This document shows positions 1 through 64,000 of a DNA stretch of 64,000 bases, one piece after another. This stretch comes from an uncultured Dehalococcoidia bacterium. Lineage in GTDB: Bacteria > Chloroflexota > Dehalococcoidia > Lucifugimonadales > UBA3495. The position numbers and the translations under genes are program-made. Under the pieces are notes generated by a model. The model had not been told where the DNA came from, searched no databases, and saw only the letters and a program-made list of their open reading frames with translations. The stretch lies in contig OX638345.1 of assembly GCA_951813535.1 (NCBI GenBank), positions 3,402,608 through 3,466,607 on the forward strand, written 5' to 3'. Within the stretch, counting starts at the first letter, position 1, and each line of letters starts with the position of its first letter.

Positions 1-2075
1 ATGACACGCTGGACAAGACCGGTGGCTTCCCGGGACAGAGAACGCAACCAACGCGAAATCAGCGGACGCGCGCTGTCTCTCACATACTCTTGGAGCAGTG
101 CTCCCGCCACGACGTGGTCTGCCAAGCGTTCGTACGCGAGGAACACCACTTCTTTCTGGTTCGAATCGACACTCCAACCCCGGTCCACTACCAGGACACC
201 CGAGGTGACAAGCCCATGATAGAGAGAATTCCCGAACGGCCTCCCGGGAAGAAACTGGTTCGCCACCTGCTCGGCTCGACCCCGAGCCAACCAACCATCG
301 CCGACTTTGGCGAGCTCTTCGGTAAAGGCGCTAACAGCCAGTTTGACCAGATTATCCGCCGGGTTATAGTTGAGGCTCCTCGCCAATTCACCGTTGATGA
401 CGCTCCAATAGAGATCGAAGGCGGCCGTGATCCCTTGTAGACCTCTCGGCACCCGTGTAGCCCCGCTGCGGCTCAGCGCTTCGCAAACGGTTTTCAAATA
501 GAGCGGGTTGCCATACTCGGAATGCAGAAGCGGTGTTGAGGGGAACTCGAGGCCATAGTAGCCGAAGAACGTCTGCACGGCCTCGTATTCGTGGCCTGCG
601 AAACCGGCGTGGGTCAAGGAGGCCGCACGGTCCCGGAGTTCCTGCGGAATGATGTCATCTTGGTAGGTAGTGCGCACGGACATCACTATCCCGATCCAGG
701 GAGATGACTCGAGACGAGCCAGGAACGGGGACAGATGGCTCGGCCAGATATCCAAGCCACGGCCCTCATTTAGCGCATCGATTATCACGAGGGCCAGGGA
801 GTTTGACACCTGTGCAGCGGCTTCCAGCGCACCAACGAACTCATCGAACTCCGAAGCGTGCATACCAAGGTGCTGTCGTGCCTGGTTCCAGGGTTCGGAC
901 ACATCGGTGAACCGCTGCCCCATCAGCAGGACGGTAGGAGCCCCGGCATCGAGACGCCGGCGGGCAAAATCGCACAGCAGGTGTGTCTTCCCCGTTCCCG
1001 GCGCGCCCGTCAGTACCAGAGCTTGGCGGTTGATGAACTTCTCAGCGCTCTCCAATTGCGAGGACACACGAACGATCTCCCGCCCGAACCTGGCGATATC
1101 CCGCGCGACCTGCACATGAGGATTGACCAGGTAACGAACGTTCTCGCCGGTAGGATCCTGTTGCGCCGCATATTCCTCGCCCAGTTCTGCTACCTCCCTG
1201 TGCGATTCCTCCACCAGTGGTTGGATCTCCGCAATCCGATCCACGATCCTGCCCAGGAGGACGTCGCCTGCCGGTCCAATTTCCAGGTTGGCGAACTCGT
1301 CCAGGACGCGATTGCCCGCCGCAACCAGTTCACCAAGGTCATACTCTGGGGTTCCGCGCATTTCAGCATAGGCGGGATATCGCAACATTCGCAGTGAGTC
1401 TCGTATATCGACCGCGTAGGACCGGAGGCCATCGACGGCGGAATCGGTGCGGGCGAAGAGGTCGAGGCGCTTTGCGATGTCCAATTCGACGTGGACCTCC
1501 GGCGTGTAACGCGGGCCCGCAACGCGACGGGCTTCTTCCCACCGGTCAGAAAACCAAGACTGATCGAAACCCTGTTGCCCGAACCAATAGTAGAGGCGGC
1601 CTATGTGCTGTCGCCGGGAGAGACGGTCCAGTAACTCAGAGGAACCCCACCACACGAACTCAACCTGCATACCACGGTTTTGCGCCCAGCCTTCCCACTT
1701 TCGTACATGCCGGTCCCAAGTCTCCATAGCATACTGTTGGCCTTGGATACGCGGGTCAGACCGGTCCCTCGGGATGCACACGAGATAGCGCACCAGGTTG
1801 GGATGCTTTTCCAGCGCGGTCCTGACGGATCGGTCGAGCTGGGTCCATTGAGGCCCGCCGAGCGAGTCTACAAAATACTTCGCCTGCCAACCCCACTCGT
1901 TCCCGTCCGGAAAGGTGCAGTAGCACTCAACGCCGGCGTCAGGATCGCCCGTGCGGTTGAACTTGGCATCGACCGGGGTCTCTGTCCTTGCAAGCTGGGC
2001 GCACAGCTCTTCGAAGCCGGCCCGCTGCGAGCCACCCAAAGCACGTATGGATGTCCAGTTCACTGTAACCATCAT
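1..2075 (-). CDS. STAND NTPase with N-terminal Mrr-like nuclease domain (Avs-like), 3' end outside window
   Basis: The reverse strand is open from 2075 down to base 1 (at least 691 residues) and continues past the window. The N-terminus reads as a PD-(D/E)xK nuclease: GFEELCAQL, then DAGVE (about residues 48-52) and a QAK lysine about 15 residues later. A P-loop LTGAPGTGKT (Lys about 363) and a Walker B-like LVIIDALNEG (about 428-437) follow, then helical sequence. Nuclease plus STAND ATPase is the architecture of Avs proteins, which sense phage terminase or portal and then cut DNA; that function is inferred from architecture. Tandem ATGs at 2075 and 2072 lack a Shine-Dalgarno, and TATAGA lies directly upstream, so the transcript could be nearly leaderless. 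The sensor repeats that would fix the family lie outside the window. Confidence 0.8.
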   Translation of the reverse strand, partial: MMVTVNWTSIRALGGSQRAGFEELCAQLARTETPVDAKFNRTGDPDAGVECYCTFPDGNEWGWQAKYFVDSLGGPQWTQLDRSVRTALEKHPNLVRYLVCIPRDRSDPRIQGQQYAMETWDRHVRKWEGWAQNRGMQVEFVWWGSSELLDRLSRRQHIGRLYYWFGQQGFDQSWFSDRWEEARRVAGPRYTPEVHVELDIAKRLDLFARTDSAVDGLRSYAVDIRDSLRMLRYPAYAEMRGTPEYDLGELVAAGNRVLDEFANLEIGPAGDVLLGRIVDRIAEIQPLVEESHREVAELGEEYAAQQDPTGENVRYLVNPHVQVARDIARFGREIVRVSSQLESAEKFINRQALVLTGAPGTGKTHLLCDFARRRLDAGAPTVLLMGQRFTDVSEPWNQARQHLGMHASEFDEFVGALEAAAQVSNSLALVIIDALNEGRGLDIWPSHLSPFLARLESSPWIGIVMSVRTTYQDDIIPQELRDRAASLTHAGFAGHEYEAVQTFFGYYGLEFPSTPLLHSEYGNPLYLKTVCEALSRSGATRVPRGLQGITAAFDLYWSVINGELARSLNYNPADNLVKLAVSAFTEELAKVGDGWLARGRAEQVANQFLPGRPFGNSLYHGLVTSGVLVVDRGWSVDSNQKEVVFLAYERLADHVVAGALLQEYVRDSARPLISRWLRSLSREATGLVQRV

Positions 2076-2538
2076 TCTATAGCAAACCCGGATCTGATCA
2101 TGTCCGCCCGGACTTCTGCCGCATGTTGCACTTGGTGGCGGAAAGGATAGCGTGGAGCCGCCGGCAGCGACCGTTCAGAGGTCACTTGATGGTAAAACGC
2201 GGGGTGGCGAGCCTCAATCCCGCCTGTTGGCAGGAAAGTTTCGAGTACCATTCCAAAACGGGGAATCGAAGCGTTTTTGCCTGGGCAGCGACCGGCGGCG
2301 GCACGTTGAATTGTCGAGACAAACGAGTGATAGTCCCAAGAACAGGATGGCAACACATGCTGGAGCAGTTTCGGAAAGCCCTCAATATCAGCGCAGAAAC
2401 AGCGAATACGGGATAGTGCAGCCAATTGACGTTACATTTTACAGGGAGCGATAGCAACAGTGTCATATGGCTGTTTCCCAGCGATTCCGTCTTGTTATAC
2501 GAAAAGCAAAAACGTGCATTTGGCGGGCTGGGCGACCG
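2076..2538. other. Intergenic gap, no gene recognised
   Basis: This 463-bp stretch lies between the Avs-like gene, transcribed leftward, and the end of the broken recombinase. Several short overlapping frames exist on both strands. None has a convincing ribosome-binding site, a conserved motif or protein-like composition. No repeats or terminator-like hairpins stood out. Confidence 0.5.
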
Positions 2539-3511
2539 CTACAACAAGTACCGTAGCGCAGATCCTGCGGACTCGCCGCGGGTGTAGCGGCCGACCATGC
2601 CGCCGCCCTGTTTCCAGCGGCCCTGGCGTTCGATTTCGTGGGTGGGGGCGCCGTTCTGGGTCATGCGCCGCGCAATGCCGACGCGTCCGCTGTGGCCGCT
2701 GAATAACTCCCAGTCCGCCAGCCCCGCGGCCCGGGCGATGGCCTTCACCCGCCGGGCGATCTGGGACTCCGACAGCCCGGACACCTTCTCCCCACCGCCA
2801 ACCCCCGCCGGCCGGATGGCGGCGAGCGCCTGCGTGGCGGCCGGGGTTATGGCCACGGGGGCGCCCTGGGCCTCGGCGTCAGTCTTCGAACGAATGACAG
2901 TGATGCGGCCGGAGGCGTCCTCCCAGCGCTGCACATCGCCCCAGGTCAGAGCGGCCGCCTCGGAACGTCTCAATCCCGCGTCGGAGAGCACGACCACTAG
3001 GGCCAGGTCGAACCTAGCCCTCTCCGCGGCCTGCTCGGGCGTTTCGAAGCCGCGGCCGCGCCTTCGGGGCTGGACGGCGGTGAGGCGGATCACGGCGAGG
3101 ACGTCGGCGGTGAGGGCGCCGGACTGGCGCTGGGGCTTCGAGAGGCGCCGGCCCCATCCCTTTAAAGAGGCGCGCACGCCGGGGTCCCAGCAGGGGGACT
3201 CCAGCTTGGCCCACTGGTGGGCCTTCGAGATGGCGGACGTGGCCAGGCGCAGGGTGGCGACGGATGCGCCGGAGCCCGCGCGGGCGGCCAGATAGCGGGC
3301 CACAGTGAGGGGCTCGGCCGGCAGAGATCGGAGGCCCACCTCGTCGCATCAGTCGGTGAAGATGCGCCACTGGGCGTCGTAGGTCCGGCGGGTGTTGTCG
3401 GCGAGCGAGGACCGACTCCAGGGATGCGGCGACGCCCCGGTCGGCGGCGCGCAGCTCGGGCAGTGGGGCGGGTTCCAGGGGGACGATCTGCAGGTCGGCA
3501 GCGGTGGTCAT
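2539..3511 (-). pseudogene. Tyrosine recombinase/integrase, frameshifted and with an in-frame stop
   Basis: The C-terminal 266 codons are intact and carry tyrosine-recombinase signatures: the first Arg in AGLRRSEAAALTW, HSGR as the HxxR box, and GRWKQGGGMVGRYTR with the nucleophilic Tyr. The N-terminus begins at ATG 3511 (MTTAADLQIVP) and runs in another frame until about 3410. The natural continuation ADNTRRTYDAQWRIFTD then meets a TGA at 3349-3351 where Trp is expected before CDEVGLRSLP. One indel plus one nonsense change therefore inactivate it, although a GTG at 3339 could still start the catalytic domain. It sits next to the palindrome cluster hit by IS1380 and may be the remnant of an integrative element. 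Confidence 0.8.
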
Positions 3512-3770
3512 GGATGGGTCTCCGGAGGCGGGATTGCGGGGACGATGAGGGCGCGTTTTCGGCGGGTGAAAGATGCGCGATAAGCCTAATTGTCGCGCGG
3601 CGAATAAATGTGCGCGAGAGCGCCGCAACCGGCTATTTTCACCGTCGTTTGCCTGACCACGGCGGACCGAAAACCGTTCATCGCGGAGAGTCGCCGTTGT
3701 GCGCGTTCGGCCGAGCGCTGGGTCCTGCCGCGTGAACACGCCGTCAACCGCCACGGCGGCGCCGGCGATG
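3512..3770. other. Intergenic gap upstream of the recombinase remnant
   Basis: This is the sequence between the recombinase start and the palindrome cluster. No coding frame on either strand looks real. It probably holds the recombinase promoter, but no clear -35/-10 pair could be picked. Confidence 0.4.
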
Positions 3771-3840
3771 AATGGATAGTTATCCATTGCAATGGTACCC
3801 ATACCCGTCCATTGGAATGCATTCGCAATGGAATGGATGC
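3771..3840. promoter_or_regulatory. Left half of a cluster of palindromic sites split by IS1380
   Basis: Seventy bases are packed with dyads built on AATGG/CCATT. AATGGATA-GT-TATCCATT at 3771-3788 has perfect 8-bp arms. CCATTG and GCAATGG flank the perfect palindrome GAATGCATTC (3815-3824), giving a near-perfect 23-bp dyad at 3809-3831. The other half lies at 5557-5592, beyond the inserted IS. Iterated dyads of this kind are typical of operators, partition sites or recombinase arm sites; which applies here is unknown. Confidence 0.6.
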
Positions 3841-3843
3841 TAA

Positions 3844-5552
3844 GCCCGAATCCACCGAAGGGATCCAATGGTGCGGGTCAAACGAGGCGTGAATGGTGCG
3901 GGGAAGAATGGGCCGGGCTTTGATCCGGACGGATTGGTGCTGGCGCTGGGTGTGTCGGCGGCGCGAAGGAGATTTTGGCAGTCGGCGTCGCTGGCGACGG
4001 TCGGGATCAGTCTGCGGATTGCAGCAGGAGACACGGGAGGACCTGCCGGATGCTGGCCTGCCGGAGGGTTAGGTAGTCAGGGACGGGTCAAACGCTGCGG
4101 GCGTGGTCAGTAAGGGAGTGGTAGGGCGCGCAATCGGGCGAGGGCCCGACTGAACTGGTTTTGCCAGGGCCAGCCCTGGGGGAGATGCAGGGTGAGGCGG
4201 CGGGCCGTGCGGGTGATGCGTCCGGCCAGGGAGAAGAAGCGTCGCCTGAGGGTCTTGGTAGTTGTCACCGGCTGGCCCAGGCCGATGCGTGCGGTCCAGC
4301 GAGCCAGGTTGTGGGCGATGACCTGCACTGCCAGCCAGGCGGCGTTGGCGGGGAAACGGCCCGATGGCAGATGGTTGAGACCCACCCCGTACTTGAGGTC
4401 GCGGATGGCGTTCTCAATCTCGGCGTGGCGACGGTGATCGGCCTCAAGATCCAGCGTCTCGCCGTCCCGGTCGGTGATGAAAGCGTGATAGCTGTAGTTG
4501 GCGAAAAGGGCCAACTGTGAGCCGGGCGTGGGTTTCACCCTTCGCACGATGAGCCGTACCGGTACAGCGTCGGGCTCGCTCCGGAAAGGAGTGTATTCAG
4601 CCTCAGCCACGTCGGCGGCGCCCTCCATCCAGTACGGGATGGGCATCCAGTCGGTCTCGGGAATAGCCTCAATAATGTTGCGCAGGGTCTGGTGCTGTCG
4701 GACGGTGATGGAGAAGCGGACCTTCATCTTCCGGCAGACGGCGACGATGCCGTGGGTGTAGAAGCCACTGTCGGCGCGCACGGTGAGTGGTCCCGTGGCT
4801 CCGGCATAGCGCACGCGGTTGACGGTTTCCCGCAGGAAGTGGGCGGCGCCCCGAGCCGTGTTGGCTCGTCCCTGGCGCAGCCGAGCCATCAGCACGTCGC
4901 CGGTGCCAGCGGCCACGGCCAACAGCGGGTGATAGCCCCGCTGACCGGTGTAGTTGTGGCGCTGTGCGCCCTCCTTGGCCAGCCAGTAGGTCTCGCAGAC
5001 TGTGGAGTCCAGGTCGATGGTCAGCGGATCATCACCCGGTCCGGCCCCAGCGGCCCAGGCTCGGGCCAGAAACTCACGGCCCACCCGATCCAACTGGCGC
5101 ACGTGGCCCCAACGGAAGCTGCGCAGGAACGTACCCAGCGTGGATGGCGCCTTCACAGTACAGCCCAGTACCCGCTCGGTTCCACCAGCGCGCAACCCGT
5201 CGGCATCGTCGATGCAGTCTCCACCAGCCAGCGCCGACGCCACCAGGGTCAGCAGCTTGTCTCCCGCATTAGCCCGACCCGGCGCATCTCCCAGGTCAAC
5301 ATGGCGGTCCACCAACTCGCCCAGTCCCAGATGATGGGCCAGCGTGACCGGCAGGATCAGCCCAGCATCAGCCACCAGGCGGTGGTCATCGAAGACGGCG
5401 CAGATGCGGTCGAGGCGCTCAGGTGGTAGCATCCGATGGGTGCTCCTTGTTCTCGGGTGGTTTTCGTTGTCAAAAACCATTATCCCCGAAGCCGGGAGCA
5501 CTTTCTTATCGCCTCACCCCGAGGCCACACTCATCCTTTCGGTGGATTTGGG
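3844..5552 (-). mobile_element. IS1380-family insertion sequence, copy A
   Basis: This is a 1,709-bp element with imperfect terminal inverted repeats of about 21 bp (GCCCGAATCCACCGAAGGGA at the left end, GCCCAAATCCACCGAAAGGA inverted at the right). A 4-bp direct repeat CTAA flanks it at 3840-3843 and 5553-5556. The exact ends are ambiguous by one base. One transposase gene fills most of it, with about 260 bp of non-coding DNA after the stop. Copy B at 41489-43197 is the same length, inverted and nearly identical, so both inserted recently. Confidence 0.92.
4107..5432 (-). CDS. IS1380-family transposase (copy A)
   Basis: This 441-residue DDE transposase is full length for the family. The acidic residues are visible as IDLDSTV (Asp142), VRADSGF (Asp221) and HAEIENAIRDLKYG (Glu338 or 340). 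The frame extends upstream to 5501, but MLPPERLDR at 5432 follows an AAGGAG in the leader (about 9 bases upstream) and is preferred. Compared with copy B it has Met for Thr in the DWxPIPYW motif and a few changes near the C-terminus, such as Asn-Ala for Asn-Gly in FPANxAW. No frameshift is seen, so it should be active. Confidence 0.93.
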   Translation of the reverse strand: MLPPERLDRICAVFDDHRLVADAGLILPVTLAHHLGLGELVDRHVDLGDAPGRANAGDKLLTLVASALAGGDCIDDADGLRAGGTERVLGCTVKAPSTLGTFLRSFRWGHVRQLDRVGREFLARAWAAGAGPGDDPLTIDLDSTVCETYWLAKEGAQRHNYTGQRGYHPLLAVAAGTGDVLMARLRQGRANTARGAAHFLRETVNRVRYAGATGPLTVRADSGFYTHGIVAVCRKMKVRFSITVRQHQTLRNIIEAIPETDWMPIPYWMEGAADVAEAEYTPFRSEPDAVPVRLIVRRVKPTPGSQLALFANYSYHAFITDRDGETLDLEADHRRHAEIENAIRDLKYGVGLNHLPSGRFPANAAWLAVQVIAHNLARWTARIGLGQPVTTTKTLRRRFFSLAGRITRTARRLTLHLPQGWPWQNQFSRALARLRALPLPY

Positions 5553-5556
5553 CTAA

Positions 5557-5592
5557 TGGAATGGTATCCATTCCATACCATTGGGTACCAAT
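5557..5592. promoter_or_regulatory. Right half of the palindrome cluster split by IS1380
   Basis: Directly after the IS target duplication, GGAATGG-TAT-CCATTCC (5558-5574) overlaps a second dyad with ATGGTAT and ATACCAT arms (5561-5581). TTGGGTACCAA follows. Joined to 3771-3840 by removing the IS, this makes about 105 bp of continuous AATGG/CCATT dyads between the recombinase and the zinc-knuckle gene. Confidence 0.6.
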
Positions 5593-5688
5593 CCACGGCC
5601 GGGCGCCGTCCCGGGCAAAGCGCGAAAGGGCAGCGGTGGTTTTCACTACAATCCGGTTGACGCGACCAATCACCTGGAGGTGAAGACC

Positions 5689-5904
5689 ATGCCCCAATGT
5701 GTTGCCTGCGGCGCCGAGCTGGAGCCGCCCGTCCGCACACCCCAAACCGTCTACGTGAAGAGCCTCTACCGCATCGGCGGCCAGGACTACTGCCGCCACC
5801 ACATCATCAGGGCCGCGGTGGCCGCCGGCGTTATCGCCGAGATCAGGGCCGGCGCCGCTCCGGTGGCGGCCGCGACGCGGGGGAGCGCCTTCGACCGAGT
5901 ATGA
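5689..5904 (+). CDS. Small zinc-knuckle protein, repeat module copy 1 (intact)
   Basis: This 71-residue protein starts MPQCVACGAEL, with a CxxC pair, and has DYCRHHIIRA about 30 residues later. A Cys2-His type metal site is likely. CTGGAGGTGAAG provides a ribosome-binding site 9 bases upstream of ATG 5689. Function is unknown. Nine bases separate its stop from the ASCH gene, so the two are probably co-transcribed. The same module recurs, broken, at 7558 and 26056, so it travels with this locus. It could be a DNA- or RNA-binding partner of the ASCH protein, which is inference from linkage. Confidence 0.7.
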   Translation: MPQCVACGAELEPPVRTPQTVYVKSLYRIGGQDYCRHHIIRAAVAAGVIAEIRAGAAPVAAATRGSAFDRV

Positions 5905-5913
5905 CCGGCGAGT

Positions 5914-6417
5914 ATGACCGGCTCCATCAGCGCTGACCCGGTGTACGCCATCACGCTGCACCAGCCTTGGGCATCGCTGATCACGCTGGGGCTCAAGACG
6001 GTGGAGACGCGGTCTTGGCCGGCCCCGGCTAGGCTGGTAGGTCAACGTATCGCTGTCCACGCCGGCAAGCGACTGGTTCGGCAACCGGGTGAGCGCATCG
6101 AACGGGAGCTGCTGGCCCAGTGGGGAGAAGACTGGCGGCTGAACATCCCGATCGGCGCGGTGGTGGCCACCGCCACCCTGGCCGGAATGGCCCGGGTGGA
6201 GCACATGGATCTGACGAGTAGCCACGCGGTGCATGACCCCGGCACCGAGGTAGGCTCCATCGCAGGAATGGAACGAACCCCCGTCGATCCCTGGGGCGAC
6301 TTCAGCGTCGGCCGCTGGCTGTGGTTCCTGGACGACGTTGAGGCGTTGCCGGAACCGATCCCGGCCGTCGGCCGGCAGTCCTTCTGGCGCTGGGATGCCG
6401 GTGATCAGCGGTGGTGA
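5914..6417 (+). CDS. ASCH domain protein
   Basis: This 167-residue protein has the ASC-1 homology fold signature: YAITLHQPWASLITLG, KTVETRSWPAP, GQRIAVHAGK, GAVVATATLAG, then DFSVGRWLWFLDDV and PIPAVGRQSFWRW at the end. ASCH domains are PUA-like and bind RNA or modified nucleotides; some members hydrolyse modified nucleosides. The length fits a stand-alone bacterial ASCH protein. The ATG at 5914 follows the zinc-knuckle stop by nine bases. A decayed second copy starts at 26285, again directly after the zinc-knuckle module. Confidence 0.85.
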   Translation: MTGSISADPVYAITLHQPWASLITLGLKTVETRSWPAPARLVGQRIAVHAGKRLVRQPGERIERELLAQWGEDWRLNIPIGAVVATATLAGMARVEHMDLTSSHAVHDPGTEVGSIAGMERTPVDPWGDFSVGRWLWFLDDVEALPEPIPAVGRQSFWRWDAGDQRW

Positions 6418-6717
6418 CCTGACCTCCGACCATCGGTCTAGGATCAATGTTGGATTCTGGATTACCGGCGGCGAGAGACGCCGGCTGAATCAGACGTGGC
6501 CGCGCGTCGGCGACGGAGCGTCGATGCAGAACTTCTTGGCGCTGCAGTCTACGCGGATGCCTTGGGCTGCGGCGCTGCCATTTTTCACGGTTACCCCGAC
6601 AGGGTGCGGGTTTCAGTTTCGGCCTGGTACTGGACGCAGTGGAAATCCATCGCCGTTCCCTCCGGAATGCTCCAGGCCCGGATGATGGGGTGGGGCTGTG
6701 GCATCGTCGATGTCGCC
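6418..6717. other. Intergenic gap, possible degenerate gene
   Basis: About 300 bp follow the ASCH gene. A frame ending at 6729 contains FHGYPDRVRVSVSAWYW, which looks somewhat protein-like. It has no plausible start with a ribosome-binding site and overlaps the end of the opposing frame at 6718. No family was recognised, so it is left uncalled. Confidence 0.35.
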
Positions 6718-7053
6718 TCAGAACCCTAGCTTCTTCCGGAACTTGGCCAAGAACCCATCATCGGTCCGTTCATGCCGCGGCGCCACCGGTCGTCCCTCGC
6801 GCTGAACGGGCGGCGGCGCTGGCCTTGGCGGCGGCGGTGGCACTGCAGGCGGAGGCTCAAGCTCCCCGGCATCTATCATGCGCTGGTACGCCACTCGCAT
6901 ACTGTCACCAGTCCGGCCGGAGCCGCCCTCCATGCAATCGGCCAGGGCACAGGCCCAGCGTGTTGCGCACAGTCTCGCTGGCGCGCACCAGCCGTACCGC
7001 CGCAGTGGGAAACTGCGGGTTGTTATGGTGGAAGCGTCATGGCGTTCCACCAT
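6718..7053 (-). CDS. Hypothetical protein with Pro-rich linker and basic C-terminus
   Basis: This 111-residue frame starts at ATG 7053. The C-terminal half looks real: a short helix MRVAYQRMIDAGELE, a run of prolines, and a basic tail ending FLAKFRKKLGF. The N-terminal half is rich in Cys, Arg and Trp and may be out of frame. The alternative frame there reads VRLVRASETVRNTLGLC, so a frameshift near 6950 is possible. No function can be assigned and no strong ribosome-binding site was found. Confidence 0.35.
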   Translation of the reverse strand: MVERHDASTITTRSFPLRRYGWCAPARLCATRWACALADCMEGGSGRTGDSMRVAYQRMIDAGELEPPPAVPPPPPRPAPPPVQREGRPVAPRHERTDDGFLAKFRKKLGF

Positions 7054-7182
7054 GCCGGCCGGCGCCAGATCGTCGACCATCAAACTGGAAACGATGAACC
7101 GTTGTGAAAGAGCTGGCTCTGGCCGGCCGGCAGCAGCTAGAATGGCCACAGGCCACAAGCTCGCAAAAGGCAAAGGAACAGC

Positions 7183-7548
7183 ATGGGAACTTTCCGGATA
7201 ACAGTTGAAATAGCCGATCCACAAGGCCAGCACTTCGAAGCGGTGGACATGCTGGTCGATACCGGGGCCACATTCACCAAGGCCCCCAGAAACCTGCTGG
7301 AGCGGCTGGGCGTCCCAGTCGAAAGCACCTACACTGCCGAACTCGCGGACGGCAGCCGCGAGGAACGCACCCGGGGCAGGACCATGATCCGGCTGGAGGG
7401 GAAGGAGTTCTCCACGCCCGTGACTTTCGGAGAGAACGGGGAACAGAACCTGCTGGGGGCCATAGCCCTGGAAGACGCCATGCTGGCAGTGGACCCGCAC
7501 TCGAGAAGACTGATACCAGTCGACGCCCTAGAAATGACCAGCACGTAG
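7183..7548 (+). CDS. Retropepsin-like aspartyl protease (clan AA)
   Basis: The protein is 121 residues, the length of a single retropepsin half that must dimerise. The catalytic motif is MLVDTGATFTKAP (Asp27), followed by hydrophobic strands and a second motif region LLGAIALEDAMLAVDP. Bacterial single-domain members (gag-polyprotein putative aspartyl protease type) are common near mobile DNA and toxin-like genes, and their substrates are mostly unknown. AAAGGAACAGC precedes the ATG. The broken second zinc-knuckle copy begins ten bases after its stop. Confidence 0.8.
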   Translation: MGTFRITVEIADPQGQHFEAVDMLVDTGATFTKAPRNLLERLGVPVESTYTAELADGSREERTRGRTMIRLEGKEFSTPVTFGENGEQNLLGAIALEDAMLAVDPHSRRLIPVDALEMTST

Positions 7549-7557
7549 GTGAGTACC

Positions 7558-7780
7558 ATGCCCCAATGCGTTGCCTGCGGCGCCCAACTGGAGCCGCCCG
7601 TCCACACCCCACACCGTCTACGTCAAGACCCTCTACCGCATCGCCGACCAGGACTACTGCCGCCACCACATCATCAGAGCCGCGGTGGCCACCGGCGTCA
7701 TCACCCCAGGTAAAAACCGCCACCGGTACCGGTACAGTCGTCATCAACACCAATGGCTGACCGACGGCTGGGCCTTTTGA
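7558..7780 (+). pseudogene. Zinc-knuckle module copy 2, frameshifted
   Basis: It begins MPQCVACGAQLEPPVHTP, nearly identical to 5689-5904. One base is missing in the CGTCCACACCCC region, which shifts the frame. The second half continues in another frame as TVYVKTLYRIADQDYCRHHI and RAAVATGVI, with a new C-terminus ending at 7780. No ASCH gene follows, unlike copy 1. Confidence 0.7.
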
Positions 7781-7824
7781 ACTCCAGGACCGTCCCTAAT
7801 ATGGAGTTTCCAGGGGAAGCTTTT

Positions 7825-9216
7825 CTAATGATCTATATCTGCCATGGCCCTGTCCAAGCCGTATGTCCCCAGCACGTGCATGCGGTCTATCAGGCCGAGG
7901 CACCGGGTTTTAACCTGACGGGCTGAGGTTTGGCTGTAAGCGCGCACCACCAGACCGGCCACGTTCCGAGCGCTGATCGCGTTCATGTTGGGCATATCCC
8001 CTGCGGCGAGGTCGAGAAAACGCTCGCAGGCCGCCACAATCAACTCGGGAACGTTCGCGGACGTCTCCTCTAACGCCGTGATCAGCGGATTCACGTGGGT
8101 GGTGAATGCGGGACTTTCGATGTAATGGCGGGCGAGATCGGCGTAGTCATCCAGATCACGGCCGCTGAGTCCGCGAAAGCAAAAGGCGGCCTTGCCCCTG
8201 ACCTCGCTGTCCGGGTCATTGAACAACTGAGCAAGCATGGCATCGCACTCCGCACGAAGGGCACTGGCCTTCAGGTTGGCTGCATAGACCTCCGCAGCGC
8301 CCAACCTGAGCGGGTTTGGTCCGGAGGCGCACCTCCGACCCAACGGGAGTGCCTCGTCTATGGTCAGCGACGCCAAACACGACTGGCGTGCACCCGCCTG
8401 TGCCAGGCCATCGTCGTCGGACGTCAACATCCGCGAGAGAATCGGCTCCAAGTCATCGAAGTGTGTGTGAACTCCGTACCTCAGGAATTGGTTGACGAAA
8501 TAAGTGCCTAGAACCTGGTCATCCTCGCAGAGTTCAACGAAACGCTCCACGGCAAAATCACGGTCGTATCTCAACGCAGCAAGGAGGGCGTGTGCCACCA
8601 TGGTTCGAACGGCGGGCGACGGGTCGTGGACCAAGACTTGCAGATGGGGTTTGAAGAATTCGAGGTAGCTGCGGTCCTGGAAGATCAACCTGGCGATCGA
8701 GTCTGCGGCCGTTCCCCTGGCGCAGTTGATTCCTGCCATCATCAGATCCACCTGGTAATCCGTGGAACCTTCATGCGGGTCCGGATCCTGGGTTGCGTAC
8801 CAAGCCACCATCTCCAATGCCTCATCTGGCAAAACGGTATCTGGAAAATGGACCAGCGGCCTGATTATCCAACGACCCGCAGGCCGGCCCGGCAACCGGT
8901 GGCATCGGAGACAGGCTTGTGCGACTTGGTCGACACTGAGGTCAGAACCATCCAGTCCCCGCAGTATGGCTCCGAAATAGACGGGATTCACGTCGTCGGG
9001 CATCTGATGGGCGAGGTTTGCAAATCTCTCCGGATCCTGCTTCGCTTGGGACTCCAAGACACGCGAAAGCTCTACAGAGCCGCCAACCCAAGCATCCCTG
9101 GCGTAAGGGGAATACTCTTGGTAATACCGCTCCATGGCGCTCAGCCAATCGGAGTCGGTCATGTGAGCAGCTGAGTTCTCGGCTATGGGAGACTCTACGA
9201 TTCTAGCTTCCATGAT
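7825..9216 (-). pseudogene. C-terminal HEAT/helical part of a Cap4-STAND (Avs-like) gene, separated by an insertion
   Basis: This 462-codon frame (ATG 9213) encodes repeated helical hairpins such as PSPAVRTMVAHALLAALRYDRDFAVERF and DPDSEVRGKAAFCFRGLSG. It has no nuclease or P-loop of its own. It is the tail of the gene whose front lies at 19522-22602. If 9225-19542 and one 8-bp duplication are removed, the front's ...GEPGPS runs straight into I-MEARIVESP in the same frame, giving one protein of about 1,483 residues. As it stands, a separate fragment might be made from ATG 9213, but it would lack the ATPase. In Avs proteins this region recognises the phage ligand. Confidence 0.85.
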
Positions 9217-9224
9217 GCTCGGGC
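9217..9224. repeat. Left 8-bp target-site duplication (GCTCGGGC)
   Basis: GCTCGGGC here is identical to 19543-19550, each directly outside a terminal inverted repeat. IS1595-family elements make 8-bp duplications, which matches the transposase inside. Confidence 0.93.
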
Positions 9225-9246
9225 GGGGCCTATATACCCCGCTAGA
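9225..9246 (+). repeat. Left terminal inverted repeat of the IS1595-type element
   Basis: This 22-bp end begins GGGGCC and contains TATATA. It matches the reverse complement of 19521-19542 at 21 of 22 positions; the single difference is C here and G there after TATATA. Confidence 0.92.
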
Positions 9247-9278
9247 CCCCCCGCAAAGGCAACCGAGGCAGCGCCCCG

Positions 9279-9494
9279 TCAGGTCGGGTCCTCCTTAGTC
9301 AGGTTGTCCACAATCCCCTTCACGATGAGGCCCATGAACGATAACAAAGCAGAAATTGCACCGGCTATAGCCGTTAGCACGATACCCTGTATGAATTGAC
9401 TGTTTGTCCCATCAGGCGAGTTGTGGGCTGCGAAAATCAACGCACCCACCAAGAGACCCACCCCGATTAGAAGCCCAACGAACATCCACATCAC
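9279..9494 (-). CDS. Small two-helix membrane protein
   Basis: The protein has 71 residues and two hydrophobic segments, MFVGLLIGVGLLVGALIF (about 4-21) and IVLTAIAGAISALLSFMGLI (about 38-57). A short acidic tail ends KEDPT. There is no recognisable domain. Its layout resembles the 75-residue membrane protein at 23082, which also sits beside a defence-type gene. It is the first gene inside the left end of the IS1595-type element. No good Shine-Dalgarno was seen. A holin-like or accessory membrane role is possible but unsupported. Confidence 0.6.
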   Translation of the reverse strand: MMWMFVGLLIGVGLLVGALIFAAHNSPDGTNSQFIQGIVLTAIAGAISALLSFMGLIVKGIVDNLTKEDPT

Positions 9495-9796
9495 GGCTCT
9501 GCGCCGGGCGGATTAGTGGTCAACGGCTGCTTCACTCATATTGAGGAGCTCCTACGGATATTATGCTGGAATAGGCCATGCCCTGCGTGCCTGGATTTGA
9601 GGAGCGTTGTGCGTTGAGCACTATCCGACCTGTTCTCACACGATCGATCCCAACGCTAATGTCGGGGATTGCCAATCATTCGCGAGGGGGGCGCGGCGGA
9701 GGCGTTGGTCTTTGGCTCGGACGGGATGGGGCGGGTTCGCTTTCTCGCAGAGGTTCGGATGGTCTCGGCGGTCTCGGTGGACTCGTTGGCCTCGGC
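9495..9796. other. Intergenic gap with a G-rich imperfect repeat tract
   Basis: This 302-bp gap lies between two leftward membrane-protein genes. Around 9755-9790 the top strand repeats GGTCTCGG-like units. An 86-codon frame here is Gly/Arg-rich and starts without a ribosome-binding site, so it is not called. Confidence 0.4.
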
Positions 9797-10327
9797 TCAC
9801 GCCGATTGATTGGAAACTTGCACACCATACTGGTTTAGTATCTCCCTGTTCGCGGCTTTGGCCGTCTCGCGGTTTAATTTTTCGTCTGCCCCCAAGGGGA
9901 TGGACTGAGTAACATCGCCCCATTGCCCTTGTATTCGTTTGAGCATGTCTTCGATTTCAGCGGCAGTTCTGCGGTCTGACTCAATATCTCTCCATAGCGC
10001 GCTGGTCTCGGTCTTCAGCCGTTGGCAGAGGATTACCGCCATCCTGAACACCGCTGCATCGTTGGCGTAGTTCGATGTCGCGTCCCACACGGTCACACAG
10101 GCCAACGCCAAGCCCACGACTGCGCCGGGGACAAACACCCAAGGATTGATCGTCCCACCGTAAAGCAATCCGCCCTCTACGATCACACCCACTAGGATGG
10201 CAACGCGGATTATTCGATGCCGCAAATGGTTGCGATCAGCCAAGGCTGAACAATAGCGGATGTGCCATTCGAGATCGCACAGGGTATCCCAGACCGCTTT
10301 ACGGGTGATGTCCGGTACCGCTGCCAT
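9797..10327 (-). CDS. 2TM protein with coiled-coil, SLATT-like
   Basis: This 176-residue protein opens with a helix (AVWDTLCDLEWHIRYCSALAD), then two TM segments (IIRVAILVGVIVEGGLLY and WVFVPGAVVGLALACVTVW). A long charged coiled-coil follows (MAVILCQRLKTETSALWRDIESDRR, then AEIEDMLKRIQGQW). Helix, 2TM, helix is the layout of SLATT effectors, predicted pore formers in nucleotide-signalled defence. No nucleotidyltransferase or other sensor was recognised nearby, so the assignment is tentative. AGGTGG precedes ATG 10327. Confidence 0.55.
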   Translation of the reverse strand: MAAVPDITRKAVWDTLCDLEWHIRYCSALADRNHLRHRIIRVAILVGVIVEGGLLYGGTINPWVFVPGAVVGLALACVTVWDATSNYANDAAVFRMAVILCQRLKTETSALWRDIESDRRTAAEIEDMLKRIQGQWGDVTQSIPLGADEKLNRETAKAANREILNQYGVQVSNQSA

Positions 10328-10575
10328 GATGCCACCTGTGGATTACGTGTTGCCTTATTGTACCTTTCACGTTGCCCGCGTGTCAGCCCCCGACAACAAG
10401 GGTGCAACGTTGCCGGTAGGGTTCGTGGGTTTTCTGGGTATTTCCGGGGTGTCGCCCTGCGCTGGTGCCCAGGTGGACCAAAATCGCAGGTAATTCGCGT
10501 CAATTTTTCGTCGGTGATCGGCAAATGACCAATTTTGAGCACGAGAGGGGGGCTCCGCCCGCCCCGCCCATCCCA
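10328..10575. other. Gap upstream of the tRNA gene
   Basis: Short frames on both strands in this stretch look like shadows. The only recognisable signals lie just downstream, at the tRNA promoter. Confidence 0.4.
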
Positions 10576-10606
10576 TTGAAAATACTGTCGGGGCCGGGCC
10601 TATATT
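10576..10606 (+). promoter_or_regulatory. Candidate promoter for tRNA-Trp
   Basis: TTGAAA at 10576-10581 and TATATT at 10601-10606 are separated by 19 bp, slightly long for a sigma-70 promoter. The tRNA begins 43 bp after the -10. A hairpin with GGGGACG and CGTCCCC arms lies in the leader between them. Confidence 0.4.
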
Positions 10607-10648
10607 CGATATAGGAAACGGGGACGCGACAACGTCCCCGTCAAAAAA

Positions 10649-10724
10649 GCCCCCGTAGCTCAGCGGACAGAGCGGTGGTCTCCAAAACCAACTGCCGGGA
10701 GTTCGAATCTCCCCGGGGGCTCCA
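10649..10724 (+). tRNA. tRNA-Trp (anticodon CCA)
   Basis: A 76-nt cloverleaf can be drawn. The acceptor stem GCCCCCG pairs with CGGGGGC, and the D arm is GCTC/GAGC. The anticodon loop is CTCCAAA with anticodon CCA, the T arm is GGGAG-TTCGAAT-CTCCC, and the CCA end is encoded. One anticodon-stem position is mismatched. It lies inside the mobile element, 188 bp before the transposase start, so it moves with the element. Phage and large mobile elements often carry tRNAs. Confidence 0.93.
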
Positions 10725-10911
10725 CAATCGCGGCTTTGCAGTCCGTTGGTTCGGGTGCGGGATCCCTAGTCCCGCCTGCGCTGCCACATGGTCATCGTAC
10801 ACCGGGGCGGTGGGCTGCACAATGGGATGAATACAGCCAGTTCATCATCGGCGAATTGACGGCGAATCGGTTGGGATGTTCCGATGGAAATAAGAACAAG
10901 GAGGAAATACC

Positions 10912-11943
10912 ATGACGCCCTGGGCATCAATCACCGCAGACGGCGAAATCATCATTGGAGACGAGCCTCGCCCGGAACAGAGGGCGGGCATTCCGCCACC
11001 CCGTAGGCAGACCAAGAAAGAGCAGCAGGACATCATCGGGATCGAGAAGTTCTACAAGGAGATCCCCGACGAGGAGGCCGCAATCGCCTTCGTTGAGGAA
11101 CGCATCTGGGGCGACACGCCGTGGTGTCCTCGCTGTGGGCAGGATGACACCGTGTATCGGGTCAAGAGCGGCAAGCCCCAGAGCCACCGCTGTCGTGGCT
11201 GCCGGCAATATTTCTCCGTGCGTACCGGCACGGTCATGGAGAACACCAACCTGCCCGTTCGCAAATGGTTGCTCGCCATTCACCTGATGCACACCAGCCG
11301 CAAGGGTATCAGCAGCGTCCAATTATCCAAAGCTCTGGACGTTACGCAGACAACCGCTTGGTTCCTGGGGCACCGCATCCGCGAAGCGATGAAGGAAGGC
11401 AACGTGATCATGGGTGAAGTGGTGCAGGTTGATGAGGCGTACATCGGCGGCAAGGAGCGATGGAAGCACTCGGATAAGAAACTGCACGAGCGTTGGCGGG
11501 AGGGTAGGGCACTCGTATTCGGCCTTAAAGAAGACGGAATAGGTGGCAAGGTTAAGGCGTTCCCGATATGGTACGACGGCAATGAGGCCCTCCAGGACGA
11601 GGTCATGCTCAACGTGAACCCGGGTTCGACGGTGTACACCGACAGCCACCCGGCCTATCGCAACCTTTCACGCTACGGCTACAATCATGCGACGGTGAAC
11701 CACCACATCCACCAGTACGTGAACGGGATGGCAACGACGAACGGGATCGAAAGCTTCTGGGCGCTGCTGAAACGCGGGTACGTCGGCGTCTTCCATTACA
11801 TGAGTTGGAAGCACCTGCACCGTTACGTGGATGAGTTCGCCGCCCGCCACAACGCTGGACAAGGTAACGGGTTTCGCACCATCGGCGAGGTTCTGAGACG
11901 TGGGGTGGGCAGACGGCTCACCTACGCACGATTGACCGCATAG
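10912..11943 (+). CDS. IS1595-family transposase
   Basis: This 343-residue transposase is near the usual family length. An N-terminal zinc ribbon has Cys72, Cys75, Cys94 and Cys97 (CPRCG and CRGC). The ISXO2-type catalytic core shows VDEAYIGGKE (Asp174), VYTDSHPAYR (Asp244) and NGIESFWALLKRG (Glu280), with the family's conserved MSWKHLHRYVDEFAARHN near the end. AAGGAGGAAATACC gives a strong ribosome-binding site for ATG 10912. No IS ends lie close around the gene; the matching ends are at 9225 and 19542. The gene eight bases downstream is a likely passenger. Confidence 0.93.
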   Translation: MTPWASITADGEIIIGDEPRPEQRAGIPPPRRQTKKEQQDIIGIEKFYKEIPDEEAAIAFVEERIWGDTPWCPRCGQDDTVYRVKSGKPQSHRCRGCRQYFSVRTGTVMENTNLPVRKWLLAIHLMHTSRKGISSVQLSKALDVTQTTAWFLGHRIREAMKEGNVIMGEVVQVDEAYIGGKERWKHSDKKLHERWREGRALVFGLKEDGIGGKVKAFPIWYDGNEALQDEVMLNVNPGSTVYTDSHPAYRNLSRYGYNHATVNHHIHQYVNGMATTNGIESFWALLKRGYVGVFHYMSWKHLHRYVDEFAARHNAGQGNGFRTIGEVLRRGVGRRLTYARLTA

Positions 11944-11951
11944 GGGGTTGG

Positions 11952-12485
11952 ATGACCGCGGACGACGGTTTTCAAGACGCCATCGGAAACACGCTGGACG
12001 CTCTAGTACGCCCCAGAACGCCAATGCCGGCGTCTGAAATTCTCCGTCTGGCAGACTTGTACTCCGACGCAGGCAATTTGGCCGACGCTGCCCGAGACGT
12101 TGGGTTGGAGGTCGTTTACACCCATCAGTCGGGCGAGATTGTGGACGACATTTCGGCCCATGACCTCATCCCGCCGTTTGACCTGCTGGCCGTCAATATG
12201 CCTGACGGTGATTGGGAGGAAACGTTCGGATTCGTGCTCCGGTTCCTGCGGGTTCGTCGTCCGGTGGCGTTCATACTGGCCGACGTGGAAGGGGATGACA
12301 TGGAAGCAGAATTCTTAGCGTCGGTTCAGGACAAGACCCAGCGCCTAGGCTATCGGGTCTATGGCCAACGCACCTTCATCGTTGGTGTGATCTGGATGGA
12401 GCCGTTCGCATGGCCTTCCGAGCTAACGGCTCAGGGGGTGATGGCGCAAGTAGCAAGGGACGCCCGCGCGAACGCTGGGGGCTGA
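11952..12485 (+). CDS. Degenerate cytosine-C5 methyltransferase-like protein, passenger of the transposase
   Basis: The 177-residue order of motifs recalls a C5-methyltransferase. A Rossmann-like start NLADAARDVGLEVVY comes first, then GEIVDDISAHDLIPPFDLLAVNMPD where the catalytic PCQ loop should be. RRPVAFILADVEGDD stands where ENV should be, and LGYRVYGQRTFIVGV matches the usual GY...FIVG strand. The catalytic Cys and the ENV Glu are absent, and there is no target-recognition domain, so methylation is doubtful. Eight bases separate it from the transposase stop, so co-expression is likely. A role in handling element DNA, or as a decoy fold, is speculative. Confidence 0.5.
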   Translation: MTADDGFQDAIGNTLDALVRPRTPMPASEILRLADLYSDAGNLADAARDVGLEVVYTHQSGEIVDDISAHDLIPPFDLLAVNMPDGDWEETFGFVLRFLRVRRPVAFILADVEGDDMEAEFLASVQDKTQRLGYRVYGQRTFIVGVIWMEPFAWPSELTAQGVMAQVARDARANAGG

Positions 12486-12639
12486 CGGTTGGTGCCATTC
12501 GCTTTAGTGGAATGACCCCATGGAGACATTTGAACTGAACGGGATGTCGGGGAAAGGGCGCTGGCCATCCACATTAATGGATTAGCGACTGGGATGTGTA
12601 TACTAGATAACTAATTCCTGGGCATCAGTGGAGACCAGT

Positions 12640-13491
12640 ATGCCGCCAATAACCTTCCGATTTGTTGCGTTTGAGAGTGACCTGTTGCATCCGGCAAGCC
12701 CGTTGCCCGATGATCCGATCGACGGAGAGAAGATCGGATCACCGTCACGTGTCCTCGTCTTCGAGCAAGGGGAACGTAATGTCCCCGTGGTACGCCTCAC
12801 GAAACGGTCGCCGCCCGAGGTCGAGGAAATCCGCCCGCTCCTTGAAACGAGGGTATACACCTCTCCCGACCTGTCCCACGATGCTTTTGGTGTGTTCAAC
12901 GTCATCCATGATGACGTAGATCATTTTGACGCCTATCCCATATCGACTGGCGACGCCATGGACGGGGACATGAACGAAATGGTTCGCCAGTGGTATGCTA
13001 AAGCCATCAGGTTTGTTGCCTATGAACTGAACAACGAACGGGGGCTCGTCTATGCCACGACCACCGAAAATGTCCTGAAGGAAATGTTTAGGCGGCACAG
13101 GGCAGCGAACGGCGACGGTGCCGTACTCAGGCGTCGCGTGGTCGATATCCGTGCATTGGAAGGTACGTTGCGATCCCAAATGGGGGCGGAGGCGAACAGA
13201 TACAAATTCAAGAACGTGCGATCCGACACAGTAATTACGGGAATGATGGCCGATGGCCAGCAACTCAACGATAACGACGAGGTGCAGGGTATCAAGGATA
13301 GGGCGGAGAGAATAGGGGAGATCAGGTTCGATTATCAGCACGAGAACAACGTGCTTCGGATCAGCGTCAACGAAAGCGGGGTAGTTGGGTTTTCCAGCGA
13401 CCCGGGCACCCAACCAGCGTTGGATTTGCTACACCGGTTGGATGGCTATATAGCGGCCCATTCTGAACTAACCGTCGTCACGGTGCGCTAG
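12640..13491 (+). CDS. Unknown protein, 283 residues
   Basis: ATG 12640 is preferred to the GTG at 12628 because GTGGAG sits 8 bases upstream. The protein is soluble and of mixed charge. Notable segments are DAFGVFNVIHDDVDHFDAYPIS, broken by charged loops, EMVRQWYAKAIRFVAYEL and IGEIRFDYQHENNVLRISVN. No family was recognised. Its end overlaps the end of the opposing 2TM gene by 24 bp, so the two are convergent. A paired system is possible but unproven. Confidence 0.6.
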   Translation: MPPITFRFVAFESDLLHPASPLPDDPIDGEKIGSPSRVLVFEQGERNVPVVRLTKRSPPEVEEIRPLLETRVYTSPDLSHDAFGVFNVIHDDVDHFDAYPISTGDAMDGDMNEMVRQWYAKAIRFVAYELNNERGLVYATTTENVLKEMFRRHRAANGDGAVLRRRVVDIRALEGTLRSQMGAEANRYKFKNVRSDTVITGMMADGQQLNDNDEVQGIKDRAERIGEIRFDYQHENNVLRISVNESGVVGFSSDPGTQPALDLLHRLDGYIAAHSELTVVTVR

Positions 13492-14352
13492 AGCCGGGCT
13501 GGACAGATATGATCGTACAGAATTCGCTAACGCGTCCGGAGCATTGGCAGCAATCCTGAGGCCATTTTCCTGGATGGCTACGCTGACCGCACCTTCGGCG
13601 AACTTGTCGGTAAGATGTAGTTGGAAGCTGCTTACTTCGGCGCTGGGCACGTCTCGAAGGTAAAACCGGAGGAATGGGTTTTCCCCTTGTGTAGTTATCC
13701 TCACCCAAAAGTTTTGCCCTTCGTGTCCCGCCTGCAATTCTGCGGTCAAGCGAGTGATGAACGGGCAAATTTCTTTGTCGAGTGCCGCTTTGACTTGCTT
13801 TGCTTTTCCTCCGTATCCCCACAAAAAGAATTCGACTACCCGGCCGGCGTCATCATCCTCTTCCCAACCAAGTAAACATTCGCCGTCCTCTGCTGGGACA
13901 TCTATCCTGATCGTTTGAGATCGGTTAGCCTTGATCACCATCCGATTGGTCGGGCCGGCCTGTGGCATCGCGTTGGTATAAATCTTCTTGGTTGCTACCC
14001 ATCCAAGGTCCAACAATTCCTGCTCTTTCAAAGACGAACCAGACTTGATCGCACCGCCCGCCTCGATTTCGTAGGTGGGGCCACTGACAAGGTAACGGAG
14101 TTCGTACAGGAGAATCCTAACGGCGGGGATCCTAAAAACCGCCATGATGGCTGTCCAAGCGATCGATGCTATTGCTGACAGGATGATGCGCGACGCAGGG
14201 GTGCCGTCGTTGACGATCCATCCGATAAGAATGATGGTCCCAAACAGCAACAGCCCCGAACCTAGGGCGAGTGCAACATCCGGCGATAGGAGTGTTTTCA
14301 CGGTGAATACAGGCGCTCCGTGCTGGTGTACGGCATGGGCCTCGGGTGCCAT
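13468..14352 (-). CDS. Two-TM protein with a large soluble domain
   Basis: The protein has 294 residues. Two membrane helices lie near the N-terminus (ALALGSGLLLFGTIILIGWI and IILSAIASIAWTAIMAVF). About 200 soluble residues follow, including QTIRIDVPAEDGECLLGWEE and GQNFWVRITTQGENPFLRFY. No catalytic motif was recognised. The layout (membrane anchor plus sensor-like domain) recurs among defence effectors, which is only a resemblance. It converges on the gene at 12640, and upstream of its start lies the non-coding, RNA-like region. Confidence 0.6.
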   Translation of the reverse strand: MAPEAHAVHQHGAPVFTVKTLLSPDVALALGSGLLLFGTIILIGWIVNDGTPASRIILSAIASIAWTAIMAVFRIPAVRILLYELRYLVSGPTYEIEAGGAIKSGSSLKEQELLDLGWVATKKIYTNAMPQAGPTNRMVIKANRSQTIRIDVPAEDGECLLGWEEDDDAGRVVEFFLWGYGGKAKQVKAALDKEICPFITRLTAELQAGHEGQNFWVRITTQGENPFLRFYLRDVPSAEVSSFQLHLTDKFAEGAVSVAIQENGLRIAANAPDALANSVRSYLSSPALAHRDDG

Positions 14353-14653
14353 CGTACACCAGCACGGCTGCCGTCGCTACCAGTATAAATCCGCACGGAT
14401 GTGCTTACAAGGTATCCCACCCGTCCCCTTACTATTCCTCGCGTTCACTTCTCCTCGCGCTTTCTTGCCCGTTTTGGGCTAATACGCGATCAATTGAGCT
14501 TTGCGCTCCGCCCGCCTCGCGTGCACCTTTCCGATCTCCCTGCCCTCCAGATACGATCTCGGAGTTCGGGATAGCTACGGCGTCCGCAATTTATCGCACT
14601 CTGGAATTTAGGACGAACCCCTGATAATTGACACCCCGGCGTTACCGTGATTT
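14353..14653. other. Non-coding stretch before the RNA candidate
   Basis: About 300 bp lack any credible coding frame. This probably holds the leftward promoter for the 2TM gene and a rightward promoter for the structured RNA. No clear -35/-10 pair could be chosen. Confidence 0.4.
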
Positions 14654-14788
14654 GATGGTCGCGCTACTGCCGAGGGTCTTGGGGCACCCGCCCCACCCGA
14701 CGTTTTTTGAGGTTTCCGCTTGGGATGGCTTTATGCCTCCCTTGCGAACCTCACATCGGGGACCCGGCGGCAGTAGCATGACGCCATC
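14654..14788 (+). ncRNA. Candidate multibranched structured RNA
   Basis: Nested complementary segments define a compact fold. P1 pairs GATGG (14654-14658) with CCATC (14784-14788), continuing with CTACTGCCG (14664-14672) against CGGCAGTAG (14768-14776). P2 pairs GGGTC (14774 is outside; the 5' strand is 14674-14678) with GACCC (14761-14765). P3 is a hairpin GGGGC-ACCC-GCCCC (14681-14694). P4 pairs CCCGA (14696-14700) with TCGGG (14756-14760). P5 pairs GAGGTT...CGC (14709-14719) with GCGAACCTC (14744-14752). It is capped by GGGA.GGC (14722-14729) against GCCTCCC (14735-14741). A U6 run (14703-14708) is left unpaired. No known class was recognised. Fold and strand are inferred by hand. Confidence 0.6.
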
Positions 14789-14887
14789 CTTTTGGCCGCA
14801 AGGGGGGTTCCAGATGCGCCTAATTCATGCGCTCCAAACTGCTGGCAACTTCTACGGGGAGATTGTGCCAATCCATATCTGAACATT

Positions 14888-15086
14888 GACGGCCCCCTCT
14901 CCTAGCACGAGAAGGGGCCGTCTGCCTGGGCATCCGTACCGGGACGCCCAGAGGCCCGAAACAGGCCGCGCGAGATTATATCGGCGGTTGCCCTTTGGTT
15001 CAAACCGGTATGGGTGCGAAATTCGCACCGAAAGCCGGCCCGTCCGCCGAACACGGACGGCAGGAACCACGAGGCAGCCGTTTTTT
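14888..15086 (+). ncRNA. Hairpin-rich leader ahead of the HNH gene
   Basis: Successive hairpins fill this stretch. GACGGCCCC/GGGGCCGTC (14888-14922) has nine perfect pairs, and CTGGGC/GCCCAG spans 14926-14951. GGCC/GGCC spans 14953-14967, GGTGCG/CGCACC spans 15013-15029, and CCGTCCG/CGGACGG (15040-15060) has a 7-nt loop. A U6 run at 15081-15086 follows ACGGC...GCCGT, which overlaps the previous hairpin, so the two are mutually exclusive as in an attenuator. The HNH start codon lies 38 bases further on. It may be a leader or terminator region, or the 3' part of the RNA that begins at 14654. Confidence 0.5.
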
Positions 15087-15124
15087 CATGTCCGGTTGCC
15101 CTGGGATAAATGGAGGCAACCAAT

Positions 15125-15334
15125 ATGCCAATCTCGGCCAAACGTAAGAAGGAACTGTATAACGAACAGAACGGGCGATGCGCTGTTCATGGCGGACCTG
15201 CACCCATCGGCAAAATGCAAGTTGACCGCATCATACCCGGCGCACACGGGGGTCGATATGAGCCTGGCAACGTGCAACTGCTTTGCGGCCCATGCAATCA
15301 GAGGAAGGGCGCACGATTGTGGCCGCGAGGATGA
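15125..15334 (+). CDS. Small HNH endonuclease
   Basis: The protein is 69 residues, the size of a stand-alone phage-type HNH domain. The fold is visible as CAVHGGPAP, MQVDRIIPGAHGGRYEPGN and VQLLCGPCNQRKGAR. The central His lies in AHGG and is followed by the conserved Asn and a second CxxC. TGGAGG at 15111-15116 supports ATG 15125. HNH nucleases next to structured RNAs occur in group I introns and HEARO/IscB elements, but this protein has no RuvC domain and is far shorter than IscB. It might nick target DNA during element spread, which is inference. Confidence 0.8.
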   Translation: MPISAKRKKELYNEQNGRCAVHGGPAPIGKMQVDRIIPGAHGGRYEPGNVQLLCGPCNQRKGARLWPRG

Positions 15335-15385
15335 TCCCGAGTAGTTCCCGCAACGCACAGACACAGGGGACGGGGGATCGCCAAT

Positions 15386-15976
15386 ATGTCAGCTTTGAGA
15401 ACTACGCTGGGTCTGTTATTGGCCGCTTACCTCGCGCTGGCGGTATGGAGGGTGGTTCGGTTCCCCAAACCGCCGCCATCATGGTTCCCTGAACCGATAT
15501 GGCGCGTCACCGACCCGCTGATGACCTTGAGCGAACGGTGGCCTTGGGTGGCTTTGGGCGTGGCCGTTGCCATGGCCTTGTTGGCATTGGTTCTATTGAT
15601 GTCTCGCGCTGATTGGGATCGAATTCTTACCGGTGCCGGTGGGAGCGCGTACGCGTTGTATATCGTTAATGCGGTCATGTTGGTCATTAGTTGGGCTTGG
15701 CGGGCCGACGGCGGCTTGTCCGGACCGATAGCTTGGGCGGTGTCCTGGGTTGGTATTCCACCCGTTGCTCCCGAGGCGTGGCCTTTGTGGGTGGTGGTTG
15801 TCGTCGCCACCATTGCTGGATTGTTGGTAGTGGTGCTCCCGGTCGCGATTGTGGTCGCTGTAGCGATTTCGATCCGCGCGACGGTGCAAACACTCCGGCG
15901 ACGCCCGGAGGGACTGGATCAATCGTCGACGGACCAACTACCGGCTCAGTATTGGCGAGGTCGCCGCATCCAGTAG
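15386..15976 (+). CDS. Multi-TM membrane protein of unknown function
   Basis: This 196-residue protein has about four to five predicted helices, including TLGLLLAAYLALAVW, VALGVAVAMALLALVLLM, AYALYIVNAVMLVISWAW and WPLWVVVVVATIAGLLVVVL continuing into the next hydrophobic stretch. The cytoplasmic tail is Arg-rich. No family was recognised. It starts a rightward run of small genes (15.4-16.7 kb) with short gaps. Confidence 0.6.
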   Translation: MSALRTTLGLLLAAYLALAVWRVVRFPKPPPSWFPEPIWRVTDPLMTLSERWPWVALGVAVAMALLALVLLMSRADWDRILTGAGGSAYALYIVNAVMLVISWAWRADGGLSGPIAWAVSWVGIPPVAPEAWPLWVVVVVATIAGLLVVVLPVAIVVAVAISIRATVQTLRRRPEGLDQSSTDQLPAQYWRGRRIQ

Positions 15977-16005
15977 ATCAATCCCATCGGAGTAGGAGAT
16001 TGCGC

Positions 16006-16389
16006 ATGTTTGACTATCTAGTGGACAACGTGGTTGGCACCATGCGGGTGACCGCCAAATACAAAGACCCAAAACAACCGGGGCATCCGCGCTCAGACCT
16101 AATGCAGAATATTGGGGAAAGCACCCAACCCCCGGGGTACAACGCAGGTGACCGGGAGCGATATAACGCTTTCGTTGAGGCTGTCCTTCAAGAACTCGCG
16201 TGGTGCACCCGGCACACGCTCTGGGAGCTTTACTACAGACCTGACATGAGCGTGGGTTGCAGGAATTGCGACGGTAGCCGCACGAGCATGGCTGGAGAAA
16301 ACGTACACAGCGATCATGTATTTCGAGAGGGAACGCCAAGTGAGCAGGGACGACGGTTCGGTTGGCCTCGCTCTCGGAAAGAGGGATGA
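16006..16389 (+). CDS. Unknown 127-residue protein
   Basis: ATG 16006 has AGGAG at the right distance (GTAGGAGATTGCGC). The protein starts MFDYLVDNVVGTMRV and is basic, with a CRNC pair in the middle (VGCRNCDGS). No domain was recognised. The next gene begins two bases after its stop, so the two are probably co-translated. Confidence 0.55.
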   Translation: MFDYLVDNVVGTMRVTAKYKDPKQPGHPRSDLMQNIGESTQPPGYNAGDRERYNAFVEAVLQELAWCTRHTLWELYYRPDMSVGCRNCDGSRTSMAGENVHSDHVFREGTPSEQGRRFGWPRSRKEG

Positions 16390-16390
16390 A

Positions 16391-16687
16391 ATGATACCTG
16401 CGTCCTCGATAGACCCCGCCAAAATTGCAACGCTGGACCGGGACAAAATACGGCAGGTCAAGCAAGCCACCCGCGACAAGCAGACGTGCGCAATGCTCCT
16501 GTACCTCGTATTCATTACGGCTCCTGTGACCTTGCCGCTGTTTATCCGGGCGGTGCGCAAGGAACGGCGACTTGTACGCGAGATTTCCGCTCACTTGGGA
16601 GTAAATCCCGCCATCGACTATAAGGTACTTCGTGATTTGGTCGCGGATGTTATCAACGATCCCGAGCTGGAGCGGCGGGCGTGGTGA
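16391..16687 (+). CDS. Small single-TM protein
   Basis: ATG 16391 is preferred over the upstream in-frame ATG at 16316, because AGAGGGATGA lies just ahead and the earlier segment overlaps the previous gene. The 98 residues contain a charged N-terminal helix (DRDKIRQVKQATRDK), one TM segment (CAMLLYLVFITAPVTLPLFI) and a basic, helical C-terminus. Function is unknown. Confidence 0.5.
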   Translation: MIPASSIDPAKIATLDRDKIRQVKQATRDKQTCAMLLYLVFITAPVTLPLFIRAVRKERRLVREISAHLGVNPAIDYKVLRDLVADVINDPELERRAW

Positions 16688-16751
16688 CGCCACGTAATTT
16701 CAGGGGGCCTGCCCGTTTCCTCGGCCAGGCCCCCAACATGGACGAGCGGCC

Positions 16752-17081
16752 CTACTTTTCCTCGGCTTCGCCCAGTGCGTCGGTGTAGGCGAGATCGAGG
16801 CAGATTTGCAGTGACTCACTGAACGCGCCGGAATTGTCGATGTACTGACGAGCGCGGTCCATGAAGAATGCCTGCTGCCGCTCGTTCAGGTCCGGGCAAT
16901 CGTCAAGGTAGATTTTCAAATCCTCGTCCGTGATCCGATAGATGTACTGGCAGCGCTGGGTAAGCTCCTCGGCCAGGCTGCGGAGCGGTTCGGGAACGTC
17001 GCAGGCTCGACCGAGCTTGGTGACTTCAATCGCGCACCGGATTTCCGGCACGGTGAATTGGGGCTCTTGCGTTGCGGTCAT
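16752..17081 (-). CDS. Small acidic protein of unknown function
   Basis: A textbook AGGAGGAATACC lies before ATG 17081, so the longer frame to 17201 is not used. The 109-residue product is acidic and helical (EPLRSLAEELTQRCQYIYRI, DLNERQQAFFMDRARQYI). Within the element's right part it is the only leftward gene after 14.4 kb. Small acidic proteins on mobile elements can be DNA mimics or anti-defence factors, but nothing here proves that. Confidence 0.6.
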   Translation of the reverse strand: MTATQEPQFTVPEIRCAIEVTKLGRACDVPEPLRSLAEELTQRCQYIYRITDEDLKIYLDDCPDLNERQQAFFMDRARQYIDNSGAFSESLQICLDLAYTDALGEAEEK

Positions 17082-17254
17082 GGTATTCCTCCTGTGGATG
17101 GGGTAATCCCAGGAAATACCAGCGCGGATAAACGCGTCAATTATGGTGACGGTTGCGGCGCGGAAAGGCCGGCATGTACTATCGATGGAAAGTCGCATCA
17201 CACAGTTGTGGGCCGGTCACAGCACGACCGACCCACGGCGCAAAGGAGCCCATC

Positions 17255-17608
17255 ATGAAAGCGTCTTTGCAGGTGCAAGCACAAACGACAGACGACGCCC
17301 TGACAAGCCTACTCATTCCGCCCATACCTCTGGTTCACACCCGAATGAACGGGCAGGCCGGTCCGTTGGACTTCACGGTGGAAGCTGGAAATGGTCCGGA
17401 GACGGCGACGTTCAGCGTGTCTATAGAAGACGTTCCCGACAGTGATGCAGCCTCCGATGCCAACCATCGAACGGTCGCGGACGCCGTGGCCGTGTACAAA
17501 CTGAATCGGGACCATCCGCGCACCCACCGTGCTCCGTCAAAATCCACGCTCAAACCGTCGAGAGAGCACAAAGCCACATCGCGGAGGGGCAGGGGAACAT
17601 ATCCGTGA
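17255..17608 (+). CDS. Unknown 117-residue protein with basic tail
   Basis: AAAGGAGCCCATC precedes ATG 17255. The first 80 residues look like a small beta-rich domain (GPLDFTVEAGNGPETATFSVSI), followed by a strongly basic tail (THRAPSKSTLKPSREHKATS). The tail suggests nucleic-acid binding. No family was recognised. Confidence 0.5.
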   Translation: MKASLQVQAQTTDDALTSLLIPPIPLVHTRMNGQAGPLDFTVEAGNGPETATFSVSIEDVPDSDAASDANHRTVADAVAVYKLNRDHPRTHRAPSKSTLKPSREHKATSRRGRGTYP

Positions 17609-17656
17609 GGCTAACGAGCGGGGGTAAGTCTCACACATTCAATCAAGGAGGTTTCA

Positions 17657-17956
17657 ATGGCAACCCAAGGTCAACGTGCTAGGCGTTATCAAATCCAATT
17701 GGACATGATCGGCATCCGACGCGGAGATAAGTTGAGGCTCATCGACCGCCCGGATCAGACCTGTGTCGTCATAGACCCACGCGACCGAGATGCTAGAGTT
17801 GTGCATCGTGGTGAGGTCAAGTCACTATCGGCGGCGTGCAATGACGCATACGGGTATGGACAGAACGATCCCGAATCCAAATGGAGTTACAAAGGAGATA
17901 CGCTCATCGCGATCCGGGAACGTTTTGAGGCTTACCATCGTGGGTACGATCTGTAA
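17657..17956 (+). CDS. Small protein, possible RAMA/DUF4357-like domain
   Basis: CAAGGAGGTTTCA supports ATG 17657. The 99 residues contain GIRRGDKLRLIDRPDQTCVV, then VVHRGEVKSLSAACNDAYG and a Trp-containing KWSYKGDTLIAI. This order recalls RAMA-type modules found with DNA methylases: a strand pair, a short (S)LSxAA helix and a W-x-x-(K/R)G turn. The resemblance is weak and by eye only. It would fit with the methyltransferase-like gene at 11952 on the same element. Confidence 0.5.
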   Translation: MATQGQRARRYQIQLDMIGIRRGDKLRLIDRPDQTCVVIDPRDRDARVVHRGEVKSLSAACNDAYGYGQNDPESKWSYKGDTLIAIRERFEAYHRGYDL

Positions 17957-18070
17957 AAATACGCGTTCCCGTTGACATCACTGCCCGCAACGGTTTGAAT
18001 CGGATATAGCGGACGGCCCAGGCACCGCAAATACCTGGGCCGAAACAGCCGCTGTTTGGAGGTAGCCTTG

Positions 18071-18313
18071 ATGTACAGGAACGCCATGAAAGCTGCTGAG
18101 CGACTGCGCGATCTACTCCAAACGCCACCGTCTAAATCAGGCAAGCCTGCTCATCTCCCCCATATCGATTTGAGCGACCTCATCCCCACTGAGGATGCAA
18201 GTTCGCAACATCTGCCTAAGTGCCACAGTACGCCGCGCCGTGACCTATGGAAGCCGGCCAAATACCGAGCTGGCAAACATGGGCGCGGCCACAAAAACAT
18301 GCTCACCCATTAA
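18071..18313 (+). CDS. Unknown 80-residue basic protein
   Basis: TTTGGAGGTAGCCTTG gives a strong ribosome-binding site for ATG 18071. The sequence starts MYRNAMKAAERLRDLLQTPP and is rich in His, Lys and Pro near the end. No function was recognised. Confidence 0.5.
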   Translation: MYRNAMKAAERLRDLLQTPPSKSGKPAHLPHIDLSDLIPTEDASSQHLPKCHSTPRRDLWKPAKYRAGKHGRGHKNMLTH

Positions 18314-18336
18314 GTCTCACGCTCGGAGGAACGAAC

Positions 18337-18591
18337 ATGATGCTCAACCCAGAAACCGGAATTTACGGTGATAACCCGGGGTGGCCCCTGCATATTCTCA
18401 AACCTGCTCCAATGCAGGAAGGATCGCAAATGTCTGGAATATTTGTCCAGCACTGCGCGACGTCATATGCCCAACCCAATACCACGGACCCCGACGTGTT
18501 CGCGGCGGCTATGGATCGCGGCAGATTGGTATGTGAGCGGTGCGTGGCTTGGCTAACGGAGCAAGGAAAATTGCCAGCGCCAACAGGCTGA
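18337..18591 (+). CDS. Unknown 84-residue protein with a CxxC pair
   Basis: GCTCGGAGGAACGAAC precedes tandem ATGs at 18337 and 18340. The product carries VCERCVAWLTEQG near the C-terminus and another Cys upstream (VQHCATSYAQ), possibly a small metal site. No family was recognised. Confidence 0.5.
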   Translation: MMLNPETGIYGDNPGWPLHILKPAPMQEGSQMSGIFVQHCATSYAQPNTTDPDVFAAAMDRGRLVCERCVAWLTEQGKLPAPTG

Positions 18592-18723
18592 CGGAGACCG
18601 TTCCCCAATTTTGATCTCGCCAAAGTTGCGAGTGAGGTGGATGGAGTGACTTGGCGACGCCCGTGTGTGGGTGTACGGTGGTGGCGTACTCTAGTCATCG
18701 TCGGCGCGAATGCCACCTGTTGT

Positions 18724-18729
18724 TATAAT
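18724..18729 (+). promoter_or_regulatory. Candidate -10 box (TATAAT)
   Basis: A perfect TATAAT lies 20 bp upstream of ATG 18750. No convincing -35 is visible at 16-18 bp. A start so close to the gene would leave only a short leader carrying GGGGGCGAG. Confidence 0.4.
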
Positions 18730-18749
18730 GGGGACAGGGGGCGAGCATC

Positions 18750-19031
18750 ATGGCGGACGACACGAGGGGTTGGTTTTTCACAGCCACTTTGACGACAAAA
18801 CCAGACGGTACGGCGATTAAGGAAACACGAGCTGGGGGCAGGCCGGCCATGATACTTTCAGTGGGATTCGTATTGCTTCTCACCTACTTGGTTTGGATGA
18901 TATTTGCTGATAAACCACCAATATGGTTATCCACTAGTGGTATGTTTGCAATATTCATTATCATCAGCGGGTTTGCGTATTTGACGGAACGAGAACATCG
19001 ACTGAGCATTTCGAAACGAAAGGACGAATAA
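18750..19031 (+). CDS. Small two-TM membrane protein
   Basis: The protein has 93 residues. A soluble N-terminal part (WFFTATLTTKPDGTAIKETR) is followed by two helices (ILSVGFVLLLTYLVWMIF and MFAIFIIISGFAYL) and a basic tail SISKRKDE. It is the fourth small membrane protein on this element. Function is unknown. Confidence 0.55.
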   Translation: MADDTRGWFFTATLTTKPDGTAIKETRAGGRPAMILSVGFVLLLTYLVWMIFADKPPIWLSTSGMFAIFIIISGFAYLTEREHRLSISKRKDE

Positions 19032-19076
19032 AGAGGGGCACCAAATCGTGGTCAGACAGCACCGGAGGTAAACCGA

Positions 19077-19400
19077 ATGCCAGGCACATATCACATACTC
19101 CCCGCCAATGCTCGGTACACGAAGGTGCGGGTTCCTTGCTACGAGACTGGGCGATTCCACCGGCATAAATTCTGCGAAGTCGAACGTGCAATAGCGTTGT
19201 GCGGGGCGACTGTCGAGGGTGGCAGAGAGGACGGCTGCAACATCATCATAGCCGATCCCAATTGGGATAAGGACTGGTGCCACAAATGCGTTGGTATGGT
19301 GCCGTGGGTTGAATCAGCCAGAGAGATTTGGCAAGAACGGCACGGCATAGAAACCACCAACATCGAGGATTGGGAAAAGGCGGCGCGGCCCGAAGTGTGA
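19077..19400 (+). CDS. Unknown Cys-rich 107-residue protein
   Basis: ACCGGAGGTAAACCGA supports ATG 19077. Cys residues occur in VPCYETGRFHRHKFCEVERA, ALCGA and WCHKCVGMVPW, suggesting a zinc-stabilised fold. It is the last gene before the right end of the element, 120 bp away. No family was recognised. Confidence 0.55.
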   Translation: MPGTYHILPANARYTKVRVPCYETGRFHRHKFCEVERAIALCGATVEGGREDGCNIIIADPNWDKDWCHKCVGMVPWVESAREIWQERHGIETTNIEDWEKAARPEV

Positions 19401-19520
19401 TTAGAGCCCTGCTTTCTCGCGTTCTTGGATTGCGCTGACCCCCAGTCATTACCCCAGCATTAGCCATGGCCCCAACCGCTGCCCACGCCTCAGCCCCTGC
19501 CCGTGTGTGCCCTGGGTGTA

Positions 19521-19542
19521 TCTAGCGGGCTATATAGGCCCC
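19521..19542 (-). repeat. Right terminal inverted repeat of the IS1595-type element
   Basis: The reverse complement begins GGGGCCTATATA and matches 9225-9246 at 21 of 22 positions. Its inner part supplies the stop codon (TAG) that ends the truncated host frame at 19522. Confidence 0.92.
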
Positions 19543-22500
19543 GCTCGGGCCGGGTTCGCCCGGATCAGGGAACCTGCGGCGCAATTCGCCGAACCGGATC
19601 GAGGCCGGGTGCGATAGACGAGATTGATCAACAGTTCTGAGGAGTTCAAACTGCGTTGATCCTCGGTACCGAACCCCTTCCGGCATCATCTCGAACGGAG
19701 TGTAATGGTGGAGTATCGCCTGCTCCAGAGTGGCCAGCCTTGCGTCCGAACAGTGAGGTGTCACGGCTTGGATCAGCTTGGCGATCGCCCATCTGGCCCG
19801 GCTGGGATAACGGCCGCCAAATCTAGTGAGGGCATCGGCGACGTAATCCGCTGCTTCATCAGCAAACGCTTCTCCATTTGCTTGATACCCTCGGGCAAGC
19901 AAGAAATGGATGGTCTCGAAACCGGACGCCTGAAACTGTCCTGCGAGCTGCCTGAATGCATCGGGATCGTTTTTTGCCAGCCAACGTATAGATGACTCCA
20001 TGGACAGCAAAAATATGTCGCCGAAGCCGTGCCCATTGGCGTAGTACTCTGGATGCCAGACCGGGTCGCGCCAAGGCGGATCTTTACTCTGGTCTGCGCT
20101 GTTCTGGATGACGTTGAAAACGACAGGCAACAACAGATTGATAAACGTACGCGGTGCTCCGTTTGAGGCCTGTTGCACACCAAGTGCGTCGCTGCTGGAT
20201 GGACCTGTCATCATGTCGAACGGATTCGTGCCGCCGCCCGCCAGGGTTCTGGCCAACAAACGGTCGCAGCAGGCGACGATGAGTTCGCAGGCCCACCGCG
20301 CGTTCTTGTCAGCCAGCGTGCGTGTGGCATGCCAAAGTCCTGAGGAACCGTCTCGATCTATGAGAGTGTCATCGGCTGCACCGGTATTGACCAACGCCAG
20401 GCAGAGGTCAAATAATTGCCGGCTCGTCTCGAGATCCGCAAACAACATCGTCGACAAAAGGTGCTGGTTCCATGACGCCGAGCGCCCCAGAAAGGGAGCG
20501 AGTAATTGCGCCACTCGGTCGGGGCAACTACGCAGGGCACCCAGCATCAGCCACATCGACCGATTGGCTAAAGTGTCTTCGCTTGCGTTCAACCAGCGAT
20601 CCAATACGCCGATGGTGTCCAGCAGGTCGAACCAGGGTGCAGAACCATGAATCGAACGCACCACGTGATCGGACAACTCCGACGCCAACGAAGGTTCGAG
20701 AAGGCGCCATTCTTCCTCGGTTGGGTCGTCCAGGGCTCCCATCAGCGATATCACGATGGCCTTGAGGTGGGGCCGAATGCCACCGCCGTTGAGAATGGCA
20801 TCGATGTCGCGCAGAACATCTCCAGGAGCCCCGTCTCGGCGGTGCAAAAGGACCTGTCTGACTTGGGAACGCACGAAGAGGCTCTGCTCGCGAGAGAGAA
20901 TGTAGGCCGCTAGATTTTCTCCGGTCGCCTCCATACGCCGGGCGAAAGCGTAGTCCAGGAAGCTCTCGTGGAAGAAGGAAACCCGCGACCCGTCGCGCAC
21001 CAGGATGTTCTCCGATGCCAAGACCGCCATGGCGTCCGCGTGGTCATCCAGCAGGGATTCCGGAACGAAGAGCAACTCACGGTCGGTCATCTGATTGACC
21101 ACCAGGTCGACCACTTCGCGCATTTGACCGGGGGACACTCCGCGGGATTGGAGCGTCTGCTGTTTGTGACGCCAGAACGCGTCGTACAGGTCTTTGGTGG
21201 TCTGCAAAACACTGGTATCAACCGAGCCGCCTTTGGCCACCTCTGCTAGAAGGTGCATATGCAAGGGGAGCGAGAGGAGGTCGATCTGTTTGGCACTGAA
21301 CTGGTCCGGATCAAAACCCAAGCGAACCAACAGGGAACGCACAGTCTCAGCGTCGAACGATTCAACCTGAAATTCCTGGGCGATCCCGTTCTCACCGACC
21401 AGATCTCGGAGCCTGATATCGTTTTCCACATCGAACTTGCGGCAGGCGCTGAGCACCCTCATGTTGGGATGTTGGCGAGCTTCCTCCAGCATTGCGCCGA
21501 TGCAGTCGAAAAACTGGGGGTTTCTCCCCGACGCCATGCTGACGGCGTCGAGCTGGTCGATTACCAACAGACAACCCTGCCCCTGTGCCACCGCTGCAAG
21601 GGTTCGCACCGGGGACGCTGGTAGTCCCATATGTTTGCCCAACGCTTCTGGCCGCTCGGCCGGCTCCAATCGGTCGACCCGTAAGGCTAGCATAGGCAGT
21701 TGCATGATCTGCGCGTCATCCAAAACCTGGGCGATGACGGACGTCTTCCCGACTCCTGCTGTACCGGTGACCAGCGCGGCCTTGCGCGTATGTTCATCAT
21801 TAAAATAACCCACCAATTGCCGTGTCTCGTGTCGGAGAATGCTATTCCCGCCGATGCCCTGAGACTGTATGCCCGCCCGGTAGGTCAGGTTCAGTTCGGC
21901 AATCGCGTTGGCCACCTGATCGTCATCGGCCCAAGTCTGCCGGCGGAAGCCCCGCTGACGAAGGTGCTGCCAGATGTCTTCCGCCGTCAACGTTTGATGG
22001 ATCTGGTTCAGCACGAATTGAGCCAGGACGTCTGCCGCGTTGGCGGGGTCGCCGTCCAATAGCATACCCAGCTTGGCGTGAGCCAGTTCTCCAAGTTCCC
22101 TCTCACCGATGGTCACAACTTGGACCCGCTTGAGGCGCGCGTATGATTCCTCATTGCTGGCGGACCCCCACCGTGCGTGCAGGTCATTGAAATTCTTAGA
22201 CCATTCATCAGATGCCAAAAAACCGTTCTTGAACTCCTCCCACGATGGCGCAGCTCGAGCTCGTGCAGTGAGCTCGTCAAGGGGATGGGCGGCATGCGTA
22301 GATACGAACACGGTTTCCGCAGTCTGGTCGTTCAGCTTCCGGTAGAAGTGCTCGAGGACTTCCTCTACCTGCAATGCCCTCAAGGACCAGTATCCGCGAC
22401 CGGTCCGCTGGCGCTTCACCTGGTGATATGCAGTCCCCGACGGCTGTGTGACGGTAAACTCCACCCCTTGTCCATCGTCACCGACGGGTTCGAGAGAAAT

Positions 22501-22602
22501 GGATCCGGCTTCTTCACTCAAAACCCGCGCCATGTTGACGACGGTCCAGAGAAGCTCGTATCGATTGCCAGATTTATCGCTGGCTCCACCGGGTAAAGGC
22601 AT
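19522..22602 (-). pseudogene. Cap4-nuclease/STAND NTPase (Avs-like), front part, truncated by the insertion
   Basis: The frame is open from 22824, but MPLPGGASDKSGNRYELLWT at 22602 matches how Cap4 domains begin and the upstream 74 residues look non-conserved. Numbered from there, the nuclease shows GVEFTV (Glu48) and YHQVKRQ (Lys63). The P-loop is ALVTGTAGVGKT (about 276-287) and the Walker B CLLVIDQLDA (about 344-353), followed by helical repeats. The last host codon is Ser at 19543; the final six residues come from the element's end. Avs proteins degrade DNA when they sense a phage protein. This copy lacks the distal sensor half (7825-9216). TATAAA sits 15 bp before ATG 22602. Confidence 0.88.
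19543..19550. repeat. Right 8-bp target-site duplication (GCTCGGGC)
   Basis: This is identical to 9217-9224. It encodes part of Pro-Ser in the host gene, which lets the two gene halves be joined in frame. Confidence 0.93.
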
Positions 22603-22824
22603 GGGTTTTGTGTTTATACCGGACGGCCACGCGCCTGGCATATGCGGGAACGCAGATGTGTTGTGTTCACCAATTACGGGTCTGGCCTCAACCGTGCCGG
22701 CAAGTGTGTGGTCCGTCAACCAGGCGTTTCCATCGAACGGGACATGCGAACCCGCGTGAACTGGGACTGGCCCCGGACTATCGCGGCGGGCTGGACGCTG
22801 GCCTCCGCCATCCTGGGACGGCAT

Positions 22825-23081
22825 GGCCCAAGTGGGAGATATAAACCCGGGGACATTATACTCGTGCCCGTTATTTTGAGCTCGTCAACCCGCCGCTCGG
22901 CCCGCTCGTGGTGGCGTGGTCAGCGCCGTCACGGTCGCATGGGTTAGCATCCCACACCGACGGAACCTCGGTGCGTGGTCAGCCCTGAAGGAGCGCCGAC
23001 ACCGGTGACTGATCAGGCCAAGTGAGGGCAGCTGCGTCCTTGCCGAGGTTGGCGAGCGGCGACGGACAAGGAGGCATCATC
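22825..23081. other. Divergent intergenic region
   Basis: The region separates the leftward STAND gene from the rightward membrane/DUF2235 pair. A TATAAT-like box reads leftward at about 22856-22861. Nothing coding was recognised. Confidence 0.4.
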
Positions 23082-23309
23082 ATGGCAGAGGAAACAGGGA
23101 AACGCCGTTGGTTTACGCCCGTGCGCGTGAACCTGCTGGTCATCGCGCTCTTGATCGCGGTACTGAACGGGGGCATCGGCTACCTCGTTTATCTGGCAAT
23201 CACAACTGATGAGATATCGGAATTTGTCACCGGCGCGCTCGTGGGACTGCTGCCGGTGGGGATCACAGCGTTATCGAGCCTGGGCACGACGTTGATGAAC
23301 GACAAGTAG
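23082..23309 (+). CDS. Small two-helix membrane protein, partner of the DUF2235 gene
   Basis: ACAAGGAGGCATCATC gives a strong ribosome-binding site for ATG 23082. The 75 residues contain two hydrophobic helices (LLVIALLIAVLNGGIGYLVY and FVTGALVGLLPVGITALSSL). The DUF2235 gene begins 25 bp after its stop, so they form a two-gene unit. It may anchor or restrain the hydrolase, as immunity-like membrane partners do, but this is inference from linkage. Confidence 0.65.
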   Translation: MAEETGKRRWFTPVRVNLLVIALLIAVLNGGIGYLVYLAITTDEISEFVTGALVGLLPVGITALSSLGTTLMNDK

Positions 23310-23334
23310 CCGAACCATTGACCAGGGACGGATC

Positions 23335-24321
23335 ATGAAAAGAATTGTGGTTTGTTGCGACGGCACTCGGGGCAAGTACGACGCCCCGGACAAGAACACT
23401 AACATAGTGCGCCTGTTCGAGCGGCTGGGTCCGGATGGTCCGGAGCAGATCTCCTACTACGACCCGGGCGTTGGAACCCACAGTCCGTTGCGGAACGGAA
23501 CCATAGGTTTGCTGGACATGCTGGTCGCGTCGGCGTCCGGCATGGGGATAACCAGCGAGGGTCTGAACGGGAATGTCAGGGAAGCCTACCGATACCTCAT
23601 GGCCGGCTACGAGCCAGGGGACCAGGTCTACCTGTTTGGGTACAGCCGGGGCGCTCACACCGTGCGGGTGCTGGCCGGTATGTTGCACAAGTGCGGTCTG
23701 CTCACCAGAGGGAGCGAGAACTTGGTCCCCTACATGACCTCCATCTACCGCCGCGCGGGCAACGATGAAATCGCCGCCGGGTTCAAGCGCAGCTTCTCCC
23801 GCGAGTGCAGGCCTCACTTCATCGGCGTGTGGGACACGGTAGCCTCGGTCGGATGGGTGAGGCGGAAGCAGTTCTCCAACAACCGTCTGAACCACGACGT
23901 GTCCTATGGATACCAGGCGCTGGCCCTGGACGAAAGGCGCCACCACTTCAGGGTCTCGCAGTGGGACGAGACCGATCTGCCCGCCGGCCAGACCATCGAG
24001 CAAGTGTGGTTCTCCGGATGCCACGGAGACGTGGGAGGACAGGAATCCGACCGGCGCATCTCCGATATCACGCTGGAATGGATGCTGCGCCACGCCGAGG
24101 ACAAGGGATTGAAACTGAGACCCGACTGGAAGGAGTCTCTGAACCCCGACCATTCGGGGGAGACCCGACGCTCGGACCGGCATATATGGCGGCTGGGCGC
24201 GAAGGACCGCCAAATTCCGGATGGCGCCAAGATTCATCGGAGCGTATCGCAACGCATGGCCGACCCCGATAACGGGTACCGACCCGGCAACCTGCCAGAG
24301 TCGTACGTGGAAGTGCATTAG
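23335..24321 (+). CDS. DUF2235 alpha/beta hydrolase
   Basis: This 328-residue protein starts KRIVVCCDGTRG, the usual DUF2235 opening. The nucleophile elbow is FGYSRGAHTVR (Ser104), the acid lies in FIGVWDTVASVG (Asp167) and the His in WFSGCHGDVGG (His230), so the triad is complete. DUF2235 proteins include T6SS phospholipases of the Tle1 type and lipases linked to defence loci. Here no VgrG or PAAR gene is near, so an intracellular membrane-damaging role with its small membrane partner is more likely. CAGGGACGGATC precedes the ATG. Confidence 0.85.
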   Translation: MKRIVVCCDGTRGKYDAPDKNTNIVRLFERLGPDGPEQISYYDPGVGTHSPLRNGTIGLLDMLVASASGMGITSEGLNGNVREAYRYLMAGYEPGDQVYLFGYSRGAHTVRVLAGMLHKCGLLTRGSENLVPYMTSIYRRAGNDEIAAGFKRSFSRECRPHFIGVWDTVASVGWVRRKQFSNNRLNHDVSYGYQALALDERRHHFRVSQWDETDLPAGQTIEQVWFSGCHGDVGGQESDRRISDITLEWMLRHAEDKGLKLRPDWKESLNPDHSGETRRSDRHIWRLGAKDRQIPDGAKIHRSVSQRMADPDNGYRPGNLPESYVEVH

Positions 24322-24331
24322 GGCAGAGGAG

Positions 24332-24532
24332 GTGGTTGTCCTGAAACCGAAGTCATGGGACCAAGCCGCCGCGCGAGTAGTCGAGGCAAACCGGCATACG
24401 GTGCATGACTCACCGGTTACCAATCGCACGAGGTCCTGGCGAGAGCTGTATCACATCGTGATACAATCGAGCCGGCGCGAGCTGGACTTTCAGGCTTCCT
24501 GGAGATGGATATGCCGACGGTTGCCATCGTAG
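24332..24532 (+). CDS. Possible 66-residue protein upstream of the DUF4160 gene
   Basis: GCAGAGGAG lies close before a GTG at 24332. The frame gives VVVLKPKSWDQAAARVVEAN and SWRELYHIVIQSSRRELDF, which looks like two helices. It overlaps the start of the DUF4160 gene by 22 bp. It could equally be leader sequence. Confidence 0.3.
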   Translation: MVVLKPKSWDQAAARVVEANRHTVHDSPVTNRTRSWRELYHIVIQSSRRELDFQASWRWICRRLPS

Positions 24533-24747
24533 GCCAGTACCAATTCGTCATCCGCACCAGGGAGTTTGATTTTGAGCCGCCCCACGTCCACGTACGCGTC
24601 GGGAATGAAGACTGGGCACGGATTCTCCTGGACAACGGCGAATATTCCCACGAACCTCCGCCCGGGCATTACCGCGCGATTCTCGAGGCTTTCGACGCGC
24701 ACGCGGTCGCCATCCGGGAAGAGTGGTTCCGAATTCACGCGAGGTGA
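24511..24747 (+). CDS. DUF4160 protein
   Basis: The 78 residues include FVIRTREFDFEPPHVHVRVGN and the helix PGHYRAILEAFDAH, matching the small DUF4160 family (the conserved PPHVHV core is clear). DUF4160 genes usually pair with DUF2442 genes in a toxin-antitoxin-like arrangement; which partner is toxic is not established. GGAGATGG is spaced well for ATG 24511, although ATG 24505 is also in frame. The DUF2442 gene follows after 6 bp. Confidence 0.8.
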   Translation: MPTVAIVGQYQFVIRTREFDFEPPHVHVRVGNEDWARILLDNGEYSHEPPPGHYRAILEAFDAHAVAIREEWFRIHAR

Positions 24748-24753
24748 GGAACA

Positions 24754-25257
24754 ATGGCCACGACGCTGGTGACAAACGCCGACCGCATGATGTCGTCCGC
24801 CTCTGTGCTGGACGAGGGAATCGAGCTGACCTTCGTGGATGGATGCTCCGGCCTGATCCCGTTCCGCGACCTGCCCGAAGTTTCGGAGGGTGGCGGCCTC
24901 AAGAACCTGGAATTGCCCACGCCATATGAGATGATCCTGATCACGGTTAGAGGTGATCAGTCCGAGATCCCCTGGGACTTTGCCCGCCACTACTGCGATC
25001 CGACCTACCGGCCGCGTATAGAAGCCCAGGCCAGGCAGGCGCGCGCGAGTCTGGGTGGGCGTATCCGGGCGCGTCGTGAGGCGGCGGGTTTGACCCAGGC
25101 GGACCTTTCATCCCGCGCGGGGATCGGCAGGGTAACGCTCACCCGCATTGAGAAAGGAGAGCATAGCCCGCGAACCGAGACCCTCACAGCAATCGCACGG
25201 ACCCTGGGAGTCGAGGTTGAGGACCTGATCCTGCCGCCATCGCGTCGAAATCCATGA
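24754..25257 (+). CDS. DUF2442-XRE fusion (antitoxin-like regulator)
   Basis: The 167-residue protein has two parts. Residues 15-75 form a DUF2442 domain (IELTFVDGCSGLIPFRDLPEV, YEMILI). Residues 100-160 are an XRE helix-turn-helix (IRARREAAGLTQADLSSRAG, VTLTRIEKGEHSP, LTAIARTLGVEVEDL). A DNA-binding domain fused to the partner of a DUF4160 protein suggests autoregulation of the pair. GAGGTGAGGAACA precedes ATG 24754. Confidence 0.85.
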   Translation: MATTLVTNADRMMSSASVLDEGIELTFVDGCSGLIPFRDLPEVSEGGGLKNLELPTPYEMILITVRGDQSEIPWDFARHYCDPTYRPRIEAQARQARASLGGRIRARREAAGLTQADLSSRAGIGRVTLTRIEKGEHSPRTETLTAIARTLGVEVEDLILPPSRRNP

Positions 25258-25489
25258 CCTTCCAGCAGCACGGTTCTGAACCTGGTCCAATAAGGCAGCG
25301 GTGGTCAATACAACATCTAGAACTTGGTGATGTTTCGTACTCACTGCAACCGGGTCACGGGCCACCGGTCGCAAGAGTACTTGGCGGTCAACCTGCGGTA
25401 CCTGGGGACATAGGGGAAAGGTAGGGTGTGAATCATGACCAGAACATATCGAGTGTCCGAGGCTATGCGATTTGCTCGAGAGGGAGAGC

Positions 25490-25864
25490 ATGGTGAGACG
25501 ATTTGAGGACGAGTCGACACAACCTAACCGGGCCTTGCAGATCTGGCAGATACTCATCGCGATGGCCGCCAACCGGCAAACTACGACCTACAACGCTCTT
25601 GCCCAAAAACTGGGGTACCAAGGAGCTGGCCAGTTCATGTCCGGTCTCCTAGACCCGGTCATGCTTTACTGCCAAGCCAACAGCCTGCCGCCACTGACCG
25701 TGTTAGTGGTCAACCAAGAAACAGGAAAGCCAGGAGCAGGCTTGGCGGACGCTCTACAGGACACAGACTAGGACCGTGAGCGTGTGTTCAATTACAGGTG
25801 GTTCCACATATTCCCGCCGACTCCGCAGGATTTTGAGGAGGTCCTTGGTAGAAGAAACGTCTGA
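25490..25864 (+). pseudogene. Conserved small protein interrupted by an in-frame stop
   Basis: ATG 25490 opens a frame with RALQIWQILIAMAANRQTTTYNALAQKLG and PPLTVLVVNQETGKPGAG, features of a widespread small family of unknown function with a winged-helix feel. A TAG at 25769-25771 ends it after 93 residues. The same frame then continues with DRERVFNYRWFHIFPPTPQDFEEV, the expected C-terminus, to a stop at 25862-25864. One nonsense change therefore truncates it by about a quarter. GAGAGGGAGAGC lies before the start. Confidence 0.65.
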
Positions 25865-26055
25865 CGACACCGGTTCCAAGGTTTACATTTGGCTACGCCC
25901 GCCCATGATCAACAGGGCCTTACAACACAACGTCAAGTACAGGCACAGTTTGGGGCCGGCTCATAACGCTAGCAGTGGATGTTCTATCGTTTTACATTGA
26001 GGTTACCGATACTAGATATGGTTCGCCCAACCTCCATTACGCAGTGCAGCGCGGT

Positions 26056-26374
26056 CACGAACCTGCGTTGCCTGCGGCGCGGAACTGGTTCCGCCCGTCC
26101 GCATGCCCCACACCTTCTACGTGAAGACCCTCTACCGCATCGCCGGCCAGGACTACTGCCGCCATCAGGGCCGCGGTGGCGGCCGGATACATCACCGAGA
26201 TCAGGGCCGGCGCCGGACCGGTGATGGTGGCGCATCGAGGAGCGCCCTCGGGCGAGTTTGGCCAGATCGACCGGGGCTGACCCGATGTATGCCATCACAT
26301 TCCACCAGCCCTGGGCGTCGCTGATCGCCCTGGGGATCAAGGCCGTGGAAACACGGTCGTGGCCGGCGCGGTAG
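26056..26374 (+). pseudogene. Decayed zinc-knuckle plus ASCH module, copy 3
   Basis: CVACGAELVPPVRMP and TFYVKTLYRIAGQDYCRH are recognisable, but the start codon is lost. Eight bases are missing after the CRH motif compared with 5689-5904, which shifts the frame. An ASCH start (MYAITFHQPWASLIALG) follows at 26285 and stops at 26372-26374 after SWPAR. Order and spacing match copy 1 at 5689-6417, so the two-gene block was duplicated and then lost here. Confidence 0.7.
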
Positions 26375-26590
26375 AATGCGATCCAGAAGGCCAGGCTGAA
26401 GGTACGGTCCCTGGGGACCATCTCACGCGAGCTAGGCATATCCGGCGTAACCCTGCGCAAGTTACTGACCGTCCTGGACTCCATGCTCAAGCACGGCAGG
26501 ACCTGGAACCATCCCGCCACCCAGTCCGTCACCAGTTCCCATCGACTTTCAATACGGTTGCTTGACACACTCACGACCGGACAGGGGTAA
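26375..26590 (+). pseudogene. Helix-turn-helix remnant
   Basis: Directly after the ASCH remnant, and in the same frame, are 71 codons reading KARLKVRSLGTISRELGISG and VTLRKLLTVLDSMLKHG. This resembles the HTH tail of a recombinase or transposase regulator. It has no start codon, so it is a fragment joined by deletion or insertion. Confidence 0.4.
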
Positions 26591-26738
26591 CAGACAGCAC
26601 ATAGCTGACGAACCATTCTGGGACGTCTGGTCACGACCTGAACGGTTTGACTGGCATTGTGGCTCGCCTTATCATCTTGGACGCCGGCTTGGGTCGGGCC
26701 AGTAGAGCCCTACACCTCGGCGTTTGAGGATTGCGTTC

Positions 26739-28847
26739 ATGATCGGTCAGGGTCTCGACATCGCGCTGGACAGTTCGCAGTTGGAATTCTGTCAGTCTGG
26801 TGCGCAAAATATACGGCTGCTCGCGCCCGCGGGCTGCGGCAAGACAGCCTCGCTTTTGCACCGCTGCCGAGAGCTGATCCAGCGATCAGACCGGAAACCC
26901 AGATTTTTGATCGTTACCTTCACCAAGACCGCAGCGGCGGAGCTCAAGGATCGGGTCGAACACGATGCGTACTTTGAACCCGTGAGAGGGCAGGCCAATA
27001 TCACGACCCTCAACGCTTGGGGCTGGAACAGGATCAGGAACCTCAGCCGTATCAACAATCCGAGGTTGCTGACTTCCGCCAACGATTCGTTCTTCGCGAT
27101 GAAGAACCAACTCCATCCCGTGTGGTCCGGCAACGAGCACCTCGAACCGATTGTTACCAAACCGGGTAACGCGCCGAGAACCCTGATGACCGTGATGGAC
27201 AACTTGAAGTCAATGGGGTTCGTCCACACTCGCGACGTTAACCGCCCACTGTACCAACAGCACCTTGACGCGTTGACCCAACAAGGATTGGGTTGGAGGA
27301 TCGATGAACAGTTCGAGCTGCTGACTGATCTCGGCGTCCTCGACCGCCCCAAACGGGGTGACACGGATGGGCCATCGACCAGTCGTCGCGACTTTTACGA
27401 TCGGTTTTTCATATTCTGGAGGAACGGCACGGCACGGCTCCTGGAAGAATCGACGTTCACATTCGAGGACCAAAAATATTGGAATTATTTGGATATTGCG
27501 GGCGACTCTGCAGACGGCAAAACCCCGACCCCACTTGCCGGAGCAGTTCGCTACGACCACATCATGGTGGATGAGTTCCAGGACATCAATCCATTGGACA
27601 TGGCGTTGCTCAGGACGATTACGGAAAGGCACCGGGCGACGCTAACTATCGTCGGCGACGATGACCAGGCCATCTTCGAATGGCGCGGAGCGACCCCTGA
27701 GTACATCCTGAACCCCGAGCAGTATTTGGGCGCGTCATTTCATGACTATCACCTTCAGGTCAACTACCGCTCTCCCAGGAACATCGTCGAGCATTCCCAG
27801 CGCCTGATCAGCAACAACAAAAACCGCGTCAGCAAACGCGTTGAAGCTGTGGAAGGAGCGGATATCGCTGAGATTGAAGTTAGGAGAACCGACAGCATCA
27901 GCGAACGGCTGGCCTTGGTGACCGACCTGGTGCGGAACACGGAATACCCGGGCAAAGTAGCCGTGATCAGTCGTCTTCGCCGTCAACTGATTCCGTACCA
28001 GATCTATTTTGCATCCGACGGGGCGCCCTTCAATACAGCGGTGGATCTCGATGTTTTCAACAGCAACGCCTTCGACAGCCTAGTCGCCTTGCTTGAAGTG
28101 TGGGAACGACGTCAGGACCGCCGCAGAGTCGGTCAGACCGTTGAGGACGCTGTCGCGATTTGCGACATCATCCGGCGTCGCCCCCTGAGCAAGAGAAACA
28201 GGGACGATTTAACCCGCCACCTACGGAGTTCGAACCCCAGGACCGTTGCCGACGCGGTCGCCACACTGAAAGATTACGACGGGCCGAAGCTGAGTGGCAA
28301 AACTCATTTGCAACTTCACGAGGTCGCCCACGATCTCCTGAGTGCGTCCAGAGTCGACGGCGCGTTGAGATCTATCAGCGAGGGCTTTGACGGTCTCCAG
28401 TTCGACCGAGAAAGGGCGGCGGACGATGTGTTTTACACCGCTCCTCCTCTCGATCAGCTTGCCGACATCTGCGAGAACGAGGGGTTCAGCGCGGCCGATC
28501 TGATCGATCGGATCGATGCCGTGAAAGTACAGGTGCAGGAATACAGGGACTTTGATGGCGACGGGGATGATGACGACGCAAGTACCATCCTGGAGAGGCC
28601 ATTGCATCTGATGACCGCCACCCGGGCGAAGGGGAAGGAGTTCGACACCGTCATTCTGCTCGACACCGTACAAGGGATTTGGCCTCACCAACGGACCAAG
28701 GACGAGCGTGAAATGGAGGTGGAAAGGCGGTTGTTTTACGTGGCGTTCACTCGCGCCCGACGGCAGGTCGTCATGCTCATGAGCAGTGAGGCCGGGTTCA
28801 TCAGTCCTTTCGTGGAGGAATTGGAATTGCCGGTATCCGCAAGCTAG
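26739..28847 (+). CDS. UvrD/PcrA-type superfamily 1 helicase
   Basis: The protein has about 702 residues. Visible SF1A motifs are the P-loop LLAPAGCGKTASLL, FTKTAAAELKDRV (Ia), MVDEFQDINPLDMALL (Walker B), IVGDDDQAIFEWRGA (III), NYRSPRNIVEHS (IV), TATRAKGKEFDTVILLD (V) and VAFTRARRQVVML (VI). A 3'-5' DNA helicase is expected. Stand-alone UvrD helicases near mobile DNA often belong to defence or repair systems such as the GajB type, but no nuclease partner is adjacent. ATG 26739 is chosen over a TTG at 26724; neither has a strong ribosome-binding site. Confidence 0.9.
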   Translation: MIGQGLDIALDSSQLEFCQSGAQNIRLLAPAGCGKTASLLHRCRELIQRSDRKPRFLIVTFTKTAAAELKDRVEHDAYFEPVRGQANITTLNAWGWNRIRNLSRINNPRLLTSANDSFFAMKNQLHPVWSGNEHLEPIVTKPGNAPRTLMTVMDNLKSMGFVHTRDVNRPLYQQHLDALTQQGLGWRIDEQFELLTDLGVLDRPKRGDTDGPSTSRRDFYDRFFIFWRNGTARLLEESTFTFEDQKYWNYLDIAGDSADGKTPTPLAGAVRYDHIMVDEFQDINPLDMALLRTITERHRATLTIVGDDDQAIFEWRGATPEYILNPEQYLGASFHDYHLQVNYRSPRNIVEHSQRLISNNKNRVSKRVEAVEGADIAEIEVRRTDSISERLALVTDLVRNTEYPGKVAVISRLRRQLIPYQIYFASDGAPFNTAVDLDVFNSNAFDSLVALLEVWERRQDRRRVGQTVEDAVAICDIIRRRPLSKRNRDDLTRHLRSSNPRTVADAVATLKDYDGPKLSGKTHLQLHEVAHDLLSASRVDGALRSISEGFDGLQFDRERAADDVFYTAPPLDQLADICENEGFSAADLIDRIDAVKVQVQEYRDFDGDGDDDDASTILERPLHLMTATRAKGKEFDTVILLDTVQGIWPHQRTKDEREMEVERRLFYVAFTRARRQVVMLMSSEAGFISPFVEELELPVSAS

Positions 28848-28856
28848 GGCATGTTC

Positions 28857-29269
28857 GGGTCGATTCCGGTAAGGGGGGAGGATCGTGCGCTAAGGGGAAT
28901 GGCGTCGGTTGAGTGTGCGATAGACGGTTGGTCTTGAGACGGAGAAGAGCTCAGCTGGGTCGCTCATGGAATACTCGCCGGTGGCATGCATGGGGCAGAG
29001 TTCCCGCTGCTTGCCACGCAATTTTCCCTTGGCGCGAGCGATGCCCGTGCCCTCGTGGGTGCGCATACGGATGAGATCGGCCCCGAACCCGGCGAAGGTG
29101 GCGAGGATATTGAAGAACATCTTGCCCATGGGATCGTCCGGGTCGTAGAGCGTCCCCCTTACGGACAGCGCCGCTCCTGCCGGGATGAACGGATAACGGA
29201 GAGATGAAACATGCCGAACCGGTGCCTTTCCCATTAGCGTACTATCCTGCCCCCTGCCGGAATCGACAC
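28857..29269. mobile_element. Tn3-family deletion derivative (0.4 kb)
   Basis: Terminal inverted repeats of about 38 bp (left GGGTCGATTCCGGTAAGG... at 28857-28894; right at 29232-29269, ending CCGGAATCGACAC) enclose a resolvase fragment, the upstream region of tnpA and the first few tnpA codons. No flanking 5-bp duplication is visible. A related remnant with the same tnpA leader and right end lies at 43198-43635. Confidence 0.75.
28890..29158 (-). pseudogene. Serine recombinase (Tn3 resolvase) C-terminal fragment
   Basis: The frame reads LYDPDDPMGKMFFNILATFAGF, then ADLIRMRTHEGTGIARAKGK and an HTH ending VSRPTVYRTLNRR. These are the E helix and DNA-binding end of a resolvase. The catalytic Ser domain is missing, because the frame runs into the tnpA leader at about 29158. 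Confidence 0.8.
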
Positions 29270-29595
29270 GGAGTGGTCAAAAGGCTGATCAATCCAGCCC
29301 CACAGCAACGTTAATCGCCGCCCTGCAAGCCGACAAACCAATCGGCTGAAACAAAAAACCGCGACCTTCGCCTGGACATCGGCCGATCCACTTTGGGGGT
29401 CCACCCGGGCAAGGGCCGGGTGGCGCTGGCGCATCGAGAATTGCATAATGCGATCATCTGCACCGCCAGGTTCGGTCCCACCGGCCAGGACCGCGAATGA
29501 TGTGGCGCCGCCACGGCCTGACGTTGAGGACAACCGGAGGGCCGCCGTGCCATGGAAATCGGTTCGGGCGCGACCGGTGGCTTGGGGAGTGTGCC

Positions 29596-31527
29596 GTGAC
29601 GCGACAATTATTGTGGACCGGGCTGAGGTGTTTTGCCTGCGTCTTCCTGTGGGCATCATTTGCCTGCAACGGTGGGTCTGACCCCGAACCTGCGCGGAGC
29701 GAAACGGACCTTGCAGTCGTCATGGTCGCCGGGACAGTGACTCCTGCGCCAGCGTCGCCCATTGCCGTCGAGCCAACTCCCGAACCCAAAGCCAACGCGA
29801 CCCCAGTCCCATCTTCGCCGATGCCTGCGGGAAAACCCGCCCCAACGCAGGCGCTGACCGCCACTCCGTTGCCCGCTGCCACTTCGCCGCCGTCCACTCC
29901 GATCCCGACGCGCGCCGCTATTTTGGCATGGGGCAACGGGTCGCCTGACCGGCCATCGACCTGCGCTCCTTCCGCCAAACTTACTTTTGAAAACCGGCCA
30001 CCTCAGGGCGGTACGCTGGTGCGGTTGTACGCCGATCCTCCCACTCTGGATCCTCATCTCTCGGACGACCTGACCTCAAAGCTGATCGTCCAGGAAATAT
30101 TCGGTGGTTTGGTCACACTGAGCCTGGACCATCAACCCGTGCTGGACCTCGCCGCAGGCTGCCGCGTAAACCATGACGGAACGGTATACACCTTCATCCT
30201 GCGCGACAACGCCAGATTCCAGGACGGCAAACCCGTCACCGCCCACGACGTGAAATGGTCCATAGAACGCGCCGCCGACCCGACGACGCGGTCCCCGACC
30301 GCCTACGATTCGCTGGGTGACATCGTGGGCGTCGGCGACAAACTGGAGGGTTACGCCGACGAGGTGCAGGGAGTCCGCGTGATTGACGCCCGCACCGTGG
30401 AGTTCGAAATCCACGCTCCAGACTCCGCGTTCCTTGCCCGACTGACCTCGGAGGCCGCCTTCGTACTCGACCAGGACCAAATCAACGACGACGGTACCTG
30501 GTTGACGAGTCCCAACGGCACCGGACCGTTCCGACTGGGAGACTACCAGGCCGGCCGACTCATCGTCCTGGAACCCAACCCGTTGTATCACCTGGGCCCG
30601 CCTCACCTTGACGGCATCCGCATGATCCTAGACGGGCAGGACGCTATGTCCATGTATGAGGACGATGTGATCCACATGACCGGGGTGGGCATTCAAGACC
30701 TGCCCTTGATCCTGGATCCCGACCATCCCCTCCATGGAGAATTGCACCGTTCTCCCCCGGACTTCGACGTCTTCTACATCGGACTCAACGTGGCGGAGCC
30801 GCCCTTTGACGACCCCAGAGTGCGCCAAGCGTTGAACTACGCCATCGACCTGCAGAGCATAGCCGACAACGTTCTGGGCGGGAGGGTATCGCCAGCACGA
30901 GGCGTGATACCCCCGGGCTTTCCGTCCCACAACGAAAACCTGCGTGTTTACGAACACAAACCCGACTTGGCGCGGGAACTGTTACATGGTTCAACCTATG
31001 GAGAGGCGTTGGCATCACGCGCGTTCCCCGATGTCACGTTGACTATCTCCGGCAGCACGGGCGCCCCCGTACCTGCTTATCTGCAAGCGATATTGGAGCA
31101 GTGGCGACAGGAACTGAACATTGAAGTCAGTGTGCGACAGATCGAATGGGCCGACTTCATTCGGGGCGTAGGTCAAAGAAAGTACGAGATGTTCAGCTTG
31201 GGTTGGATAGCCTATTACCCTGATCCGGCGGTCTTTCTACGGCAACTGTTCCATTCCAACAGCAGCGGCAACAATACGGGCTACAGTAATCCAGAGGTTG
31301 ACCGGCTCCTGCACGAGGCTAGGCTAGAGCGGGATCGCGAGCGCCGTTTTCGGATTTACAACCGGGCCGAGCAGATGGTTCTGGATGACGCGCCCTGGGT
31401 CTGGACCTGGTTCAGCGGCGAGGGTTACGTGCTTATACAACCCGACGTTTCGGGCTATATATTGACGCAGATGCCGGTTCCCAAGCACCGCTACGTCTAT
31501 TTCGCTCGATCTACCAATGCACGCTGA
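29596..31527 (+). CDS. Peptide/oligopeptide ABC transporter substrate-binding lipoprotein (SBP family 5)
   Basis: GTG 29596 follows GGGGAG at a good distance. The 643-residue product starts with a lipoprotein signal (VFLWASFAC, Cys about 31), then a Pro/Thr/Ala-rich linker to about residue 125. Family-5 features follow: GGTLVRLYADPPTLDPHLS, YTFILRDNARFQDGKPVTAHDVKWSIER, TGPFRLGDY and RVRQALNYAIDLQSIADNVL. It would bind peptides or similar solutes outside the membrane. No permease or ATPase genes are adjacent, so it is an orphan. The linker style is typical of Chloroflexota. Confidence 0.92.
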   Translation: MTRQLLWTGLRCFACVFLWASFACNGGSDPEPARSETDLAVVMVAGTVTPAPASPIAVEPTPEPKANATPVPSSPMPAGKPAPTQALTATPLPAATSPPSTPIPTRAAILAWGNGSPDRPSTCAPSAKLTFENRPPQGGTLVRLYADPPTLDPHLSDDLTSKLIVQEIFGGLVTLSLDHQPVLDLAAGCRVNHDGTVYTFILRDNARFQDGKPVTAHDVKWSIERAADPTTRSPTAYDSLGDIVGVGDKLEGYADEVQGVRVIDARTVEFEIHAPDSAFLARLTSEAAFVLDQDQINDDGTWLTSPNGTGPFRLGDYQAGRLIVLEPNPLYHLGPPHLDGIRMILDGQDAMSMYEDDVIHMTGVGIQDLPLILDPDHPLHGELHRSPPDFDVFYIGLNVAEPPFDDPRVRQALNYAIDLQSIADNVLGGRVSPARGVIPPGFPSHNENLRVYEHKPDLARELLHGSTYGEALASRAFPDVTLTISGSTGAPVPAYLQAILEQWRQELNIEVSVRQIEWADFIRGVGQRKYEMFSLGWIAYYPDPAVFLRQLFHSNSSGNNTGYSNPEVDRLLHEARLERDRERRFRIYNRAEQMVLDDAPWVWTWFSGEGYVLIQPDVSGYILTQMPVPKHRYVYFARSTNAR

Positions 31528-31948
31528 ATAGGCACTATTGATACCCCATCTGGTTCGCCCAACGTCCATTCCTTACTTCCGCGAGCATTCCGCCGCGTGT
31601 TGGCTACGAGCGCGCTCGGGCCAAGCACGCCGTTCATGCAAACCCGCAATCGCGTTTCGATGATGGGTTGCCGCACATAGAACGGGTCTCGGACCGCCCA
31701 GCAAACCGGAGCAAGTCGAACAAAGAGGTTGGCGTTGAAGTGGAGGCCGACGTGGACAGGGCGATTCTCGTCCCAATCTGCACTGTGGTCGGACCTTCCG
31801 GCGCGGTTTGGGTTCAGACCGGCGGTTGGCTTCCGTAACCCCAGGACCGCCAATAAATCGGTACCACCCGGCGTTTCGCCGACGAGTTGCCCATCAGGCA
31901 CCCCGTGCGTACAATATGTGCTGTACACGGTTTCCGGAGGTGCAGCGG
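31528..31948. other. Intergenic gap before vapBC
   Basis: This 421-bp gap has no convincing gene. Near its end, GTAC repeats spaced 10 bp apart (about 31908-31926) could be a VapB operator. The phrase GGTTCGCCCAAC also occurs at about 26022, hinting at a shared relic sequence. Confidence 0.35.
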
Positions 31949-32197
31949 ATGCCCAGGCTGGACATACGCCTCGACCATGACCATCGGGCCCGGCTGAACG
32001 CCGTGGCCAAAGACGCCGGATTGTCCGTCTCGGCAGCCGTGCGTCACATGATCGACCAGGCCTATGAGGACGTGCTCCGGAAGGAGCGCCAGAGCGCCTT
32101 CCAGCGGTTGACCTCGCTGCAGGTGGAAACGCCGGCGGATCCGGATGAGCTGTCCCGGGAGCTGGAGGAAGCCCATGCCCCCGGCGACCTTTATTGA
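31949..32197 (+). CDS. vapB: VapB-type ribbon-helix-helix antitoxin
   Basis: The 82 residues open with a ribbon-helix-helix (RLDIRLDHDHRARLNAVAKD and GLSVSAAVRHMIDQAYEDV), followed by an acidic tail suited to bind a PIN toxin. TCCGGAGGTGCAGCGG precedes ATG 31949. It overlaps the toxin gene by 23 bp, the usual coupled arrangement, and should neutralise VapC and repress its own promoter. Confidence 0.82.
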   Translation: MPRLDIRLDHDHRARLNAVAKDAGLSVSAAVRHMIDQAYEDVLRKERQSAFQRLTSLQVETPADPDELSRELEEAHAPGDLY

Positions 32198-32612
32198 CGC
32201 CAACGTCCCGATCTATGCGGCCGGCCGGGATCATCCCTACCGTGAGCCCTGCATTCGGGTCCTGGCCGCCGTAAACGAAAACCCCGACGGGTTCGTCACC
32301 GACGCCGAGGTGTTCCAGGAGATCATGCACCACTATCGCCGGACGCAGCGGTGGGACGCGGGACATATGGTGGTGGAAAGCTTTGCCACCATGATGCGCG
32401 GCCGGGTGTCTCCGGTGGCCATCGACGACGTCCTGGCGGCGGGAGGGCTGGCCAATGAGCACCAGGGCCTTAGCACGCGGGATCTCTTGCACCTGGCCGT
32501 GATGCGCCGCCTGGGCGTGACCCGCGTCGTTACGGCCGACGCCGACTTCGACAGGGCGCCCGACATCATCAGGGTCGACCCGGCCGATTTCGGAGAGCGG
32601 GAACTGGCTTGA
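32175..32612 (+). CDS. vapC: VapC-type PIN-domain ribonuclease toxin
   Basis: This 145-residue PIN domain has its acidic residues in TFIDANVPIYAAG (Asp8), VTDAEVFQEIMHHY (Glu), STRDLLHLAVMRRLG (Asp) and VVTADADFDRAPDI (Asp). PIN toxins cut RNA, often tRNA or rRNA. CTGGAGGAAGCCC precedes ATG 32175. It is translationally coupled to the antitoxin. Confidence 0.87.
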   Translation: MPPATFIDANVPIYAAGRDHPYREPCIRVLAAVNENPDGFVTDAEVFQEIMHHYRRTQRWDAGHMVVESFATMMRGRVSPVAIDDVLAAGGLANEHQGLSTRDLLHLAVMRRLGVTRVVTADADFDRAPDIIRVDPADFGERELA

Positions 32613-32623
32613 GGAGTCGCGCC

Positions 32624-33073
32624 ATGCCCTACGCGGCCCAGACTAAGGTATCCATCGCACAGAGCAAGACCGACATCGAGGCGCTACTGGCCAGATACGG
32701 CGCCACCGGCTTCGGCTACGCCACGGAAGGGGACCGGGCGATGGTAGCGTTCAATATGGAGGGACGCCGGGTGCAGCTCATGCTGGCGATGCCGTCAATC
32801 GACGATTTCGCCGTGACGCGGGGCAACTCCAGGAGGACCGCGGCCGCTCAGGCGTCGGCGTGGGAGCAGGCCTGCCGCAGCCGGTGGCGCGCGCTGCTGC
32901 TGATCATCAAGGCCAAGCTGGAGGCGGTGGAGGCGGGGATCACCACGCTGGAGACCGAGTTCCTGGCCAACATCGTCTTGTCCAACGGCGTGACGGTGGG
33001 GCAGCTGATGACCCCGCAGATCGAGGAGCATTACCAGACGGGCAAGATGCCGGCGTTGCTGCCGGGCAGTTGA
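32624..33073 (+). CDS. Conserved protein of unknown function, common on mobile elements
   Basis: GAGGAG spaced before ATG 32624 fixes the start; a TTG at 32609 is less likely. The 149 residues include IEALLARYGATGFGYATEGD, a strand pair RAMVAFNMEGRRVQLMLAMP, AWEQACRSRWRALLLIIKAKL and NIVLSNGVTVGQLMTPQIEE. The pattern is familiar from phage and integrative-element genes, but no function is known. It follows the toxin gene by 11 bp. Confidence 0.65.
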   Translation: MPYAAQTKVSIAQSKTDIEALLARYGATGFGYATEGDRAMVAFNMEGRRVQLMLAMPSIDDFAVTRGNSRRTAAAQASAWEQACRSRWRALLLIIKAKLEAVEAGITTLETEFLANIVLSNGVTVGQLMTPQIEEHYQTGKMPALLPGS

Positions 33074-33167
33074 GGGGCTGCTGATGCGAAGATGGTACTG
33101 GCGAGCGGGGGCAACCGCGGCGGATTTGGGCCGCGTGTCCGGCGTTGATTTGCGATAAGGACGAGAA

Positions 33168-35045
33168 GTGGACGAACAGGATATCAACCAGCGCATCCTG
33201 GAATCTTACCAAGACCGGGTCTCAAGGGATCTGTCCCGGGTGGGTATCGGAGAAGAGCGTGCTGTCTATCTTGCCGACCACAGTAACGTCGTGCGGGATT
33301 TGGCCGACTGCCCTCCAGACGACTGGGCTCTCGTGCGGGCTGCCAGGCATCACATCGCCGGTTCCGAGGACTTGAACCTGACCTACAACAGCAGGCTGGG
33401 CCGGGAGATCCTCGCCAGCTTTGAGCAAGAAACCCAATACCACCTGCTCGACCTTGTCCAGGAGACCCGGAGCGATCGTCCCGTCCTCCAGCCGGACCCT
33501 CAGGAACAATTTCCCGATCATCGGTTGACGGCCCGAGAAGCAACCTATTACCACAGTCGCGCCGCGTTGGCCCTGTTGGTGAGCAGAGACGACCCGAATC
33601 GGGCCATTGCACTGCTTGAAGAGCTCCGTTCAATCCTCGACCCTCGCATCCACTTTCTGCTTCCCGGGAGTAACCGCAGCCTGTGGGCCCATCAGGAATT
33701 GGGTCGATTACCAACTCTCTATGAAAGGGTCGAACGGTTCGAGGACGCGCTTAATGTTACGCCCATCTCTTTTAACCACGTTGGCAGCGAAACTCCAACC
33801 TGCGACGTCGCGTGTCGCCGGTTGGATGGCTGGCTGAACCAACTCTCCCGATCCGGGGGCGTGTCCGCGGTGGAACGCTGCCTGGACATTATCTATGGTT
33901 GGCTCGACGGGGCCGGTGCTGTTGACGAAGAGGAGCGGGACCATGTTGGAGAATGCTCCACTGCGACGCGTCAGTTCTGGGCCTGGTACTACGGCAACGC
34001 ACTGGGCCGCCTGTTGGTCGCGCGACCTTCGCTACGGGCGTCATTGCTTGACGAGATCGAGGCCGGAGAATGGGACAACTGTTGGCATGTGGCCGGCGTC
34101 CTGTTTGAGACCGTCCCCCATTCGTGGGACGAATACCGCACCCGGGCTTTGAAGTTCTACAATTCCTCCGATATCGAATATCCCCGGCAGGGCCCAAGAC
34201 CCTGGAATGCAGCTCAACCGCCGCACCTGAGCGCCCAGAGCGACCTCTATTGGGCGATGCGCATCGGTTTCGCCGACGCTCACGCCGTGAATGCCGAGGA
34301 CCGGAAAGGGTCCCTGGACGGTATCACTGACGCTCTGGAACGGATTGAAACGATCACATCCGGTACGGCTCGTCATGTATTGCGCGCAGAGCGCAACATC
34401 GACAACCTGATGGATGCCGTGAATGATCGTGTGATGCCCAATCACGAATACTGGTATGGGCTGTTGCAGGAGGAATTGCCCGATTTCATCAGCAGACTGC
34501 CCCGGCCCACTGTAGACCATCTCATTGATGCTTACCGGCACAGATCCGCGATGGAGTGGGACTACTGCAAAGTTTCTCTCTGTAAATCCGTAGAGTCGCT
34601 GTTCGTCCGTATACTCGTGCCGGGAATCCAGGCGCTTCCCGAGTCAACCAACCTGACGATAGCCCTGCCCAGGGGAAAGCGGACGCCCCGGAAGCGTTCC
34701 TCCGAGCAATGGCACAACATTCCCATGTCCGGGTGGGTCCAGGTTCTCAGGACGGCCACGGACGGAGGCATAAACGCTCCGCTCCGAGAATTCCTGCCCC
34801 ACGCCTTCCCCGATATCGATTTGGACTCCGCGATCAACCTGCACGCCGCGCTGGAGAACATCGCGCAGCTGAGGGGCGGAGCGGCCCACGACTCGAACAC
34901 TGCAGACGGTCGCAAGGTCAGGGACGCCGAGGAACTCTGGGAGCTCGTGATGGGTGGAGGCAGCGCGGGTTTTCTGGCCCAATTCTGTTCCGCCCTGGGA
35001 TTGGCCAAAGACGGTCGAGCGACCAGAAATGCCGATGGCGCCTGA
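33168..35045 (+). CDS. Large helical protein with C-terminal HEPN-like RX4H motif
   Basis: GTG 33168 follows AAGGACGAGAA. The 625 residues are almost wholly helical, without a P-loop or nuclease core in the first 450. Near the end, an LENIAQLRGGAAHDSNTADG segment has Arg and His in RX4H spacing inside a helix-turn-helix pair, as in Abi/Apea-type HEPN RNases. The preceding LCKSVESLFVRILVPGIQAL fits the first HEPN helix. If this is correct, the protein is an RNA-cutting abortive-infection effector with a large sensor region. It is a single gene with about 95 bp upstream and no obvious partner. Confidence 0.55.
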   Translation: MDEQDINQRILESYQDRVSRDLSRVGIGEERAVYLADHSNVVRDLADCPPDDWALVRAARHHIAGSEDLNLTYNSRLGREILASFEQETQYHLLDLVQETRSDRPVLQPDPQEQFPDHRLTAREATYYHSRAALALLVSRDDPNRAIALLEELRSILDPRIHFLLPGSNRSLWAHQELGRLPTLYERVERFEDALNVTPISFNHVGSETPTCDVACRRLDGWLNQLSRSGGVSAVERCLDIIYGWLDGAGAVDEEERDHVGECSTATRQFWAWYYGNALGRLLVARPSLRASLLDEIEAGEWDNCWHVAGVLFETVPHSWDEYRTRALKFYNSSDIEYPRQGPRPWNAAQPPHLSAQSDLYWAMRIGFADAHAVNAEDRKGSLDGITDALERIETITSGTARHVLRAERNIDNLMDAVNDRVMPNHEYWYGLLQEELPDFISRLPRPTVDHLIDAYRHRSAMEWDYCKVSLCKSVESLFVRILVPGIQALPESTNLTIALPRGKRTPRKRSSEQWHNIPMSGWVQVLRTATDGGINAPLREFLPHAFPDIDLDSAINLHAALENIAQLRGGAAHDSNTADGRKVRDAEELWELVMGGGSAGFLAQFCSALGLAKDGRATRNADGA

Positions 35046-35347
35046 TAGCAGGGTCAGCACCGTAACGATTCGTCCCGGCCAGACCAGGCGGGGAAGGGGA
35101 TGTGCTCACATAGACGCAGGCGTTGGGATGGAAGAAGGGCTCGCGACGTGGGTAGGATGCCCTCTATGCTAATGCTTTTGTCGCTTCGATGATGGACGGC
35201 CAGTTCTACAATCGGCTGCCTAAAGGTGCGCTCCGACGTCAATCAATGTGGTATCAATCCCGGAGGAGCGTGTCGCGACAATCACCGTGAGAGAGTCTGG
35301 CAATGACGCGTGAGAGCGCGCACCTGGCCAATCTGTTGCTGTTGGCT
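35046..35347. other. Intergenic gap between convergent genes
   Basis: This gap of about 300 bp lies after the HEPN-like gene and before the end of the leftward protease gene. Small frames are shadows, and no strong terminator hairpin with a T-run was seen. Confidence 0.4.
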
Positions 35348-36862
35348 TCACTCTTGGAAGTTGATGGTTACGGTGTCGCCGGCCAGCCAACGAAAGGATG
35401 TGATCTCCGCATTTTTTGGCAATTCAAACACAAGCCAACCGTCCAACCCGGTGCCTCGGGGCAGGACTTGGGGGCGTTCTAGCAGCTCGATTCGTCCGTC
35501 GCGCTGAACTTCCTCGTGCAGTGGGTTCCAAAGGAACTTGACGCAGTCCTGGGGCGCTCCTGGATTCAATGGCACATTGCAACGGTCGGACTCCTTTCCA
35601 GACATGTCAGATTGTTCTGCCAGTTCACTGATGTCCAGCGGGCGATATCGGACCTGAAGAGAATCCAGCAGTTCAGCGGCGTTTCGGTCAATATCGACGG
35701 AGGCGCTGGGTACGGTGTGATTCTCAACTTTGACGCGCATCAGCGCCAGTTCGTTGCTGGCCAAAGTTGGAACAATCCGATACGCATCCTCGTCGGAACT
35801 GCCCTGAGTGAGTTCACCAGACGGTGTGGTCCACCGCAATTCGTCGGTACGCGTCACGTCGGCGATACTTACGTGCAACGTTTCGCCTTTGTAGTATTTC
35901 CCGATACGCCAGGACCTAGCGGTGAGATTTTTGCCATTTCGCAGGTTCTCGAAACGGTCGAAAATCTCTGTCATGGGGAGCGCGTAGCCGAAACCCGCCA
36001 AATGCTCGTTCCCCTGGGAGTTCATGCCTATGATTTCGCCCGCGCGGTTTATCAGCGGCCCGCCGCGGTACCCCGGGTTCAAGACGGCGTCGATAGCAAT
36101 CCGGTGCACACCGTTCTGATCACGGCTTTCCGAGGATACGATGGCCCTGGTCAGAGTGATGTTTTTCTGTTCCGGTATGAAACCAAGAGCAAAAACCCGG
36201 GAGCCCAACTCGTAGGTCGCAGATGTCTGAATGCCATCACCTGCGGTGCGCATAAGGTCGAGGCCGCTGGACCAGTTGGTTTTGGTGATGTCGAAATCGT
36301 CAGGGCCAACGGCGAGGAGGGCTACATCAGCGATGGAGTCAAAGCCCAAAACCTCCACCTTGGTCAGTTGAGGGATGTCGTCGAAGCCCCAATCGACGGT
36401 TGCGTAGCCGTCAGCGCCGACCACGTGCTGGCTGGTTGCTACATACCAGTCGGAGCGACGAAGGGGATCCCGGATGAAAAAGCCCGTGCCACTGCCGTGG
36501 GATGATGTTATGTGGACCACCCAGGGCCTGAGGCTATCATTGAGCTCAGCGATGGACGGTGTGGGTGTCGGCATGACGGTGGGTCGAGGCGTAGCAGTAG
36601 GAGCGAGCGGTGCAATAGGTGCAACCGCAGGCGTGGGCTTGTTGGTCGGAGTTGCAGGAGGAGCAGGGGATGAAGTGGGACGTTGGGCAATTGACGGACT
36701 CGATGCCTCCTGCACCGGTTCTGCGACCATGCTTTCCGGCGTCCGGCCTTGCGCCGGAGTCGGCGTGGGCGGGGAAGGCGACGCACACGCGAGGAGGAGC
36801 AAAACCAGGAAAAACGTGGTGGTAGACCTGGTTATCGGGTTGGTAAGCCTGCGTTTTGACAT
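35348..36862 (-). CDS. Trypsin-like lipoprotein with the catalytic Ser replaced (pseudoprotease)
   Basis: The 504 residues begin with a lipoprotein signal (FFLVLLLLACASP, Cys26) and a Pro/Thr linker to about 100. The chymotrypsin-fold domain has His146 (TSQHVVG) and Asp179 (SIADVALL). The nucleophile region reads NPGYRGGPLIN, with Arg266 where GxSGGP needs Ser. The codon is CGC, not one step from TCN Ser codons, so a sequencing error is unlikely. A C-terminal region of about 180 residues has no recognised fold. It probably binds peptides outside the membrane without cutting them. It is divergent from the active relative at 37254. Confidence 0.8.
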   Translation of the reverse strand: MSKRRLTNPITRSTTTFFLVLLLLACASPSPPTPTPAQGRTPESMVAEPVQEASSPSIAQRPTSSPAPPATPTNKPTPAVAPIAPLAPTATPRPTVMPTPTPSIAELNDSLRPWVVHITSSHGSGTGFFIRDPLRRSDWYVATSQHVVGADGYATVDWGFDDIPQLTKVEVLGFDSIADVALLAVGPDDFDITKTNWSSGLDLMRTAGDGIQTSATYELGSRVFALGFIPEQKNITLTRAIVSSESRDQNGVHRIAIDAVLNPGYRGGPLINRAGEIIGMNSQGNEHLAGFGYALPMTEIFDRFENLRNGKNLTARSWRIGKYYKGETLHVSIADVTRTDELRWTTPSGELTQGSSDEDAYRIVPTLASNELALMRVKVENHTVPSASVDIDRNAAELLDSLQVRYRPLDISELAEQSDMSGKESDRCNVPLNPGAPQDCVKFLWNPLHEEVQRDGRIELLERPQVLPRGTGLDGWLVFELPKNAEITSFRWLAGDTVTINFQE

Positions 36863-37253
36863 CTATTCCCTTCGATCGCTCTGTGATTCCCGACTGCGGC
36901 GACCGCTGATATCCATCGTTCAGTTCGATGACCTCGCGGATGAGCGTCAGGGAACATCCATTGCCGATTATAACGCTGCGAGCCACGGAGGCCGGGTTCA
37001 TTAACCAACCTGCCAATCGCCATGCTTGCAATCAATCCCACCGAAACCGTACGACGGCAACCGTCGCGAGGGGTAGGATCACCTCAGCGATCGCGGGCTG
37101 GCGCAAGCGAGCTCACACCAACCCATTCGGTGCGACCGGGCGCTCCTCCCGCACTTGCCCCCGATCTCGACACCGGCGAGCACTGTGATTGTTGCGGGCC
37201 TGGCTTGTACGCGCATGTATAATCCGTGCCATCAGTGCGCGTTGGGGCCCGTC
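36863..37253. promoter_or_regulatory. Divergent intergenic region between two protease-like genes
   Basis: About 390 bp separate the two start codons, long enough for two promoters. No clear -35/-10 pairs or operators could be chosen. An ATG frame through 37155 extends the rightward gene but lacks signal-peptide character. Confidence 0.35.
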
Positions 37254-40058
37254 ATGCTGCGAAAATATTTCGTGATTACAGCCATGAGCCTGTCCGCAGT
37301 GATGGCGGTAATATTCAATCTCGGGTGCATGGGCGGCTCCGACTCTCAACAGGTTGAGACAATAGTATCTTCGGTGGCGGTTCAACCGACCAGCGTTCCT
37401 ACCCCTACGTTGACGCGGGTGCCGACCCCGCCGACCACTCCGCATCCCACGCCGACGGTCGAGCCCACGGCCACTCCGCGGCCGGCCCCAACACCCGTGC
37501 CGACAATGTCGTCTGCCGACGTATATTCCCTGATTGCGCCTTCCGTGGCAATGGTGATCAGTTCAGTTGGCACGGGTAGCGCCGTCCTGCTCGAAGACGG
37601 ATACCTTGTAACCAATCATCACGTGGTCTGGCCAGACCGTGGGGTGCGGTTGCTTTTTCCTGACGGGGTGGACCTTAGGAACGTAAGCGTGGTGGCGGTG
37701 GACCCGTTGGCGGATATTGCCCTGCTGGGTCCGGTGGACACGGAAGCCAAGGGCTTGAGTTTCAGCAAAGGGGAGAGTTTTCCGGTGGGTGGCGAGGTTT
37801 TCATGGTTGGCTATCCGGGTGAGGTGGAGCGGTCGCCGAAACCCGCCATCGTCAGCGGGGTTCTATCTCGTGTGCGAAGCTGGGACCAGGCGGGAATAAC
37901 CTATTTGCAGACGGATGCCTCGATTGCCGGAGGACAGAGCGGCGGCGCGATGGTGGATGCCAGGGGAAGGTTGCTGGGTGTTTCTGGTTTTTCTTTCACC
38001 GACGCTCAATACGCTCTGGTGGCGTCATCGGTTGACGTCGGGCGTGTCGTCGGCAGGTTGAAACGGAGCGCGGAAACCCTGGCCCTGGGCGATCGGGTAT
38101 TTCCGGAGGGTCGCGGTGAGTTGGAGTTTATTATCGAGTTGAGAGACGGGTGGGACCGTCGGGATTTCGTGCTGACGGCGCCGGAGCCGACCACGGTGGA
38201 TTTTGAGCTGGCGTGCGACGGTCGCGCGAAAATGTACCTGTACGACGGGAGTGGAACGGTGGTTCAGCGGGACGACGCGGATGAAGCCGGTGAATGGACG
38301 AATGTGGCGCTACCGAACCGGGGAGTCTATTTTTTGCAGGTCGGGCAGCACGAGGATGAGCGCGTCCAGTGCCGGCTGTCCAGCAGCGTTCAACTGCGCC
38401 AGCTACCTGACCCAGACGATGGCAGGGAAGTGGTCAAGGGCAGAGTCATAGCCGGCAACCTGGACCACTTCCGGGACGTTGACTGGTTTCTGGTCAGCCT
38501 GAAAGAAGGCGAAACGGTCGAGGTGACCACGGATTCGCTGAATGTGGACACGGCTTTGCGGGTGCGCTGCCGGGGTTGCGGAGGCAACCGACTGGCCCAG
38601 AATGACGACAGTGGGGGCGGGCTGTTCGGCGCGAACGCCAGGGTGATCTACCGGGCTGATTCGGATGGCGAGTTCGTGATCAGCGTTGACGCATCCGGCG
38701 GCAATAATGGGGGAGGATATTTCCTATCCGTGAAGCGGGCTTTATCAGGGTCAGTGCTGACTCCGCTGTCGGGTGAGCGTGTAACCGGTGCGGACGCGTT
38801 GACCAACCAGGTATTTGACTGTCTGGAGAGTAACGAGGACGCCTGGGAATCTCTCATGACAAGTGTCGAAGATGGGTTGGTTGCGGACGGTATGAACCGG
38901 GACTTGGCGAAGGGTTTGGTGGAGTTGCTGTTGGGGGACAGGACTGCGTTTGTGTCAGCCATGCGTGATCCGGTGTCTGAAGATCCATCCAGTTTTCACG
39001 AGTTCCTGGATACGCAGTGTCAGGAGGAGGGTAGCCTGGCAGTCGACGATTCCGGACCGGTGCAAGGGCGTTTGTTCTGGGACCGGTTCGGAGAGGGTCG
39101 CCTATTTGGTCCGATCAACGCGACCATGCGGCATGATCCGGCCGACGGCAAGATTGAGCGGAAAGCCGCTGACTTGAGGCTGGATGATTTTCTGGCCTCG
39201 GCGACCTTTGTGAATCCTTCTGCCGGAGCTTGGGATTATGGATTCTATCTCCGGGACGACCGGGACCTGGAAAACGGCCGGTTCGGTTATGTGGCGGTCA
39301 CCAGCGAAGGGAAATGGAGTTTGCGCTGGCGGGACCGCGCCTCCGGCCAAACCACTACAATCTCCAGCGGCCTCCTGGGCAGTCTCGATATCAGCGACGG
39401 AGGGCAAAATCTCCTGGAGATGGCGGTATTCGGCGATAGGGGATTGTTTCTGGTCAACGGCCATTTCGTGGCTTGGCTCGACGTCTCGGATATGCCCGAA
39501 TCGGGCGACGTTGCGGTGGTAACCGGAATATTCAAGGGAAATGAGTCATCGGGCGCGCTTACCCGTGTCCGAGATTTAGAGATTTGGTCGTTGGCGAAGG
39601 TTCACGAGACCGATACGGGTACCGTTGAGGTCAGACCAAAAGGGCCGTGGGAGTATTCCAGCGACGCGGACGGCCCCGATTTTCTGGCCGAGGTGGAATT
39701 TGTGAGACCCCCCGGCGATGATTGGAGCCTGGGCTTCCTGGTCCGGGCTGTGGACTCCGACCGATTTGATTCGGTGGTAGTCAATGGCGAAGACGGCTGG
39801 GTCCACGAATGGATGGGACCGGGCGACGACTCAGCGGTAACCGATGGAGCCCTGGCTGGCGAGTTTGGCGACAGCGTGCATCTGCTGTTGGTCGGGTTTG
39901 GACCGGTGGGATTGTTGTTCGTGGACGGTGAGTTGGTGTCACGCTTGGACCTGTCCGGCAATCTGGAACGGGGAGAGGTACTGCTCATTGGCGACACTGG
40001 CGACGAGACCATGGGTCCCATGCAGTTTGGACATTTCAGGCTGTGGGCGCCTGGCTAA
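37254..40058 (+). CDS. Trypsin-like serine protease lipoprotein with PPC and tandem LamG-like domains
   Basis: The protein has 934 residues from ATG 37254. Lipobox VIFNLGC (Cys25) and a Pro/Thr linker (about 45-85) precede a protease domain with His123 (TNHHVV), Asp154 (PLADIALL) and Ser229 (GGQSGGAM). A PPC-like beta domain follows (about 400-500, with DWFLVSLKEGETVEV and GYFLSV). Two related concanavalin/LamG-like repeats end the protein, marked by LASATFVNPSAGAWDYGFYL and LAEVEFVRPPGDDWSLGFLV. It is likely anchored to the cell surface, degrading or binding extracellular polymers. The start used gives the signal peptide; an upstream in-frame start does not. Confidence 0.9.
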   Translation: MLRKYFVITAMSLSAVMAVIFNLGCMGGSDSQQVETIVSSVAVQPTSVPTPTLTRVPTPPTTPHPTPTVEPTATPRPAPTPVPTMSSADVYSLIAPSVAMVISSVGTGSAVLLEDGYLVTNHHVVWPDRGVRLLFPDGVDLRNVSVVAVDPLADIALLGPVDTEAKGLSFSKGESFPVGGEVFMVGYPGEVERSPKPAIVSGVLSRVRSWDQAGITYLQTDASIAGGQSGGAMVDARGRLLGVSGFSFTDAQYALVASSVDVGRVVGRLKRSAETLALGDRVFPEGRGELEFIIELRDGWDRRDFVLTAPEPTTVDFELACDGRAKMYLYDGSGTVVQRDDADEAGEWTNVALPNRGVYFLQVGQHEDERVQCRLSSSVQLRQLPDPDDGREVVKGRVIAGNLDHFRDVDWFLVSLKEGETVEVTTDSLNVDTALRVRCRGCGGNRLAQNDDSGGGLFGANARVIYRADSDGEFVISVDASGGNNGGGYFLSVKRALSGSVLTPLSGERVTGADALTNQVFDCLESNEDAWESLMTSVEDGLVADGMNRDLAKGLVELLLGDRTAFVSAMRDPVSEDPSSFHEFLDTQCQEEGSLAVDDSGPVQGRLFWDRFGEGRLFGPINATMRHDPADGKIERKAADLRLDDFLASATFVNPSAGAWDYGFYLRDDRDLENGRFGYVAVTSEGKWSLRWRDRASGQTTTISSGLLGSLDISDGGQNLLEMAVFGDRGLFLVNGHFVAWLDVSDMPESGDVAVVTGIFKGNESSGALTRVRDLEIWSLAKVHETDTGTVEVRPKGPWEYSSDADGPDFLAEVEFVRPPGDDWSLGFLVRAVDSDRFDSVVVNGEDGWVHEWMGPGDDSAVTDGALAGEFGDSVHLLLVGFGPVGLLFVDGELVSRLDLSGNLERGEVLLIGDTGDETMGPMQFGHFRLWAPG

Positions 40059-40283
40059 AATCCGGCCCACGGGACGGATGCACCCCGACGTCGGCTCCAC
40101 GATGAGCGGTGGAGGTAGCGGCACTTTCCCTATGGAACCCCAAGCGCAGGTCGCCGCTTTATTCCCAACGAACTACGGACACATCACATTGGGCCTGCCG
40201 GCAATAACGTCCTTGTCCAACTCGTTCGACACGTTTTGGTTCACGCAACATCCATCACGTGAACGGCTTCATCAGACCCCCTC
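40059..40283. other. Short intergenic region
   Basis: No gene or clear regulatory element was recognised in these 225 bp. Confidence 0.4.
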
Positions 40284-40919
40284 GTGGAGATGGGCAGGAT
40301 TGAGAAAGTCGATCCACCCGCCGACATCCGCACCACCCACCAGTACGTCCATGCGCTGAGGGACGGCCGCAGCAGCGAGGAGCACCGCGCCATCGTCCTC
40401 TGGGACAAGGTGGGCGGTGGGCTGAGACTGTCAAAGGCTGCGGCCGACAACCTGGGCCGCTACACCCAGGCGCTCCTGGAGATCGCCCGCTCGTCGGGAC
40501 AGCGCCCGGAACGGGAAAGACTTCCGAGAGAAGACACGGCCGCCGCGCTGCACCGGTGGGCGGCTGCCGTGGCGCCCAACACGCTGAATCCCGAGCAGAC
40601 GCCCGCGATCACCGAGTACGGCGGCACGACCTTCCGCAGCCAGATGGAGGCCCGTTGGGCGGCGTACTTCGACCGGCGGAGCATCGCATGGGAGTGTGAG
40701 CCGGCGCGGTTCGACGGCTGGACCCCCGATTTCCGGCTCGTGCTGAACGGGGATGGGGTCTATGCGGAGGTGAAACCAGTGACGGAGTTTCCCATGGACG
40801 TGGCCCAGCGGATGCTGAATGCCGGTTGTGATGGCGACGTGCTCATCCTGGGCCAGGGGCCGCGCCATGTTTGGCGTTACCGGGACGGCGGATGGGGATC
40901 CACGGACCTCACGGTCTGA
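40284..40919 (+). CDS. PD-(D/E)xK-like nuclease-fold protein
   Basis: In the 211 residues, TTFRSQMEARWAAYFDRRSI, then WTPDFRLVLNGDGVYAEVKP and the Asp...Glu-x-Lys order match small phage-type PD-(D/E)xK proteins. The N-terminal 100 residues are helical and unassigned. GTG 40284 and ATG 40290 are both possible starts. The gene ends overlapping the opposing HEPN-like gene by 11 bp. DNA cleavage is plausible but the partner is unknown. Confidence 0.7.
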   Translation: MEMGRIEKVDPPADIRTTHQYVHALRDGRSSEEHRAIVLWDKVGGGLRLSKAAADNLGRYTQALLEIARSSGQRPERERLPREDTAAALHRWAAAVAPNTLNPEQTPAITEYGGTTFRSQMEARWAAYFDRRSIAWECEPARFDGWTPDFRLVLNGDGVYAEVKPVTEFPMDVAQRMLNAGCDGDVLILGQGPRHVWRYRDGGWGSTDLTV

Positions 40920-41415
40920 CCGCGGCCTCGCCGGTACCGGTCATTCCTTCCGAGGGCCGGTACAGCAGCAGATGGACGGCGAAGGCCCGGCGCCGTTCGG
41001 GCTCGATTGACAGGAACTCGGAGATGGCCACTTCCGCCCGGTCGATGCAGTCCCGGGCCTGATCGGCCGTCAAGGTTGTCGTCGGATCCTCCTCGGCCAG
41101 CAGCCGCTGGTGATGGGCAGCGAGAAAGACGTCGACGAAACGCCTCATCGTCTCGGGCTGACGGGAGAAGTCGGCCTGCATCAGCTCGAATGCGGAGTCG
41201 CCACCCAGGGCCGTGTAGACGCGGCTCCACTCCGGCGTTTCGCCCTCCGTTTCGGACGGACCGATCAGCAGGTCCGCATTGCTGCGGGCAAGGGCGTGGT
41301 ACATGGCGTAGTAGGCGTTGCCGACGGCCATGCGGAGCTTGGCCTGGTGGAGATGGTCGGACGGTTCGGTTGCTGCCATCTCCCGCGCCAGCTCGACAAT
41401 GTTTTGCCATTTCAT
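40909..41415 (-). CDS. HEPN-like helical protein
   Basis: CCAAGGAGATCAGACC supports ATG 41415. The 168 residues contain KLRMAVGNAYYAMYHALARSNADLL, the helix typical of HEPN/UPF0332 proteins (R...AYYAxxH), and a second helical half with CIDRAEVAISEFLSI. Such proteins are ribonuclease toxins or RNA-binding adaptors, often next to a nucleotidyltransferase antitoxin. None was seen here. IS1380 copy B begins 74 bp upstream of its start. Confidence 0.65.
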   Translation of the reverse strand: MKWQNIVELAREMAATEPSDHLHQAKLRMAVGNAYYAMYHALARSNADLLIGPSETEGETPEWSRVYTALGGDSAFELMQADFSRQPETMRRFVDVFLAAHHQRLLAEEDPTTTLTADQARDCIDRAEVAISEFLSIEPERRRAFAVHLLLYRPSEGMTGTGEAAVRP

Positions 41416-41488
41416 GGTCTGATCTCCTTGGTGTCAATTTTGACTGATAACTCGTGCCATTTCACCCGTCCGCAGAATGTTTCTCTTA

Positions 41489-43197
41489 GCCCAAATCCAC
41501 CGAAAGGATGAGTGTGGCCTCGGGGTGAGGCGATAAGAAAGTGCTCCCGGCTTCGGGGATAATGGTTTTTGACAACGAAAACCACCCGAGAACAAGGAGC
41601 ACCCATCGGATGCTACCACCTGAGCGCCTCGACCGCATCTGCGCCGTCTTCGATGACCACCGCCTGGTGGCTGATGCTGGGCTGATCCTGCCGGTCACGC
41701 TGGCCCATCATCTGGGACTGGGCGAGTTGGTGGACCGCCATGTTGACCTGGGAGATGCGCCGGGTCGGGCTAATGCGGGAGACAAGCTGCTGACCCTGGT
41801 GGCGTCGGCGCTGGCTGGTGGAGACTGCATCGACGATGCCGACGGGTTGCGCGCTGGTGGAACCGAGCGGGTACTGGGCTGTACTGTGAAGGCGCCATCC
41901 ACGCTGGGTACGTTCCTGCGCAGCTTCCGTTGGGGCCACGTGCGCCAGTTGGATCGGGTGGGCCGTGAGTTTCTGGCCCGAGCCTGGGCCGCTGGGGCCG
42001 GACCGGGTGATGATCCGCTGACCATCGACCTGGACTCCACAGTCTGCGAGACCTACTGGCTGGCCAAGGAGGGCGCACAGCGCCACAACTACACCGGTCA
42101 GCGGGGCTATCACCCGCTGTTGGCCGTGGCCGCTGGCACCGGCGACGTGCTGATGGCTCGGCTGCGCCAGGGACGAGCCAACACGGCTCGGGGCGCCGCC
42201 CACTTCCTGCGGGAAACCGTCAACCGCGTGCGCTATGCCGGAGCCACGGGACCACTCACCGTGCGCGCCGACAGTGGCTTCTACACCCACGGCATCGTCG
42301 CCGTCTGCCGGAAGATGAAGGTCCGCTTCTCCATCACCGTCCGCCAGCACCAGACCCTGCGCAACATCATTGAGGCCATACCCGAGACCGACTGGACGCC
42401 CATCCCGTACTGGATGGAGGGCGCCGCCGACGTGGCTGAGGCTGAATACACTCCTTTCCAGAGTGAGCCCGACGCCGTTCCGGTACGGCTCATCGTGCGA
42501 AGGGTGAAACCCACGCCTGGCTCACAGTTGGCCCTTTTCGCCAACTACAGCTATCACGCTTTCATCACCGACCGGGACGGCGAGACGCTGGATCTTGAGG
42601 CCGATCACCGTCGCCACGCCGAGATTGAGAACGCCATCCGCGACCTCAAGTACGGGGTGGGTCTCAACCATCTCCCCTCGGGACGCTTTCCCGCCAACGG
42701 TGCCTGGCTGGCCGTGCAGGTCATCGCCCATATCCTGGCTCGTTGGACAACGCGCATCGGTCTGGGCAAACCGGTAGCAACCACCAAGACCCTCCGGCGA
42801 CGCTTCTTCTCCCTGGCCGGACGCATCACCCGCACGGCCCGCCGCCTCACCCTGCATCTCCCCCAGGGCTGGCCCTGGCAAAACCAGTTCAGTCGGGCCC
42901 TCGCCCGATTGCGCGCCCTACCACTCCCTTACTGACCACGCCCGCAGCGTTTGACCCGTCCCTGACTACCTAACCCTCCGGCAGGCCAGCATCCGGCAGG
43001 TCCTCCCGTGTCTCCTGCTGCAATCCGCAGACTGATCCCGACCGTCGCCAGCGACGCCGACTGCCAAAATCTCCTTCGCGCCGCCGACACACCCAGCGCC
43101 AGCACCAATCCGTCCGGATCAAAGCCCGGCCCATTCTTCCCCGCACCATTCACGCCTCGTTTGACCCGCACCGCTGGATCCCTTCGGTGGATTCGGG
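41489..43197 (+). mobile_element. IS1380-family insertion sequence, copy B
   Basis: This 1,709-bp copy is in the opposite orientation to copy A and has the same terminal repeats. The flanking 4-bp duplication is CTTA (41485-41488 and 43198-43201). It landed in the tnpA leader of a Tn3 remnant. Confidence 0.92.
41610..42935 (+). CDS. IS1380-family transposase (copy B)
   Basis: The protein has 441 residues, nearly identical to copy A. Asp142, Asp221 and the HAEIENAIRDLKYG Glu are all present. Differences include DWTPIPYW, YTPFQSEPD and GLGKPVATTKT. ATG 41610 follows AAGGAG in the leader. The frame has no break, so both copies could be active and could act on each other's ends. Confidence 0.93.
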   Translation: MLPPERLDRICAVFDDHRLVADAGLILPVTLAHHLGLGELVDRHVDLGDAPGRANAGDKLLTLVASALAGGDCIDDADGLRAGGTERVLGCTVKAPSTLGTFLRSFRWGHVRQLDRVGREFLARAWAAGAGPGDDPLTIDLDSTVCETYWLAKEGAQRHNYTGQRGYHPLLAVAAGTGDVLMARLRQGRANTARGAAHFLRETVNRVRYAGATGPLTVRADSGFYTHGIVAVCRKMKVRFSITVRQHQTLRNIIEAIPETDWTPIPYWMEGAADVAEAEYTPFQSEPDAVPVRLIVRRVKPTPGSQLALFANYSYHAFITDRDGETLDLEADHRRHAEIENAIRDLKYGVGLNHLPSGRFPANGAWLAVQVIAHILARWTTRIGLGKPVATTKTLRRRFFSLAGRITRTARRLTLHLPQGWPWQNQFSRALARLRALPLPY

Positions 43198-43250
43198 CTT
43201 ACGGACAGCGCCGCGCCTGCCGGGATGAACGGATAACGAAGGGATGGAAC

Positions 43251-43585
43251 ATGCCTAGACGAAGCATCTGGAGCCCGCGGCAGCGTGCCGCCTTGTTCGA
43301 CCTGCGCACGGGCGAGGCTCATCATCCATTTGAGAACGCGCTGCGGATCGAACGCCAGGGTGAAATTCGCGACCGGTCCAGCCAGGGCAACACTATCGCA
43401 TGGGCGGTCTCAACTTACTCACCTTCATCGTAATTTTCTGGAATATCGCCCATTTCGGCGAAGTGGCCACACAGCGGAAATACGCCCACGTAACGGTCGA
43501 GCCCGATCTTCTGGCCCACTTCTCACCCCTGGGATGGGTCCATATCCCGCTCACCGGCGAATACCGGTGTGCAAAGCGCCGATAA
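43251..43585 (+). pseudogene. tnpA: Tn3-family transposase tnpA, internally deleted and frameshifted
   Basis: ATG 43251 opens MPRRSIWSPRQRAALFDLRT, the standard Tn3 TnpA N-terminus. After about 45 codons it jumps to the far C-terminal region in another frame: GGLNLLTFIVIFWNIAHFGE, then VEPDLLAHFSPLGWVHIPLTGEY, stopping at 43583-43585. More than 800 residues are missing. The leader upstream (from 43198) is the same as at 29158-29220. Confidence 0.8.
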
Positions 43586-43597
43586 CGGATTTAGCGG

Positions 43598-43635
43598 CGA
43601 TAGCATACGATCCTGCCCCTTGCCGGATCCGACCC
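43598..43635. repeat. Right terminal inverted repeat of the Tn3 remnant
   Basis: The reverse complement begins GGGTCGGATCCGGCAAGGGG, closely matching the Tn3-type ends at 28857 and 29269. A matching left end was not found; IS1380 copy B and deletions occupy that side. Confidence 0.6.
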
Positions 43636-44114
43636 GAGGTCATCGCCACGGTGTTTGCCGGAGCCGCTTGGCGGTGCTGCCGTACTCACTCCACGGCCAG
43701 CCTGCTGACCCGGGTGCCCAAGCGTTCCCAACCCGTCGTGGCCACCATGGTGCGCACCACGTACCAGCAGTTCTCGCCAGAAGAGGTCCACACCCAGGCA
43801 GATCGGGTGGCGCCCCAACTCAGAGAACACTTCCCCCAGGCTGCGCTGATGCTGGCAGACGCCTTGCTCGACATCGTCGCCTTCACCGTCGTCCCAGTGT
43901 TTCACTGGCAGAAACTTTGGTCCAATAACCCGCTGGAGCGACTGAACAAAAAGATGCGCTGGCGCGGAGCCTTGCCCGGTAGGGAACATGGTGAGTATCT
44001 TCCACAACCGAGTAGCACGGCGAATGGTCTGAAGCACGCCGCTACCTCCCCTTCACCGACGATGTCGACGCCGAGACCTTATCGGCTATCAACCTCCTGG
44101 AGGCCGCCGCCTGA
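43636..44114 (+). pseudogene. IS256-family (Mutator-like) transposase remnant
   Basis: VIATVFAGAAWRCCRTHSTA, VRTTYQQFSPEEVHTQADRV and HWQKLWSNNPLERLNKKMR are the conserved C-terminal part of IS256 transposases. After the NPLERLNK motif the frame is broken by deletions; FHNRVARRMV and then YLPFTDDVDAETLSAINLLE appear in other frames up to 44114. The N-terminal half is absent, so it is inactive. Confidence 0.8.
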
Positions 44115-44233
44115 ACAACATCAACACGGATGACGCTTGCCACGCCAATTGACGGGACGTAACCCGGACAAATTCGCTTTCCATCTAACAGGGCCGAGTC
44201 GCTGGCCACCAACAAATTTCGTGGTTTACCCGA
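44115..44233. other. Short gap after the IS256 remnant
   Basis: Nothing was recognised in these 119 bp. Confidence 0.3.
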
Positions 44234-44545
44234 TCAAAGCTCTTGCAAATCGCCATGTTTAGCGGTCCCGACTGAGTGATTTTTCGAAGACAGGTGCGAC
44301 GCACTGCGCATTGTTTGCGTCAAACCGTTTCGCGCATGAGGATTCGCATCAAACCTCTGCAGACATTCAAAGATTAGGTTCCTCAGTTTCGCCCCGGTGA
44401 TCGGCAAGACATAAGATGCATTTGCAAAGGCAAATCGAGTCAGGTAGACCACATTGGTGCACCCGGCAGGGGTTAGAGAAAAAGTGAGCACAAACGCGTA
44501 CGGATTCCGGTCGATAAATTCCGGTGTGATTTCAAGCTTTCCCGT
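44234..44545 (-). pseudogene. Possible SRPBCC-like C-terminal fragment
   Basis: The frame reads ITPEFIDRNPYAFVLTFSLT, then NVVYLTRFAFANASYVLPIT and KLRNLIFECLQRFDANPHA. The pattern of beta strands ending in a long helix recalls START/SRPBCC proteins. TGA and TAG codons just upstream and the lack of a good start suggest a truncated gene. GTG 44491 could start a short product. Confidence 0.3.
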
Positions 44546-45480
44546 TAGCTATCAGGCTGAGAAAACAAGCTGGCATACGAACACATGAGGATACGTCTGG
44601 GGCGGCCCTGAATCGCAGGTTATGCGGGCCAACGGGGGCGGCTCAGGATCCTGCCTGGCGCGTCTGAGGTGATCTACAAGACACCGGGGGTTGAGCCGAA
44701 GGCTGGGATTTCAGGCGTAACAGTTAGGGTTTCGGGGGTCGGCAATGCCATCGATAACCGCTTGAAGAAAATCTCATCGAGTATCCAGTGGCCACTCTCA
44801 TTACCTTTGTTGGTGCCCGCCGTGATCGTGTCCTCGCTGAACATGATCCTTTAGGACCGTGGCCAGACGAATCTGACCGAGGCAAAGGGGAGTTTGATCC
44901 TAGCCCCAGTCGTACGCAAAGAGGTTCAGAGTCTTGTCCCGGCATTGCCGACATCTCGGCTGCTGCTGGCTCTGGACCGGGAAGGTCGGAGGGTTCCGAT
45001 CTCTGAACTCAGAATGCCCTGCTGCTCAGCAAGACCCTAGCCGTGGCATCGTATAGACCAGGGGATCCTACCCATCGATCCGCCCGCTCACCGGTTCGAC
45101 TCCCCGCAGCGACTGCATGGCGTGAGCGTTGCGCTCCGGGCCGTCAGACAGAGTCATCCCTGACGCAGGGTTTGTGATCAGGCGGATTTGTGTCTGCTGA
45201 TCGGCGGCGGGCCGTCGAGTTCCCGCCAAGAGGTCGACGGGCATCTCTCCTCGAGGGAACGTTACCCGTGAGTTGGCATGGGCGTCGGGCCGACCCGCTT
45301 TCGCCACCGGTGGGCAAGTTGCGAACGGCGCCGGACTGTTCCGCGGGATATTGCGTATCGATGCAGTCATGACCACGGAATGATCGGCTGCCAACCGTTC
45401 GCACGTCTGGCCCCCGGAGTGTGGGAACGCCGCGTTGTGCTGCATCCCAATGTATGCGCCGTGCAAACGCTATCAGGGCA
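44546..45480. other. Gene-poor stretch
   Basis: Over 900 bp carry only short overlapping frames on both strands, with low-complexity Arg/Pro/Ala translations typical of shadows. No repeat or RNA feature was recognised. It is probably decayed DNA between mobile elements. Confidence 0.45.
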
Positions 45481-45490
45481 TTTTCCAATA

Positions 45491-45577
45491 GCAAGTCAGA
45501 TCTGACCCAGGTGTGGCAAGTTGGACCTGACCCTCCAGTGTGATCCACATTGCGTAGCAAGTTAAAACTGACCCACC
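45491..45577 (+). repeat. IS21 end with three related repeats
   Basis: GCAAGTCAGATCTGACCC (45491), GCAAGTTGGACCTGACCC (45516) and GCAAGTTAAAACTGACCC (45557) are spaced about 25 and 41 bp apart. IS21 elements carry such multiple internal copies of their end sequence as transposase-binding sites. The opposite end at about 47723-47743 has AACTGACCCACC inverted. Confidence 0.75.
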
Positions 45578-45599
45578 TGGATAGTGCTCAGCGATTCTG

Positions 45600-47660
<2,061 letters not shown>

Positions 47661-47745
47661 TCCCACCGTTAGCAAGGTCCTGCGGCACATCTCCGAAACG
47701 TCCGCAGATGATGCCACCACCCGGTGGGTCAGTTCCACTTTGCAC

Positions 47746-48341
47746 TTTTGCACATTCCTCGGTGGACCGACCGTACCGGAACTAGACGATCTGAAGAGGA
47801 TCGGCTGGAATAGGACGGACACCACGCGCCTACCGTGCCGACGAGGCGACACATTGAACACGTTGAGGATTTCCGACGGTTCGCTAGTGCCCGCCGAAAC
47901 TTGCATCTCCTGGGTTGCATCGGACGGACAGGTACCCGGGCCTCGTCGTCGGCGATGCGGTTGCCGACAGGGCGACGCCTGCCGGTCGATATCCGCACGG
48001 AGTTCCCAGACGACATTTGCGGGCGTCATATGCCCGACCGGTTCGAGCTGTGATGCGAAGGGTAAGCGTCCACAGCGAGGACGGCCGGCATTGCGCACGA
48101 CGCGGCAACCCTGACAATCAACCGTTTGGTGATGTGCGGGTTTCCTGCGCTAACCACGGCATTTCCGGTCGAAGATGTGACGGTCCCGTGGCGTGGGCCA
48201 TCGTTGGGTCTTGCTCGGCATGTCATATCGCGGCGGGACTTCTGGAGGTTGCGACGTGGCGTGCCGGCGCTGGTAAGACCAAGGTCCCCTGGTGTTTTCC
48301 TACGATGGGAGAGAACAGCAATCCTAACCGGGAGGTGCCAC
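47746..48341. other. Intergenic gap upstream of the 48-54 kb operon
   Basis: About 600 bp lack a convincing gene. The first operon gene's frame extends upstream to 48126, but that part is Arg/Pro-rich and lacks a ribosome-binding site. The operon promoter should lie here; no clear one was picked. Confidence 0.4.
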
Positions 48342-49533
48342 GTGCCGCTCCAAGCAACTTCCAGCCGAAACTTGTACCTGTTCTCACCGAGGCAGGGTGA
48401 CCTTTTCATACCAGACCAAAACGCCGCGCTCCTGAAGGACTTCCACGCGTGCGATGAGACATTCTCTTTGGAGACAGTAGTAGATGGGAACGAGGGGTAC
48501 GGACTGTTCATGCGGTTCCCGTATGGGGACTCAGGAGTCCGGACTCGCCTGCTTGACGAATTTGGCGCGGTGACCCAATCGAACAATGTTGATTGGCTGC
48601 GCATCCGCAGAACTGATTACGCCGTGGTGCGCACGGTGACGCTGTCCCGCGACAGCGTGCTGTCGATCGCCAGCGATTCGCCCGACAACGTCCGTCATAG
48701 GTGGCGCGATGTGCTCGGGCGCATGTTCGAGCGCGCCAACGATGGTTCAATCGCCACCCTGGGCATTCGTGTGCTTCTGAAGCCGGCCCGCCCGGGGTGG
48801 CAAGCAAGGTTCCAGAATCACGCCCCCTCCGACGCCAAGGATGCCGCAGCGCTTCGCGTCGCCCGACAGTGGGCCGCAAAGGCAAGTGGGCTCGCTTTTC
48901 AGGCTGAGCTCCAACTGGTTGCAACCTGCAAAGATGTTGGGGAGCGGAAGCGCCGATCAGCCGCCGCCGTGGATGAACTGGCGAAATTGGTGGTCGAGCT
49001 CGCCGGCGGAGAGAAAGTGTGGACACTTCGGGCCCGGAGGCAATCGGTCGGACAGCGTCTCGCCCGCGACCGAAACAACCGAATGCAGAGCACATTCGAC
49101 CCCTGGCCGCCCCTGGACTTTCTATCCGCAGACCGTCAGTTGCGCCATGTGCTGAGTCCCGAAGAGGCTGCACCGCTGTGGCTAGCAGAGGCCTCGCCCC
49201 CGGTGCCGGTGGCCGTCGATTCGGTGCTTTCCGCCCGACGCGAAACGGATAAGGAGACCGGGCTAGCGCAGCTCGACCGGCTGCCACCGCTCGAGGAAGT
49301 GATCGCCAAACCTAGGGAGATAGCGCTCGATGAAATGCATGAGGCAACGGGCATCAGCGGGCCAGGAGTCGGGCAGGCCGTGGCGGCACAGTCTCATAGG
49401 GACGTCGGCGCTGAAGGTCGGGGTGCAGCGCATAGCTCCAGGCCGCCGGGATTACCGGTTCGTCGAATGCCCGATCGGAAGACCATGCGGCGTGGTAGTG
49501 GGTCCACGCGCCGCAGAGGTTCATCTCGAATGA
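48342..49533 (+). pseudogene. N-terminal part of a conjugation-type ATPase-like protein, probably frameshifted
   Basis: GTG 48342 has CGGGAGGTGCCAC just upstream. The product starts SSRNLYLFSPRQGDLFIPD, continues TDYAVVRTVTLSRDSVLSIA and reaches LDFLSADRQLRHVLSPEEAA, then PLW. This pattern is known from the region ahead of the motor domain in integrative-element VirD4/HerA-like ATPases. The frame stays open into the next gene (to 51077), but residues after about 49350 look shifted. The other frame reads YRFVECPIGRPCGVVVGPRA and ends at a TGA (49531-49533) overlapping the next ATG. An indel near 49340-49400 is the best explanation. No ATPase core follows. Confidence 0.5.
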
Positions 49534-51077
49534 GGGATGAATCCGAGCGCGCCAGCCCAGCGAGGATTCGGGATCTCGGCCTGACCGCGATCGACATCGA
49601 GATTTTCGGCCGGTTGGGGGACATGCCATTGGCCAGCAGGCAGGACTTGGCGTACGCCGCTGGTCGTGGGATCGCCACGGTTTATAAATCGATCAACCGC
49701 TTCAGGGAGTTGCAGTTGGTGGCAAACGAGCGCGTGTACATCAACGGAAACGACGAGGAGCGGTTTTGGATACCAGAGGACCAATGGGACCTGATCATGG
49801 GCGATCTACAGCAGCGCCACACCCAAAATCTGGTGAAGCGGCTCTGGTTGAACCCGGAGAGCTTGGCTGCGGTATACAGTCTGACGGGGATCCTGACCCT
49901 GGATGGGTCCGGCCGCGAACTGTGCGAGCTGAGTTGGCTGTGGCGGCGGCCGTTCGATGCGGTCGCTCAATTCTCAGACGGGTGGGTGGCCTTTGTGTGG
50001 GTCGGCGTTTGGCAGGACCAGGAGCGGCTTGACCGGCGTCTCCAGGAATGCTGGAACGAGTTGGGCCGCTGGAGCGGACGCGGGGAACGCCGGTGGCCCG
50101 GACGCATTTTCTTCCTGGTTCCCAATGCATGGGTGTGCGAACGCGTTTGGCGGGCCGTTGTGCGCCGGAACTGGGAGGCATCCTGTGCCACGTTGACTCT
50201 GGACAACCAGGAACTGAGCGGTGACCTGGGTCTGGAAGACAGCGTAGGGACCATACCCCCGGCAATCCGCGAAGAACCGCCATCCTTGCGAGCCGATGTA
50301 CAACGCCTCATCGGTCTTCTGACCGATGACCCAGGCAGCCGAATGCGACGGCTCATGACCGTGGTGGAGATGAATCCAGGGATCTTGTCCTCTCATCTGG
50401 CTCGCATGACGGGAATCAGTGGATCCCTCACCAAGAGGGCCCTCGCCAGGTTGGAGGACAAGAAAATGGTCCGCCGGGTTGAGGACGGTGGCTTCGCCGT
50501 CAACGATTCGGAGCTCGCCATGGCTGCCCGCCGGGACCGCGTGTGGCTGGGCTTGCCCCTTCGCCGTCACGGCGATGCGAAGGTGCGGGCCTACTCAAAA
50601 CGCCGCCGAAAGCGGCTTGGCGATGCGACGCGCATTCTGAGCAAATTCCGTGCCTCGGGTTGCCCGATAGCGCCGGGATGGCTAGCCCAGGACGGGCGGT
50701 TCAAGCCGAATGGTGTCGTTTGGGTGGATCAGGGACCCTGCGGCGGAGGTTGGCATTACGTTCTTGACATCCGCCACGGCAAACGCGAGTCGACGGTGCG
50801 GGAGGCGTTGAAACGCGCCCTGTCCGACGCCCGGTCCGACCAATTCCCTATCCTCATCATATGCCGGGACGACATGGAGGAACTGGTCTGGAGTCTGGCA
50901 GTCGGATGGCCCGTGCTGACCGCCACGGCGACCCGAGTGAGGAGCCGCGACCTGATTGGCACGAAATGCCGAGTTTGGTCGGATTTCGGGGAACCCGCAA
51001 TTCTGATCAGCGACCAAGACCAAAAAGTTGAGAGGAGGAGGAACAATGCGGCAAACGATGAGCCGGTCGGAGATTGA
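49530..51077 (+). CDS. Winged-helix/replication-relaxation-like protein, paralogue 1
   Basis: The 515 residues from ATG 49530 overlap the previous stop as ATGA. A winged-helix start (LTAIDIEIFGRLGDMPLASR and TVYKSINRFRELQLV) is followed by GRIFFLVPNAWVCERVWRAV, a second HTH (NPGILSSHLARMTGISGSLT) and a C-terminal domain. In that last domain paralogue 2 has PDA...E-x-E...K; here the equivalents are PNG and LDI, so any PD-(D/E)xK-like activity is probably lost. Replication-relaxation proteins sit next to conjugation ATPases in integrative elements, which fits the gene before it. Confidence 0.6.
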   Translation: MRDESERASPARIRDLGLTAIDIEIFGRLGDMPLASRQDLAYAAGRGIATVYKSINRFRELQLVANERVYINGNDEERFWIPEDQWDLIMGDLQQRHTQNLVKRLWLNPESLAAVYSLTGILTLDGSGRELCELSWLWRRPFDAVAQFSDGWVAFVWVGVWQDQERLDRRLQECWNELGRWSGRGERRWPGRIFFLVPNAWVCERVWRAVVRRNWEASCATLTLDNQELSGDLGLEDSVGTIPPAIREEPPSLRADVQRLIGLLTDDPGSRMRRLMTVVEMNPGILSSHLARMTGISGSLTKRALARLEDKKMVRRVEDGGFAVNDSELAMAARRDRVWLGLPLRRHGDAKVRAYSKRRRKRLGDATRILSKFRASGCPIAPGWLAQDGRFKPNGVVWVDQGPCGGGWHYVLDIRHGKRESTVREALKRALSDARSDQFPILIICRDDMEELVWSLAVGWPVLTATATRVRSRDLIGTKCRVWSDFGEPAILISDQDQKVERRRNNAANDEPVGD

Positions 51078-52383
51078 GGAACTATTCTCCGAAGATAGTG
51101 GCGTCCGCTCGGCAGCGGCGCGGAAATTGGGAGTCAGAGATGTCGATCTGATGGAAAGCGAGGACTACCTCGCCGGGGTGGCCGGACGGCTTGCATCTGC
51201 CGATGGAGAGGCGGCGCTGCCTGCGCTACACCGGTTGCTGGGCCACCCAGACGGGCTGGTACGGGCCAATGCGGCATGCTCGATAGCTGTGCTGGAACCC
51301 GATCAGGGCGTTCCGATACTGGAAATGTTGCTCTTCGAGAACGACCGAGAGGTGCGTCGCCGGGTATTGGAGACCCTGTGCCGGATACGGCCGCCGGGAG
51401 CAGGCCGGTTGCTGTCCCGCATCCTGTTGACGCTGTACCAGGCGAAGTTCTCGATAGATCCCTTCGACGACTGGACCCGTGACCTGCGTCGGCGAATGGT
51501 CGTCGCTCTCGGCATTGAGAGGGAGTCATACGCGGTCAACAGCCTGCGGCAAGCGTTACGTGAAGGTGATCCCCAGGTTCGGGCCAGCGCGGCATGGGCG
51601 CTGGGCCAAATCGGGGACCCGGTGGCCCTGCCCGACCTGGTTGACGCCCTGGATGACCGGGACGGGACAGTGCGCCAGCGGGCGGTGGAAGCCCTGGGGG
51701 AGTTGCCGGATCGCAGTGCATGCGACGCATTGCTGCGCAGGCTCGATGACCCTGAACCCAAGGTGGCGGCCGCGGTGGCGAGATGCCTGGGTTCGTTCAG
51801 GGAGCCAAGGGTGGCGCCGGAGTTGCTCCGGATCATCGCAGGGGATTCTGACCGAGTGGCCCGAGCAGCTTTCCGCGCATTGCGAATGTTAGGGCACGGA
51901 ATATCCGTACCGGAGCTCACCGACAAGATCGCTTCGCCCAACGTCGACGTCCAACGGAGGGCAAATGCGGCCGACCTGCTGGGTTTGACGGGCGTCGGTG
52001 AGGCGTTGCCAGCGCTCCTGACCGCCCTCGGACACCGGGAGAGTCTGGTGAGCGTCGCAGCGGCCCGGGCGCTGGGCCGCCTGGGAGACCACCGCGCCGC
52101 GCCGTATCTGCGCGATGTCCTGGAAGACGATGACCAACCCACGGCGGTTCTCCAAGCCGTCTTGGGAGCCCTGGGGGAACTGGGCGACTCCATGGGGTTA
52201 TATGCCGTCCGGCTCGCATCGGAATCGCCGGATCAAAACCTCGCCAACACGGCTTACAGGACTATGGTCCGTTTGGGCTACGCTAAGGTGGTGCCTGAAA
52301 AGCGGGCGGAGTTCCTGAACGCTGATCGTACCCGAGCGCCCCGCCTGCTGATGCGCGCAGGACGGTTCGACGAGAGGCTCTAG
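51046..52383 (+). CDS. HEAT-repeat protein
   Basis: GAGAGGAGGAGGAACA precedes ATG 51046, which lies 32 bp inside the preceding gene. The 445 residues are almost entirely PBS-type HEAT repeats: DPQVRASAAWALGQIGDPVA, DRDGTVRQRAVEALGELPDR, DPEPKVAAAVARCLGSFREP and DHRAAPYLRDVLEDDDQPTA, with about ten units in all. Such scaffolds bind proteins or nucleic acids. Tight overlap with two paralogous DNA-binding-type genes suggests a complex. Confidence 0.85.
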   Translation: MRQTMSRSEIEELFSEDSGVRSAAARKLGVRDVDLMESEDYLAGVAGRLASADGEAALPALHRLLGHPDGLVRANAACSIAVLEPDQGVPILEMLLFENDREVRRRVLETLCRIRPPGAGRLLSRILLTLYQAKFSIDPFDDWTRDLRRRMVVALGIERESYAVNSLRQALREGDPQVRASAAWALGQIGDPVALPDLVDALDDRDGTVRQRAVEALGELPDRSACDALLRRLDDPEPKVAAAVARCLGSFREPRVAPELLRIIAGDSDRVARAAFRALRMLGHGISVPELTDKIASPNVDVQRRANAADLLGLTGVGEALPALLTALGHRESLVSVAAARALGRLGDHRAAPYLRDVLEDDDQPTAVLQAVLGALGELGDSMGLYAVRLASESPDQNLANTAYRTMVRLGYAKVVPEKRAEFLNADRTRAPRLLMRAGRFDERL

Positions 52384-52416
52384 TGGGGCTGAATGAACGC
52401 ATCCAAGGAGGTGGCC

Positions 52417-53910
52417 ATGGATGATAAACCAAAAAAGAGTGTCCGAAAGACTCGATGTCTGACGGCGCAGGAGCGGACCATCGAAGATCGGCTTGAACGG
52501 TTTCCTCTGGCCAGCGGGCAAAACCTCGATCAGTTCTACCGGGAAGACGTGATCGCGAGGGACCGAACTCTGGCGGTGCTGAAATCGGACGGGTTGGTGG
52601 GCGGGATGGATGCGGGCCTTACCCATCGCCGACAACCCAGGTATTGGACCATTGATCGAAGCCGTGGACGCGACTATGAAAATCCGGTACCCAAGCATCC
52701 CACCCTGATCCACGCCCTGCTGACGCGCCTTGCACTTGTCGAATCCACGCATTCGATCATTGAAGCGGCGCTGCAAGCGAATCCCCGGCGCGAGGTCAGG
52801 GATTTGCAGTGGCGCTTCGAACCCGCCATCGATGCGACACTCACCTTCAACGACGGTTGGATAGCGTTCAAATGGTCCGGCATTTGGCAAGGCCTGGAAT
52901 CGCTGGTCAAGCAAATGCGGGGCTTGTTTGACAATCTTCGAGCCTGGAACCGACCGGGTCGGCTGCCACTCCCCGGGAAGTTGTGCTTCGTAGTGCCGGA
53001 CCTCTGGCAGGCTGAACTGGTGCGACGAGCCGCGAAGATGACCGCTTTCGAGGACATGTGCCTGATCCACGTGGCCGGTGATGGTTTGATCGATGGCGAC
53101 TACGACCTTTCGGGGAGCCATGGCCGGCCGCCCCGGCCCGACATGGGGCGCTGGCAACGCTCGCCGGATCGTCTGGATTCCCTGATGTCCCAGCTCATGG
53201 AAAACGAAAACGCCCGGGACCTGTTGCGTTTCATGACAACCGTCGAGCAGTGGCCCGGAGCGTTTCGACCAACGCTGCGAAATTTGACCAGATTGAATGG
53301 GAAATCGGCGGCGGCGGCGGAAGAGTTGCTGCTCAGTCTCGACCTGATTTGGATAACCTCCGCAGGGGGCTTTGGAGCGGGCCGGGACTGGCTCTCAATC
53401 GCGGCCCGCCGGGATCTGGTCTGGTCAGGGAAGCCCGGCCGTTTGTTCGGCCGCGAAAAGGTTGAGAAACTCCATGCGGGGCGCAACGCCAAACACGAGA
53501 AGGGACTTTCCGATCTCGCCGGATGGTTTGCTGCCCAGGGATGTCCCGTCGCAAATGGCTGGCGCTTTCGGGACGTTATGGGGAAGGATGGTCAACTGGC
53601 TCCCGACGCCATGATCTACGTGAGATCCAGCCCCTTTGGACCCACGTGGTGCTACGTGGAATATGAACTGAGCGCCACCAGCCGCGGCCGGGTGGGTAGC
53701 AAATGCCATGGCTACCGTTCGGGATCGAGGAGCGACGACTTTCCGGTTCTGGTAGTCTGCAGACGGAAAGCAGTCCGCCACTTCATTGATCAAGCCACCA
53801 GTCGCATGCTGATCGCGCCGGTGGAAGACATGCGTAAGGCGAATGTCGTAGGTGATTCAGGCACCGTGTGGCTCCACGATGGACGCCCCGTGCGCCGCTT
53901 TGGAAAATGA
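52417..53910 (+). CDS. Winged-helix/replication-relaxation-like protein, paralogue 2 with nuclease-like C-terminus
   Basis: CCAAGGAGGTGGCC supports ATG 52417; an upstream ATG at 52393 is weaker. The 497 residues align with the gene at 49530: KLCFVVPDLWQAELVRRAAK matches its FLVPNAW region, and FMTTVEQWPGAFRPTLRNLT is common to both. The C-terminus keeps QLAPDAMIYV, WCYVEYELSATSRGRVGSKC and DDFPVLVVC, an Asp...Glu-x-Glu...Lys order like relaxation-protein or PD-(D/E)xK domains. This paralogue may therefore be catalytic and the other regulatory. Confidence 0.65.
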   Translation: MDDKPKKSVRKTRCLTAQERTIEDRLERFPLASGQNLDQFYREDVIARDRTLAVLKSDGLVGGMDAGLTHRRQPRYWTIDRSRGRDYENPVPKHPTLIHALLTRLALVESTHSIIEAALQANPRREVRDLQWRFEPAIDATLTFNDGWIAFKWSGIWQGLESLVKQMRGLFDNLRAWNRPGRLPLPGKLCFVVPDLWQAELVRRAAKMTAFEDMCLIHVAGDGLIDGDYDLSGSHGRPPRPDMGRWQRSPDRLDSLMSQLMENENARDLLRFMTTVEQWPGAFRPTLRNLTRLNGKSAAAAEELLLSLDLIWITSAGGFGAGRDWLSIAARRDLVWSGKPGRLFGREKVEKLHAGRNAKHEKGLSDLAGWFAAQGCPVANGWRFRDVMGKDGQLAPDAMIYVRSSPFGPTWCYVEYELSATSRGRVGSKCHGYRSGSRSDDFPVLVVCRRKAVRHFIDQATSRMLIAPVEDMRKANVVGDSGTVWLHDGRPVRRFGK

Positions 53911-54175
53911 ACTGGGCCGGATTTAAGGGTGCCCGTTGTCCGACGGCAGTTTTCGCCCGAAATCCGGACGCTTCCTCGCGACAACGCCCACGTGGTCTGG
54001 GGAAAGACCTCGACCCCCAGGCCACTGATGGTTACCGTTGTAAAAATGGTTGATTATAGTTACAAAATATCGTCAGCCATTCTTGAAGACGCGATCTGCG
54101 CCGCGCCGTCGCCCCAACAGTGTAAGACGGCTCCGCCTTGGGAATCTCACCCAAAAACACCGATCTGATCCCCGC
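53911..54175. other. Intergenic region, possible TnpB guide-RNA end
   Basis: It lies downstream of the TnpB-like gene on the bottom strand. Reading leftward it contains GGG/CCC and GGCTCC/GACGGC-type short stems (54100-54170), then an AT-rich segment near 54035-54070. TnpB guide RNAs usually overlap the gene's 3' end and extend past it, so this is where one would be sought. No clear scaffold was proven. Confidence 0.3.
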
Positions 54176-55801
54176 TCAAGCCACCCCGCGTGTTTCACCA
54201 CGCGCGACCGCCTGAACCGGATTGGGTCGGCGTCTCCGCTTTCCCAGCCGGTGCTGCGCTGCAAGCGCCGGTCTCAGCTGCCCCGAGATCGCGCCCCAGT
54301 ACGTCCACACGTGCTTCACCCGCGTCCTGACGGGTACGGTGAAGGCGACGTGGACGCCATCGCCGACGGGATAAGCCCATCGACGTGGGATGCGCTCCGA
54401 ACAGCCGAGCAAACGTCGGGCCAGCACCAAAGCCGCTGCCTGGTGGACGCTGAGCCCGTAACGTTCCATGAACTTCACCCGGCCGATCACTGAACTGAAC
54501 GCCGGGTTGACCTGATGTACTTCCACTCCTTCGCGGTAGCCACGGGACAGGAAGTACGCTTTGATCTTCCCGTAGCTGAAACTCGACAGCATCCGGCTGT
54601 ATTTGCGAGACTCACCTTCGAGAGCAGCCTTCTTCCGGCAGAAGTCCAGCTTCTCGATGACGATGGGCTTGCCAACCTCATGGGCGTGCGCCACTACTGA
54701 GGCCACGGCATCGCCGATGATAGCCTCAGCCTGATGCTGGGACTTCCCGTAGGTCACCAGCGGCACGCTGAACGCGTTGACGTAGTTGCCGCTGGCATCA
54801 GTCTCACAGACCGCCAGGTGGTCGGCGTTCAGGTCCACGCCGATGGCGCCACGCCGTTGGTCCGTTACCACCGGCACTTCCATCATGTCGGTGGTGGCGA
54901 ACACCCGCCAGCCTTTCCGGTCCCGCTTGAACCGGTAGCTGATGGCCTGACCCAGTTCGGTCTCGCGCACTGCCTGCTCACCTTGCTCACGCCGGTGCCG
55001 AGCGTACGCGGCGTTGCTGCCCAACGCGGCCAGCATCTGCTCGTGACCGTGGTTGAAGCGCACGCCCTCGATGGTTAGGTACTTGCCATGCTGTACCGCC
55101 AGGCAGTCCGGCATCCTGAGCCGCAGGGTCAGCGTCCCGTCATCAGCCACGGTGGCCACGCAGAGCTGACACCCCGCCGTCTCGTCGCGGCTGCCCAGCA
55201 CGAAGAATTCGTCGCTGCGCGCCTCACGCCAGTCTTTGAGCCATTCCTCATGGCTGGTGTAGCCGTTGTCCTCCAGGTGCTGCTGCTTCCGCCACAGCCG
55301 CTTGGAACCGAAGCACAGCCGCACCCGCTCCTCCGCAACGTCGGCTTCTAACACCGCCACCCTATGCCGCAGGTTGGCCAGCCGCCTCCGTTTCTGGTGG
55401 ACCTGTTCGAGCCGGCCGCGTTCGGCGGCATCGGCGATCTGCCGCTCTGCCCGAGCCAGCCGCCGGCCCAGGCTGTCCAGCTGCAGATTCTGCTGCTCCC
55501 TCACCGACGCCACCTTCCCTTCCAGCGACACCCGCACCCCGTTGAACATCCGCGCCGGTATCCCGTACCGTTGCAGGTACTCGCTCTTCAACGCCGTCGC
55601 CGACCGGCCTGCCGCCACCTCAGCGAACAGTTGCCGCTCCACCCTGCCGTACAGCGCGGCGTAGGCCGATAACGCCGCGTCGCCGGCCTGACGGTCAACA
55701 CCGGAGTACTCGCGCACCCGCGTCTGATAGGTCGCGGTCAGCCGCCTCCCACCGGAGCTACTTTGAGCAGATGACCGGACGTTCCTTTTGCAGAGTGCCA
55801 T
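54176..55801 (-). CDS. TnpB-like (OrfB) protein with non-canonical third RuvC motif
   Basis: The 541 residues have a helical N-terminal half with a coiled-coil (about 100-165), then a RuvC-like core: AIGVDLNADHLAVCETDASG (Asp323) and PIVIEKLDF (Glu383). Where TnpB has a zinc finger and a Asp-x-Asn motif, this protein reads VNPAFSSVIGRVKFMERYGL and SVHQAAALVLARR, with His453 in the Asp position and no CxxC. It is either a family with a different third residue or a nuclease-dead TnpB relative. No tnpA is nearby. Active TnpB is an RNA-guided DNA nuclease that retains IS605 elements; inactive relatives can repress genes. Confidence 0.8.
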   Translation of the reverse strand: MALCKRNVRSSAQSSSGGRRLTATYQTRVREYSGVDRQAGDAALSAYAALYGRVERQLFAEVAAGRSATALKSEYLQRYGIPARMFNGVRVSLEGKVASVREQQNLQLDSLGRRLARAERQIADAAERGRLEQVHQKRRRLANLRHRVAVLEADVAEERVRLCFGSKRLWRKQQHLEDNGYTSHEEWLKDWREARSDEFFVLGSRDETAGCQLCVATVADDGTLTLRLRMPDCLAVQHGKYLTIEGVRFNHGHEQMLAALGSNAAYARHRREQGEQAVRETELGQAISYRFKRDRKGWRVFATTDMMEVPVVTDQRRGAIGVDLNADHLAVCETDASGNYVNAFSVPLVTYGKSQHQAEAIIGDAVASVVAHAHEVGKPIVIEKLDFCRKKAALEGESRKYSRMLSSFSYGKIKAYFLSRGYREGVEVHQVNPAFSSVIGRVKFMERYGLSVHQAAALVLARRLLGCSERIPRRWAYPVGDGVHVAFTVPVRTRVKHVWTYWGAISGQLRPALAAQHRLGKRRRRPNPVQAVARGETRGVA

Positions 55802-55969
55802 GGCTACAGGGTACCAGAACGCGGGTTCCGATACTCCCAGCCCATGTCACCTTGTCGGACTATAAACAACCATGACCTACTATCACCTACTAAATCTCGA
55901 ACAGTTGGCAACCCTTTTTGAAAGGGAATGGAACCAGATCCCAGACCAATACAGCCAGAGTGGCCGGGA

Positions 55970-56329
55970 CTACGTCGCGTCCACCAGCGGCCCCATCTCG
56001 CTGAGCAGGGCCTGGACATCGTCCAGGTTTTCGGCTATTTCGTCGGGTGGCAAGACGTTTTCGTAGAAGTTCTCGTGGAGGGCGCTGGCCGAGTGGAACA
56101 GGCGGCGGATATCGCCATCGCCGGTTTCGGACCTGAGTTGGCTTGCCGCGACTAGGTGGGGACGGAGTCGGCTGCGCTCCCAGCCACGCTGTTGGGCGCG
56201 GGCCTTGAGCGTCTGGGCAGCAGCGCTTCGGCCCTGTTCAGACGCCTGTGCCAAGTCTCCGTCGGCTAGTTCGCGCCTGGCCTGTGCCATGAATCTTTCG
56301 CTGGCTTGTCGGTATTTCTGTGCGGTCAA
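55970..56329 (-). CDS. PaREP1/HEPN-like small helical protein
   Basis: The 119 residues read as a helical bundle: YRQASERFMAQARRELADGD, LAQASEQGRSAAAQTLKARA and LFHSASALHENFYENVLPPD. This matches the PaREP1-type HEPN relatives that appear in multiple copies in some genomes. The catalytic RX4-6H motif is not obvious, so binding rather than cleavage is likely. The start is TTG 56329; no strong ribosome-binding site is present. Confidence 0.65.
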   Translation of the reverse strand: MTAQKYRQASERFMAQARRELADGDLAQASEQGRSAAAQTLKARAQQRGWERSRLRPHLVAASQLRSETGDGDIRRLFHSASALHENFYENVLPPDEIAENLDDVQALLSEMGPLVDAT

Positions 56330-56998
56330 TTGCGGCTACTCTGCCGTTTCGCATGTTATCGCCTTTGTCCCAGTTGGGAAACGTTGCTGGCGCGGTCTGT
56401 CTGACGACGCTCGAATAAGAGCAGCGAAAATTCTTCTGCATCATAGTGCGTCTTGACAACCCGAAGCCTCCCGCCTATCGTCATCCCTGCCACAGTCGAG
56501 GCTCCGGCGCACTGCGCTACCTCAAAATATGCGAGTTATTCCGTTCTGGTAGGCACTCGTGCCTCCTAGCGGAACTCGCATTTGGAGCCGGCGACTGTGG
56601 CAAGAAGCCTATCCAGTGGCCGCTAGGAGGTTCCAAATGCGGATTGACCCGCCGCTGCCGTCGCTTCGGTCGGCAGCCCTTCTCGCCATCCCGCTCGCCC
56701 CGCGCACGACTTCCCCCTGGGTTCAAGATGCGTGCACGGCTTCCGCAATCCCCGCGCGACAGCATCCCCCGCGGCCGGACCCCGCCCCACCGGCGCGGTC
56801 GCCGCAGTCCAGCGGGCGCAATGATGCGACCCCTGATGGATGGACGCCAGATCAGGCGTCTTCCCGTCGCCCTCGGTGGCAGGCCCGTTTCATGATTCCG
56901 AAACGGGAGCGGTCGACACGCGCCGTTTCCATCCGCTGCAGCCGGCCGGAACATTCATCCACCTCAGCAGTCGGCTTTCGGCTGAAAAGGAGCTGATC
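56330..56998. other. Non-coding stretch with a large inverted repeat
   Basis: About 670 bp without a credible gene. A 60-bp hairpin lies at 56525-56584. The phrase CCTATCCAGTGGCCG occurs here (about 56607) and again at about 57778. Arg/Pro-rich frames in both directions are shadows. Confidence 0.45.
56525..56584. repeat. Long imperfect inverted repeat (hairpin)
   Basis: Left arm (AAATATGCGAGTT, then CCG and AGGCAC) and right arm (GTGCCTCCTAGCGG, AACTCGCATTT) form about 24 pairs with small bulges and almost no loop. CCGCTAGGAGG recurs once more at about 56621. No T-run follows, so it is more like a mobile hairpin or a fold-back element than a terminator. Confidence 0.6.
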
Positions 56999-57547
56999 AT
57001 GGGGTCCGTTACACGATTGCCGTTGCCACTCCTGGTGGCGTTTGGATACTTCGCGGTGCTGGCGATTCTCTTCGCGATCTTTCCCCCGGCCGGCGGCGTG
57101 CTGGCCATCATCGGGTTCGTGTTGGGAGTGCCCTACGTGTTCGTCATCAAGGCCAAGTCCAACAACAGGCGATTCGAGACCGCGCGAACCGACCTCGCGC
57201 CGGGGGAGGAGGTGCGCTTCTGGTGGAAGGCGGGTTTCCTGTCGCTGGGCGAGCGCTGGGTGGTTGTTACCACGGAACGGCTGCTGATACCGCAGGTGAG
57301 CCTGATGAGGATACGCACCCGCTCGATCCCGCATTCCGAGATCTACCGGACCGACACGTCGCAGCGCTCCATAGGCGTGGGCGCCTACGGCGGCGGTTTA
57401 CTGGTGGGGACCACGCTGTCCAACCGTTACCTGGAATTGGACCTGGTCAACGGCGATGTGGTCCGGGTGAGAGTGGACCGGCCCCAGACGCTTCAGCAGC
57501 GCCTCAATGACGCCATCGCCGAGTGGGCCCAACGTCAGGGGGCATAG
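56999..57547 (+). CDS. Membrane protein with bacterial PH domain
   Basis: GCTGAAAAGGAGCTGATC precedes ATG 56999. The 182 residues start with two TM helices (LPLLVAFGYFAVLAILFAIF and GVLAIIGFVLGVPYVFVI). A bPH-like domain follows with LAPGEEVRFWWKAGF, GERWVVVTTERLLI and LELDLVNGDVVRVRVDRPQT. Such proteins are common small membrane factors of uncertain role. Confidence 0.75.
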   Translation: MGSVTRLPLPLLVAFGYFAVLAILFAIFPPAGGVLAIIGFVLGVPYVFVIKAKSNNRRFETARTDLAPGEEVRFWWKAGFLSLGERWVVVTTERLLIPQVSLMRIRTRSIPHSEIYRTDTSQRSIGVGAYGGGLLVGTTLSNRYLELDLVNGDVVRVRVDRPQTLQQRLNDAIAEWAQRQGA

Positions 57548-57811
57548 CGATGGTCTCCCCAAAGACCGCTTCGATATCGACCAATGCTGGCAGCTGCCGC
57601 TCGCACGCCCGTCGATGGTCGGACGGGGTGCCTGCCGGTGCCGGCTGGCCGGCTCCTGGCGGACCAGGGGAGCCACCCGGCGGCCCGGGCGCGCCGCCAA
57701 AAGCGGCGACCTGGCAAAAGACGATATGCATTCAACAACCATCGATTGCGCTCTGCCAGGGATCGGAGGGAATCCTCCTATCCAGTGGCCGGGGCGGGAG
57801 GATGTGACCAG

Positions 57812-58926
57812 ATGACAACCAACGAAACGCCGGAACAGAGCGACCCACGCCAGAACCGGGACAGCCAGCCGCCCCGCGGCCCGCTAGGAATTCCCACCCG
57901 GTGGCTGATCATCGGCGGAGGCGGCGTCCTTCTGGTCGTCGTCGCCCCCCTGGCGGTGGTTATGTCCGGCGTCATCGGCGGCGGAAACCCCGGCCGGGAT
58001 CTCTGTACGACCTGATTCCCGATGACGCCGACTCGGTCGTGATCATGGACGTGGAGCGGATACTGGCCATAGACGACCTGGCCGACGCGATTTGGGATGA
58101 ACAGGAATGGGAGTCCCTTGAGAGCGACGTGGGTATCGATTCAGAGGACCTTTCCGAAGTGGCGGTCGTGCAACGGGGCGGCGTGCACATCGTCATGATG
58201 GCTGGCGATCTTGACCTTGACCACATGCGCGACGACCTGGAAGACGACGATGCGGAGGAGGATTCCTACCGCGGTTACGAGGTTTGGCGAGACGCCGACA
58301 CCAGCGCTGCCCTGTTCGAAGGGTACATCATCGTTTCCGAGGCGATGGGGCCGGTGGAAAACGTGCTCAAGAACCTGTACAACGGTTCAGGGTCGTTGGG
58401 GAAGGCAGATGACGACAATGAGATGAAGCAGATCCTGGACCAGCTCGGCAGCGGGTTGGCGATGTTTGGCGTCACCGGCGACGTCTGTTCGGTGGAACGC
58501 TGCGAAAGATACGGTTGGGCCATGGCCAACCATGACGAGAGCGCCGGGGAAACCGAGATAAAGATCGCGCTGCTGTTCCGCAACGAGCGCGCCGCGGAAC
58601 GGGCGGCCGACGACTACGACCAGGTGGCCGACTTTCTGGAACGGGAGGGCTTCGACATTGAGGATACCGAGGCCGACGGCAGGTTCGTGATGGGGGTAGC
58701 CATTCGGGACACTGATGACGGCGCTTCGAGGTCGGGAGTTTCACGTGAAAACTGGATCGAGGATTGCGATCGCAACTCCCCCGATCCCGATGCAGACCGG
58801 TACGTTTGCAGCTGCATCTACGACCATCTCCACGAGAATGCGGACCGCGTGCCGGAGTACGATCCGCGCTGGGACATGGGTTTCGCTCCGCCGGACGTGG
58901 TTCGGGCAGGCCTGCAATGCTACTGA
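57812..58926 (+). pseudogene. Membrane-anchored protein (DUF3352-like), frameshifted
   Basis: ATG 57812 (after GGGAGGATGTGACCAG) encodes a Pro-rich start and one TM helix (WLIIGGGGVLLVVVAPLAVV), then stops at 58013-58015. The real continuation lies in another frame from about 58000: LYDLIPDDADSVVIMDVERI, VENVLKNLYNGSGSLGK and VADFLEREGFDIEDTEADGR, to 58926. A one-base deletion near 58005 explains the break; the site does not look like a programmed slippery sequence. The intact protein would be about 371 residues, exported and anchored. Confidence 0.7.
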
Positions 58927-59174
58927 TCGGCTCGGCCGTCTCACAATTGAAGAGTCGCCGACGCGAAGTCTGATATTCCGGCAACCTTGTCGTAGCGGCG
59001 AACCAGAACCCTGGCGATCGTGGTGTCCCATCCCCGAACACGCGGGCACGCTCGAAATAGCGGCGGCATATCGGACCTCCGGCGGCGCGCCATCCGGGTC
59101 AGCCGCCCCGTCGGGGTGATTGGCCCGGAAGGCGCATTGCTGGCCAGGTTTTGGAGATCGCTCCCTGGAGCAGC
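58927..59174. other. Intergenic gap between convergent genes
   Basis: No gene was recognised and no clear terminator hairpin with a T-run was seen in these 248 bp. Confidence 0.4.
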
Positions 59175-59894
59175 CTACCGTCGGGTTACCGTGAGCAACG
59201 ACGCCTCGTCGCCGCGCACGGTGTGTCCGTTAAGATAGACGTGGACGTGGATGATCGCTGTCTCGACGCCGTTCATGGTCAGCTGGCCCGCTCCCAGGTC
59301 CACCGAGAGATCCTCGGGGGCCGGTGCGGTCTCATCGGAAGGCGACGGAACGCGGCTGAGCGCCCGCACGTCCTTCTCGATGAACCTGGCATTGAGACCC
59401 GTCTGCCGTTTGTCCTCCGGCAGCTGCGCGATGATCCGCTCCACCAGGTCGTCGGCCCCCCAGAGGATCTTCACTGCCCGCAGTTGCTTCGCGGCCATGA
59501 TCTCCTGATTGGCCTCCATGTCGACGAACACCGCCACCGGGACGATGAAGCAGCCGAAATCGAAGTCGCGAGTAGCGGCATCCTTCACCGCCATGGCCGC
59601 CTGCCAGAGCTGTTCCAGCGGGTCGGACACGAAGACGGCGTCGCCGTCGCCGTTGTGACGGTGCCATTTGCCGTTTTCCACCGAGTACCTGCCGGTGAGA
59701 AAGCTGACGACGAACCGGCCCTCCTCCTCCACGCACACCGCGCAGTCGGGAGCGAGTTTGTCGCCGGCGACCCTGGGCCGGAACAGCGCCACTCCCTGGC
59801 GGTCACTGGCCTCGAACCGGCTCAGGGCATCCCGTTCCGCGCCACTCAGGGGGCGCCGGTCGTTGTCGTTGGCTGCGTTGTTGATTACCTTCAT
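59175..59894 (-). CDS. NERD-like nuclease-fold protein
   Basis: AGGAGATGAAAAT precedes ATG 59894. In the 239 residues, a GRFVVSFLTGRYSVENGKWH segment and the helix QLWQAAMAVKDAATRDFDFG, then CFIVPVAVFVDMEANQEIMA, match NERD-type domains, which share a fold with PD-(D/E)xK nucleases. The segment order parallels the NERD protein at 62047. The catalytic Asp-x-Glu-x-Lys pattern is not plain, so activity is unsure. It is separated from the helicase by 68 bp that hold a terminator-like hairpin. Confidence 0.65.
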   Translation of the reverse strand: MKVINNAANDNDRRPLSGAERDALSRFEASDRQGVALFRPRVAGDKLAPDCAVCVEEEGRFVVSFLTGRYSVENGKWHRHNGDGDAVFVSDPLEQLWQAAMAVKDAATRDFDFGCFIVPVAVFVDMEANQEIMAAKQLRAVKILWGADDLVERIIAQLPEDKRQTGLNARFIEKDVRALSRVPSPSDETAPAPEDLSVDLGAGQLTMNGVETAIIHVHVYLNGHTVRGDEASLLTVTRR

Positions 59895-59949
59895 ATTTTC
59901 ATCTCCTGATGATGATTGGGTTTTATGCCGCCGCCGAACCCAGCAATAA

Positions 59950-59974
59950 GCGGACCCGTGCGTTACGGGTCCGC
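59950..59974 (-). terminator. Intrinsic terminator-like hairpin at the helicase stop
   Basis: GCGGACCCGT and ACGGGTCCGC form ten perfect pairs around a 5-nt loop. On the bottom strand a TTATT tract follows. The helicase stop codon lies inside the stem. The T-tract is weak, so read-through into 59175-59894 is likely. Confidence 0.55.
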
Positions 59975-61918
59975 CCGCAGCGTTGGGTGTGCGGACTTTC
60001 GTCGTGTCCCGCGGCGTAGAACCGGCCGCTTCCGTCGTTGCGGGGGATCTCGGGCACGATGGGCGGAGCCGGGATGAATGATCATGGGGTCACCTCTCGC
60101 TGTTGGAATGACGCCGGCGCGTCGAAGTGCGCCGGTACGATCGATGCTCACGGCGCTCGCTCGCCCGGGGCCCGGGTTCATTCGGTTTCGGCCCATGTGG
60201 ACCACGACGCGCCTGGGCCGCAGTTCGGACAGTTGACGTGGCGGCGATGGTTCCGGCGCGTTCGGTTTGCCCCTGTGCTCGCCGCCGTCGGGCGCAAACC
60301 GCTGTCGGGCCAGGGCATCCAGCCGTGCCCGTCTCATCTCCGCCCAATTCTCGGCCCGGTCCCAGATGACATCGAACCGGGCGCGGGGCCGGCAGCTGGC
60401 CGTGAGCGCCAGCAGGCGCCTGGCCCGAGAGAAAGCGACATAGTGCTGGCGCATTTGGTCGAAGGCGGCGATGCGGTTGGTGGGCTCGTGCGTGCGCTGC
60501 CGGGCGTGGGGCAAGAGCGCCCGTCCCACCGGATCCACCTCCCGGTTGTGGAAGTCCAGGGACCCGACCACCACCACATCCCACTCCAGCCCCTTGGACC
60601 GGTGGATGGTGGTTACCGTAACCTCGGGCCGTCGCCGTCGCCGTTCCGTTCGCGCCCGGGCACGGGGAATGCCGGCGGGAATGCCGCCCTCCTCCAGGCC
60701 GTCCAGGTAGCGGCCAACCACCTCCTCCCGGACGCTGTGCAACAGCAGCGCCGCCTGGGAGTAGTCGGAGATGACTCGGTTGCGCTTTAGAAACCACAGC
60801 AGACTGACCAGCTGGTCCACCTCGTCCACCGGGCCGTCGCCGTCGATCCGGATCACGGCCGGGTAGTCGTCAGTCTCCATGGACGCGGGAATGATCGCCT
60901 TGTCGTACCGGAACGACTGACCTCCCCGATCATGATCGGTCCAGTTGGCCGACCTCATCCAGTCGCTGAACACACCGACGATCGCCGGGTGGCTGCGGTG
61001 GTTTACGTCCAGCTCCGCCACGCGGCAATCGGGGTAACGGTCGGGGAACGTGAGCATGTTCTGAACGCGGGCGCCGCGGAACCGGTACAGGCTCTGGTCG
61101 TCGTCGCCCACCACGCACAGGTTGCCGTGCTGTTCGGAGAGCAGCCCCAGCAACTTTTCCTGGACGTGGCTGGTGTCCTGGTACTCGTCGCACATCAGGT
61201 GCCGGACGGCGCCGGAAACCTCGCCCGCGATCCGTTCATCCTGTTCCAGGAGCTCCACCGTCCACCGCTGCAGGTGGGCGAAGTCGGCCAGGCCCAGCTC
61301 CAGCAGCAACCCCTCGTATCGCCAGTAGGAGCGTCCCAGGGCGCTCTTGAACCGGCTGCCAGAGTGGATCAGGTCCCAGGGATCGATCAATTCATCGCAG
61401 ATCCGGTCGAAGTATTTGGCTGCGTTCCGCACCACCGCGCCCCGCCGCCGCCACCCGCGCCGGGCCAGACGCTCCCGGTCCGGTCCGAATATGTCGTCGA
61501 AGCGCTCATCCAACAACGCCCGTTGCTCGCGTTCGTTGAGCAGGCGGAGACCCGACCCCAACCCGGCCGGCCGCAGGTGGCTCCGCAGCAGGCGCCCGCA
61601 CAGCCCATGCAGCGTGGTCACCTGAACCCCAGAGTAATCGCCCGGGTAGCCCGCGGCAGCGGCGGCGGTTCGGAAGCGCTGACGCAGTTCCTCGGCCGCA
61701 GCCCGGCTGTAGGTGCAGAGCAGCAGCCCCGGCGGCTCGACCATCCCCAACAGCAGCAGGTTGATCGCCCGCAGGACGATGGCCAGGGTCTTGCCTGTCC
61801 CAGGTCCGGCGATGCCCAGCAGGGGTCCCTCCAGCCCCGAGATCAGTTCGAGCTGACCGCGGTCCAGCCGCCGGTGCAACTGCAGAATGGCGGGTGCGAT
61901 GTCCGGATTGTTTCTCAT
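59963..61918 (-). CDS. UvrD/PcrA-type helicase of a NERD cluster
   Basis: ACAAGGAGCACCATCGAC precedes ATG 61918. The 651 residues show SF1A motifs: GIAGPGTGKTLAIVLRAINL (P-loop), CTYSRAAAEELRQRF, MCDEYQDTSHVQEKLLGLL (Walker B), VVGDDDQSLYRFRGARVQNM, VNHRSHPAIVGVFS, TIHRSKGLEWDVVVVGSLDF and VAFSRARRLLALTAS. The last 90 residues are Arg/Pro-rich and may be poorly ordered or shifted. Lying between two NERD-domain genes, it probably works with them on DNA ends. Confidence 0.9.
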   Translation of the reverse strand: MRNNPDIAPAILQLHRRLDRGQLELISGLEGPLLGIAGPGTGKTLAIVLRAINLLLLGMVEPPGLLLCTYSRAAAEELRQRFRTAAAAAGYPGDYSGVQVTTLHGLCGRLLRSHLRPAGLGSGLRLLNEREQRALLDERFDDIFGPDRERLARRGWRRRGAVVRNAAKYFDRICDELIDPWDLIHSGSRFKSALGRSYWRYEGLLLELGLADFAHLQRWTVELLEQDERIAGEVSGAVRHLMCDEYQDTSHVQEKLLGLLSEQHGNLCVVGDDDQSLYRFRGARVQNMLTFPDRYPDCRVAELDVNHRSHPAIVGVFSDWMRSANWTDHDRGGQSFRYDKAIIPASMETDDYPAVIRIDGDGPVDEVDQLVSLLWFLKRNRVISDYSQAALLLHSVREEVVGRYLDGLEEGGIPAGIPRARARTERRRRRPEVTVTTIHRSKGLEWDVVVVGSLDFHNREVDPVGRALLPHARQRTHEPTNRIAAFDQMRQHYVAFSRARRLLALTASCRPRARFDVIWDRAENWAEMRRARLDALARQRFAPDGGEHRGKPNAPEPSPPRQLSELRPRRVVVHMGRNRMNPGPGRASAVSIDRTGALRRAGVIPTARGDPMIIHPGSAHRARDPPQRRKRPVLRRGTRRKSAHPTLRADP

Positions 61919-61986
61919 GTCGATGGTGCTCCTTGTTTGGTGCGTGGCAACGGGACCGGAGGGCTCCGTCCCAGTGAGACGATAGG

Positions 61987-62021
61987 AAAAGGCGCCGGTG
62001 GTCGTGGGACCAACCGGCGCC
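61987..62021 (-). terminator. Intrinsic terminator after the upstream NERD gene
   Basis: Read on the bottom strand, AGGCGCCGGT...ACCGGCGCC forms a strong stem with a loop of about 12 bases, followed by TTTT. It lies 26 bp after the NERD stop, so the helicase may have its own promoter in the 70 bp that remain. Confidence 0.75.
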
Positions 62022-62046
62022 TACCTCCCGTGAATTGAAGTCGCCG

Positions 62047-62763
62047 TTACCCTGCGGGCTTCGCGGCGCCGGACCGGATGGTGAGCACGTTTCTGCCGAA
62101 CACGGCCAGCCGCGTCTCGCCGGGGAAACCTGCCGCGGAGAGAGACACCGACCCATCAGGAGCTGGATTGATACGAGCCGCGTCGGTGACCACGCCCGGG
62201 TCGATCAGCTCGTCCGTTACCGCCCGTACCTCGTCGGCAATCCGGTCCCAGGACAGCCGGTCCGTAACGCTTCTGCGTTTCACGATGTTTTCCAGGTCAG
62301 CCTCCAGATTGGGCGTCCCCCACACCAGGTACACCCCCTTTCGCCCGGCCAGGCTCCCGATGGCCGCATTGGGCTCCATGTCCGGGAACACGAGCACGGG
62401 GATCACGAACGGGTTGTAGACCGCGCTCGTGCGATCTTTGATATCGTCGTGCAGATCTAACGTCGCGAGCTTGGTTTCGTCCAGTGGACAAGACTTGACC
62501 GGTCGATAACCCTCCTTGGTTTTCAGGCGCCACTCGGCGTCGACGAGCAGGTAATGGCCGCCTTTAACCTGCAGCGCGAACCGGCCCATGTTCTCGATCC
62601 AGACGGCGAAGTCGAGCTCAATGCGCTCGTAACCCTTTCGCCACTCGTAAAAGACGAAGCCCCGGCGGTCGCTGCCAGCCAGGGCTTCGTAAACTCGTCT
62701 CTCCGCACGCCGTTTGGGTCTATTTCGGCGGTCCGGCGGAAACTCTCTTGGGTAGATGTTCAT
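62047..62763 (-). CDS. NERD-domain (nuclease-related) protein
   Basis: GAAGGAGTGATTGGCAAC supports ATG 62763, so the longer frame to 62826 is rejected. The 238 residues open MNIYPREFPPDRRNRPKRRA and carry the NERD core: RRVYEALAGSDRRGFVFYEW, ERIELDFAVWIENMGRFALQ and VKGGHYLLVDAEW. The Asp in IELDF and Gln-x-Lys in LQVKGG are the expected metal-site residues, so cleavage activity is plausible. It heads the NERD-helicase-NERD cluster. Confidence 0.8.
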   Translation of the reverse strand: MNIYPREFPPDRRNRPKRRAERRVYEALAGSDRRGFVFYEWRKGYERIELDFAVWIENMGRFALQVKGGHYLLVDAEWRLKTKEGYRPVKSCPLDETKLATLDLHDDIKDRTSAVYNPFVIPVLVFPDMEPNAAIGSLAGRKGVYLVWGTPNLEADLENIVKRRSVTDRLSWDRIADEVRAVTDELIDPGVVTDAARINPAPDGSVSLSAAGFPGETRLAVFGRNVLTIRSGAAKPAG

Positions 62764-63479
62764 GTTGCCAATCACTCCTTCGACGGTTTGGGAAAAGCGA
62801 GCATCAGCGGTCCGCGCAGCGGGCACACTCTGCTACACCGTTGCCGCCGGAAGCGGATGCCCCAGGATGACATGCTGCTGCAGGACGGGAGCCACCGGGC
62901 CTGGGTGGGAGGACCGAGGAACCAAATTCGGCCAGTTGGTGGCGGTAGCCAACGCTGTGGTCCTGGCGACGACGCTGTAAGTTACCTCACGATGTTGGAG
63001 GTGCCAACCGATGGCCTGGTGCATCCCTTTGGCGCTGTACGGTCAAGGCCATGCTGTCTTCAAGCACAACTCCCGCAAGCCGGAGACGGGATCGGAAGCC
63101 ACCCACTTCATCCGGTAACTGCAGGAACCGGGGATCCGGCGGATCTTTTGCCGTTGACTACAGGCGCGGGCCCATTGGGAAACGTCGGGAAGGCCGGCGA
63201 GCAAGTACAGTCTTCACCGGCTCGCGCGTCCACCTTCCCCCCGTTTTATCCCATTCATTGACGCCAATGGCCGCAACCCCATGGTTGCTGTGATCCAAGG
63301 CAGACACAACTCGGTTCTGTTGGGAGATATGCAGGATGTCGCTGTTCTGGGGTTGAGACCACGATTTGCCCACCCGCTCAAGGGACAAAAGCGAACCCTA
63401 GGCCTTCACGCCGGCCATCCGATCGCGTTTGTTGATACCGATGATTACGCGTTTGGCTTTGTGGAGCGCGGTTGAATGC
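62764..63479. other. Gene-poor stretch between the NERD cluster and the attachment end
   Basis: About 700 bp have only overlapping short frames on both strands, Arg/Pro/Gly-rich, without ribosome-binding sites. No repeat or RNA feature was recognised. Confidence 0.45.
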
Positions 63480-63521
63480 GGTCGGCAGTTGTGAATTTGG
63501 TCGGCAATTGGTCGGCAAAAT
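63480..63521 (+). repeat. Three direct repeats GGTCGGCA near the integrase
   Basis: GGTCGGCAGTTG (63480), GGTCGGCAATTG (63499) and GGTCGGCAAAAT (63510) lie about 11-19 bp apart. Arrays of this kind beside an attachment site are often integrase arm-binding sites. Confidence 0.5.
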
Positions 63522-63526
63522 AGCCA

Positions 63527-63550
63527 AAACGGCCCCTTTCGGAGCCGTTT
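63527..63550. terminator. Bidirectional terminator-like hairpin
   Basis: AAACGGC and GCCGTTT flank a short C-rich loop. T-rich flanks exist on both strands (GTTTCT rightward, GTTTTGG leftward), so it could stop transcription from either side. Confidence 0.5.
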
Positions 63551-63571
63551 CTAAGTAGGAAATCGGGGGAA

Positions 63572-63594
63572 TGGTGCCGAGGGGCGGATTCGAA
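63572..63594 (-). other. tRNA 3'-end fragment, candidate attachment site
   Basis: On the bottom strand the sequence reads TTCGAATCCGCCCCTCGGCA then CCA. This is a T-loop, the 3' half of the T-stem, an acceptor strand TCGGCAC and a CCA end. The rest of a tRNA is absent. Tyrosine integrases often insert into tRNA 3' ends and leave such a copy, and a matching integrase gene begins 125 bp away. The tRNA identity cannot be told from this fragment. Confidence 0.65.
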
Positions 63595-63718
63595 GCTATC
63601 AGTATTTTGGCTTGTTGCACAGTGTTGCAGATTTAGATTTGCTACTCAAATCTACGAGCGACATACAGGTCGGTGATGTCCCTTCCTTTGAATTTGTCCA
63701 GCATTTGTCCAGCATTTT

Positions 63719-64000
63719 TCATTCGGGCGCTTGCATGGCATCTGCGAAGGCGTCCGCGGCTTCCTGCTGCCATCCCTCGAGGGCGTGGGCGTAAGTTTCC
63801 ATGGTGACTTTGGGGCTTGAATGACCCAGCCGCTCGGCAGCTACGGCGTAGTTTGGGCGCACATCCAGCAACACCGAAGCGTGGAAATGCCGCAGGCTAC
63901 GGGACGTAACACTCGGGTGCCCCGCCCGTTTCGCCAATCGTTTTACGGCGTGCATCACCGTGTTGGGGTGCGCCCATCCGGTCCAATCGCTCCTGGGAAA
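63719..64000 (-). CDS. Tyrosine integrase, C-terminal part (5' end outside window)
   Basis: The bottom strand is open from the window end to the stop at 63719. Visible features are WAHPNTVMHAVKRLAKRAGH, the HxxR box (SLRHFHASVLL; His then Arg just before) and the terminal LGHSSPKVTMETYAHALEGW with the His/Trp position and nucleophilic Tyr. This is the catalytic end of a phage-type integrase. Its place next to a tRNA fragment and direct repeats fits an integration module. The start lies beyond base 64000. Confidence 0.85.
   Translation of the reverse strand, partial: FPRSDWTGWAHPNTVMHAVKRLAKRAGHPSVTSRSLRHFHASVLLDVRPNYAVAAERLGHSSPKVTMETYAHALEGWQQEAADAFADAMQAPE

Follow-up and report, generated by a model that had tools for sequence, protein, structure and literature searches.

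A structured RNA encoded on the forward strand of the window (the whole 64,000-nt stretch of DNA analysed here, from an uncultured Dehalococcoidia bacterium) represents, with a probability that we put at roughly four in five, an undescribed class of Chloroflexota cis-regulatory 5′ leader RNAs that gate translation. Comparison of sequences establishes its structure, its pseudoknot pairings, the geometry of promoter and Shine–Dalgarno sequence (SD), and its association with genes; there are no expression or probing data. The mode of control resembles that of a translational riboswitch or of a protein-responsive leader, but with ligand binding untested we do not call the RNA a riboswitch. The initial annotation of this locus, a structured, multibranched RNA assigned to no known class, is supported, although it missed that the RNA forms a 5′ leader carrying an SD gate, that a second copy is present in the window, and that the outermost pairs it described are promoter DNA.

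Fold, boundaries and promoter

The interval 14654–14788 (+) folds at –81 kcal/mol, compared with –48.2 ± 3.6 kcal/mol for dinucleotide shuffles (z = –9.2; 0/200 as low), and the structure first proposed by eye thus passed the shuffled-sequence control. The opposite strand can be folded too; the + strand was assigned because promoter, SD and start codon all lie on it. The three-way layout had been read correctly, with its outer stem, GGGGC-ACCC-GCCCC hairpin, long capped arm and loose U run: P1, P2, P3 and the arm P4 make up a three-way-junction body, with the SD in the tail (Table 1). Other details required revision. The U run, given as six residues, is present but not conserved among members, and of the 18-pair outer stem only the inner 10 bp (14663–14672 with 14768–14777) are conserved. 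Beyond these, pairing in 66 members does not exceed chance once the fourth base is reached, and the outer 8 bp are assigned to promoter DNA because they fall in the –10 region. In the alignment with homologues from G006, G012, G008 and G016, conservation begins at about GCTAC (14663) rather than at 14654, and in the same-genus alignment it runs past 14788 to GGTTCC (14811), followed by ATG; the start codon of the first copy is the ATG at 14814, right after the leader. The annotated interval therefore contains a real RNA, but the functional element extends to the SD and ATG (14800–14816).

A TTGACA-like –35 element and a –10 element occur at a fixed distance before P1, with a mean promoter match score of 8.9/12 versus 6.4/12 for shuffled sequences, and the –10 hexamer begins 9–10 nt before model position 1 in 53/65 members. 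Because of this fixed position directly before P1, the leader probably makes up all of the 5′ UTR, with the reservation that promoters are predicted and the start was not measured; transcription starting at P1 would make the whole 5′ UTR a structured RNA. At the other end, the start codon usually falls 0–6 nt past the end of the model. Insofar as predicted promoters allow, the RNA thus meets the expectation that a cis-regulatory leader has its own promoter, with transcription beginning where the structure begins, and is followed immediately by a gene.

Table 1. Features of the leader RNA and its surroundings in the window
Feature	Position	Strand	Basis and remarks
Whole 5′ leader	about 14663–14813	+	promoter before, P1 first, SD and ATG last
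Full-length covariance-model match	14660–14811	+	models R1–R3
–35 element, TTGACA	14628–14633	+	sequence; conserved at the same distance in 65 members
–10 element, TTTGAT, spacer 17 nt	14651–14656	+	predicted transcription start about 14662–14664, the first base of P1
P1 5′ strand (partner 14768–14777, 10 bp)	14663–14672	+	98.8% of cells paired; both-side changes in 10/10 pairs
P1 3′ strand	14768–14777	+	P1 pairing and covariation
P2 5′ strand (partner 14761–14765)	14674–14678	+	82% paired; both-side changes in all 7 modelled pairs
P3 hairpin, GGGGC-ACCC-GCCCC	14681–14694	+	where it occurs, 89% paired; not all members have it, and its sequence varies
P4 arm (basal helix 14709–14714 with 14747–14752)	14709–14752	+	basal helix 95.6% paired; both-side changes in 5/5 pairs
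Strand a of arm, GGGATGGC; alternatives, arm hairpin closure or pairing with strand b	14722–14729	+	a·b complementarity, 0/5000 permutations
Strand a′ (anti-SD), GCCTCCCTTGCG	14735–14746	+	12 contiguous pairs with SD strand; 0/10000 permutations, 66 members
Unpaired conserved GG, P2/P1 junction	14766–14767	+	conservation 86% and 94%
Strand b of tail, GCCATCC (partner strand a)	14783–14789	+	a·b permutation test
Strand b′, CGCAAGGGGGGT, including SD AAGGGGGG at 14800–14807	14797–14808	+	sequence; a′·b′ pairing test
22-codon ORF, MRLIHALQTAGNFYGEIVPIHI, directly after SD	14814–14882	+	sequence
Strong GC hairpin after short ORF, terminator-like, without U run	14888–14922	+	fold
Second leader RNA copy	56486–56634	+	covariance models
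Parts of second copy	TTGACA 56453–56458; TATCGT 56476–56481; anti-SD 56561–56572; SD 56624–56630; ATG 56637	+	sequence

Distribution and covariation

At the DNA level, homologues searched for within the family occur only in the same genus (G006, G012, G008 and G016), and a search of the source genome returned only the 14.6-kb copy. A covariance model built from these five sequences (R1) gave full-length matches in 11/50 genomes of the family, plus a single match from a different family within the order. Model R2, from 17 members, gave 56 matches in 18/40 relatives when run with sensitive filters, and its matches extend to 35/250 genomes of the order, 7/393 sampled in the class and 2/301 in the phylum; R3, from 67 members, added genomes from another class of Chloroflexota. 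Besides the second copy in the window, the covariance models revealed a third elsewhere in the same genome, and 12 of the 14 genomes of the source genus carry the RNA, in up to seven copies. The survey, restricted to Chloroflexota, comprises more than 90 full-length members, mostly from one Dehalococcoidia order; assignment to this class is also inferred from other genomes in it, closed and 1.5–1.7 Mb long, which have 21–27 reductive dehalogenase matches each. To gauge specificity, R3 was run on 25 unrelated loci and gave one weak match (E 0.03). A pattern scan with the sequence of one copy gave 16 matches in other phyla, which were rejected as chance-like, R3 finding at most this one weak match there, and blastn of 14500–15500 against phage and plasmid collections gave no match.

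That the RNA belongs to no recognised class, as the initial annotation had it, held up against Rfam 15: a scan of the window returned tRNA only, permissive thresholds over 14300–15400 gave no match over the RNA, and 20 divergent members gave none at the RNA at E up to 0.5. No description of the RNA was found in the literature; for the Weinberg 2017 survey, this absence rests on Rfam.

Across 67 sequences, standard pairs fill 89.6% of pair cells, versus 66.6% for shuffled sequences and about 42% with partners slid, and changes on both sides were seen in 40/44 modelled pairs; P1 is paired in 98.8% and the basal arm helix in 95.6% of cells. The 17 members outside training are paired in 86.0% of cells versus 66.0% shuffled (P1 97.8%, arm 94.9%). 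The alignments were fitted to the covariance model, which favours the model; nonetheless, the slid controls and the untrained members agree. In alignments A8 and A10 the last row is a weak extra match, which was counted in the pair statistics and left out of the Python tests. The five sequences of the window copy and its same-genus homologues are already enough to show compensatory changes in the outer stem. The proposed fold thus withstood covariance analysis on homologues, with both-side changes in all ten pairs of P1 and all five of the arm helix, and the conserved, covarying secondary structure to be expected of a cis-regulatory leader RNA is present.

Two divergent leader copies lie 175 bp apart at locus L084 in G006 (1541–1696 on the minus and 1872–2028 on the plus strand), with short or doubtful ORFs behind each. 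Close upstream of the second copy in the window, a 541-aa ORF on the minus strand (54176–55801) appears TnpB-type by eye. At 57814–58926, a membrane-protein gene is apparently split by a frameshift, and a tail-like TATCCAGTGGCC...GGGAGG precedes its start without a full leader RNA.

Genes behind the leader

Among 34 ORFs of at least 120 aa behind the leader, 31 carry a strongly hydrophobic stretch within their first 60 residues (13/100 in the background) and 19 have a lipobox (4/100 background ORFs). These calls rest on simple rules, for hydropathy and for sequence patterns, and the background ORFs come from four fetched contexts as well as the window. The Pfam domains encoded downstream are diverse, including RCC1 repeats, TPR, collagen-like, trypsin-like, TM2 and DUF805, and what the genes have in common is location, not pathway. 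Since lipoproteins and other proteins destined for export or the membrane account for most of their products, the leader RNA probably controls envelope proteins.

Proposed gating of the SD sequence

The anti-SD strand, which forms the 3′ apical strand of the arm, can pair with the SD strand in 66/66 members, over 9–17 contiguous bp (mean 12.2); the shortest such pairing among out-of-sample members is 7 bp (L111). The two strands change together, as seen for CCTCCCTTGCG with CGCAAGGGGGG in the first copy (14.6 kb), CCTCCTAGCGG with CCGCTAGGAGG in the second (56486–56634) and CCTCCTCACGG with CCGTGAGGAGG in L054. When partners were permuted, the observed total was reached in 0/10000 cases both for the 66 members and for the out-of-sample set. 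Pairing of the 5′ apical strand of the arm with the tail strand before the SD (a·b) was likewise matched in 0/5000 permutations; closure of the arm itself (a·a′) also gave 0/5000, but is modest and more weakly conserved. Cross-control strand pairings were not significant in the permutation test, and a local tail hairpin predicted by RNAalifold (b·b′) was discarded as no better than permuted (2256/5000). Permutation p-values overstate certainty, as related sequences are treated as independent, and effect size together with the cross controls is the better guide. Because a·b plus a′·b′ excludes a·a′, the two conserved forms are mutually exclusive. In sequence, the RNA thus has one of the features required of a translational riboswitch, an expression platform whose alternative pairings cannot coexist and leave the SD either exposed or hidden, the switching itself being inferred.

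In the proposed OFF state, b′ (with the SD) would pair with a′ and b with a, generating a pseudoknot that hides the SD; when the RNA is ON, the arm would close on itself (a with a′), leaving the SD strand free. Approximate energies, with loop penalties excluded, place the pseudoknot form a median of 13.7 kcal/mol below the SD-open form, and for this reason the default state is most likely OFF, with some signal favouring arm closure; a 12-bp GC-rich SD pairing comes to near –18 kcal/mol. The interconversion of the two states, their assignment as ON and OFF, and the nature and direction of the signal that would shift them are inferred in the absence of expression or probing data. Beyond the SD gate few unpaired bases are conserved, about five of them well: GG next to the 3′ strand of P1 on its 5′ side, and AAG following P1. 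Conserved letters are concentrated in P1 (GCnACnG / CnGTnGC), GG and AAG, and exceed the needs of pairing.

Alternative explanations and known systems

Our more specific proposal, which we hold tentatively and short of an even wager, is a new riboswitch-like class that answers a signal with a double strand exchange, trading the arm (a·a′) and the SD pseudoknot (a·b plus a′·b′) for one another, and that serves as a regulon-wide envelope-lipoprotein switch in uncultured Chloroflexota. If the signal were a small molecule, for example a second messenger, the P1–P4 body would be its aptamer and binding would shift the pseudoknot. A junction body with an SD-burying pseudoknot, 1–8 copies per genome and a regulon-like gene set all suit such an orphan riboswitch, as does a surface-protein regulon of the kind typical of c-di-GMP riboswitches. 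However, some five well-conserved unpaired bases, the SD gate apart, are few for a ligand pocket, and no metabolic pathway is common to the downstream genes, such that ligand binding remains possible but somewhat doubtful. The same thin conservation makes protein binding to P1–GG–AAG a serious alternative, if on the unlikely side: an RNA-binding protein would read P1 together with the GG bulge and the AAG that follows the helix, and stabilize one state, as the clustering of conserved letters at these sites beyond pairing needs would suggest. No candidate protein is at hand, and the first transcribed bases within P1 may add constraint.

Gating might also require no specific ligand, in an RNA thermometer or a purely kinetic gate, insofar as SD pairing strength and geometry are conserved while the sequence of the body varies. 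A thermometer would have no need for the conserved three-way body, the P1 sequence or the GG bulge, and the 12-bp SD pairing is strong for one; we consider such a gate improbable. Finally, an IS1595 transposase gene (10912–11943) lies near the first copy, a similar transposase ORF occurs directly upstream in G008 (by eye) and both strands fold, as might be expected if the sequence were mobile DNA (a MITE or transposon end) and not RNA. This can hardly be reconciled with the fixed promoter, SD and ATG, the strand-specific G–U pairs, the SD pseudoknot and the different genes behind most members; nor does a DNA search of the source genome show near-identical copies, the other copies being diverged and in different gene contexts. 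No target-site duplications or common DNA ends were noticed around the copies, although without a systematic search for them. We give it almost no credence.

The leader RNA, as a gated 5′ leader, recalls several described systems. The preQ1, SAM-II and ZTP translational riboswitches bury the SD in pseudoknots, and share with it a 5′ leader, a junction or pseudoknot body, an SD hidden by long-range pairing and a gene right behind; the leader RNA differs in lacking an Rfam match, in pairing its SD over a long 7–17 bp with one strand of the arm, in a body nearly without a conserved unpaired core and in its envelope-protein genes. It would share with c-di-GMP riboswitches (GEMM) the control of surface and exported proteins, but has no Rfam match and another architecture. 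ROSE and fourU thermometers, local hairpins with weak pairs, similarly occlude the SD by pairing, in contrast to the long GC-rich pseudoknot and conserved three-way body found here. With the DUF805 RNA motifs the point in common is that the G012 leader copy precedes a DUF805 gene; however, no Rfam match was found, and other genes lie behind other members. Chloroflexi-1 RNA (RF01698), a structured RNA of the same phylum, is listed in PMC2864571 only from Chloroflexus aggregans and gave no cmscan match at the window locus at gathering or permissive thresholds.

The first copy and its surroundings

Behind the first copy lies only the 22-codon ORF, whose counterparts have 22 codons in G006 and five in G008 and G016; the homologous leader of G012 precedes a frameshifted DUF805 gene, and in a minority of other members, too, the ORF that follows is very short or doubtful. 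No canonical terminator was found behind the short ORF. The first copy, an orphan-leader candidate near the IS1595 transposase, may be a decayed remnant, a working leader that has lost its lipoprotein gene. The 22 codons followed by a hairpin, the five-codon counterparts and the frameshifted gene in the close G012 homologue are consistent with decay, but the RNA is intact and covaries in the subgroup, and the 22-codon length is common to G006; we regard this reading as possible without favouring it.

The HNH ORF downstream was rejected as an RNA-guided nuclease partner (74 aa, with distant relatives in phage contigs, and different genes in other members), as was a HEARO or omega-RNA (IscB/IsrB), given the lack of an Rfam match and the absence of this short ORF behind other members. 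Ahead of the HNH ORF, a second conserved block (14927–15077) carries tandem hairpins GGTTGCC / GGCAACC; it also precedes an unrelated ORF (MRDQFVADV...) in G006, G008 and G016, and resembles another leader or operator. A long near-perfect hairpin at 14319–14366 (CGTGCTGGTGTACG...CGTACACCAGCACG) spans the start of the minus-strand ORF 13468–14352. Relatives of ORF 11952–12485, which adjoins the IS1595 transposase, lie upstream of the RNA homologue in G016 and, in fragmentary form, of that in G006. By eye alone this ORF looks like a degenerate cytosine methyltransferase; it has no Pfam match. Inverted repeats at 9217–9246 and 19521–19550 (30 nt, 90% complementary, 10.3 kb apart) flank the RNA region and are possible element ends.

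Implications

Overall, the leader RNA is a well-supported, uncatalogued class with a testable gating geometry, from a largely uncultured lineage. It marks a regulon of exported proteins otherwise without known control, and the common signal that may lie behind many unrelated envelope genes is a directly testable question.

What the first reader, a model, noticed from the sequence alone, without database searches (positions are those of the whole stretch)
14888..15334. Hairpin-rich leader coupled to a 69-residue HNH nuclease
At least five hairpins precede the HNH start, the last overlapping a terminator-like stem with U6, so the fold could switch gene expression or be part of a larger RNA with 14654-14788. 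RNA next to HNH recalls group I introns or HEARO/IscB, yet no RuvC domain exists and the protein is tiny. It may be an RNA-associated homing unit of another kind.
Basis: inference. Interest (0 to 1): 0.75.

Follow-up and report, generated by a model that had tools for sequence, protein, structure and literature searches.

The report
Double RNA switch-like leader before HNH
The hairpin-rich stretch is not an RNA partner of the tiny nuclease but an exchangeable regulatory mRNA leader whose first half belongs to an undescribed family of RNAs that hide the ribosome-binding site of dozens of unrelated, mostly envelope-protein genes in this bacterial phylum.

Summary
The hairpins are real, and the structured region is longer than reported (14661-15121, just downstream of a TTGACA-17-TTTGAT promoter). 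It holds two modules. Module A (14661-14816) belongs to a family absent from Rfam 15: 96 matches (94 distinct) plus a few in other classes of the phylum, up to 7 per genome. All ten pairs of its closing stem covary. It ends in a Shine-Dalgarno (SD) sequence and start codon. Two pairings that were not in the search models covary: anti-SD with SD, and a second apical strand with the tail. That implies an SD-sequestering pseudoknot. Downstream genes are diverse and enriched in lipoproteins and membrane proteins. Module B (14888-15121; 9 copies, one genus) has conserved hairpins, a terminator-like stem and an SD-sequestering hairpin, here behind a short ORF and before HNH. In three close relatives the A-B leader precedes a different protein; in the nearest, homology stops at the start codon. 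56 other HNH-containing loci lack it, except one with an unrelated gene between. No intron or HEARO match was found. The HNH has Arg where all 20 aligned relatives have the catalytic His. Most likely a two-step cis-regulatory leader (orphan-riboswitch-like); signal unknown, switching inferred.

The parts
14628..14656 (+). sigma70-type promoter TTGACA-N17-TTTGAT
   Evidence: sequence; TTGAC sits 33-35 nt before the RNA in 49 of 94 family members, about 0.3 expected from background
14661..14816 (+). module A: 156-nt structured leader RNA ending in SD and ATG
   Evidence: CM match 186 bits; family of 96 matches; covariation
14663..14672 (+). P1 5' arm of module A (10 bp with 14768-14777)
   Evidence: 98.7% paired, all 10 pairs with double-sided changes in 94 sequences
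14768..14777 (+). P1 3' arm of module A
14722..14729 (+). apical strand a (GGGAUGGC), pairs with a'
   Evidence: a:a' swap test z 10.9
14736..14746 (+). anti-SD strand b (CCUCCCUUGCG)
   Evidence: b:b' swap tests z 18-19
14783..14789 (+). tail strand a' (GCCAUCC)
14797..14807 (+). SD strand b' (CGCAAGGGGGG), 11 bp with the anti-SD
   Evidence: isolated duplex -22.3 kcal/mol
14814..14882 (+). 22-aa ORF started by module A (MRLIHALQTAGNFYGEIVPIHI)
   Evidence: same position and length in G001, 5 codons in G006/G010
14888..14922 (+). hairpin 1, beginning 5 nt after the ORF stop
   Evidence: -24.4 kcal/mol; sequence replaced but stem kept in G006/G010
14920..15020 (+). module B core: hairpin 2 (14927-14950), P2 (14953-14967), P3 (14968-14985), possible loop pairing 14932-14942 with 15005-15015
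   Evidence: CM R2 matches in 6 of 14 genomes of the genus, 9 copies
14984..15086 (+). terminator-like stem GCGGUUGCC..GGCAGCCG-U6
   Evidence: matching long-range stem read in the other module-B loci, U run of 4 or more in 5 of 9
15094..15121 (+). hairpin enclosing the HNH SD (GGAGG 15112-15116)
   Evidence: -11.5 kcal/mol; kept in G001, G006, G010
15125..15334 (+). 69-aa HNH domain protein, DR in place of the catalytic DH
56453..56639 (+). second module A in the window with its own promoter (TTGACA-N17-TATCGT) and start codon
   Evidence: 73.5 bits, E 5.7e-15

Best explanation
The region is a cis-regulatory mRNA leader made of two exchangeable devices in series. Module A is transcribed from its own promoter and folds into a stem-closed domain. 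Its apical arm carries an anti-SD that pairs with the SD just downstream, while a second apical strand pairs with the tail, giving a pseudoknot that blocks translation start; when the apical arm pairs with itself the SD strand is released from the pseudoknot. Here A opens or closes a 22-codon leader ORF. That ORF stops 5 nt before hairpin 1 of module B, whose terminator-like stem and SD hairpin then decide whether the gene behind (here an HNH-domain protein) is transcribed and translated. Shown: conservation, covariation, promoter and SD geometry, and exchange of the downstream gene. Inferred: the switching itself, A-to-B coupling through the leader ORF, and the signal (small molecule, protein or translation state), which is unknown.
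For: Excess structure z -7.4. Covariation score 0.537 against 0.155 shuffled (0/500) and 0.10 or less when slid. The SD/anti-SD pairing was in neither the R1 nor the R3 model, yet own partners beat swapped partners at z 18-19, and a:a' at z 10.9; the local SD hairpin that was in the models does not covary (z -1.6). Promoter at a fixed distance. Same A-B leader before another protein in G001, G006 and G010, homology with G001 ending at the start codon. A and B in tandem again in L148 and twice in L158. Downstream proteins of 150 aa or more: 84% with a hydrophobic N-terminus against 39% of background ORFs, 49% lipobox-like against 9%.
Against: No transcript data. No universally conserved large pocket: most invariant positions are paired or in the SD. 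Both nested and pseudoknotted folds occlude the SD in the window copy, so the ON state is uncertain. Module B's terminator has a weak U run in several loci, and its loop pseudoknot is clear only in the four closest sequences. Downstream genes give no hint of a ligand.
Confidence: 0.77

Rival explanations
1. Module A is a fixed translational silencer or RNA-stability element rather than a switch: the pseudoknot keeps expression of envelope proteins low and protects the 5' end, with no signal sensed.
For: Downstream genes are functionally diverse; few invariant unpaired positions; very stable closing stem at the 5' end.
Against: The apical strand a keeps pairing potential both with b (z 8.2) and with a' (z 10.9), as expected of a switch; repeated use in front of unrelated genes suggests a shared condition.
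Confidence: 0.25
2. A transcription attenuator only: the leader peptide (window 22 aa, ARASP-type in relatives) is the sensor, read by the ribosome as in amino-acid or drug attenuation, and module A just sets its translation rate.
For: A short ORF lies before B in every copy read; in several relatives the peptide keeps A-R-A-S-P, with AGC and TCT codons both giving Ser; a terminator-like stem follows.
Against: The window's peptide lacks ARASP and G006/G010 have only five codons; most module A copies have no module B.
Confidence: 0.2
3. RNA-associated homing or RNA-guided nuclease unit (intron, HEARO/IscB-like).
For: Structured RNA directly upstream of an HNH ORF; the HNH domain is weakly similar to those of IscB and Cas9d.
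Against: No Rfam intron or HEARO match at E <= 5; leader shared with non-HNH genes; HNH relatives lack it; catalytic His replaced; no RuvC in the 69-aa ORF.
Confidence: 0.02
4. Chance GC-rich hairpins with shared ancestry only.
For: The region is GC-rich.
Against: z -7.4; covariation far above shuffled and slid controls.
Confidence: 0.01

Closest known systems
SAM-II riboswitch, metA leader of Sinorhizobium meliloti (PMC9373788)
   Same: A pseudoknot occludes the SD; the first start codon is followed by a terminator and a second start codon.
   Different: Module A is much larger (own knowledge of SAM-II size), with a three-way-junction-like domain and an 11-bp anti-SD helix, no Rfam match, and a different gene set; no ligand known.
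preQ1 and other translational pseudoknot riboswitches
   Same: Anti-SD:SD pairing as expression platform.
   Different: Their compact aptamers are not present (no match at E <= 5); sensing not shown here.
Leader-peptide transcription attenuators
   Same: Short ORF, then terminator-like and competing hairpins before the gene (module B).
   Different: The leader ORF is itself started by another regulatory RNA (module A); no amino-acid run in the peptide.
HEARO / IscB and IshB omega RNA
   Same: Structured RNA upstream of an HNH gene.
   Different: No covariance match, no RuvC, leader not tied to HNH.

Membership tests
HEARO / omega RNA (IscB group) | match to the family covariance model | tested here: not met
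   no match at gathering score or at E <= 5 in 14000-16000
HEARO / omega RNA (IscB group) | association with a nuclease gene across members | tested here: not met
   about 90 diverse downstream genes; no other locus with an HNH gene directly behind the leader
Group I / group II intron | intron core covariance model and exons on both sides | tested here: not met
   no Rfam match; leader starts at a promoter, ends at a start codon, and no interrupted gene is seen
Known riboswitch class in Rfam 15 | match to any of 4227 models | tested here: not met
   only tRNA at gathering level in the window; nothing on module A or B in 20 family loci at E <= 1
Translational cis-regulatory RNA (functional kind) | conserved structure in the 5' UTR that pairs with the SD | tested here: met
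Translational cis-regulatory RNA (functional kind) | signal-dependent change of expression | not testable with these tools
   needs transcripts and reporters
Leader-peptide attenuator (module B) | translated short ORF followed by mutually exclusive terminator and antiterminator | tested here: inconclusive
   ORFs and stems present in the copies read; exclusivity only predicted
HNH endonuclease | catalytic His of the D-H motif | tested here: not met
   D-R in the window, D-H in all 20 aligned relatives

The most novel reading that the evidence does not exclude
Module A is a new riboswitch class (or RNA-based sensor) that coordinates a regulon of secreted lipoproteins and membrane proteins through a two-strand exchange that covers the SD, and that can be stacked on a leader-peptide attenuator to make a two-stage controller with interchangeable output genes.
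Probability: 0.4. Interest if true: 0.78.

Novelty: new variant of a known kind. Interest (0 to 1): 0.62.

Why it matters
It adds an undescribed, strongly covarying regulatory RNA with several copies per genome in a little-studied lineage. It gives a ready regulon (lipoproteins, DUF805, TM2, RCC1 and TPR proteins) for finding the signal, and shows that structured leaders can be paired with different genes with the break at the start codon.

Tried and rejected
HNH-linked RNA, intron and HEARO: rejected by Rfam and by the leader's other genes. Mobile element on phages or plasmids: no DNA match, and an exact anti-SD...SD pattern is absent from viral contigs. Antisense RNA from a minus-strand TTGAAC-N17-TATAAT (about 15006-14975): present in the window, G001, G006 and G010 but not in the other module-B copies, so left as unexplained. 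RNA thermometer: judged unlikely because the anti-SD helix is long and GC-rich (-22 kcal/mol); not tested. IS1595 passenger: a transposase lies near the leader in G006, G010 and the window, but no match was seen in the G001 stretch. Weak module-B matches L103 and L104 judged spurious on reading. The first duplex-energy swap test was distorted by sentinel values and was replaced.

Full report
The coding sequence behind it is a 69-aa HNH-domain protein from ATG 15125.

The leader is not specific to HNH. In the nearest relative (G001) 468 aligned bases are 85% identical, from 14662 to 15128, and homology stops at the start codon; the gene behind is an unrelated 'MRDQFVADVxDFGKYGLLRRL' protein, which also follows the leader in G006 and G010. 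In G008 a copy of the 5' part stands directly before a DUF805 membrane protein. So there are two modules.

Module A (14661-14816). A covariance model from four sequences found further full-length matches in the order, including a second copy in this window at 56487-56639. A model rebuilt from 22 sequences found module A in 18 of 37 genomes of the family, up to seven per genome, with rarer matches in the class and in other classes of the phylum. On 94 distinct sequences 90.4% of the cells of the stated structure are paired against 64.5% in shuffles; the covariation score is 0.537 against 0.155 shuffled and at most 0.10 slid; every pair of the ten-pair closing stem has double-sided changes. The alignment was fitted to the model structure, which favours the modelled helices. 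But the anti-SD:SD helix and the a:a' helix were not in the model. An alignment-free test (own partner against partners swapped between loci) gives z 18 for the first; the segment test gives z 19.1 and 10.9, whereas the local SD hairpin that was in the model gives -1.6. TTGAC lies 33-35 nt before the RNA in 49 of 94 cases, so the RNA most likely is the 5' end of the transcript. Most copies end in SD and start codon, and the genes behind are enriched in N-terminal hydrophobic segments and lipoboxes; Pfam finds RCC1, TPR, DUF805, TM2, CAP, GmrSD and others. Neither module matches Rfam 15. The papers held show a Chloroflexi-1 motif and no similar description, but many subscription papers are missing and the organism's name is withheld.

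Module B (14888-15121). Four close copies and five diverged ones occur in one genus. It follows module A at about 250-260 nt in L148 and in two of the three L158 copies; in L157 and the third L158 copy it lies between genes. It begins with a stable hairpin just behind a short ORF, then two or three conserved hairpins, a long terminator-like stem and an SD-sequestering hairpin. The short ORF of several copies ends in a conserved A-R-A-S-P peptide, with AGC and TCT both used for serine, which points to selection on the peptide.

Mechanism. In the window copy the nested pairings (apical hairpin -10.4, local SD hairpin -8.6) are weaker than the exchanged pairings (a:a' -11.5, anti-SD:SD -22.3) when taken as isolated pieces. 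I read this as two exclusive arrangements, with translation off when the tail pairs into the apical arm. What favours the other arrangement is unknown. Coupling from A to B through the 22-codon ORF follows from geometry (the stop is 5 nt before hairpin 1) and is inference. The closest published case in layout is the S. meliloti metA SAM-II leader, with an SD-occluding pseudoknot, a first AUG, a terminator and a second AUG (PMC9373788); the RNA itself is different.

The HNH protein. All 20 relatives aligned have the D-H motif; the window has D-R, and a CxxH replaces one CxxC. It may be inactive or altered. Searching 57 loci with HNH genes (the window's own included) with both models gives only the window itself and one module A, 1.3 kb upstream of another HNH gene with a lipoprotein gene between.

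Limits: E-values of the shortened calibrations are rough; the background ORFs include non-genes; counts of genomes depend on sampling and on Infernal's stricter filters in large searches; no transcript evidence exists here.

Noticed in passing
window 56487-56639: Second module A with its own promoter, followed by a 119-aa ORF, a CCCGTTTC..GAAACGGG hairpin near 56890 and a small membrane protein at 57000; L081 and L093 carry similar copies with about 100-aa ORFs.
   Followed up: partly
G000:C1:1835063-1835222 (L138): Third module A of the genome, before a lipoprotein gene.
   Followed up: yes
window 15125-15334: HNH protein has Arg where all 20 aligned relatives have the catalytic His.
   Followed up: yes
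window 14975-15006, minus strand: TTGAAC-N17-TATAAT inside module B, conserved in the four closest copies only; possible antisense promoter.
   Followed up: partly
L148, L157, L158: Conserved leader peptide M(x)(x)ARASP(T) before module B, Ser encoded by both AGC and TCT.
   Followed up: partly
window 14319-14366: Near-perfect 48-nt inverted repeat at the start of the minus-strand ORF 14352-13468.
   Followed up: no
window 10912-11943; L065; L066: IS1595-type transposase near the A-B leader in three of the four closest genomes; in L066 it ends about 80 nt before module A.
   Followed up: partly
L178 409-2231: Module A, lipoprotein gene, then an HNH gene with intact D-H and a nearby IS1595-like transposase; probably coincidence.
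   Followed up: partly

Follow-up and report, generated by a model that had tools for sequence, protein, structure and literature searches.

The gene block at positions 48342-53910 of the window, the 64,000-nucleotide stretch of DNA analyzed here from an uncultured Dehalococcoidia bacterium, appears on balance to derive from a MOBC-type conjugation module whose self-transfer functions are gone and whose DNA-processing functions remain. Judged from sequence comparisons, the best reading is a non-conjugative relaxosome derivative that would nick and unwind DNA. New here are the link between a group of UvrD-type helicase genes (UvrD_b) and relaxase-like genes, a nearby NERD(live)-UvrD-NERD(dead) operon, and a second live/dead relaxase pair. 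The features are as follows.

48342..49370, + strand: stretch like the N-terminal part of a VirD4-type coupling protein, sharing its frame with the next gene (blastp, 14-protein profile, codon usage)
49371..49533, + strand: junction with poor coding signal and an out-of-frame ATGA at 49530 (frame and codon-usage analysis)
49530..51077, + strand: catalytically dead MOBC/Replic_Relax-like paralog with N-L-I-A in the signature columns (alignment, tree)
51046..52383, + strand: HEAT-repeat protein (PF13646, E = 9.6e-53), overlapping the preceding gene by 32 bp
52393..53910, + strand: MOBC/Replic_Relax-like protein with the D-E-E-K signature intact (alignment, tree, structure model)
54176..55801, - strand: TnpB-like gene between both operons (NCBIfam guided_TnpB, E = 5.4e-11, under its cut-off)
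59175..59894, - strand: NERD-like gene with the motif changed from QVK to SFL, called dead (alignment)
59963..61918, - strand: UvrD-type SF1 helicase, group a (PF00580, E = 2.8e-54)
62047..62826, - strand: NERD-like gene with E, D, and the QxK motif intact, called live (alignment)
63719..64000, - strand: C-terminal part of a tyrosine integrase, the whole gene extending to 64846 (PF00589, E = 2e-7)

The two relaxase-like proteins are paralogs (27-28% identity; E = 1.6e-43 in a genome search) and form sisters in the tree with support of 100/98. Winged helices are present in each of them, together with a pair of PD-(D/E)xK-like domains. In the downstream protein, the active-site residues D405, E423, E425, and K437 (D..ExE..K) are in place, and in the upstream one the signature positions are replaced by N, L, I, and A. 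The preliminary description, which had the first paralog losing its nuclease residues and the second keeping them, agrees with the alignment. D-E-E-(K/R) is kept in 69 of the 73 relaxase-like rows readable at the signature, out of 77 rows that are not independent and include near-identical copies. Of the four deviants, one is the upstream copy in the window, two are the partner genes at L026 and L031, and the last carries a D-to-E change. The active/inactive pair suggested earlier is supported by the signature and recurs in two other genomes (L026 and L031). This second pair lies in a different part of the tree, where its dead members are attached by long branches; it apparently arose independently of the pair in the window. 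The tree holds 49 of the 77 rows, after 28 truncated or near-duplicate rows were left out by hand. A literature search for inactive-paralog relaxases found nothing.

Both paralogs are, on sequence grounds, MOBC-type (Replic_Relax, PF13814-related) relaxase-like proteins. PF13814 is given as the MOBC relaxase family in PMC5357655, and MOBC is described as related to PD-(D/E)XK enzymes in PMC12857230. The term "relaxation-like" in the preliminary description is borne out by way of relatives, as four of the ten homologs scanned passed the PF13814 cut-off of 25.3 bits (L026, 44.7; L032, 43.5; L033, 30.0; L034, 42.0), but the window proteins themselves fall below it, with no match at E <= 0.1. The fold comparisons point to the same architecture. 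For the N-terminal winged helix, profile positions 16-89 match the MarR-type structure 3bj6 (E = 2.5e-5), and residues 16-89 of the model of the live copy align to MarR 3bpv (Z 10.4, rmsd 3.2 over 73). Residues 277-320 of the dead copy match MarR_2 (E = 5.6e-7), which places a further winged helix in the middle of the protein. The structure models are of low confidence (mean pLDDT 56.6 and 61.9). That of the C-terminal half aligns mainly to PD-(D/E)xK nucleases when Foldseek matches are re-ranked with VIA-align 2, including AF1548 (Z 8.5, rmsd 3.2 over 109), Nt.BspD6I (Z 7.4, rmsd 6.2 over 138), and HindIII (Z 7.0, rmsd 4.3 over 136). Without re-ranking, Foldseek found nothing in the PDB at E <= 0.001 with either model, and methyltransferases headed its list for the C-terminal half. 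A viral library returned five matches at E <= 0.001, the best being Bacillus phage G gp146.

The block is real, and the initial hunch about it was largely right. The dead copy, the HEAT gene, and the live copy each have an unbroken reading frame, with 515, 445, and 505 residues, respectively, and the ATG of the HEAT ORF at 51046 does precede the stop of the upstream gene, giving the 32-bp overlap noted before. Translational coupling through the ATGA at 49530, also proposed, was rejected: the upstream ORF is stop-free in its own frame from 48126/48342 to 51077 (a single 983-codon frame), and the sole TGA at 49530 belongs to a different frame. Because the upstream ORF continues in frame into the dead relaxase-like gene, ATGA coupling is absent from the current frame. 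Codon usage in the 48126/48342 frame is coding-like to about 49370, weak in places, and dips at about 49390-49530. Position 49530 falls where the VirD4 and relaxase genes of relatives overlap by 4 bp, as is the case for 11 of 13 pairs, with genes taken as longest-ORF calls, so that start codons, and hence GTGA/TTGA overlaps, are uncertain. An in-frame run-on of about 50 codons by chance is not remarkable. What is remarkable is an intact 515-codon ORF with the architecture of its paralog. No sigma-70-type promoter was found in a scan for which shuffled sequences average 1.2.

The HEAT repeats between the paralogs, as first described, are certain from the PF13646 match. A HEAT gene near related relaxase-like genes was otherwise seen only at L086, about 7 kb from the relaxase-like gene, and a role for HEAT as a conserved partner was rejected.

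The first ORF had been described as having a conjugation-ATPase-like N-terminus. About 170 of its residues do resemble the VirD4 N-terminal region, in a weak but specific match, and the ATPase (Walker A/B) and transmembrane parts are absent. By blastp the stretch matches the VirD4 protein of L073 (E = 4e-4), and a profile built from 14 VirD4 proteins scores it at 21.6 bits (E = 7.8e-9 with three frames as targets). The profile match skips positions 178-260, which form the transmembrane stretch, and nothing matches beyond position 293 of 876. A single-protein search with this stretch of 59 other genomes gave no confident relative (best E = 0.012). In its own genome, a single contig that is 99.8% complete, no VirD4 of the relatives' family was found at E <= 1e-5, and the best VirB4-type (PF19044) match, at 16.5 bits, fell short of the 25.8-bit cut-off. 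The earlier note had named as a check whether the set occurs apart from a transfer operon, and these two negative searches support that it does here; a complete conjugative element combining VirB4, VirD4, relaxase, and integrase was not found in this genome. The condition named earlier as a refutation, homologs lying always inside such elements, does not hold: some relatives do, as at L085 and L089, where VirB4-type, VirD4, and relaxase-like genes are present with a recombinase, and others lie outside. At L077, a second relaxase/UvrD locus, the coupling-protein ATPase domain has lost its Walker A and B residues. The surveyed loci were selected by relaxase or NERD matches, and L079 was excluded from the gene-neighborhood surveys as lying on the same contig as L073.

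The first account of the block was incomplete in leaving unlinked the NERD(live)-UvrD-NERD(dead) operon 5-9 kb downstream of the relaxase pair. The TnpB-like gene between the operons is probably an insertion outside the system. Each of the seven UvrD_b copies found across 50 genomes has a relaxase-like gene no more than 7 kb away, and for six of them the distance is at most 1.4 kb (chance about 1.7e-12), and a relaxase-like gene lies within 10 kb in six of 17 NERD loci (chance about 2e-6), although the relaxase-locus counts behind both figures are approximate and clustering in islands inflates their significance. The UvrD_b alignment was made from six relaxase-adjacent genes, and whole genomes were searched with it; no UvrD_b copy adjoins the relaxase pair in the window. 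Live/dead NERD neighbors are readable at five loci. The NERD-like window proteins have no direct PF08378 match, and a profile that includes them finds L200 (E = 2.9e-12) and L201 (E = 2.0e-8), in which PF08378 is matched at E = 7.2e-11 and E = 3.8e-12, respectively. Against solved structures, the best match of the NERD-like family has E = 0.15.

Known defense systems in PADLOC were considered and rejected, as the window proteins gave generic helicase, HEAT, and HTH matches. The UvrD-type protein matched RTasHel (E = 2e-40) and GajB (E = 6.8e-39), the live NERD-like protein matched RTasNERD-Hel weakly (E = 0.015), and no GajA model was among the PADLOC rows shown for the window proteins scanned. 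PHROGs gave weak HTH-type matches only, and the viral contigs, plasmids, and phages searched gave no useful match. Literature searches found nothing of use on NERD/UvrD defense and nothing on SAR202 defense.

Several explanations for this gene set may be weighed. That the relaxase pair and the NERD-UvrD-NERD operon are unrelated neighbors in a gene-collecting island is somewhat unlikely. In the window they are convergent, with 5 kb of the TnpB-like and other genes between them, L190 has NERD-UvrD-NERD without a relaxase-like gene, and 11 of the 17 NERD loci have none within 10 kb. However, at L026 and L031 the NERD-UvrD genes adjoin the relaxase pair in divergent orientation, all three of the loci surveyed in which a live/dead relaxase pair is readable have NERD-UvrD nearby, and the co-location exceeds random placement, though inflated as noted. 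Plain decay of a dying conjugative module, which would make pseudogenes of the dead relaxase-like copy and of the stretch resembling a coupling protein, is improbable. The region is rich in insertion sequences, some relatives are visibly broken, such as L027, which is in three pieces, and the coupling-protein stretch lacks both an own stop and the ATPase and ends in a non-coding-looking gap. Such decay would nevertheless leave unexplained why the three block genes are intact, why intact dead copies recur among both relaxase-like and NERD-like genes, and why the parts missing from the coupling protein are not confined to one end but extend to a transmembrane stretch inside it.

A mobilizable element, consisting of a relaxase with an accessory DNA-binding paralog and a borrowed transfer pore, in which UvrD would unwind and the tyrosine integrase at 63719-64846 would excise, is unlikely. 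In its favor are the position of this integrase about 0.9 kb past the NERD operon, the relatives located beside a serine recombinase and an HTH gene or in VirB4-VirD4-relaxase clusters, the union of an intact VirD4, a relaxase-like gene, and UvrD_b at L073, and MOBC mobilizable elements with VirD4 and a serine integrase in Coluzzi 2017 (PMC5357655). Nonetheless, the stretches of the same genome that were examined showed no tRNA or direct-repeat attachment site for the integrase, a motorless coupling-protein-like domain is not needed for mobilization, and the window, L004, L024, and L029 (20-26 kb surveyed) have no coupling-protein match at the cut-off and no serine-recombinase model match. A direct-repeat oriT was also rejected, as a repeat scan near the genes gave two-copy families only, and no oriT was found.

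For the preferred reading of a non-conjugative relaxosome derivative, the live and dead relaxase-like proteins may assemble as a heteromer at a specific DNA site, with the dead copy supplying binding or placement such that a single strand is cleaved. Scaffolding of the complex would fall to the HEAT protein and perhaps also to the coupling-protein-like domain, the UvrD-type helicase would unwind from the nick, and the NERD pair would trim or recruit. Its most likely use would be to nick and unwind the DNA of mobile elements in the cell, either its own (mobilization in trans, excision, replication) or invading (defense); the evidence does not separate mobilization, element maintenance, and defense. 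A bolder and rather doubtful extension is that a relaxosome became an intracellular DNA-processing or defense machine, in which the live/dead relaxase heteromer, the motorless coupling domain, and the HEAT scaffold would mark and nick mobile-element DNA, and UvrD and the NERD pair would unwind and degrade it. The system would then follow live-dead pairing as a convergent design rule. Should the set be domesticated, conjugation parts would have been reused for DNA processing in a SAR202-type (marine) lineage. How MOBC relaxases hand on DNA without a visible covalent link is described as open in PMC12857230, and a MOBC-like lineage in which UvrD is a dedicated partner and live/dead pairs occur may offer a biochemical handle on this handover.

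Among known systems, MOBC relaxases (TraX of pAD1 and MobC of CloDF13; PF13814) share the winged helix, the PD-(D/E)xK-like domain, and D..ExE..K/R, and relatives of the window proteins sit directly behind a VirD4 gene. The window differs in that the gene is present twice, one copy being catalytically dead, and a HEAT gene separates the two. Each protein also has a second wHTH/nuclease-fold half, searches of the genome turned up no transfer genes, and PF13814 scores are below threshold. VirD4-type coupling proteins, 14 of them from the same bacterial family, are alike in the N-terminal region, whereas the window stretch runs as an open frame into the relaxase-like gene without their membrane segment and motor. 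Nt.BspD6I and its small subunit R.BspD6I2, which divide the strands between them, form a heterodimeric PD-(D/E)xK system, and both subunits are among the structural matches; the analogy is at fold level only, with no sequence relation shown. NERD/UvrD pairs, including Gabija GajB-type and RT-associated helicases, likewise place UvrD beside NERD-like nucleases, whereas in the window live and degraded NERD-like genes, without direct Pfam matches, flank the helicase, and no GajA or reverse transcriptase was identified. HelP of ICEBs1 is a comparable case of a mobile element encoding its own helicase-related relaxase auxiliary (PMC12857230), whereas here a UvrD-type helicase gene lies next to a MOBC-like, not a MOBT, relaxase gene.

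The window covers bases 3402608-3466607 of a genome recovered as one contig of 4,377,943 bases (completeness 99.8%, contamination 4.94%). L073, a surveyed locus of a relative carrying the relaxase-like protein, belongs to a SAR202 cluster bacterium (Chloroflexota) MAG, and from this kinship we infer that the window organism is of SAR202 type. The three ORFs reported in the preliminary description were all recovered:

49530-51077 (+), upstream relaxase-like paralogue
51046-52383, HEAT gene, overlapping the preceding gene by 32 bp
52393-53910 (+), downstream relaxase-like paralogue

The two paralogues share about 28% identity and are sisters in a 49-row tree (support 100/98). The same genome has a third copy about 85 kb away (locus L004) and a fourth, only a fragment, at 3955 kb.

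For family assignment, PF13814, described as the MOBC relaxase domain in PMC5357655, has no match to the window proteins at E <= 0.1. Its cut-off is reached by four of 10 scanned homologues (L026, 2.2e-11; L032, 5.0e-11; L034, 1.4e-10; L033, 6.7e-7), with L024 under the cut-off at 0.0073. PMC12857230 places PD-(D/E)XK restriction enzymes as kin of MOBC relaxases, gives the MOBC relaxase TraX a winged helix, and states that a covalent intermediate has not been seen for MOBC. Models of the downstream paralogue, of low confidence (mean pLDDT 56.6 and 61.9), show the same layout in both halves, first a winged helix and then an a-b-b-b-a-b pattern. Foldseek alone gave no match to the C-half model at E <= 0.001; its matches, re-ranked by VIA-align 2, are mostly PD-(D/E)xK nucleases, including:

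AF1548, Z 8.5, rmsd 3.2 over 109
Cdn1, Z 8.0, rmsd 3.4 over 120
Nt.BspD6I, Z 7.4, rmsd 6.2 over 138
HindIII, Z 7.0, rmsd 4.3 over 136

We take AF1548 and Cdn1 to be members of this fold. Best-match Z values of about 7-8 are commonplace, so we base the PD-(D/E)xK reading on how consistent the listed matches are and on the signature residues.

Among 77 relaxase-like rows collected, 73 are readable at the four signature columns (four are truncated or unaligned there), and 69 of these have D-E-E-K or D-E-E-R. The deviating rows are the upstream paralogue (N-L-I-A), L031:8516-10162 (N, gap, gap, V), L026:1768-3723 (D-E-M-R), and L153 (E-E-E-R); three of the four are one gene of a full-length tandem in which the other gene is intact. 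Further tandems (L083, L084, L027, L085, L091, and L149) are broken or unreadable. In the tree, the dead partners of L026 and L031 cluster together (99/94) and their live partners cluster elsewhere (94/49), whereas the window pair clusters together. The live/dead arrangement thus probably has two or more origins, with the L026/L031 dead pair joined by long branches (a tree-program warning).

The preliminary description also proposed ATGA coupling at 49530, which does not hold because the TGA at 49531-49533 falls in a different frame. The first ORF (frame from 48126/48342) has no stop and continues into the upstream paralogue as a single 983-codon frame; its codon usage is coding-like over about 48400-49370 (weak near 48850-48910), with a gap thereafter to 49530. 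Where VirD4 and relaxase genes are paired in the same bacterial family, 11/13 pairs overlap by exactly 4 bp (ATGA in seven, GTGA in three, TTGA in one; the other two lack overlap), and the ATGA at 49530 looks like a fossil of this junction. The region at about 48429-48818 resembles the N-terminus of the L073 VirD4-type protein (blastp, 23% over 145 aa, E=4e-4), which has 1342 aa and T4CP domains and whose gene stands 17 bp ahead of a relaxase-like one. When a profile of 14 VirD4 proteins was searched against three frames, only the ORF's own frame matched (21.6 bits, E=7.8e-9); the match skips the transmembrane part, by our own reading of the hydrophobic stretch, and stops short of the ATPase. 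A single-protein search of 60 genomes with this stretch returned the window's own copy as the only confident match. The opposite half, the ATPase domain, is kept at L077, another relaxase/UvrD locus, with residues lost in Walker A (GKST to GRHG) and Walker B (DE to DG).

A VirD4-family profile (A3) matched 12 of 50 family genomes and had no match in the window's own genome at E <= 1e-5. The VirB4-type PF19044 scores at best 16.5 bits there, short of its 25.8-bit cut-off (controls positive in 8/14 genomes). At L085 and L089, a VirB4-type gene, VirD4, and a relaxase-like gene stand in a row, indicating that this protein family also serves conjugation-type clusters. Another set of relaxase-like genes is accompanied by serine recombinases and an HTH gene. 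In the relatives' genomes G035 and G032 (e.g., L090, L091, L032, and L082), relaxase-like matches number as many as 25 and 19, many of them with such neighbors, and these loci apparently form one family of integrative elements that proliferate.

Several other features were observed nearby and in relatives. A tyrosine integrase (63719-64000, minus strand) crosses the window edge and extends to 64846 in the own-genome locus L095; an attachment-site repeat for it (63719-64846) was looked for and none was found. A TnpB/Cas12f-like gene lies at 54176-55801 (minus; NCBIfam guided_TnpB E=5.4e-11, under cut-off), with an 81% identical piece at L004:1-735. A PaREP1/PaREP8 family protein (PF05942, E=3.3e-16), of an archaea-named family in a bacterial host here, is at 55970-56329 (minus). 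Inverted 1.7-kb copies at 3841-5556 and 41486-43201 (98% identity, about 36 kb between) have more copies across the genome (83-86%). L030:4580-9763 encodes a double helicase of 1727 aa that combines DpdF-like and GajB-like parts, with one relaxase-like and one HsdM gene beside it. A protein of no assigned family, by eye looking ParB-like, is found near relaxase-like genes (L024:1362-2483, L031:425-1306, and L083:4666-5580), with a profile match also in L192.

The UvrD-type helicases fall into two groups. UvrD_b has seven copies in the 50 family genomes (382-937 bits; the next best, at <= 279 bits, are apparently housekeeping). A relaxase-like gene lies within 7 kb in 7/7 and within 1.4 kb in 6/7 (about 1.7e-12 under random placement, a chance model that is too generous given genomic islands). 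Among 393 genomes of the class, UvrD_b is found at E <= 1e-95 only in the window's own genome, and relaxase-like genes are found at E <= 1e-30 in 37. UvrD_a is flanked in the window by candidate NERD-like nucleases:

59175-59894 (-), NERD-like, changed motif (QVK to SFL)
59963-61918 (-), UvrD_a helicase
62047-62826 (-), NERD-like, live (E, D, and QxK intact)

This order of live NERD-like, UvrD_a, and dead NERD-like genes recurs in L026 and L190, and readable live/dead neighbors occur at five loci (the window, L026, L190, L129, and L192); the second NERD-like gene of L031 has an unreadable motif. Of the remaining 13 NERD-like proteins tabulated, 10 are live and three changed. Within the 10 kb of chromosome just beyond the window is another UvrD, a broken one, accompanied by a single NERD-like gene (L095:3647-6309).

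Genes of the NERD-UvrD_a type are near all three readable live/dead relaxase pairs. Among 17 NERD loci (E <= 1e-20 matches, grouped by us), six lie no more than 10 kb from a relaxase-like gene (0.44 expected; P about 2e-6 by the same generous model) and 11 do not. That the relaxase pair and NERD-UvrD are two modules and mere neighbors is rather unlikely, and it would be compatible with the reading that we favor with some reserve, in which the locus is a non-conjugative relaxosome derivative. The family, the live/dead states, the remnant domain, the lack of detected transfer genes, and the neighbors can be read from sequence. In such a derivative, the live and dead relaxase-like proteins may form a heteromer, and the set would provide a site-specific nick in DNA, helicase loading, and scaffolding. 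Mobilisation in trans is unlikely and decay considerably more so, and a defence role of the set, the most novel of these readings, is doubtful.

A search of the open-licence PMC literature did not find the combination of a MOBC-like live/dead pair, a motorless coupling-protein domain, a dedicated UvrD, and a NERD live/dead pair, which, at this scope, is weak evidence that the combination is undescribed. The component families themselves are known.
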